From IMG/VR virus record IMGVR_UViG_3300023119_000127, positions 1 through 23,692 of that record: a stretch of 23,692 nt of DNA; one strand, given 5' to 3'. Shown here in pieces: positions 1 through 23,692 of the stretch (the first letter of the stretch is position 1; every line of letters starts with the position of its first letter). The position numbers and the translations under genes were made by a program. This DNA comes from a virus. The notes beneath the pieces were generated by a model. It made no database searches. It was not told the DNA's origin and saw only the letters and a list, made by a program, of their open reading frames with translations.

Positions 1-141
1 AATAACCAAACTTTTTCTGCAAGAAATCATTCTTGGAAAAGAAATGGTTATCCTAACTTAGTTTGGTTTATAGACAGTTTCCTTGGAAAAGGCCACTGTT
101 TAGAATGTTGGGTGTACTGGAAGGTACGCCGCAAGTGGTAA
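1..141 (+). CDS. C-terminal end of an unrecognised protein (5' truncated)
   Basis: Frame 1 is open from the first base to the TAA at 139-141 and gives the last 46 residues of a protein whose start lies outside the window. The fragment is rich in Trp, Arg and Lys, has a CLEC-type Cys pair (residues 34 and 37) and ends in VRRKW. The Cys pair hints at a metal site, but no family is recognised. Support comes from context: the stop codon sits directly at the foot of a strong terminator hairpin, as expected for the last gene of a transcription unit. An overlapping frame from 63 is rejected because it reads through that hairpin. Confidence 0.55.
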   Translation, partial: NNQTFSARNHSWKRNGYPNLVWFIDSFLGKGHCLECWVYWKVRRKW

Positions 142-145
142 TTTG

Positions 146-215
146 GCCTCGGCTCCTCTGGTGGTTCCCTTCGGGGAGCTGCTGGGGGAGTCGGGGTAAA
201 ATTTTTTTTTTTTTT
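146..215 (+). terminator. Very long intrinsic terminator with UUCG loop and T14 tract
   Basis: Bases 146-169 pair with 174-197 without interruption around a UUCG tetraloop (170-173), a 24-bp stem. After one mismatch (145/198) pairing continues for five more pairs (140-144 with 199-203). Nine of the 24 pairs are G-U, so the helix exists only in RNA copied from this strand. Fourteen Ts follow at 202-215. The structure begins immediately after the stop codon of the upstream partial gene. Stem, tetraloop and U tract make this a textbook intrinsic terminator of unusual length. Confidence 0.92.
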
Positions 216-224
216 GATATTAAG

Positions 225-404
225 ATGAAATGGATATTAATTTTTATTAGTTACTCTAATGGTCATGTTATAACTGTTGGTAACGGTGTCTTCGAGACAC
301 ACATGGAATGCTTTGCTGCTAGAGAGATTCTTAGCAGTGAAGTCGGTGGGGGTAATGGTTACTTCCCTCCTAACTTGCAAGCTATTTGTATGCAAGTAAA
401 ATAA
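225..404 (+). CDS. Small conserved-type phage protein, function unknown
   Basis: A 59-residue protein starting MKWILIFISYSNGHVITVG. The first half is hydrophobic and beta-like; the middle has CFAAREI, and the end is PPNLQAICMQVK. Small marine-phage proteins of this form (hydrophobic start, a central C-F-x-x-R-E helix, a short beta-like end) are familiar, but none that I know has an assigned role. The frame is also open upstream to 63, but that would run through the terminator and its poly-T tract, giving FFFF, so the ATG at 225 is preferred. No good Shine-Dalgarno precedes it; the region just upstream is the T14 tract. It is followed 40 bp later by the Hsp20 gene. Confidence 0.65.
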   Translation: MKWILIFISYSNGHVITVGNGVFETHMECFAAREILSSEVGGGNGYFPPNLQAICMQVK

Positions 405-444
405 ACTTAAAATAAACGCCGAAAGGGTTTAGAAAGGAAATATA

Positions 445-828
445 ATGCTTAATAAAGATTATTTTTTAGGATTTGACCGTTTGATGAGAGATATGGAAAC
501 CTTTGGAGGCAATATTCCAAAGTATCCTCCTCATAATATTATCAAGGAAGATGATAAGTTTAAAATTGAAATGGCTTTAGCTGGCTTTGCAAAAGAAGAC
601 ATTTCGATTGAGGTCAAAGATAAAATTTTAAGAGTAACAGGAGAGCCTTTAGAGGAAGCTAAAGACTATGTATTTAAAGGTATCTCTTCAAAAAGATTTG
701 AAAAGAGCTTTATGCTTGGTGAACATATTAAAGTAATTGACGCAGATATGGTCAATGGTTTATTAAGTATATCACTTGAGGAAATTATTCCTGAAGAGAA
801 TAAGCCACTTACAATTCAAATTAAATAA
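445..828 (+). CDS. Small heat shock protein Hsp20 (alpha-crystallin family)
   Basis: A 127-residue ATP-independent holdase-type chaperone. The alpha-crystallin domain spans about residues 31-115. It carries the family signatures: MALAGFAKEDISIEV near 43-57, the RFEKSFML strand near 84-91 and the A-x-x-x-N-G-L-L motif at 100-107. The C-terminal tail ends in IQI (124-126), matching the I-x-I motif by which Hsp20 dimers join into oligomers. The N-terminal arm is short (about 30 residues), as in other phage members. Start ATG 445 has AAAGGA upstream at good spacing. Hsp20 genes are frequent in T4-like cyanophages and other marine phages, where they are thought to protect capsid proteins or host enzymes during infection; that role is inference here. 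Confidence 0.93.
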   Translation: MLNKDYFLGFDRLMRDMETFGGNIPKYPPHNIIKEDDKFKIEMALAGFAKEDISIEVKDKILRVTGEPLEEAKDYVFKGISSKRFEKSFMLGEHIKVIDADMVNGLLSISLEEIIPEENKPLTIQIK

Positions 829-850
829 CACACACAGAAAGAACACACAC

Positions 851-1102
851 ATGGAAAAATACACTAAAAATCCTTATCAAATCCGTTATGACGTACTTGC
901 AATGGCTAAAGACATGATGGATAAAGCTTATGAAACCAACATGACTATTGCTGAGAAAGCAATGGAAACTTATAAAGACAATGCAGAAGAAGCATTAAAG
1001 GCATGGAAGAATTATGTGCCTGTAATGTACACCCCAGACGAAATTAAAAAGAATGCAGAAAGTCTTTATGAATTTGTTGTGAGTAAGCCTCATGAGAAAT
1101 AA
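851..1102 (+). CDS. Conserved-type 83-residue helical protein next to Hsp20
   Basis: An 83-residue, mostly helical and charged protein with no membrane segment. It begins MEKYTKNPYQIRYDVLAMA and has a C-terminal YTPDEIKKNAESLYEFV segment. Similar small proteins (a helix, then a linker with MYTPEEI-like sequence) occur in T4-like marine phages without known function. The frame is open upstream to 776, but that region overlaps the end of hsp20 in another frame. The ATG at 851 has an AGAAAGAA ribosome-binding stretch in a 22-nt gap after the hsp20 stop, so it is the preferred start. The pairing with Hsp20 suggests co-transcription. Confidence 0.75.
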   Translation: MEKYTKNPYQIRYDVLAMAKDMMDKAYETNMTIAEKAMETYKDNAEEALKAWKNYVPVMYTPDEIKKNAESLYEFVVSKPHEK

Positions 1103-1217
1103 CCACTATGCTTATGCTAGGAAACTTAGAGCAAAAGTTCTTAAACTCTTAATGAGAAAACTTATCAAGGGTTTTCCAGTAATTTTGCCAGATAAATATC
1201 TGAAAAATAATACCTGA
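1092..1217 (+). CDS. Possible 41-residue basic protein
   Basis: An ATG inside the end of the previous gene opens a 41-residue frame starting MRNNHYAYARKLRAKVLK and ending in the TGA at 1215-1217. It is strongly basic and probably helical (RKLRAKVLKLLMRKLIK), with a short end PVILPDKYLKNNT. Coding support is the 11-nt overlap with the upstream stop, which is common in this genome, and the filling of an otherwise empty gap. Against it: no clear Shine-Dalgarno, no family, and its stop codon lies inside the 23-nt repeat (1208-1230). It could be spurious. Confidence 0.4.
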   Translation: MRNNHYAYARKLRAKVLKLLMRKLIKGFPVILPDKYLKNNT

Positions 1218-1230
1218 CGTTTAAGAATAA
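1208..1230 (+). promoter_or_regulatory. Repeat element copy 1, candidate phage promoter
   Basis: This 23-nt sequence (TAATAC followed by CTGACGTTTAAGAATAA) recurs exactly at 21801-21823, and its last 17 bases recur at 21717-21733. All copies have the same orientation, lie at the end of a gene and precede an untranslated structured stretch. The TAATAC start resembles the beginning of T7-class promoters, but copy 2 lacks it. Host-type -35/-10 boxes are not conserved around the copies. A promoter for a phage RNA polymerase is the simplest reading; a binding or packaging site is possible. Confidence 0.5.
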
Positions 1231-1235
1231 CTTTG

Positions 1236-1379
1236 CTAAGGCTCTGCCAAAGTGATACTAAAGGACTCTCTTACTGGTACTTGAAAAGAGATGCTCTGTA
1301 TGCCCCCCGATAGTACCCACCGAGTATACTCATGTAACTCTTTTCGGGGGGTTATTAAGTATCACTTTGGTATCCTTAG
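1236..1379 (+). ncRNA. Structured RNA candidate (long-range stem with three-way junction)
   Basis: A closing stem pairs 1236-1241 with 1374-1379 (6 bp), then an internal loop, then 1247-1259 with 1358-1370 (13 perfect pairs). Inside are two nested branches: TCTCTT 1267-1272 with AAGAGA 1286-1291, and CCCCCCGA 1303-1310 with TCGGGGGG 1344-1351. GAAAAGAG (1283-1290) is also a perfect complement of CTCTTTTC (1338-1345). That gives either a switch between two folds or a pseudoknot next to the C6/G6 helix. GGTACT (1276-1281) can pair with AGTACC (1312-1317). It contains no credible gene. It lies 6 nt after repeat copy 1 and before a terminator-like hairpin. It may be a small RNA or a 5' leader of the gene at 1449; no known RNA family is recognised. 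Confidence 0.6.
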
Positions 1380-1382
1380 TGT

Positions 1383-1418
1383 AAGAATTTAAGATTATAA
1401 TTTAAGTTCTTGTTTTTT
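1383..1418 (+). terminator. AT-rich terminator-like hairpin
   Basis: Bases 1383-1393 pair with 1401-1411 (11 pairs, two of them G-U) around a 7-nt loop. Six Ts follow at 1413-1418, and another T-rich run at 1420-1430. The layout is that of an intrinsic terminator, but the stem is AT-rich and probably leaky. It sits between the structured RNA and the ribosome-binding site (1436-1440) of the next gene, so it could end a small RNA or act as an attenuator. Confidence 0.5.
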
Positions 1419-1448
1419 ATTTATTTTTTATTAATAAGGATTTTAATT

Positions 1449-2192
1449 ATGAACTTTTCACAATTCCATACAGAACCTTTTGGATTGAAGGTAGGCAAAG
1501 GCAAAGTTGATGGGCATAAGTCAGTGCATAAATTTGGTGCTGTTAATGCTATGTCACAAAACCAATCAGGAAGTATTTGGGATGTCGATGATACTAACTA
1601 TCCTTGGAGCAGTTTCAATAGTGCTTCTACTCTGGATATTCCTGCTGTTAATTCTAGTGATTCTGGGAAGACTGTAACTATTGTTGGCTTAGATGCTAAC
1701 TACAATGAACAAACAGAAAGTGTTGTTGTTAGTTCTTCTACAACTTCTACTACAACTAATTCTTTTATTCGTGTTTACCGTGCCTTTATTGAAGATGGTG
1801 CTACTAATGTAGATGATATACTAATTCAAGTAAGTGCTGTAACTGTTTGTAAAATTACTGCTGGCAAGGGTCAAACTCTTATGGCTATTTATACGGTCCC
1901 TGCAGGGTACACTGGATATCTTATGAAAGGTACTGCAACCTGTCAAGCAGGAGCTGATGCTACAGTGAATATGTTTGTACGTTACTTTGGACAAGACTCT
2001 TTCAGAATTGGTCACAGCTTAGAAGTTTCGGGTACTGGAGGACAGTATGTTTATGACTTTGCTTGCCCAGTTAAAATACCTGAGAAATCTGATATAGATG
2101 TTAGAGGCACAATGCGCTCTAATAATGCAAGACTTACATCAGCTTTTGACTTAATCTTGCAAAGTAACTCAAGTATTATTTTGGAAAGATAA
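1449..2192 (+). CDS. Probable virion structural protein
   Basis: A 247-residue, Ser/Thr/Gly-rich, beta-strand-like protein starting MNFSQFHTEPFGLKVGKGK. An early IWDVDDTNYPW segment and a GKTVTIVGLDANYNEQTE segment resemble proteins of unknown function seen among structural genes of marine podo- and myophages. The centre (AIYTVPAGYTGYLMKGTA) looks like a beta-sandwich, and there is no signal peptide or membrane segment. The frame opens at 1410, but the ATG at 1449 is chosen because AAGGA lies at 1436-1440 with 8-nt spacing, and the upstream extension would encode a Phe/Leu-rich stretch from the T-rich terminator. It stands alone between two non-coding gaps, downstream of the structured RNA. 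A capsid decoration or other head-associated role is possible but not shown. Confidence 0.7.
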   Translation: MNFSQFHTEPFGLKVGKGKVDGHKSVHKFGAVNAMSQNQSGSIWDVDDTNYPWSSFNSASTLDIPAVNSSDSGKTVTIVGLDANYNEQTESVVVSSSTTSTTTNSFIRVYRAFIEDGATNVDDILIQVSAVTVCKITAGKGQTLMAIYTVPAGYTGYLMKGTATCQAGADATVNMFVRYFGQDSFRIGHSLEVSGTGGQYVYDFACPVKIPEKSDIDVRGTMRSNNARLTSAFDLILQSNSSIILER

Positions 2193-2333
2193 ATAATATT
2201 ATTTGGAAAAACTAAATAATCTTTTTTAAATAAAAACAATGACTTACTGTTAGTATCCCTTAAGTTACTGAAAGTAATGGATAAATATTTTAAAATTTTT
2301 TATATCTTGGCAAATAGAACTTTGAAAAACCTG

Positions 2334-2342
2334 AAAGGAGGT
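2334..2342 (+). promoter_or_regulatory. Strong ribosome-binding site for the TerS-like gene
   Basis: AAAGGAGGT lies 4 nt before the ATG at 2347 and is a near-complete match to the 16S anti-Shine-Dalgarno sequence, the strongest in this region. The gap before it (2193-2333) is AT-rich. It holds a 14-nt palindrome at 2191-2204 and a small hairpin at 2265-2277 (TTACT, loop GAA, AGTAA), but no clear promoter. Confidence 0.8.
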
Positions 2343-2346
2343 CACA

Positions 2347-2721
2347 ATGCCAGACAACCGCAAAGATAAATCTGGAGGCCGTAAGCCTGGGAGTGGACGT
2401 CCTAAAGGGTCTAAAAACATTAACTCTATGGCATCAGTACGTAAGCTTGAGGAGCTTGGTTTTGATCCTATTGAGATGATGGTTAAAAAGTATCAAGAGA
2501 TACAATCTAAGTTAGACTATTTAGAAGAAATTGGTAAGCATACTTCTGGTGCTTATGCACAGATGACCGCTACACAAGGTACACTTATTAATAACCTTAT
2601 GCAGTATGGTTATAAGAAGATCCCTGATAAAATTGAACAAGAGGTTACTGAAAAGAAACCTATTAGCATTCTACTCACAGATACTAATGAAAAAGAAAAA
2701 GAGGATACTTCCAATGAATAA
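2347..2721 (+). CDS. Terminase small subunit-like DNA-binding protein
   Basis: A 124-residue protein. Residues 9-23 are Gly/Arg/Lys-rich with a GRP core (17-19), an AT-hook-like DNA contact. Then come a helical KLEELGFDPIEMMVKKYQE segment (about 34-52), further helices and an acidic tail. The FDPIE helix after a GRPKGS-type leader is typical of TerS-like proteins in marine phages. TerS recognises phage DNA and hands it to TerL. The position supports the call: terL is about 1.7 kb downstream with only small genes between, as between genes 18 and 19 of T7. A general DNA-binding protein is the alternative. Confidence 0.55.
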   Translation: MPDNRKDKSGGRKPGSGRPKGSKNINSMASVRKLEELGFDPIEMMVKKYQEIQSKLDYLEEIGKHTSGAYAQMTATQGTLINNLMQYGYKKIPDKIEQEVTEKKPISILLTDTNEKEKEDTSNE

Positions 2722-2980
2722 AGCAGAGGAATCTTGGCACTTGTCTAAAAGTGTACCTATAACGTTTATTTTAGCCATTGCAATACAAACATTTGGTGTT
2801 ATATGGTATATGTCTAATCTTGATGCTAACGTAGAATTAAATGCTCGTGATATTGCACGACATGAAATACGTCTTAATGAGATGGAGAAAACAACACAAG
2901 AGTTAAAGGTGCTTAATGCTCGTATAGATGAGAACATTAAGGCCATTCGTGAAATGATGGAAAAATCTAGGTCAAACTAA
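2714..2980 (+). CDS. Small membrane protein with coiled coil (spanin-like)
   Basis: An 88-residue protein with one N-terminal membrane segment (about residues 14-33, VPITFILAIAIQTFGVIWYM) followed by a charged coiled-coil-like region to the end. That topology (short inside end, one membrane helix, long outer coiled coil) is that of an inner-membrane spanin such as T7 gp18.5, and the place after TerS also matches T7. No outer lipoprotein partner is seen. The frame is open from 2606, but that part overlaps the TerS-like gene out of frame; ATG 2714 has GAGGA at 2701-2705. It resembles the product at 3460-3825 in layout. Spanin function is inference. Confidence 0.65.
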   Translation: MNKAEESWHLSKSVPITFILAIAIQTFGVIWYMSNLDANVELNARDIARHEIRLNEMEKTTQELKVLNARIDENIKAIREMMEKSRSN

Positions 2981-2981
2981 G

Positions 2982-3458
2982 ATGGATCCTATTAGCTGCG
3001 TAACTCTTGCGGCTGGTGCTTTTAAGACTATTAAGGCTGCTATAGGCGCTGGAAAAGACTTACAAGACATGACTAGCCAACTATCCACTTGGGGTAAGGC
3101 TTTTAGTGACTTTACTAACTTAGAAGAGAGAGCTAAAAACCCTCCGTGGTGGCAAAAGACGTTTAAAGGCAGTGATGAAGAAACTGCCCTTGAAATATTT
3201 GCACACAAGAAGAAAATGGAACAGATGCGTAAAGAGATCAAAGATCATATCTCTTGGCATTATGGCCCTTCTGCTTGGGAAGAAGTATTACAGATAGAAG
3301 CAAGTATGAGACGTAAACGTAAACAAGAGTTATATGCTAAACAGCAACGTATGGATGCTATTATTAACTGGACTGCAGGACTAGCTATTTTTGGTCTTGG
3401 TCTTGGTATGATGATATTAATCTTTTATTATATTGGTGTAGCACAAGGAAAGTGGTAA
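2982..3458 (+). CDS. Membrane-anchored phage protein of unknown function
   Basis: A 158-residue protein. The start (MDPISCVTLAAGAFKTIKAAI) is a hydrophobic helix followed by a soluble helical part. The middle has the distinctive AKNPPWWQKTFKG segment (about 52-64) and long Lys/Arg-rich helices. A single membrane helix near the C-terminus (about 129-151) leaves a short tail. Proteins with this order (N-terminal helix, a proline-tryptophan turn, a charged helical middle, C-terminal membrane helix) are common near terminase genes of marine phages; no function is established. It sits 1 nt after the previous stop and 1 nt before the next start, so the three membrane-protein genes form one translational unit. 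A lysis or injection role is possible. Confidence 0.65.
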   Translation: MDPISCVTLAAGAFKTIKAAIGAGKDLQDMTSQLSTWGKAFSDFTNLEERAKNPPWWQKTFKGSDEETALEIFAHKKKMEQMRKEIKDHISWHYGPSAWEEVLQIEASMRRKRKQELYAKQQRMDAIINWTAGLAIFGLGLGMMILIFYYIGVAQGKW

Positions 3459-3459
3459 C

Positions 3460-3825
3460 ATGGAAAACTTAAAACTACCTATTGCTTTAGTGTTAGCTAT
3501 GGCAGCACAGTTAGCAGGTGGTGTGTGGTGGGTATCCCAACAAGCTGCTACTATTGCTAACTTAGAAGAGACTGTTAATCAACTAGGCTCTAAAATGGCT
3601 ATAGAAGATAATGTTAATCTTAAAAGAGACGTACAAGATAATGCTATGGAAATAGGCCACATTTGGGATGACAACGATGATCTCTGGGACGAGCTAGAAG
3701 GGCTATCTATGTCACTTAATGATATTAACAGGCTAAAGCAAAGAATAGCAGCTATCGAGACAGAACTTAAGTATATTGGGCGTGACCATGAAGGTATGTT
3801 TGATATGAAAGGTAATGATATGTGA
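3460..3825 (+). CDS. Small membrane protein with acidic coiled coil
   Basis: A 121-residue protein with one N-terminal membrane helix (about 6-25, ending in GGVWWVSQQ) and a long, acidic helical region with heptad-like spacing. The HIWDDNDDLWDELEGL stretch near the middle is strongly acidic and unusual. Its layout copies that of the 88-residue product at 2714-2980, suggesting an old duplication or a common role, although the sequences differ. Its last codons overlap the GTG start of the next small ORF. It could act as a spanin-like or other membrane lysis component; this is inference from topology and from its position between TerS and TerL. Confidence 0.65.
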   Translation: MENLKLPIALVLAMAAQLAGGVWWVSQQAATIANLEETVNQLGSKMAIEDNVNLKRDVQDNAMEIGHIWDDNDDLWDELEGLSMSLNDINRLKQRIAAIETELKYIGRDHEGMFDMKGNDM

Positions 3826-3977
3826 AGAAATATGTTTATTATGATGACAAAGGAAAAGTACTCATCATGACTAGACATAAACGCATAGGTGAGGAGTACG
3901 TTAAAAATGTCCTATCACAACAGAAAAGCAAAAAGAAAAAGCCCAACAAGCGCAAAGCCAAAGAAAAAGGCACCTAA
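3822..3977 (+). CDS. Possible 51-residue lysine-rich protein (GTG start)
   Basis: A GTG that overlaps the stop of the preceding gene (GTGA) opens a 51-residue frame: MKKYVYYDDKGKVLIMTRHK, then an E/V/Y helix and a strongly basic end (QKSKKKKPNKRKAKEKGT). AAAGGT lies upstream at usable spacing. The first part looks like a small beta hairpin with a D-D-K-G turn, as in real small phage proteins. Its last 71 bases are shared, in another frame, with the next small gene. An internal ATG at 3867 would give a 36-residue form. GTG is also the probable start of terL nearby, so the choice is not unusual here. Confidence 0.55.
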   Translation: MKKYVYYDDKGKVLIMTRHKRIGEEYVKNVLSQQKSKKKKPNKRKAKEKGT

Positions 3978-4047
3978 AGGTTATCACTACATGCCTAATG
4001 GAAAGCTTATGAAGGGTGCTACTCATAAGAGTGGAAGGAAAAAGTAA
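3907..4047 (+). CDS. Small basic phage protein
   Basis: A 46-residue protein: a Lys/Arg-rich N-terminal half followed by PKGYHYMPNGKLMKGATHKS. The latter (G-Y-H-Y-M-P-N-G-x-L-M-x-G-x-x-H) recurs in very small marine-phage proteins usually found near terminase genes; no function is known. Its N-terminal half overlaps the end of the GTG-started ORF in another frame, and its TAA overlaps the ATG of the next gene (TAATG). The compact histidine/tyrosine turn and basic tail suggest nucleic-acid contact, which is speculative. Confidence 0.65.
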   Translation: MSYHNRKAKRKSPTSAKPKKKAPKGYHYMPNGKLMKGATHKSGRKK

Positions 4048-4430
4048 TGGCTAGAGCAAATCCACGCATTTGGGAAAGAGCAAAGGCTAAAGCTAAAGCT
4101 CGTATGGGTGGTAAACATTCTGCTAGAGCCATGCAATTAGCCGCTAAATACTATAAAGACATGGGCGGTAAATACACTGGTGGTAAAACAGCAGCTCAGA
4201 AGTCTATGACTAAATGGACTAAACAAGACTGGGGTACTAAGAGTGGTAAGAATAGTGTTCTTGGTAAAGATGCTACTGGTGAGCGTTATTTGCCTAAAAG
4301 GGATCGTGAAAAGCTTACCAAAGCACAGTATGCCTCCACCACTAGAAAAAAGCGAGCTGACCTTAAGAAGGGAAAACAATTTTCCCAACAGCCCAAAAAG
4401 GTCAAGAAAAAGTTAGGTCGTAAAAAGTGA
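4047..4430 (+). CDS. DUF5872-like basic protein
   Basis: A 127-residue, strongly basic protein with recognisable blocks in order: ANPRIWERAKAKAK at 4-17, a sARAmQLAAKYYKDMGGKY segment at 25-43, KWTKQDWGTKSGK at 56-68, YLPKRDREKLT at 81-91, and a QFSQQPKK tail at 111-118. This order (N-P-x-x-W, then W-T-x-x-x-W-G-T-K-S-G, then Y-L-P-K) matches my memory of the DUF5872 family, found in phages and in giant viruses of algae and amoebae. Its function is unknown; a DNA-associated role is suspected from charge. It directly precedes terL, which starts inside its stop region, so the two are translationally coupled. Confidence 0.7.
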   Translation: MARANPRIWERAKAKAKARMGGKHSARAMQLAAKYYKDMGGKYTGGKTAAQKSMTKWTKQDWGTKSGKNSVLGKDATGERYLPKRDREKLTKAQYASTTRKKRADLKKGKQFSQQPKKVKKKLGRKK

Positions 4431-5752
4431 TAAAGTTACATGAGAAACAGTCAGAAGTTATTAGAGATTTATTTGTAAATAAGAGTAATCGTTATGCAGT
4501 AGTTAATGCTAGTCGAGGCTTTGGCAAGTCTTACTTAGCAGCTACAGCGGCTATTATAGCAGTACAAGAATTAATGAATTTAGATGAGGATGTTCCTAAT
4601 AAGAACGTAGCCCTCATTGCCCCTACCTACAGCCAAGCAGTAGATATTTACTATCCACTGATAGCTTGGCAACTGGGTATGGAGGACTTTGCTGATAAGG
4701 CTTCTAAAGCAGCAGGACAATTTTGGTTTCCAAATAACGTTCAGCTTAAGCTTTGGTCTTATGAAGCATCACAACGTATGCGGGGTACAGGCCAGTATTT
4801 TATAGTAGCCGATGAGGTTACTTCTTGGAAGGGTGCTGGTATGAACCTTAAAGAGTCATGGGAATCAATTATACAACCTTGTGTTGCTACTCGTTGGTCT
4901 CCTATGAACGCTAAAAAGTTTAACGCTAACTCTGGTCGAGCACTTATTATTAGTACTCCCAGTGGTTATGATTATTTCTATGAGATGTATAACAGACAAG
5001 ATTATGATGATGACTGGAAAAGTTATACATATACATACAAGGATTCTCCTTTCTTAGATGAAGAGGAGATTGAAAGGGTAAAGCTAACACTGGACCCCTT
5101 AAAGTTTGCTAGAGAATATACTGCAAGCTTTGAAGATTCAGGTAATAATGTGTTTTATACGTTTAATCGTAAAGAGCATATTGACAATACACTTCAAAAT
5201 TTTGAGGAAGGTGAAGACGTTCATGTCGCTATTGACTTTAACGTTGGAATCATGGCCTCAGTTATCTTTGCTATTCGGGGAAATCAAATCCAAATACTGG
5301 ATGAGATGCAAGGACACCCCGATACTGAAACCCTAGCAAGAGCGCTTAAGGAAAAGTATAATGATCATCGTATCATTTCTTATCCTGATCCTGCTGGGAG
5401 GGCGAGAAAAACTTCAGCTGCTGTCGGTGTTACTGATTTCAGGATCCTAGAGACACACGGTATATTTACCAGAGCACATACAAAAGCTCCACCGATTGTA
5501 GACTCAGTAGCAGCTGTGAATAAAAAGTTTAAGAACGCCAATGGTGATATTGACATGCTAGTTCATCCTAAGTGTGTTAATACCATTAAGTCTCTAGAGC
5601 GTACACAGTGGGTAGAGTCTAACCCAGATAGTGCCACGATTGATAAAAAAGAAGGTATTGAACATTGGACAGATGCACTGCGCTATGCAGTAGAATATCT
5701 ATATCCAATCAGAGCAGGAACTAAAGTCGTTAAGCGTGGCTTTAATTTCTAA
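4427..5752 (+). CDS. terL: Terminase large subunit (DNA packaging ATPase/nuclease)
   Basis: A 441-residue motor protein that cuts concatemers and pumps DNA into the prohead through the portal. The N-terminal ATPase has Walker A SRGFGKS (29-35), Walker B FIVADE (about 124-129) and the coupling motif STPSG (about 176-180). The C-terminal RNase H-like nuclease begins at VAIDFNVG with Asp270, followed by a YPDPAGRARKT segment (about 323-333) and WTDALRYAVEYL near the end. The Arg-Gly-Phe-Gly-Lys-Ser P-loop is of the kind found in T7-like and related terminases. Length is short but complete. The start is a GTG overlapping the previous stop; no in-frame ATG lies near. Whether packaging uses cos, pac or terminal repeats cannot be read here. 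Confidence 0.93.
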   Translation: MIKLHEKQSEVIRDLFVNKSNRYAVVNASRGFGKSYLAATAAIIAVQELMNLDEDVPNKNVALIAPTYSQAVDIYYPLIAWQLGMEDFADKASKAAGQFWFPNNVQLKLWSYEASQRMRGTGQYFIVADEVTSWKGAGMNLKESWESIIQPCVATRWSPMNAKKFNANSGRALIISTPSGYDYFYEMYNRQDYDDDWKSYTYTYKDSPFLDEEEIERVKLTLDPLKFAREYTASFEDSGNNVFYTFNRKEHIDNTLQNFEEGEDVHVAIDFNVGIMASVIFAIRGNQIQILDEMQGHPDTETLARALKEKYNDHRIISYPDPAGRARKTSAAVGVTDFRILETHGIFTRAHTKAPPIVDSVAAVNKKFKNANGDIDMLVHPKCVNTIKSLERTQWVESNPDSATIDKKEGIEHWTDALRYAVEYLYPIRAGTKVVKRGFNF

Positions 5753-5778
5753 TAACACAGCAAAGAAGGAATAAAATA

Positions 5779-6579
5779 ATGGCAGACAAACCATTAAAGA
5801 AGATTTCCCCAACCACAGTTAATTCTATTAATAAATATCTTAAAAGTGTTCAAAAGCAAGAAATTGCCTCTCGCTACAAAGGCGGTCGTGGTGGCAAACG
5901 TGCTTATAAGCAGGGCGACTCTATAGATCGGCTGAAAAGCAAACTTCTTAGACGTTACAATCAGGCTAAAGTAAACACTAGCTTGTTTTATAACGTAGGT
6001 AAAGGAATAACATCAGGTACTATTGACAAAACTTTAAAGAAAGCAGGATTTGATGTTAGTGATTACCGTGATAGAGCAAAAGTAAAAGGTGTTTTACGTA
6101 AAACAGTATCTGGTAGACGTGGCAGCCTTTCTCTAAGCAATGTTGCAAATCAAATGACCTTAGGGTATGCAACTCTAGCAGGTATGGCGGCGGGCGCACC
6201 TAAAGGCATTAAAAGAAATGTCAAGGCTCGTACAGGCACAAAGTCTCGTACTAGAAAAGGTTTATTTGGTGCTACAGCGGGTCGTGTAGTTGGTGCAGTA
6301 AAGACTCGTATTGCTCGTAAAAAATACGGCAAAGAAACTACTGCACAAATGCGTAAACGTATTAATGCACAAAATGCATCTAAGCGAGTTAAGGCTTCTA
6401 ACAGAGCAAAAACTTTTGGAACTATTGCTAAGAAGACAGGTCTTGGTATTCAAAGAACTGGTCAGCTTCGTAGTGGTAAGTTTATAGCAGCATCAGGTAT
6501 GCGTAAAAAATATGTATTTACACCAGCTCGTAAAAGAGCACTTGCTAAAGCAAGACAAATGCGCAAACAAAATCGTTAA
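5779..6579 (+). CDS. Large highly basic protein, possible DNA-binding or virion protein
   Basis: A 266-residue protein packed with Lys, Arg, Gly, Ala and Thr. It has an ordered, less basic start (about 1-60), a middle with YNVGKGITSGTIDKTLKKAGF (about 71-91), a Gly/Ala-rich hydrophobic patch LGYATLAGMAAGAPKG (about 128-143) and a basic C-terminal half. The end has YVFTPARKRALAKARQMRK (245-263), whose core is shared with the next gene product. AAGGAA precedes the ATG. It follows terL by 26 nt and looks co-transcribed. The composition suggests a nucleic-acid-binding or head-internal protein; no family is recognised. Confidence 0.7.
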   Translation: MADKPLKKISPTTVNSINKYLKSVQKQEIASRYKGGRGGKRAYKQGDSIDRLKSKLLRRYNQAKVNTSLFYNVGKGITSGTIDKTLKKAGFDVSDYRDRAKVKGVLRKTVSGRRGSLSLSNVANQMTLGYATLAGMAAGAPKGIKRNVKARTGTKSRTRKGLFGATAGRVVGAVKTRIARKKYGKETTAQMRKRINAQNASKRVKASNRAKTFGTIAKKTGLGIQRTGQLRSGKFIAASGMRKKYVFTPARKRALAKARQMRKQNR

Positions 6580-6605
6580 ATATTTATTAATAAAGGAATA
6601 AACAA

Positions 6606-6983
6606 ATGGCAAAACGTAAAATGGGGTCACAGTCCCGCATTGGCAACGCAATTGGTCGTGCCTATGGTAAAGCAAAATCAGCAGCTCGTAACAGAACCTC
6701 AGTAGGAACTGAAGGTGTTGCAGGAATGCGTGCTCGTATGGCACGTAAGAAAGCTCGTGGCGCAAAGCTAATGAAAGCTAAACGTGCAGTGGGTAAAGTT
6801 AAATTTCAGTTTACTTCTGCTCGCCGAGCAGCTTTGGCAAAAGCTCGTAGAGCTTCAGCACAGGCACGCAAAGGCAAGAACCGTGCAACAAATACAGTTT
6901 CATCAGCAATAGCTCGTGCTCGTACTGCAATGGGGCGTACTTCACGCCGTGGTACAGGCCGTACAGGTGGCGGAATTCGCTAA
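6606..6983 (+). CDS. Histone H1-like, extremely basic protein
   Basis: A 125-residue protein with 37 Lys/Arg and a single acidic residue (Glu36), otherwise mainly Ala, Gly, Ser and Thr. The FQFTSARRAALAKARRASAQ core (67-86) matches the C-terminus of the preceding protein in the pattern F-T-x-A-R-[KR]-x-A-L-A-K-A-R. Alanine/lysine composition of this type occurs in histone H1-like and other DNA-compacting proteins, and marine phages often carry small proteins with this motif. It is the last gene of the packaging block, ending just before a terminator at 7003-7028. It could coat or condense DNA, or be packaged with it. No structural domain is evident; likely disordered when free. Confidence 0.75.
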   Translation: MAKRKMGSQSRIGNAIGRAYGKAKSAARNRTSVGTEGVAGMRARMARKKARGAKLMKAKRAVGKVKFQFTSARRAALAKARRASAQARKGKNRATNTVSSAIARARTAMGRTSRRGTGRTGGGIR

Positions 6984-7002
6984 ACCATAATAAAAACAAA
7001 GC

Positions 7003-7028
7003 AAGGGGGCTTATGCTCCCTTCTTTTT
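7003..7028 (+). terminator. Intrinsic terminator after the basic-protein genes
   Basis: AAGGGGGC (7003-7010) pairs with GCTCCCTT (7015-7022) around TTAT, eight pairs with one G-U, then TCTTTTTAT. It separates the packaging block from the tail-fibre block. The next gene has a fresh ribosome-binding site (AGGAGGAA at 7093-7100). No repeat of the 1208/21801 type with significant length lies between. Confidence 0.9.
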
Positions 7029-7105
7029 ATAGTATTAAGAATAGTGCGGAAATAATAACAATAATAACACTTAAGCCCATCTGAGGATCGGCAGGAGGAA
7101 ATACT

Positions 7106-7549
7106 ATGCCACGTTCTAAAATAACGTCTGGTTCACAAGACCTAATTACAGATGACGGTGCTGTACTAGTCTCTGTAATACATGGCGAGCAAACTCGTCT
7201 AGACATAGTAGCTAGCTGGTTAACTAACCTTTCTGGCTATACAATTACAGCAAAAGTAGTGGAAGCAGCTAACATCCAAGGCTCAGGGGAAAAACCTACA
7301 GACCCACAACCTGCAGGAGCAGTTATTACGCTTCCAATCGTAGATGATGACCCGACAGATAATCAATTTGATATTGTAATTCCATCAACTGTTATTGATA
7401 CTTGGTCAACAACCCCAGAACCAGATCAACCTATCTATGGTTTTATTGGTTTAAAAATTGCCGATACTGGTACAGGGGATGCACAACAAATTTGGAAACC
7501 AATTAGAGGTCTGTTAGAGGTTTGTTACTCACCTACGGAGGCTACATAA
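7106..7549 (+). CDS. Probable tail or adhesin-associated structural protein
   Basis: A 147-residue, acidic, beta-rich protein without membrane segments or signal peptide. The start MPRSKITSGSQDLITDDGA is followed by VIHGEQTRLDIVASWLTNL and by a DIVIPSTVIDTWST segment near 93-106; the C-terminus is IWKPIRGLLEVCYSPTEAT. The W-K-P-x-R-G-L-x-E-V-x-Y-S-P-T ending is familiar from small phage proteins encoded beside tail-fibre genes, where an immunoglobulin-like fold is likely; the function is not established. It begins a new transcription unit after the terminator, with AGGAGGAA ahead of the ATG, and is separated from the 820-residue fibre by one base. Confidence 0.6.
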   Translation: MPRSKITSGSQDLITDDGAVLVSVIHGEQTRLDIVASWLTNLSGYTITAKVVEAANIQGSGEKPTDPQPAGAVITLPIVDDDPTDNQFDIVIPSTVIDTWSTTPEPDQPIYGFIGLKIADTGTGDAQQIWKPIRGLLEVCYSPTEAT

Positions 7550-7550
7550 G

Positions 7551-10013
7551 ATGGCATATGATCTTACGATTAATCAACAGCAATACCAAGCAAGTCTAGC
7601 CCGAACAGGTGGGCAAGGCAGCAAAGGTGATTCTGTTACTAGTGTAACAATGAATGAAGATGGTGATCTTATTGTTGTTATTTCAAATTCTGCGGGGAAT
7701 GTTGTTTCAACAACTAATGTTGGCGGTTCAACTTATATTGCAGCTACAGAAGCTCTTTATGATAGTTTTGATGATCGTTACTTAGGCCATAAAACTTCAG
7801 CACCTACAGTAGACAATGACGGTGATGCCCTTTTAACAGGAGCTATTTACTTTGATACTACAAGTAGTAGCCTTGGTGTATACAATGGCACAGCCTGGGA
7901 ATATCCAGTATCAGAAGCACAAGCGGCTCAGACAGCGGCAGAAACAGCTCAGACAGCAGCAGAACTAGCAGAGACTAATGCATCTACTTCAGAAACCAAT
8001 GCGGCTACCTCTGAGACTAATGCGGCAACCTCTGAAGCTAATGCTCTTGCATCCCAAACTGCATCAGCCACTTCAGAAACAAATGCATCGACTTCTGAGA
8101 CTAATGCAGCTACATCAGAAACAAATGCAGCTACTTCTGCAGCTAACGCTTCGACTTCTGAGACTAATGCAGCTGCTTCTGAGTTAAACGCAGCTACTTC
8201 TGAAACAGCAGCCGCAAATAGTGCTACAGCGGCGGCTACAAGTGCAACTAACGCAGCTACTTCTGAGTCAAATGCGGCGACTTCCGAAAGTAACGCCTCA
8301 ACAGCAGAAGGCAATGCACTATCTTATGCTAACGATGCAGCAACCTCTGAAGGTAATGCCTCGGCTTCTGCTTCTGCAGCGGCTGTATCAGAAGCTAACG
8401 CAGCAAACTCCCAATCAAGTGCGTCTACAAGTGCAACTAACGCTGCTACTTCGGCGACTAATGCTGCAACTAGTGAAAGTAATGCAGCTACAGCTTTGTC
8501 TCAAGTACAAACTATTTATGATAACTTTGACGATCGTTACTTAGGTAATAAGAGTTCAGATCCAGTAGTTGATAATGATGGTAATGCTTTAGTTACTGGT
8601 ACGTTCTATTACAATACAACAACTAATGAACTAAAGGTCTTTAGTGGTTCTGCTTGGGTTGCACCTTCAACAAGTGCTTCCAACAGTGCTTCAGCGGCAG
8701 CTTCTAGTGCAACGGCGGCGGCAGCTTCGGCTACTGCGGCAGCATCTTCCGAAACAGCGGCAGCAAGTTCTGAATCAAACGCAGCTGCAAGTGAGTCTGC
8801 TGCGGCTACTTCAGAATCTAATGCAAGTACTTCGGAAACTAATGCAGCTGCCTCAGAAAGTAATGCAGCGGCTTCAGCGGCAGCAGCAGCAGCTAGTTAT
8901 GATAGCTTTGATGATCGTTACTTAGGCGCAAAAGCTTCTGATCCTACTCTTGATAATGACGGTGACGCTCTTATTGACGGTGCCTTGTACTTTGATACAA
9001 CTAATAACATTATGAAGGTGTACGACTTAGGTACAACTTCTTGGTTGCGTACAACACCTACAAGCAGTGATCAAACAGCTATTAATACCGTTTCAGGTAT
9101 TTCTTCTGATGTAACAACTGTTTCAGGAATTAGTTCTGATGTTTCTATTGTTTCGGGGATTTCCGCTGATGTAACTAGTGTCTCTGCTAATGAAGCAGAC
9201 ATTTCTACAGTAGCAGGTGTTTCAACAGATGTAAATACTGTTTCAACAATATCAAGTAATGTTACTACAGTAGCAGGGATTTCATCAGACGTAACTTCAG
9301 TTGCAGGAAATTCTACTAATATTAATACTGTTGCAACTAACATTGGTGACGTTAATAGCTTTGCTAATAAGTATCGTATTTCAGCATCAGCACCTACAAC
9401 TTCTTTGGATAGTGGTGATCTGTGGTGGAATACAACTAACAATGAGCTAAGAGCTTATAATACTACTAATAGTGTATGGCAAGCAACAGCACCTTCTGCA
9501 GCAGATCAGACTGCTATTAATATTGTAGCAGGAGATCTGGTTTATTCAGAAGATCTAGGATCAATTACTGATACTGTTACAACAGGTAGCGGAAGCTCAA
9601 TTACTGTTGTTGGAGACGCTATTGCAGATGTAACTGCGGTGGCTACAGATATTAGTGACGTTACTACCGTTGCAGCTTCTATAACAGATGTTAATACCGT
9701 TGGGACAAATATCGTTAGTGTAAATACAATTGCGCCTTATATGAGCGACATTAATCGTTATGCTACACAATATGTTATTTCAGCAACAGCTCCTAGTAGT
9801 CCTTCTCCAGGAGATTTGTGGTATGATAGTGTAGCCAATACACTAAAGTTTTATACAGGTAGTGTATTTGCTTCGATTTCAGCAGGTATTTCTGATATTG
9901 TTAGCGATACAACGCCCCAACTAGGTGGCACACTAGATGCTCAAGATAATGATATGACAAACGTAGGTACCATTTCTGGTTCTAACCTTCAGCTAGACTT
10001 TGGAGGTCTATAA
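7551..10013 (+). CDS. Repetitive Ala/Ser-rich tail fibre protein
   Basis: An 820-residue fibre. After an N-terminal part with GGQGSKGDSV (about 20-29), it alternates two element types. The first is a module of about 50 residues with FDDRYLG, a D-N-D-G-x-A-L turn, a Y-F/Y-D/N-T strand and a final aromatic strand; it starts near residues 70, 322 and 448. The second is low-complexity stalk: about 121-320 and 370-447 consist of A-T-S-E-S/T-N-A repeats of 7-residue type. From about 500 come VSGISSDVTTVSG-type repeats, then two related G-D-L-W-x-x-T/S modules (near 622 and 752) and a short tail. This is a trimeric, T7/T4-type fibre: coiled or shaft repeats with globular inserts. It lacks a recognised receptor-binding or chaperone domain at the end, so the distal part may be formed by the next proteins. 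The start overlaps the previous stop region. Confidence 0.88.
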   Translation: MAYDLTINQQQYQASLARTGGQGSKGDSVTSVTMNEDGDLIVVISNSAGNVVSTTNVGGSTYIAATEALYDSFDDRYLGHKTSAPTVDNDGDALLTGAIYFDTTSSSLGVYNGTAWEYPVSEAQAAQTAAETAQTAAELAETNASTSETNAATSETNAATSEANALASQTASATSETNASTSETNAATSETNAATSAANASTSETNAAASELNAATSETAAANSATAAATSATNAATSESNAATSESNASTAEGNALSYANDAATSEGNASASASAAAVSEANAANSQSSASTSATNAATSATNAATSESNAATALSQVQTIYDNFDDRYLGNKSSDPVVDNDGNALVTGTFYYNTTTNELKVFSGSAWVAPSTSASNSASAAASSATAAAASATAAASSETAAASSESNAAASESAAATSESNASTSETNAAASESNAAASAAAAAASYDSFDDRYLGAKASDPTLDNDGDALIDGALYFDTTNNIMKVYDLGTTSWLRTTPTSSDQTAINTVSGISSDVTTVSGISSDVSIVSGISADVTSVSANEADISTVAGVSTDVNTVSTISSNVTTVAGISSDVTSVAGNSTNINTVATNIGDVNSFANKYRISASAPTTSLDSGDLWWNTTNNELRAYNTTNSVWQATAPSAADQTAINIVAGDLVYSEDLGSITDTVTTGSGSSITVVGDAIADVTAVATDISDVTTVAASITDVNTVGTNIVSVNTIAPYMSDINRYATQYVISATAPSSPSPGDLWYDSVANTLKFYTGSVFASISAGISDIVSDTTPQLGGTLDAQDNDMTNVGTISGSNLQLDFGGL
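7967..8497 (+). repeat. Short in-frame repeats coding for the fibre stalk
   Basis: The DNA here is made of degenerate units near 21 nt (and 42 nt) coding for T-S-E-T/S-N-A-A, recognisable by recurring ACTTCTGAGACTAATGCAGC-like strings. Codon variation between units is large, so the repeat is old or is being scrambled. Such arrays change length readily by slippage and recombination. A smaller block lies at about 8660-8890. Confidence 0.85.
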
Positions 10014-10015
10014 AA

Positions 10016-12967
10016 ATGAGTAAATTATTACAACTTCGTGGTGGGACTACCACTGAGCACTCAACTTTTACGGGTGCAGTTCGTGAAGTAACCGTAGACA
10101 CAGATAAAGATACCCTCGTTGTACATGACGGTTCTACTGCAGGTGGCTTCCCGATTCCAAGATCTGACTCTGATATTAAAACAGCATATGAAAATAACTC
10201 AGACACAAATGCTTTTACAGATGCAGAACAAACTAAACTTTCTGGCATTGAAGCTAATGCCACAGCAGACCAAACAGGTTCTGAAATAAAGGCTCTTTAT
10301 GAGGCAGAAGCTAATGCTTTCACTGATGCTCAGTTTACTAAACTAGCAGGTATTGAAACAGGAGCTACTGCAGATCAAACGGGCGCAGAGATTAAAACTG
10401 CTTATGAAGGTGAAGCTGACACAAATGCCTTTACAGATGCTGAAAAGACTAAGCTATCAGGTATTGAAGCCTTAGCGGATGTTACAGACGCAACTAATGT
10501 TGAAGCAGCAGGGGCCGTAATGGACTCTGAGCTAACATCTGAAGCTTCTGTCAAAGCTCTTGATCAAGGTGTTGCTACCACTGATACTCCTACTTTTGCA
10601 GGGATTATCACAGCAGGTAATGTAGATGGTCGTGATGTATCAGTAGATGGTGCAAAACTAGATGGTATCGAGGCAGGAGCTACTGCGGATCAAACAGGTG
10701 CAGAAATAAAGACTGCCTATGAATCTGAGGCAGATACAAATGCATTTACTGATTCTGAGAAAACTAAGTTAGCAGGTATTGAGGCGAGTGCAGACGTAAC
10801 AGATGCAGCCAATGTTGAACCTTTAGTAGACGCACATATTAATGTTTCTGGCGCTTCTTCAGGACAATATCTTGAGTGGAGTGGAAGTGACTATACTTGG
10901 TCAACTGTAGATCTTACAACTCAAGTTAGTCGTTCAGGCGACACTATGAGTGGGTTTTTAACTTTACATGCAGACCCTACTAATGCTTTACATGCAGCAA
11001 CAAAAGAGTATGTTGATACTATTGCAGCAGCAGGTATTCACTACCATGATCCTGTACGTGTTGAATCACCAAGTAACTTAAATGCTACATATAACAACGG
11101 TTCTTCTGGTGTAGGTGCTACACTTACTAATGCAGGTACACAAGCTGCACTAGTGATTGATGGTGTAACATTAAACTCTGCTGATCGTGTATTGGTGTAT
11201 AACCAAACTAACGCAGCACACAATGGTGTTTATACAGTTACTAATGTAGGATCAGGTTCTACTAACTGGGTACTTACTCGTGCCACAGATGCCGATAGCT
11301 ATGGCACATCTGATCCAGAAGCTTTTGGTGAAGGTGACGCTTTCTTTGTTAAAGAGGGTGATACAGGTGCTGGTGAACTCTATGTGATGAATACAGCAGG
11401 AACTATTACTTTTGGTACTACTGCTATTACATTTACAGTTATTGCTGAAACTGCGGTTTATACTGCAGGAACAGGTATAACACTTGATGGTACTGTATTC
11501 TCTATTGGACAAGACGTAGCAACATCTTCTAACGTAACTTTTAACAATATTACAGTTACAGGAACAGTAGATGGTCGTGACGTAGCAAGCGATGGATCAA
11601 AGCTAGATAGCATTGAAAGCGGTGCAACTGGTGATCAAACTGCCAGTGAAATCCGTGCTCTTGTCGAAAGTGCAACTGATAGTAATGTCTTTACAGACGC
11701 AGATCATACTAAACTTAACGGCATTGAATCAGGTGCAACTGGAGACCAAACAGCAAGTGAAATTAAGATAGCTTATGAAAGTAATTCTAATACAAATGCT
11801 TTTACTGATGCTTTATTAACGAAGCTTAATGGCATTGAAACAAGCGCTAAAGATGACCAGACTATTACAGCAGGAAGCGGTCTTTCTGGTGGTGGTACAG
11901 GTAACGTAACTCTAAGCCACGCTGATACAAGTTCGGTAACGGATAGTAACAATAGTGGTAACACGTTCATTCAAGATATCACATTTGATACCTATGGACA
12001 CGTTCAGTCTATTGGAACTGGAACAGTTTCAGTGGGTAACGGAACCTTAACTGTTGAAGGTACAGGTGCGCTTGGTGGCAGTGGTACATTCACGGCTAAT
12101 CAAAGTGGCAACACAACGATAAGCATAAGCCATGATGACACTTCTAGTCAGTCTTCCGTTAATAATAGTGGTGCGACTGTAATACAAGACGTAACACTTG
12201 ATACTTATGGTCATGTAACAGGGCTAGCTTCTAAGACACTTTCTTATTCTGACGTAGGCGCACAAGCAGCTGGTACTTACAACACTATCATTGGTACAGA
12301 CACTGACATCAATACATCAGGCTCTACCATCATTGATAACATCTACGTTACAGATGGTGTTATCACTAGCATGGGTACACGTGTCCTTACCCTAGCTGAC
12401 CTTGGGTATACTGGTGCAACAAACGCTAACTACATCACAAACAACAACCAGCTAACTAATGGTGCAGGGTATACAACCTTTACTGCCAACCAGTCTCTTA
12501 ATACAAATAACAGCCCAACATTTTCTAACCTTTATGTTGATGGTGCAATTTACTCTTATGGTGATACTAACACTTATACTCAGTATCATGCAGGAGATCA
12601 GTGGCGTGTTGTTGTGGGAGGCTCAGAGCGTTTAGAAGTTAAGAATAGCTCACCACACGTTCTTGTAAGTGGTGACTTAAACAGTACTTCAGATGAGCGT
12701 CTTAAAGAAAACATTAATCCAATTGAAAATGCCTTAAGTGATATTTGTAAACTAAACGGCGTGTCTTTTAATTGGAAAGATACTGGAACTAAAGCTTCAG
12801 GGTTTATTGCACAGCAAGTAGAACCTATTTTGCCAGACTTGGTTAATACAAACGATGATGATGGAATTAAGTCTGTTAATTACATTGGACTTATTGGTCA
12901 TCTTGTAGAAGCAATTAAAGAACAACAAGAGCAAATTAATGCTCTTAAAGAACAAATCAATAGCTAA
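10016..12967 (+). CDS. Long tail fibre with Mtd_N-like start and S74 chaperone end
   Basis: A 983-residue fibre. The first ~45 residues (LLQLRGGTTTEHSTFTGAV, then VTVDTDKDTLVVHDG) match the N-terminal domain of major tropism determinant proteins (Mtd_N), which attaches fibres to the virion. Then come about seven copies of a shaft repeat (N-A-F-T-D-A-x-x-T-K-L-x-G-I-E-x-x-A-x-x-D-Q-T), in two groups (about residues 55-270 and 525-620). Between them lies a central globular part with HYHDPVRVESPSNLNATY, a segment common in fibre proteins. The C-terminus is an intramolecular chaperone of the peptidase S74 type: TSDERLKENI with Ser892 and Lys897, GFIAQQV, YIGLIGHLVEAIKEQ and a coiled coil. In this family the chaperone trims itself off after trimerisation, between the residue before that Ser and the Ser. 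GGAGG for translation lies in the preceding gene. Confidence 0.92.
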   Translation: MSKLLQLRGGTTTEHSTFTGAVREVTVDTDKDTLVVHDGSTAGGFPIPRSDSDIKTAYENNSDTNAFTDAEQTKLSGIEANATADQTGSEIKALYEAEANAFTDAQFTKLAGIETGATADQTGAEIKTAYEGEADTNAFTDAEKTKLSGIEALADVTDATNVEAAGAVMDSELTSEASVKALDQGVATTDTPTFAGIITAGNVDGRDVSVDGAKLDGIEAGATADQTGAEIKTAYESEADTNAFTDSEKTKLAGIEASADVTDAANVEPLVDAHINVSGASSGQYLEWSGSDYTWSTVDLTTQVSRSGDTMSGFLTLHADPTNALHAATKEYVDTIAAAGIHYHDPVRVESPSNLNATYNNGSSGVGATLTNAGTQAALVIDGVTLNSADRVLVYNQTNAAHNGVYTVTNVGSGSTNWVLTRATDADSYGTSDPEAFGEGDAFFVKEGDTGAGELYVMNTAGTITFGTTAITFTVIAETAVYTAGTGITLDGTVFSIGQDVATSSNVTFNNITVTGTVDGRDVASDGSKLDSIESGATGDQTASEIRALVESATDSNVFTDADHTKLNGIESGATGDQTASEIKIAYESNSNTNAFTDALLTKLNGIETSAKDDQTITAGSGLSGGGTGNVTLSHADTSSVTDSNNSGNTFIQDITFDTYGHVQSIGTGTVSVGNGTLTVEGTGALGGSGTFTANQSGNTTISISHDDTSSQSSVNNSGATVIQDVTLDTYGHVTGLASKTLSYSDVGAQAAGTYNTIIGTDTDINTSGSTIIDNIYVTDGVITSMGTRVLTLADLGYTGATNANYITNNNQLTNGAGYTTFTANQSLNTNNSPTFSNLYVDGAIYSYGDTNTYTQYHAGDQWRVVVGGSERLEVKNSSPHVLVSGDLNSTSDERLKENINPIENALSDICKLNGVSFNWKDTGTKASGFIAQQVEPILPDLVNTNDDDGIKSVNYIGLIGHLVEAIKEQQEQINALKEQINS

Positions 12968-12987
12968 TAGTATAAGGAGATACGAAG

Positions 12988-14031
12988 ATGGCTATACAAG
13001 TAGGCGGTGTAACCGTCATAGATAACAGTCAAAACCTAACAAGCAGCGTAGGAGGTTTAAAGACCGTAGGCGGTAACAGTCTTTTAGGCTCTGGTGATAT
13101 TTCAATAGCGTCAGGGTTACAGTTCGAAGCAACATTGTCAAAGGCCTTTTCCAACCTTCAGTATGGTAATGGTTACTTTGTAATGCTAGATCAAACAACA
13201 AACCCTTACACTGTTTACTACTCATCAAATGGAACTAGCTGGTCTTCATATACATTGCCATCAGCAGCATCTAATACCTATTACACTAACAAGCTAAGAT
13301 GGTATGAAGCAGCGCAAAAATGGATTCTCTTTAGCAGTAGGCATATGTACATTGCAAGCAACCCAACAAGTTCAGGGAACTGGACGTACCGTGCTCTATA
13401 TAGTGGATGGGGTGGTGTCCAAGGTATTGGTTACGTATGGGGTAGCGGTGTAAACACAGGTTCTAGAACAGATGGCCGCTTTATTGCTGGGCATGGTTGG
13501 ACAGGTTCTTATGGGACTTGGGGTATATCTTATAGTGACAACCAAGGCAGTACTTGGTATGGAGGTGGCTCACAAAGTATGGGTAACTTCGGCTATGGAC
13601 ACTATTCAGGTTATAACACCAACCAAGTTGTTGTAGGTGGTTTTCAAATACAAAACCCTCTTGGCTCTCCTACGTTTAACCCCTCTTATAGTGGGCCGCA
13701 ACAGGATAGTAACGCCTTTGTAAAAACAATAAATAGTTCAACTGATTTAGCTTTTGGTAGTGACTACTATTTTTACCATGTTTCTAACTCAAATGGTTAT
13801 CAAGTACAGAGTAGTATGTCTGTACCGAGCGGTACTAATAAAGTTGTATGGGATTCTGCTAATAGCCAGTATATAGCTATTGCTACTAACTATATTTACA
13901 CATCCCCTACTGGTGAATACTGGGCCGCAAACTTCTCACCAACTGGTGGTGCTACTGTTAATGCTATGGCAACAGGCGGTGGTAATCTGGTCGTATGTGG
14001 TAACGGCGCAACATTTACTACAACGCTATAA
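12988..14031 (+). CDS. Fibre-tip or receptor-binding protein with Asp-box motifs
   Basis: A 347-residue Gly/Ser/Trp/Tyr-rich protein. The first ~50 residues have VGGVTVIDNSQNL and TVGGNSLLGSGDI, an attachment and shaft start often seen in marine-phage fibres. From about 60 on, repeated segments with S-x-N/D-x-G-x-x-W (for example YSDNQGSTWYGG near 182-193 and YSSNGTSWSS near 79-88) resemble Asp-box (BNR) turns of beta-propeller proteins; the last blade-like part is YTSPTGEYWAANFS. A propeller-type carbohydrate-binding tip is a good inference, but catalytic residues of a sialidase cannot be assigned. AAGGAG precedes the ATG 21 nt after the large fibre stop. It is translated just before the tail assembly chaperone gene. 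Confidence 0.7.
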   Translation: MAIQVGGVTVIDNSQNLTSSVGGLKTVGGNSLLGSGDISIASGLQFEATLSKAFSNLQYGNGYFVMLDQTTNPYTVYYSSNGTSWSSYTLPSAASNTYYTNKLRWYEAAQKWILFSSRHMYIASNPTSSGNWTYRALYSGWGGVQGIGYVWGSGVNTGSRTDGRFIAGHGWTGSYGTWGISYSDNQGSTWYGGGSQSMGNFGYGHYSGYNTNQVVVGGFQIQNPLGSPTFNPSYSGPQQDSNAFVKTINSSTDLAFGSDYYFYHVSNSNGYQVQSSMSVPSGTNKVVWDSANSQYIAIATNYIYTSPTGEYWAANFSPTGGATVNAMATGGGNLVVCGNGATFTTTL

Positions 14032-14045
14032 GGGATTATAATAAA

Positions 14046-14258
14046 ATGACTGAACGTGTATATAATGATGATGGCTCTTACAGCCTTAGTACAGAAGAAG
14101 CAAGAGAAAAACGTAACACTCTCCTAGCAGAAACCGATTGGTGGGCTGTAAGTGACCGCACGATGACCCAAGCTGAGACAGATTACCGTCAGGCTTTGCG
14201 TGATGTACCACAGCAAGAAGGGTTTCCTGTTACAGTAACATGGCCCACTAAACCTTAA
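14046..14258 (+). CDS. Tail assembly chaperone-like protein
   Basis: A 70-residue protein. The core RNTLLAETDWWAVSDRTMT, followed by YRQALRDVPQQEGFP and a W-P-T-K-P end, is the signature of small phage tail assembly chaperone-type proteins encoded beside fibre genes (Phage_tail_APC-like). Members occur as single domains or fused to fibre-related proteins; the domain helps fibre or tail folding. The position right after three fibre genes fits. AGGGA precedes the ATG. Confidence 0.85.
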   Translation: MTERVYNDDGSYSLSTEEAREKRNTLLAETDWWAVSDRTMTQAETDYRQALRDVPQQEGFPVTVTWPTKP

Positions 14259-14272
14259 AACAAGGACTATTA

Positions 14273-14956
14273 ATGTCAAAAAGAAAATCTCGCTACGCTA
14301 CTAAAAATAACGTTCATCGTCTTGGATTTCATGTAATACCTAAAAATGAAAAACAAGATAAACTTATAAGAAGTATTAAAGTGTATCCTATTACTGTTAC
14401 AATTGGTTGTGCAGGAACAGGAAAAACTTATTGTAGTGCAGGAACTGTAGCACAGTTATATCTTCAAGGTAAATACGATAAAATTGTATTAACTCGTGCT
14501 AACGTTCCTACAGGTAAAAGCCTTGGACACTTTCCTGGAAGTATTCAAGAAAAGATGACTCCTTGGTTATTACCAATGTTAGAAGTTTTAGAAAAAGCTT
14601 TTGGCAAAGCCAAATATCAGTATATGATAAATAAAGGTGAGATTGAAATACAACCGATTGAGACTATTAGAGGGCGTTCTTACGAGAACGCTCTTGTTTT
14701 AGTTGATGAAGCTCAAAATTTAAACATGGATGAGCTAAAAGCTATTAGTACACGCTTGGGTGAAAACTCTAAGTTAATACTTATGGGTGATCCTGCTCAA
14801 TCGGATGTAAAAGAAGGTAAGGATCTTATGAGATTTTGCAGCTTAATTAAACAAACAGGAATTAGTTTACCTGTTGTAGAATTTTCCGTTGATGATATTG
14901 TTCGTAGCGATATTGTAGCAGATCTTGTAAGGATGTTTATAGCACAGAAAATATAG
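14273..14956 (+). CDS. phoH: PhoH-like P-loop ATPase
   Basis: A 227-residue PhoH-type ATPase of about the usual size. Walker A is GCAGTGKT (45-52). Walker B is LVLVDEAQN with Asp145 and Glu146. A helicase-like motif LMGDPAQSD occurs at 170-178, and the family's LTRANVPTGKSLGHFPG loop is at about 78-94 (P-x-G-x-x-x-G-x-x-P-G). The fold is related to superfamily 1 helicases, and PhoH proteins hydrolyse ATP; some have RNA-related activity. phoH is among the most common auxiliary genes in marine phages, though its role in infection is not settled, and a link to phosphate stress is not established for most. Unusually, it lies between tail-fibre and tail-tip genes, in the same orientation and tightly spaced, so it is probably expressed late. 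Confidence 0.93.
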   Translation: MSKRKSRYATKNNVHRLGFHVIPKNEKQDKLIRSIKVYPITVTIGCAGTGKTYCSAGTVAQLYLQGKYDKIVLTRANVPTGKSLGHFPGSIQEKMTPWLLPMLEVLEKAFGKAKYQYMINKGEIEIQPIETIRGRSYENALVLVDEAQNLNMDELKAISTRLGENSKLILMGDPAQSDVKEGKDLMRFCSLIKQTGISLPVVEFSVDDIVRSDIVADLVRMFIAQKI

Positions 14957-14964
14957 AGAATCTT

Positions 14965-15417
14965 ATGACAGAATATTATTCGGAAGAAGAAAGAATTATT
15001 GCGCTAGAAAAGGCGAAAGATGAATTAAATTCCCGAAAAAGTAAAGAGATATGGGGCTATAACGATTGTTGGCAGTTTGTTTCTAATTATGATTTATTCT
15101 TAAGAGGAAATGACTCTAAGTTAAAAGATTTAGAAATCAGCTATGATAGCCCTATATCTTGGGAATTACAAATAAAAAAGTTATTTAGAAGTTACGAAAT
15201 CTTTGCAGATTACACTAACTACAAAATTGTTAAAAATAAAAAACCCAAAATTGGTGATGTTGCTTATCAGATTATGAATGACGGAAATATCTCCGCTTTA
15301 ATAGCTGACAAAAGCCATTGGGTAACAGCACGAGGCGATAAAGGTGTTGTAAGAGCTACTCAAAAAATGTTCTTAGAACTTAATTTTCCTTTAATCGTCA
15401 GGCCAATAAGGGAATAA
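14965..15417 (+). CDS. Tail assembly peptidase-like protein (DUF6950/NlpC-like)
   Basis: A 150-residue protein. It has YNDCWQFVSNYDLFLRG with Cys35 in an N-D-C-W-Q-F helix start, and DKSHWVTARG with His118. The Cys-helix/His-strand arrangement is that of NlpC/P60-type and DUF6950 tail proteins, which sit just before Dit/J-like genes as lambda K does. The third catalytic residue cannot be assigned, and the loop with NYKIVKNKKPKIGDVAYQI (75-100 region) fits the G-D-V-A strand of the family. Members process peptidoglycan at injection or serve tail assembly. The weak Shine-Dalgarno and 8-nt gap after phoH suggest coupling. Confidence 0.65.
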   Translation: MTEYYSEEERIIALEKAKDELNSRKSKEIWGYNDCWQFVSNYDLFLRGNDSKLKDLEISYDSPISWELQIKKLFRSYEIFADYTNYKIVKNKKPKIGDVAYQIMNDGNISALIADKSHWVTARGDKGVVRATQKMFLELNFPLIVRPIRE

Positions 15418-15420
15418 ATT

Positions 15421-16029
15421 ATGGCAGTTTATTATTATAAAAATTCACAGATATTAGCTCCTGTTAGTATTGTATCGAATGAACCTATGTTTGATATGAC
15501 AACAGTGTCTCTTAAGACTCGAAGAGCTTCACAAGGACATCAGCGTTGGGAATTAAGCTTTAATATCCAACCTACAGACAATAATATAGAAGAAACATTA
15601 CTAGCAGGTGTTGATAATTTAAATTCAGAAACTATGATTATGCCTCAAATGACTTCTGTAGTAGATCGATTTTCCTTTTCAGGACCAGCTACTGTATCAG
15701 CTACAGCATTAGCAAATTCAACAACAGTTAATATAAGTGATACAATAACAAATTCAGGGACTATTCCAAAAGGTTATTTTATTAAGTTTAATACTTCTGA
15801 TAAATTACACATTGTTACTTCAGATTCTACATTTAGTTCTAATACTGGAGAAGTTGTTGTTAGTATTTATCCAAAACTAACTCAAAATGTTAATTTAGGA
15901 TCTCAACTGCTGACAGGTGACTCTGTAGTATTTTCTTACTACAAAGATATTAATAACCAAACAGGAATTACCTTTACAGATGGTGTTTTAGCAAATCCAG
16001 GAACAATTACACTATTAGAGGCAATTTAA
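15421..16029 (+). CDS. Distal tail-type protein (Dit-like)
   Basis: A 202-residue beta-rich protein. The segment SLKTRRASQGHQRWELSFNI (about 31-50) has the R-x-x-x-G-x-x-R-W-x-x-x-x pattern typical of small tail-tip proteins that form rings between the tail tube and the tip. A T-M-I-M-P-Q-M stretch and a Ser/Thr-rich second half follow. The order with neighbours (C/H peptidase before it, then DUF2163-like, then J-like) matches the tip modules of alphaproteobacterial siphophages and gene-transfer agents. No catalytic motif is visible. AAGGGA precedes the ATG. Confidence 0.6.
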   Translation: MAVYYYKNSQILAPVSIVSNEPMFDMTTVSLKTRRASQGHQRWELSFNIQPTDNNIEETLLAGVDNLNSETMIMPQMTSVVDRFSFSGPATVSATALANSTTVNISDTITNSGTIPKGYFIKFNTSDKLHIVTSDSTFSSNTGEVVVSIYPKLTQNVNLGSQLLTGDSVVFSYYKDINNQTGITFTDGVLANPGTITLLEAI

Positions 16030-16030
16030 A

Positions 16031-16591
16031 ATGAGAGTCTTTTCTAGTGCAGTTCAAACATTAATTGATAGTGGTAATATAGAATACTTTTTCTTAATTA
16101 CTTTAGAATTTACAAGTACTTATAGGCTGACTAGTTATCGTTCTAATTTAATTTATGATGGAAATACTTATACAGCAGATGGTGGTTTATTTGAAATAGA
16201 TGAACCTAAATTTTCTTCTGTAGTTGACAGAGAAGCTTATCGTATTGTTATTGCAGAAGACTTAGATGAAATGTTTGCAGAGTTTGAAGCTAACGTTGTT
16301 GGTAAACCTATTGATGTAAAAGTTGGTTTTGTTGACACTAATGGCCAACCCTTATTAGGTACAGATGATGTTGTTTCTGTTTATAGAGGCAGAGCAGACA
16401 GCCCTGCAATCTCAAATGACTGGGAAGAAAAACTTGCTGTAATAGAGGGTACATCTCCTATGGCAGACCTTGATGCAGTTAATGTCAGATTTACTTCTAA
16501 AGATGGTATGGATCAAGTTAATACTAATGATACTTCTTTTGATGAAATTTATGGAAACAGAGAAATAACTCTAAAGTGGGGTAAAGTATAA
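16031..16591 (+). CDS. Tail-tip hub protein (DUF2163-like)
   Basis: A 186-residue protein, beta-rich, with a start of the kind F-x-x-x-x-x-x-L-I-D-S-G-N-I-E-Y-F-F-L, a LTSYRSNLIYDGNTYTADGG segment (about 33-52) and a C-terminal NREITLKWGKV. The Y-R-x-x-x-I-x-Y-x-G-x-T-Y-x-A-x-x-G pattern is typical of DUF2163-type and related hub proteins, which bridge Dit to the central fibre. It is shorter than most DUF2163 proteins (about 280 residues). The C-terminus overlaps the start of the J-like gene by a TAATG junction. Confidence 0.6.
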   Translation: MRVFSSAVQTLIDSGNIEYFFLITLEFTSTYRLTSYRSNLIYDGNTYTADGGLFEIDEPKFSSVVDREAYRIVIAEDLDEMFAEFEANVVGKPIDVKVGFVDTNGQPLLGTDDVVSVYRGRADSPAISNDWEEKLAVIEGTSPMADLDAVNVRFTSKDGMDQVNTNDTSFDEIYGNREITLKWGKV

Positions 16592-19500
16592 TGGCTTTTA
16601 AATTATTTCTTAGAATTCTCGTTACTGTTATTTCTATTTCTCATCAGCAAAATCAAATGGCAAAAATGCGTGCTGAACAAGAACGCAGAATGCGGGAACA
16701 AGAAGCTCGTATGGCAGCAGAAGCTGACAAGCGAAAAGGATTTTCCTTTACGGTTAGTGGTCAAGCAGCTCCTTTGCCAATTGTTTACGGTAAAAACGTA
16801 TTAGGTGGTATTGAAACAGCACATAAGGTAAGCAATAATTATGCTTCAGGTAGTGAGGCTTCAGCTAGTAAAGTTTTATCTCAAGGGCTAGGTGCTTCAG
16901 GGAGTGGCTCTAAAAACGAATTTTTACATGTACAATATGCGCTATGTCACGAAGGTATAGAGGGCGTACAGTGGATTAAAGTTAATGGAGTAGACTATAA
17001 CGACAGTCAATCTAAATTCCAACATAGATTTAGAATTTATAATGATGGTGGTACAGCAGACCCTGCAGCTGTTGCTAATGGTTTTCCTTCTACAAATACT
17101 TTTACAGGTACAGCAAATGCTTCTGCAACATATAAACTTAATCGTGACGATTATAACTATGCAGGAGTTCCTTCTGTAGAGTTTTTGGTAAAAGGGCGTA
17201 AGATTAAGACAATAGTAAGAAGCGGTGCAGGAACAAGTGCAGATCCTTATACTTATGCTTTGTCTACAGCATCAAGTTATAGTAATAACCCTGCTTATTG
17301 TTTACTAGATTATTTAATGAATGCTAATTTTGGTAGAGGGCTTCCTGAATCAGAAATTGATTTAGAATCTTTTTACGATGCAGCAAAGGTTTGCGATACT
17401 ATTGTTATGACACAAGCCTTAATCGGTGGTCAAGTTAACGGTCACAAAACTATTCATACTGTTGCAGACTATGCGTCTCTTCCAGGAAATCTTGAAGATA
17501 GAACCTATGAAAATGAAGTCTGGCAGACAGAAGACACTGAAAACTTTTATCAATGGCAACGAACATCTTGGGCAGAAACATCTTATGATGAGCGTAGAGA
17601 TATTCCTTTGTATGAATGTAATATGGTTATTAACCCAGAAGCACCTATTAGAGATAATATTGAACAGCTGCTTTATACAATGGGACTAGCTGAACTAAGC
17701 TGGACAACCTCTGGTAAATATAAACTATCTCTTAAATATCCTACTACGCAACAAGAAGCCGAAGCGCTTGTAGATCCTGCTCATGTATTTAATGAGGATA
17801 ATATTCTTAAAGATGAAGTAAAAATTGCTTATACTTCTGCATCAGATAGATTTAATCAAGCAACAATAAGCTTTGTTAATGAGCATGAAGATTTTAAAGA
17901 AGATAGTATTTCTTGGCCTCCTCTTTATAGTAGTACTTATAACACTTATATTGCAGAGGATGGTAATCAACCTCTTAAGTCTTCTATAACTTCGGGCGGT
18001 GTTACTGATCCTTATCATGCACAAGCTCTTTGTGAGCAGCTAGTAAGACGCTCTAGAACACTAAAATCAATTTCTTTTAGAGTTGACAATTCTGGGTTAA
18101 CAGTTGAACCTGGGGATTTTATTAAAGTAACTATTCCTCAAAATAATATAACAGACCAAATTGTTAGAGTTGAAGAAATACAAGTTAATTCAGACTTAAG
18201 TGTTAAAATATCTGGTTATACTTTTGATCATAATGTTTTAGCATGGAATATTGCTAACGATATTGCTTATACAGAGCAACCTACTTATGATTTTACAGTA
18301 GATGCGCCTACAAATTTTGTTTATGATGAAGGCTCTGTTAATAATGATAATAAGCATGTTATTGGTAATTTGACTTGGACTGATAACAATAACGGCAGTG
18401 CTTTTTCTTATGACGTATCTTATCGTGTAAATGGAGCATCCGATTATATCTTTTTAGCTAATACTAAATATAATCAACTTGAATTGTTTAATTTTGAAGG
18501 ATTAGCTAATAATGATTATTTTGATTTTAAAGTACAGGCTAAATCTCCTCTAGGTCAATTAAGTGACCCTGTAGAAATTACAAACCAACTTGTTAAAAAA
18601 GCTCCAAATGAAATTATTTCTTTGCAAATTAATGAAGAACAGTATATTACAAACAATGCTTCAGGTCTAAAGAACAGGCTTCTTTTAAATTGGGCTCCTG
18701 ATAATACGGGTGTTTTATCTTATTATTATTTAGTAGAATATAAACAAAATACTGAATCTACTTATCAAGTAGTAGGTACAACTAACAATCCAGAAATATC
18801 TATTCCTGATGTAAGAGCAGGTATTTTTGATTTTAGGATAACTCCTTATAGTGTTTATAATTATGCAGGAGATACGTTTGAAGCTCAACAAACAATTGTT
18901 GGATTTTCTGCTGATCCTGCAAGCCCAACAGGGTTTACAGGTAATATTAATGAAGGACAAATTAACTTAACTTGGGATGAGCCAACAGACCTAGATGTAC
19001 TTTATGGCGGTCATTCTGAAATTAAATTTCACTTAGCAACTGATGGAACTGCTACTTGGGACACCGCTTCAACCGTGGTTTCTTCTTTATCAGGTAATAC
19101 TACCAACAAAACAGTTCCTACTCTAACTGGAACTTTCTTTATAAGATTTTATGATGCTTTTGGAAACTTCTCAGCAACACCTGCACAGTTTATTAGTACG
19201 TTTGTTGATGAATCATTTAACTTTATTCAAGAATATGACCAAGACGCAATAAATTATAGTGGTGCTAAAACAAATTGTACTTATAATTCGAGTACGGGTA
19301 CATTAGATCTAGATGCCAATCAAACATCTATGGTTTATGAATTTAATTCAGTAGTAGACTTAAATGAAGTTGTAACTGTACGAGTAACACCAGACCTTAA
19401 AATGTTAGTTACTAACGCAGGAGTTGATGTTGCAGATTATGTTAATATTGCAAATGAACCTCGTTTTGTTGGTCCTTTTGCGGATGCTACTGCTAAAATT

Positions 19501-19920
19501 TATGTTGCTACTACTGACGACGATCCCAGCGGAACTCCAACATGGAGTGACTGGAAATTCCTATTGGTTAGTAGCTACAAAGCTAGAGCTATGAAGTTTA
19601 AGTTGGAAGTTGACACTGTAGATTCTAATACCGCAGTTTCTGTTACAGATCTTAATGTTACACTCGATAAAAAGGATGTTATTAAGACAGGCACAAGTAC
19701 AAGCAGTACTTCAGCAGATGTCACTGTGTCTTATCCCACAGCATTTTATGGTGGACTTACAGGAACAAATGCACCTAGAGTTGGTATACAGACTATCGGA
19801 GGTCTTGCAGGAGATCAGGTTGTAATCTCGTCTCGTGATAATACTGGGTTTGTTTACTCAATTTATAACGGCGGTTCTAGAGTACAAAGAACAATAGATT
19901 ACCAAGCAATTGGTCAATAA
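16591..19920 (+). CDS. Tail tip attachment protein (J-like, with FN3 domains)
   Basis: An 1109-residue central tip protein. It starts with a hydrophobic stretch (3-17) and a charged helix of MAKMRAEQERRMREQ type (23-37). Residues 50-75 have FSFTVSGQAAPLPIVYGKN, the phage J-type tip signature (P-x-P-x-x-Y-G). A tip core to about 570 includes YCLLDYLMNANFGRGLPES and a PGDFIKVTIP strand near 508. Three fibronectin III-like domains follow (about 571-666, 670-770 and 773-866, each with an L-x-W and Y-x-F/Y-x-x core), then a beta-rich C-terminal domain for the distal tip. In siphophages this protein docks the cell and helps open the tail; the distal part decides specificity. The gene begins on the TAATG overlap with the hub gene, with GGGG upstream. 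Confidence 0.88.
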   Translation: MAFKLFLRILVTVISISHQQNQMAKMRAEQERRMREQEARMAAEADKRKGFSFTVSGQAAPLPIVYGKNVLGGIETAHKVSNNYASGSEASASKVLSQGLGASGSGSKNEFLHVQYALCHEGIEGVQWIKVNGVDYNDSQSKFQHRFRIYNDGGTADPAAVANGFPSTNTFTGTANASATYKLNRDDYNYAGVPSVEFLVKGRKIKTIVRSGAGTSADPYTYALSTASSYSNNPAYCLLDYLMNANFGRGLPESEIDLESFYDAAKVCDTIVMTQALIGGQVNGHKTIHTVADYASLPGNLEDRTYENEVWQTEDTENFYQWQRTSWAETSYDERRDIPLYECNMVINPEAPIRDNIEQLLYTMGLAELSWTTSGKYKLSLKYPTTQQEAEALVDPAHVFNEDNILKDEVKIAYTSASDRFNQATISFVNEHEDFKEDSISWPPLYSSTYNTYIAEDGNQPLKSSITSGGVTDPYHAQALCEQLVRRSRTLKSISFRVDNSGLTVEPGDFIKVTIPQNNITDQIVRVEEIQVNSDLSVKISGYTFDHNVLAWNIANDIAYTEQPTYDFTVDAPTNFVYDEGSVNNDNKHVIGNLTWTDNNNGSAFSYDVSYRVNGASDYIFLANTKYNQLELFNFEGLANNDYFDFKVQAKSPLGQLSDPVEITNQLVKKAPNEIISLQINEEQYITNNASGLKNRLLLNWAPDNTGVLSYYYLVEYKQNTESTYQVVGTTNNPEISIPDVRAGIFDFRITPYSVYNYAGDTFEAQQTIVGFSADPASPTGFTGNINEGQINLTWDEPTDLDVLYGGHSEIKFHLATDGTATWDTASTVVSSLSGNTTNKTVPTLTGTFFIRFYDAFGNFSATPAQFISTFVDESFNFIQEYDQDAINYSGAKTNCTYNSSTGTLDLDANQTSMVYEFNSVVDLNEVVTVRVTPDLKMLVTNAGVDVADYVNIANEPRFVGPFADATAKIYVATTDDDPSGTPTWSDWKFLLVSSYKARAMKFKLEVDTVDSNTAVSVTDLNVTLDKKDVIKTGTSTSSTSADVTVSYPTAFYGGLTGTNAPRVGIQTIGGLAGDQVVISSRDNTGFVYSIYNGGSRVQRTIDYQAIGQ

Positions 19921-19931
19921 AGGAGAAAATT

Positions 19932-20675
19932 ATGTCAACAGCGAGTTTAGTTATTGACGCCAACCAAAGTGGCCTTGCTTATACAGCCGATTTAAATGCA
20001 GGTTTAGCTGCAATTAACACTTGTCATTCAGGGTCTTCGGCACCTACCACTGAAGTATCTGCAGGTAAACTTTGGTTAGACACAAGTGGAACAGACCCTG
20101 TTCTAAAAATTTACAGAAGCGGTTGGAAATCATTATTTACGTTGAGTAGTACAAATGTATCTACTAGTGTTAATGCCCTGACAACCGCTACCGCAACGGT
20201 AACAAGTACATCTACATTTACAGGACTTATTACTGCAAACGGTGGAGTATCTACTACTACTGTAACGGCTAGTGGGAATATTTCAGGAGTAGGTGGAACA
20301 TTTACAGGAAATGTATCAGGAGTAGATGGAACATTTACAGGTGATATTACTGCAGTAAATGGTACATTTTCAGGTGATGTAGAAGCAGATGACTTGAATA
20401 CAACTTCAGATAGGCGTTTAAAAACAGATATCAATAATCTAGAAAATGCTTTAGATAAAGTAAAAGCACTTCAAGGTGTATCTTTTAAAATGAATAATAA
20501 AGATAAAATTGGTCTTATTGCTCAAGATATACAAGAAGTTATACCAGAAGTTGTTAAAGAAAACGAAGAAGGCTATTTATCAGTATCTTACGGAAACATT
20601 GTAGGGTTACTTATTGAGGCTATTAAAGAGCAACAAGTTAAGATAGAAAGCCTAGAGAAAAAGTTAGGAGAATAA
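19932..20675 (+). CDS. Short tail fibre with S74 chaperone domain
   Basis: A 247-residue fibre. The N-terminal ~70 residues (YTADLNAGLAAINTCHSGSS, then GKLWLDTSGTDPVLKIYRSG) match the T7/marine-fibre module seen also in the 820-residue protein. Next comes a Gly/Thr-rich shaft with three near-identical V-x-G-T-F-T/S-G units (about 118-147). The S74-type chaperone starts at TSDRRLKTDINNLENAL with Ser159 and Lys164, then IGLIAQDIQEVIPEVV and a final coiled coil. If it self-cleaves before Ser159 as relatives do, only about 158 residues stay in the fibre. AAGGAG precedes the start. It is the last tail gene before the lysis cassette and is the second S74 protein in the window. Confidence 0.9.
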   Translation: MSTASLVIDANQSGLAYTADLNAGLAAINTCHSGSSAPTTEVSAGKLWLDTSGTDPVLKIYRSGWKSLFTLSSTNVSTSVNALTTATATVTSTSTFTGLITANGGVSTTTVTASGNISGVGGTFTGNVSGVDGTFTGDITAVNGTFSGDVEADDLNTTSDRRLKTDINNLENALDKVKALQGVSFKMNNKDKIGLIAQDIQEVIPEVVKENEEGYLSVSYGNIVGLLIEAIKEQQVKIESLEKKLGE

Positions 20676-20676
20676 C

Positions 20677-20877
20677 ATGGCAAGAACAATAATTGATGAC
20701 TGGAAAATTATTCCACGATTAATGATGCTTGCAGTAACTATTTTAACTTATCAAGCCGTACATTGGTTTATGGCTTTACCTGATCCCAGTAACGCACAGG
20801 CAGGGCTAGTCTCTGTCTGTATGGGTGCCTTAACAGGTTGTTTTGGCATTTGGATGGGAAAGGAAGTTAATAAATGA
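20677..20877 (+). CDS. Small two-helix membrane protein, holin-like
   Basis: A 66-residue protein with two predicted membrane helices (about 13-31 and 42-60) joined by a short loop with MALPDPSNAQ; both ends are short and charged (ARTIIDDWK at the start, KEVNK at the end). Size, topology and position just before a GTA-type holin and an endolysin support a holin or antiholin role. AGGAG is at 20666-20670. The stop overlaps the next start by ATGA. Small two-membrane-helix proteins with the D-D-W-K-I-I-P-R start are common in marine-phage lysis cassettes. Confidence 0.75.
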   Translation: MARTIIDDWKIIPRLMMLAVTILTYQAVHWFMALPDPSNAQAGLVSVCMGALTGCFGIWMGKEVNK

Positions 20878-21260
20878 TACAAGCTTTAATAGGACCATTA
20901 ACAAGTTTGGCGGGGACATGGTTAAATGGAAAAGTTGAAACAAAAGCTGCTGAAACTAAAGCAAAAGTTGCTAAGTCTGAAGCTGAAGCACAGATTATGC
21001 TTTCTAGGGCAACTAGTGAAGCAGACTGGGAAAAGATTATGGCAGAAGGGTCGCAGTCTTCTTGGAAAGACGAGTGGCTAACAATTCTGTTTAGTATCCC
21101 CCTTGTGTTAGTTTTTACTGGAGATTGGGGCCGAGAGATTGTAGCAAATGGTTTTGCTGCACTTGAGACAATGCCAGACTGGTATCAGTACACTTTAGGT
21201 GTTATTGTAGCTGCTAGCTTTGGTGTCAGATCCGCAACAAGATTATTTGGGAAGAAGTAA
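20874..21260 (+). CDS. Holin of the GTA three-helix type
   Basis: A 128-residue protein. An N-terminal amphipathic segment (1-18) is followed by a charged helical region (20-58), membrane segments at about 68-83 (WLTILFSIPLVLVFTG) and 105-119 (QYTLGVIVAASFGVRSA), and a short basic tail. The block SSWKDEWLTILFSIPL and the MPDWYQYTLGVIVAASFG pair are those of GTA_holin_3TM proteins of alphaproteobacterial gene-transfer agents and related phages. Holins open the inner membrane to let the endolysin out. It is coupled at both ends: ATGA overlap with the preceding gene and a TAATG overlap with the endolysin gene. Confidence 0.85.
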   Translation: MIQALIGPLTSLAGTWLNGKVETKAAETKAKVAKSEAEAQIMLSRATSEADWEKIMAEGSQSSWKDEWLTILFSIPLVLVFTGDWGREIVANGFAALETMPDWYQYTLGVIVAASFGVRSATRLFGKK

Positions 21261-21712
21261 TGAGTTTTAAATTATCAAATCGTAGTTTAGGAAAATTAGA
21301 AGGTGTTGATGAAAACTTAGTAGCAGTTGTAAAACGAGCTATTGAGTTAACTAAAGTAGACTTCGGAGTTGTTTATGGACTTCGTACTGTTGAAGAGCAA
21401 GAAAAACTTGTTGCAGCAGGTAAGTCTCAGACAATGAAATCAAAACACCTAGAAGGTCGTGCAGTAGACCTTATGGCTTATGTAGATGGAAAAGGTTGTT
21501 GGGAACTAAATGTTTACGATGATCTTTGTGACGCTATGAAAGCAGCTGCAGAAGAACTAGGTGTAGCTATTAAATGGGGAGCTGCTTGGTCAGAGGGCGA
21601 TATTCGTTCTTATCCAGGAACAGCAGAAGACGCTATGATGAAATACATTGATTTACGTCGATCACAAGGACGTAGACCCTTCATAGATGGACCTCATTTT
21701 GAACTAATGTAA
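21260..21712 (+). CDS. Endolysin, M15 L-alanyl-D-glutamate-type peptidase
   Basis: A 150-residue zinc peptidase that cleaves peptide bridges of peptidoglycan. The zinc ligands are visible: SKHLEGRAVDLMAY gives His63 and Asp70, and DGPHFEL gives His146; Asp143 lies at the place of the catalytic acid three residues before the last His. VVYGLRTVEEQEKL (37-50) is the usual N-terminal R-T-x-x-E/D-Q part, and IKWGAAWSEGD (104-114) the central W-G block. It lacks a signal peptide and a cell-wall-binding domain, so it depends on the holins and is a compact, one-domain endolysin as in T5 and many marine phages. Its stop is followed 1 nt later by repeat copy 2. Confidence 0.92.
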   Translation: MSFKLSNRSLGKLEGVDENLVAVVKRAIELTKVDFGVVYGLRTVEEQEKLVAAGKSQTMKSKHLEGRAVDLMAYVDGKGCWELNVYDDLCDAMKAAAEELGVAIKWGAAWSEGDIRSYPGTAEDAMMKYIDLRRSQGRRPFIDGPHFELM

Positions 21713-21713
21713 A

Positions 21714-21733
21714 TAGCTGACGTTTAAGAATAA
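21714..21733 (+). promoter_or_regulatory. Repeat element copy 2, candidate phage promoter
   Basis: The 17-nt core CTGACGTTTAAGAATAA is exact here (21717-21733). The upstream TA is kept, but the following C is changed to G and the TAATAC start is lost. It begins immediately after the endolysin stop codon and is followed directly by a folded segment at 21734-21772. See the copies at 1208 and 21801. Confidence 0.5.
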
Positions 21734-21772
21734 AGAGACAGGAAAAACACTCAAGTTTACCTGAAAGTCTCT
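21734..21772 (+). ncRNA. Structured leader or small RNA after repeat copy 2
   Basis: AGAGAC (21734-21739) pairs with GTCTCT (21767-21772). AGG (21740-21742) pairs with CCT (21760-21762) across a GAAA bulge. AAAC (21745-21748) pairs with GTTT (21755-21758) around ACTCAA. A stacked hairpin thus begins at the first base after the repeat and is directly followed by the GC-rich hairpin at 21773-21797. No reading frame is credible here. It could be a transcript's 5' structured end or an RNase processing site. Confidence 0.5.
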
Positions 21773-21797
21773 AAGGGGGTGGGTGCGCTCACCCCTT
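21773..21797 (+). terminator. GC-rich hairpin, probable terminator
   Basis: AAGGGG(G)TG at 21773-21781 pairs with CACCCCTT at 21790-21797, with one bulged G and an 8-nt loop. The U tract after it is poor (ACTTAATACC), so termination may be partial. It lies between repeat copies 2 and 3, and ends the region downstream of the lysis genes. Confidence 0.55.
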
Positions 21798-21800
21798 ACT

Positions 21801-21823
21801 TAATACCTGACGTTTAAGAATAA
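21801..21823 (+). promoter_or_regulatory. Repeat element copy 3, candidate phage promoter
   Basis: This is identical over 23 nt to copy 1 (1208-1230). It starts 3 nt after the hairpin at 21773-21797. It is followed by ACTAGGGG and an 80-nt AT-rich leader (21824-21903) that holds no gene and ends in the ribosome-binding site AGAGGT before ATG 21904. Being placed directly before a three-gene unit that leads into the portal gene fits a promoter for the head genes. Confidence 0.55.
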
Positions 21824-21903
21824 ACTAGGGGTATTTTAATATATTTTAAGTATATAAGTATATTATTTATTTTAATTATATTAATAACCAATAAGAGGTC
21901 GTT

Positions 21904-22191
21904 ATGGCTAAAAAGAAAGACTCACGCTTAGAACGTGCAGGAGTATCTGGTTATAATAAGCCTAAACGTACTCCAAATCATCCAACTAAATCACATATTG
22001 TTGTGGCTAAAGTTGGTGATAAAGTAAAAACAATTCGCTTTGGTGCTCAAGGTGCTGTTGGTTCTCCTAAGAAAGAAGGTGAATCTGCTAAGTACAAAGC
22101 CCGTAGATTAGCTTGGAAAGCTCGTCATGCTACCAATATTGCTAAAGGTAAAATGAGTGCTGCTTATTGGGCAGATAAGGTGAAGTGGTAA
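21904..22191 (+). CDS. Small basic phage protein (DUF6321-like)
   Basis: A 95-residue basic protein beginning MAKKKDSRLERAGVSGYNKP. It continues with RTPNHPTKSHIVVAKVGDK, TIRFGAQGAVGSPKKEGES and ends in ARHATNIAKGKMSAAYWADK plus VKW. The blocks (R-A-G-V-x-G-x-N-K-P-K-R-T-P-x-H-P-x-K-S-H and A-x-N-I-x-K-G-K-M-S-A-A-Y-W-A-D-x-V-K-W) are well known from marine phages as a conserved family, which I recall as DUF6321. Its role is unknown; the last His/Tyr-containing helix may bind nucleic acid. It is first in a unit with the next protein and the portal gene. Confidence 0.7.
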   Translation: MAKKKDSRLERAGVSGYNKPKRTPNHPTKSHIVVAKVGDKVKTIRFGAQGAVGSPKKEGESAKYKARRLAWKARHATNIAKGKMSAAYWADKVKW

Positions 22192-22325
22192 TGCCAGTAC
22201 AAAAAGTTAAGGGCGGCTATCGTTGGGGAAAGACTGGTAAAGTTTATAAAACCAAAAAAGAAGCCGAAAAACAAGCCAAAGCTATTTATGCCTCTGGCTA
22301 TAAAAAGAATAAGAGGAAACGGTAA
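22191..22325 (+). CDS. Small basic protein next to the portal gene
   Basis: A 44-residue protein: a strand-type start VKGGYRWGKTGKVYKTKKEA, then a helix AEKQAKAIYASGYKKNKRKR. G-G-Y-x-W-G-x-x-G-K-V-Y-x-T-x-x-x-A-x-x-Q-A-x-A-I-Y-A-S-G is a recurring small-protein pattern encoded beside portal or head genes in marine phages. No function is established; the strand-turn-helix resembles half of a small nucleic-acid-binding fold. It overlaps the previous gene by 1 nt and the portal gene by TAATG. Confidence 0.75.
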   Translation: MPVQKVKGGYRWGKTGKVYKTKKEAEKQAKAIYASGYKKNKRKR

Positions 22326-23692
22326 TGGCTCAATTAACGAAACCAACAAAGAATATTAAAAAGTCGGTAGCTGATCCTAGTGATAGTTATCAGTCTTTAA
22401 AACCTATGTGGAAAAAGTCTCGTGCTGTACTACAAGGACAAGAAAATGTTAAGGCACATGATGAATATCTAATGCATGATTATTCTAATGTACTTATTCC
22501 TTTCTCACCTAGTATGACACAGCGTCAATATGATTTTTATCGTTCAGAAGCAGAACTTCCAGGTTTAACTGCACAGTATTGTAAAGTTCTTATTAGCTCT
22601 TTGCTACGTAAAGATTCTCAACTGGTTTTACCAGAAGAACTTCCTGAAGATGCCTTCACTTGGATTAAAGACAACTTTACACTAGATGGTCGTTCTTTGT
22701 TTAACTTTTTAGATGCTGCACTTTGGGAAGAGCTTCAAACATCTCGTGCTTGGGTTTATGTTGATTATCCTGAGTTAAGTGTTGAGCAGTATGATGCAAT
22801 GACACCCGAAGAGCGTGATACAATTAAACCATACCCTGTTATTCTTGAAGCTGAAAACGTAATCAATATTCAAACAGATACACACCCTGTTACTCGTCAA
22901 AAGACGCTAACACGTATGGTAACACGTTATCTTACTAAAAAGTATACTAACGATAATCCTTGGCATCCAAATTATATTGATACTGTTTGTGATCATTATC
23001 TTGATGAAACTGGTCGTTTAGTTCTTGATTATTACGAACATCCAGACAGTAATAACGAAATTAAAGTTCTTAACGGTGATGCAAAACAAGAATATGTAGA
23101 GTTTGGACATCAAACTCAATTTGTCAAAGTTAATACAGTTTATCCAACTATGTTTGGTGAACGCTTAATGCGTATTCCTGCATGGCCTTTGAATGGGCAG
23201 ATAGATCCAGTAGAACCTGTTCTTATGCCATTAATTGATCGTGAGATTTCACTTTACAATAAGGTATCTCGCCGTAATCACTTACTATATGGTGCAGCCA
23301 CTTATACTCCTGTTGTTCAGTCTGACATGACAGACGAAGAATTCCAAGAGATTGTGGATGCAGGGCTGGGTACTTGGCTACGAGTTCGTAAGGATGAATC
23401 AATTAGTGTACTAGAAACACCTACTTCAGCTCTTGCAGATATGGATCGTTCTATTGAGACTACTATCGTTCAAATGGGGCAAATGGGCATTAAAATGCTT
23501 TCTCCAGAATTTGCTGCGTCAGGTGTAGCTTTGGAAATTCGTAATGCTTCACAAACCGCACAGTTAGGTACTCTTAATGCTAAAGTATCAGGAACTATGC
23601 GTGAAGTAATTGCATTTATGCTGAACTGGAAATATGAAACAGATTATACGGCTAGCGATATAAATTTCCAAATGTCTAATGACTTCTCACCT
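22325..23692 (+). CDS. Portal protein, DUF4055 type (3' end outside window)
   Basis: 456 residues are present, running off the window in frame. The portal forms the dodecameric ring that holds terminase and tail at one capsid vertex. Seen in order: a charged start with KPMWKKSRAVLQGQENVK (about 27-44), YSNVLIPFSPSMTQRQYDFY (53-72), LTAQYCKVLISSLLRKDSQ (80-98), a helical E-E-L-Q-T-S-R-A-W-V-Y-V-D-Y-P stretch (about 139-153), and DREISLYNKVSRRNHLLYG near 306-324, the typical stem/clip region. The arrangement matches DUF4055-type portals, which usually lead the head genes. Start ATG overlaps the stop of the preceding gene; AGAGGAAA is upstream. Confidence 0.8.
   Translation, partial: MAQLTKPTKNIKKSVADPSDSYQSLKPMWKKSRAVLQGQENVKAHDEYLMHDYSNVLIPFSPSMTQRQYDFYRSEAELPGLTAQYCKVLISSLLRKDSQLVLPEELPEDAFTWIKDNFTLDGRSLFNFLDAALWEELQTSRAWVYVDYPELSVEQYDAMTPEERDTIKPYPVILEAENVINIQTDTHPVTRQKTLTRMVTRYLTKKYTNDNPWHPNYIDTVCDHYLDETGRLVLDYYEHPDSNNEIKVLNGDAKQEYVEFGHQTQFVKVNTVYPTMFGERLMRIPAWPLNGQIDPVEPVLMPLIDREISLYNKVSRRNHLLYGAATYTPVVQSDMTDEEFQEIVDAGLGTWLRVRKDESISVLETPTSALADMDRSIETTIVQMGQMGIKMLSPEFAASGVALEIRNASQTAQLGTLNAKVSGTMREVIAFMLNWKYETDYTASDINFQMSNDFSP

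Follow-up and report, generated by a model that had tools for sequence, protein, structure and literature searches.

Structured leader RNAs behind a phage promoter have precedents as a kind. The late mRNAs of T7-like phages begin, like the RNA described here, with a stem-loop placed behind a T7-type promoter at the start of a late operon, and their RNase III sites (R sites) likewise consist of a duplex with an asymmetric internal loop. These T7 sites are, however, simple hairpins, for which neither an invariant loop nor a conserved core with a pseudoknot is known, and in this the present RNA is unlike them. A precedent for an RNA in the packaging motor is the pRNA of phage phi29. In the window, by which we mean the whole stretch of 23,692 bases that was analysed (a virus record, and itself a fragment), an RNA element of ~155 bases (1231-1385) stands at the start of the late operon, which carries the packaging and tail genes. 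The RNA and its parts, the three repeat copies, the second leader structure, the AT-rich element and the genes at 1449, 2347 and 4427 lie on the + strand.

A sequence-only reading of this DNA had proposed an undescribed RNA element at this place. The element indeed matches no Rfam family, is evolutionarily constrained and follows a promoter-like repeat, in the place of a leader. Against the 4227 families of Rfam 15, the window gave no match at the gathering threshold and none that was meaningful up to E 10, nor was anything matched over the RNA in 12 relatives. DNA similarity of the RNA to isolate phages was likewise absent, and no description of it was found in the open-access literature. The RNA family thus has no earlier entry in Rfam or in the papers open to searching. 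Two kinds of structure follow the repeat, of which type A is represented in the window by the one at 1231 and type B by the one at 21734. With 11 type A sequences as input, a covariance model retrieved the RNA from ~60 viral contigs. A core pattern that is independent of the promoter matched 50 stretches of viral DNA; among bacteria and archaea, 84,980 genomes (one genome per species) gave no match, so that the element is viral within the collections searched; its carriers are mostly uncultured marine phages. One match of the core pattern (L291) lacks a match to the model and was discarded as chance, and the antisense matches of the model at 18-36 bits mirror the stems and are not separate elements.

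Fold and covariation of the RNA

From a long closing stem, P1, the RNA passes into a three-way junction with the hairpins P2 and P3 and a pseudoknot. P1 counts 11 + 12 pairs on the two sides of a 5/3-nt internal loop, and is free in sequence and variable in length. Its outer part P1a pairs 1231-1241 with 1374-1385, with one bulge and with compensatory changes in 11/11 pairs; the inner part P1b pairs 1247-1258 with 1359-1370, with compensatory changes in 10 of the 12 pairs and 100% of the cells paired. Between the two, CUCUG (1242-1246) faces UAU (1371-1373). P2 has an outer stem of 1263-1265 with 1295-1297, paired in 92.6% of the cells, and a hairpin at 1267-1291 (1267-1272/1286-1291) with compensatory changes in five of six pairs. 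The loop of this hairpin (1273-1285) follows the pattern A-Y-Y, six-nucleotide pseudoknot strand, UGAA, and measures 13 nt in 30/30 sequences. In P3, CCCCCCG (1303-1309) pairs with CGGGGGG (1345-1351), five C-G pairs being invariant in the 30 sequences, and the distal part (1318-1344) is variable, with other hairpins of other lengths in the relatives. Stems at 1247-1259/1358-1370 and 1236-1241/1374-1379, as well as a C6/G6 helix, had been read from the letters before; both stems are present as described, and the helix is the 1303-1309/1345-1351 pairing of P3, the core of which is invariant. Thermodynamic folding, the check proposed together with these stems, shows the RNA to be far more stable than its shuffles: 1225-1385 folds at -56.5 kcal/mol (z -5.3) and 1208-1448 reaches z -4.4, with 0/200 shuffles equally good in either case.

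Evolution has kept the shape of this RNA, including the pseudoknot, while its letters changed, and the element is a conserved structured RNA family. The covariation test that the sequence-only reading had called for was based on 30 distinct sequences, with identity down to ~42% and a median of ~63%. Standard base pairs fill 98.1% of the 1,259 cells, which are not to be equated with independent events, many of the 30 rows being mutually related. Both sides have changed in 35 of the 45 pairs (reached by 0/500 shuffles), a count that leans towards the structure for P1, P2 and P3, to which the alignment was fitted, and the same changes appear in MAFFT alignments made without a structure model. When the partners are slid by one to three columns, pairing falls to only 45-52%. 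Compensatory changes, the mark of a new RNA family, are found in every variable helix and in the pseudoknot. The parts that do not vary are the 13-nt P2 loop with its UGAA and the C5-G/C-G5 of P3. Within the internal loop of P1, positions 1242 and 1246 change together, being C-G or U-A in 25/25 sequences with letters there, which hints at a defined three-dimensional motif.

The inverted arms are long and near-perfect, and could for that reason be taken for chance or for a DNA-level inverted repeat without an RNA role. Such an origin does not agree with covariation that extends to the pseudoknot and that none of the 500 shuffles reached. Furthermore, the paired positions hold 77 G-U pairs against 9 A-C mismatches, an excess that fits an RNA of the + strand. 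As far as computation can do so, this explanation is refuted, and we give it practically no credence.

The true pseudoknot joins GGUACU (1276-1281) in the P2 loop to AGUACC (1312-1317) just inside P3. All six pairs form in 30/30 sequences, and this pairing was absent from the model used for aligning; some members were retrieved by a pattern that restricts the letters of the pseudoknot strands to the observed kinds and does not demand that they pair. It exists in seven sequence versions: GACAUC/GAUGUC, GGUACU/AGUACC, GACAUU/AAUGUC, GAUAUC/GAUAUC, GGUAUC/GAUACC, GAUACU/AGUAUC and AACAUC/GAUGUU. In contrast, the complement 1283-1290/1338-1345, which had been put forward as a pseudoknot or a competing pairing, exists in the window and is fully paired in only 4/30 distinct relatives, and we rejected it as a conserved element. 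A hammerhead-like reading of the letters CUGA and GAAA in the P2 loop was also set aside, because the letters between them are the pseudoknot strand and there is no stem II. Neither does the pseudoknot form a ring around the 5' strand, as it would in an exonuclease-resistant RNA (xrRNA), since it lies within P1 and the 5' end is paired in the outermost stem.

A three-way junction with a loop pseudoknot recalls the architecture of aptamers, and with the invariance of the loop nucleotides this would favour a late-leader switch that responds to a metabolite or a protein; a switch in the leader had been suggested earlier. However, no conserved alternative fold or expression platform was seen, P1 has at least 23 pairs, and late genes of such phages would, in our judgement, rarely need a metabolite switch. 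Read at the level of their sequences, L192 and the L285 group have P1 rewritten yet paired, and in L168 it is rewritten and extended well past the model with its pairing kept. A switch appears improbable, given the great stability of the closing stem and the fact that these relatives lengthen or fully rewrite it without losing its pairing.

Promoter-like repeat, polymerase and neighbouring genes

The 23-nt repeat TAATACCTGACGTTTAAGAATAA at 1208-1230, already recognised in the sequence-only reading, occurs three times in the window, where no copy is expected by chance: a repeat search places the second copy at 21711-21733 (2 mismatches) and the third, exact, at 21801-21823. At least 118 viral-contig stretches contain its core 17-mer, and in most members of the RNA family the repeat lies directly upstream. 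The repeat lines up with the T7 promoter, TAATACGACTCACTATAGGGAGA, sharing TAATAC and the G at +1, and this alignment predicts a transcript GAAUAA... starting at G1225, which is probably +1. Like promoters of the T7/SP6 type, the repeat measures 23 nt, has a TAATAC block and shows a +1 G followed by an A-rich start; its middle block CTGACGTTTAA differs from theirs, and we regard the repeat as a candidate promoter. Relatives of the window do encode a T7-like RNA polymerase: the T7-type polymerase family is present in 11 of 20 records that carry the repeat, six of these 11 with an open frame of 706-737 aa at E 1e-80 or better, and the example in G001 matches T7 RNA polymerase itself with E 4e-62. 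In two large relatives the promoter-like sites are intergenic, at gene boundaries and on the coding strand. As such, a repeated motif of ~23 nt, its intergenic place, its orientation along the coding strand and a polymerase encoded in relatives come together as they do for T7-like promoters.

Divergent members of the L286 group come without a recognised promoter. Upstream of divergent copies of the RNA, a motif CCGACTAATGATAA is common to L168:326, L285:1982 and L292:5770, and it may possibly be a promoter for a polymerase of other specificity. A further observation concerns contig G003, where L283:10900-15261 encodes a protein of 1,453 aa with an N-terminal Mu gpF-like minor head part and a C-terminal single-subunit RNA polymerase domain. 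The same head/polymerase gene adjoins the portal in G001 and in DSS3_VP1/PM1; head morphogenesis protein or minor head protein is all that the annotations of the isolates record for the fusion. It is possible that this fusion is a polymerase carried in the virion.

Downstream of the RNA, a same-strand homologue of phrog_15261, followed by the large terminase where the contig reaches that far, is found in nearly all loci with enough sequence. L168 has another small gene before the phrog_15261 homologue, and in L121 the downstream sequence is insufficient to judge the order. In the window these are the small gene at 2347-2721 and, by gene annotation, the terminase large subunit at 4427-5752; phrog_15261 is possibly the small terminase subunit, judging by position alone. 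The gene at 1449 (phrog_8198, 1449-2192), to which the sequence-only reading had linked the RNA as a structural gene, turns out to be an optional neighbour: it follows the RNA in the window, L003/L004, L018 and L068 alone. In the other loci, phrog_15261 (gene 2347) or other small genes follow directly, and we rejected the gene at 1449 as a regulated partner. In L109, L036, L018 and L056, the RNA is preceded at a short distance by tRNA genes of the same strand, and in the window an Hsp20 small heat-shock protein gene (phrog_432, 445-828) stands upstream of it. Group I introns were seen in or near the large terminase gene at L168:2665-2908, L109:3509-3780 and L036:9768-10016. Within the tail-fibre gene (7551-10013) of the window, a 21-nt periodic repeat spans 7926-8935.

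That the element keeps its place immediately ahead of phrog_15261 and the large terminase would suit a packaging RNA or a packaging-site element. However, this synteny fits a leader equally well, the large terminase is of the ordinary tailed-phage type, and no pRNA is known outside phi29-like motors. A packaging role is very improbable. Many relatives also conserve an AT-rich element upstream of gene 2347 and behind the RNA or, where it intervenes, phrog_8198 (2221-2310 in the window), with the blocks TTTTCAATA...TATTGAAAGTAAT...AAAATTTT. The primary origin of T7 uses phage promoters beside AT-rich DNA, and the locus could by analogy be a replication origin, with a promoter, a structured primer transcript and a downstream unwinding element. 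Since a primer would not need conservation of an RNA core, and neither G001 nor G003 has a turn of its GC skew at the element, we consider an origin highly improbable.

The other late promoter pair (21711/21801) likewise leads into a conserved hairpin leader. This second structure (21734-21797) is made up of a bulged hairpin GAGACAG...CUGAAAGUCUC (21734-21772) and a GC-rich hairpin (21774-21797); the whole folds with z -3.45, and it is conserved behind the motif in ~28 distinct relatives. Type B leaders, ahead of the portal operon, follow the order of promoter-like repeat, bulged hairpin GRGACAG...CUGANAGUCUC and GC-rich hairpin, often with a second promoter copy ~90 nt on. The arrangement at 21711-21823 of the window is also seen in L019, L021, L024, L030, L043 and others, and the type B leader of L090 shows a compensatory change GUGAC/GUCAC. 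That this second late leader folds differently bears on the idea of an RNA that binds the phage RNA polymerase and modifies it for the late operon (antitermination or processivity), for which the put RNA of HK022 would be the model, though here for a T7-like enzyme. As the first RNA expected from the late promoter, with an invariant core and an operon of ~20 kb behind it, the element would be suitably placed. We know, however, of no antitermination or processivity RNA of this sort for T7-like polymerases, and with the different fold of the second leader, this role seems unlikely.

Possible roles at the head of the late operon

Our preferred reading, held tentatively and with somewhat less than even confidence, is that the element is a structured leader at the 5' end of the late-operon transcript, which the phage polymerase would synthesise, and probably acts in cis on the stability or processing of the mRNA. 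The phage's own T7-like RNA polymerase would transcribe it from G1225, so that it would form the first ~160 nt of the mRNA of the packaging and tail operon, and a role in cis at the 5' end of this late mRNA is the most likely one. Only ~6 nt would protrude ahead of P1, which could therefore seal the mRNA end against decay that depends on the 5' end. Furthermore, RNase III could cut the P1 duplex, whereby the mRNA would be matured and the rigid core of P2, pseudoknot and P3 released; the length of the duplex and the position of its internal loop fit such a site. P1 being free in sequence but always paired argues for this reading. Moreover, a start codon lies ~18-24 nt behind the RNA in L003, L068 and L121; barring its release by cleavage, the RNA is a 5' leader in these three.

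The same three relatives, where a terminator has no room, bear on the opposite proposal of a stand-alone small RNA that would target RNAs or proteins of the host or the phage in trans, and that would be ended by an A-U hairpin or released by processing. A terminator-like hairpin with T6 had been pointed out behind the RNA and is present (1382-1419, the hairpin itself 1382-1413). As an intrinsic terminator it does not stand: the hairpin is weak and almost all A-U (-6.9 kcal/mol, z -2.2), shares 4 nt with the base of P1a, and is not conserved, so that the stable and conserved hairpin with a U run expected of such a terminator was not found at 1382-1419. L003 and L068 leave 18-21 nt to the start codon, with no room for the hairpin. 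Both the window and L018 do have a hairpin with a U run behind the RNA, which speaks for the small RNA and against a cis-acting leader, as does, against the latter, the L286 group with its lack of a recognised promoter. The compact, independent domain with its invariant core and the variation of the gene directly behind it would also suit an action in trans. However, the place ahead of the late operon is fixed, and the operon behind the RNA has no other predicted promoter; a trans-acting small RNA is, on balance, somewhat unlikely.

Returning to the cis-acting leader, end protection does not account for all of the element. The core is conserved far beyond the needs of such protection, and must therefore bind or do something more specific; we infer, besides a stabilising role, a partner for the invariant core. 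It is conceivable, if rather doubtful, that the core is a free-standing functional RNA (in the packaging motor, binding the polymerase, or a ribozyme) that is cut from the leader via the variable P1. Such a release of the core from the late leader, which would then take place in a widespread group of marine phages, would resemble that of rRNAs through their processing stems.

Comparison with known systems

Structured RNAs with compensatory change to this extent, including a pseudoknot in seven versions, nearly always have a specific function. With a defined core, a candidate promoter and a polymerase at hand, the RNA is directly testable, and it could reveal a new coupling of T7-like transcription to mRNA maturation or packaging.

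The nearest isolates are the Naomviridae roseophages DSS3_VP1 and DSS3_PM1, with a terminase 68% and a portal 52% identical, a similar gene order and the same RNA polymerase gene pair. The promoter repeat is absent from both, and the RNA was not found in 17-42 kb of DSS3_PM1 (25 kb searched with filters off). Like phi29 pRNA, the element is a phage RNA of 120-170 nt with a stem, two hairpins and a loop pairing, and here it adjoins terminase genes; no match of the RNA to that family, or to a phage packaging RNA family, was found in Rfam. The terminase type and the phage family differ between the two, and the loop pairing here fits within one molecule. GOLLD and similar large, ornate phage-associated RNAs are likewise structured and noncoding, and are known mainly through metagenomes and phages; compared with GOLLD at ~800 nt, the present RNA reaches 155 nt and has a different structure.
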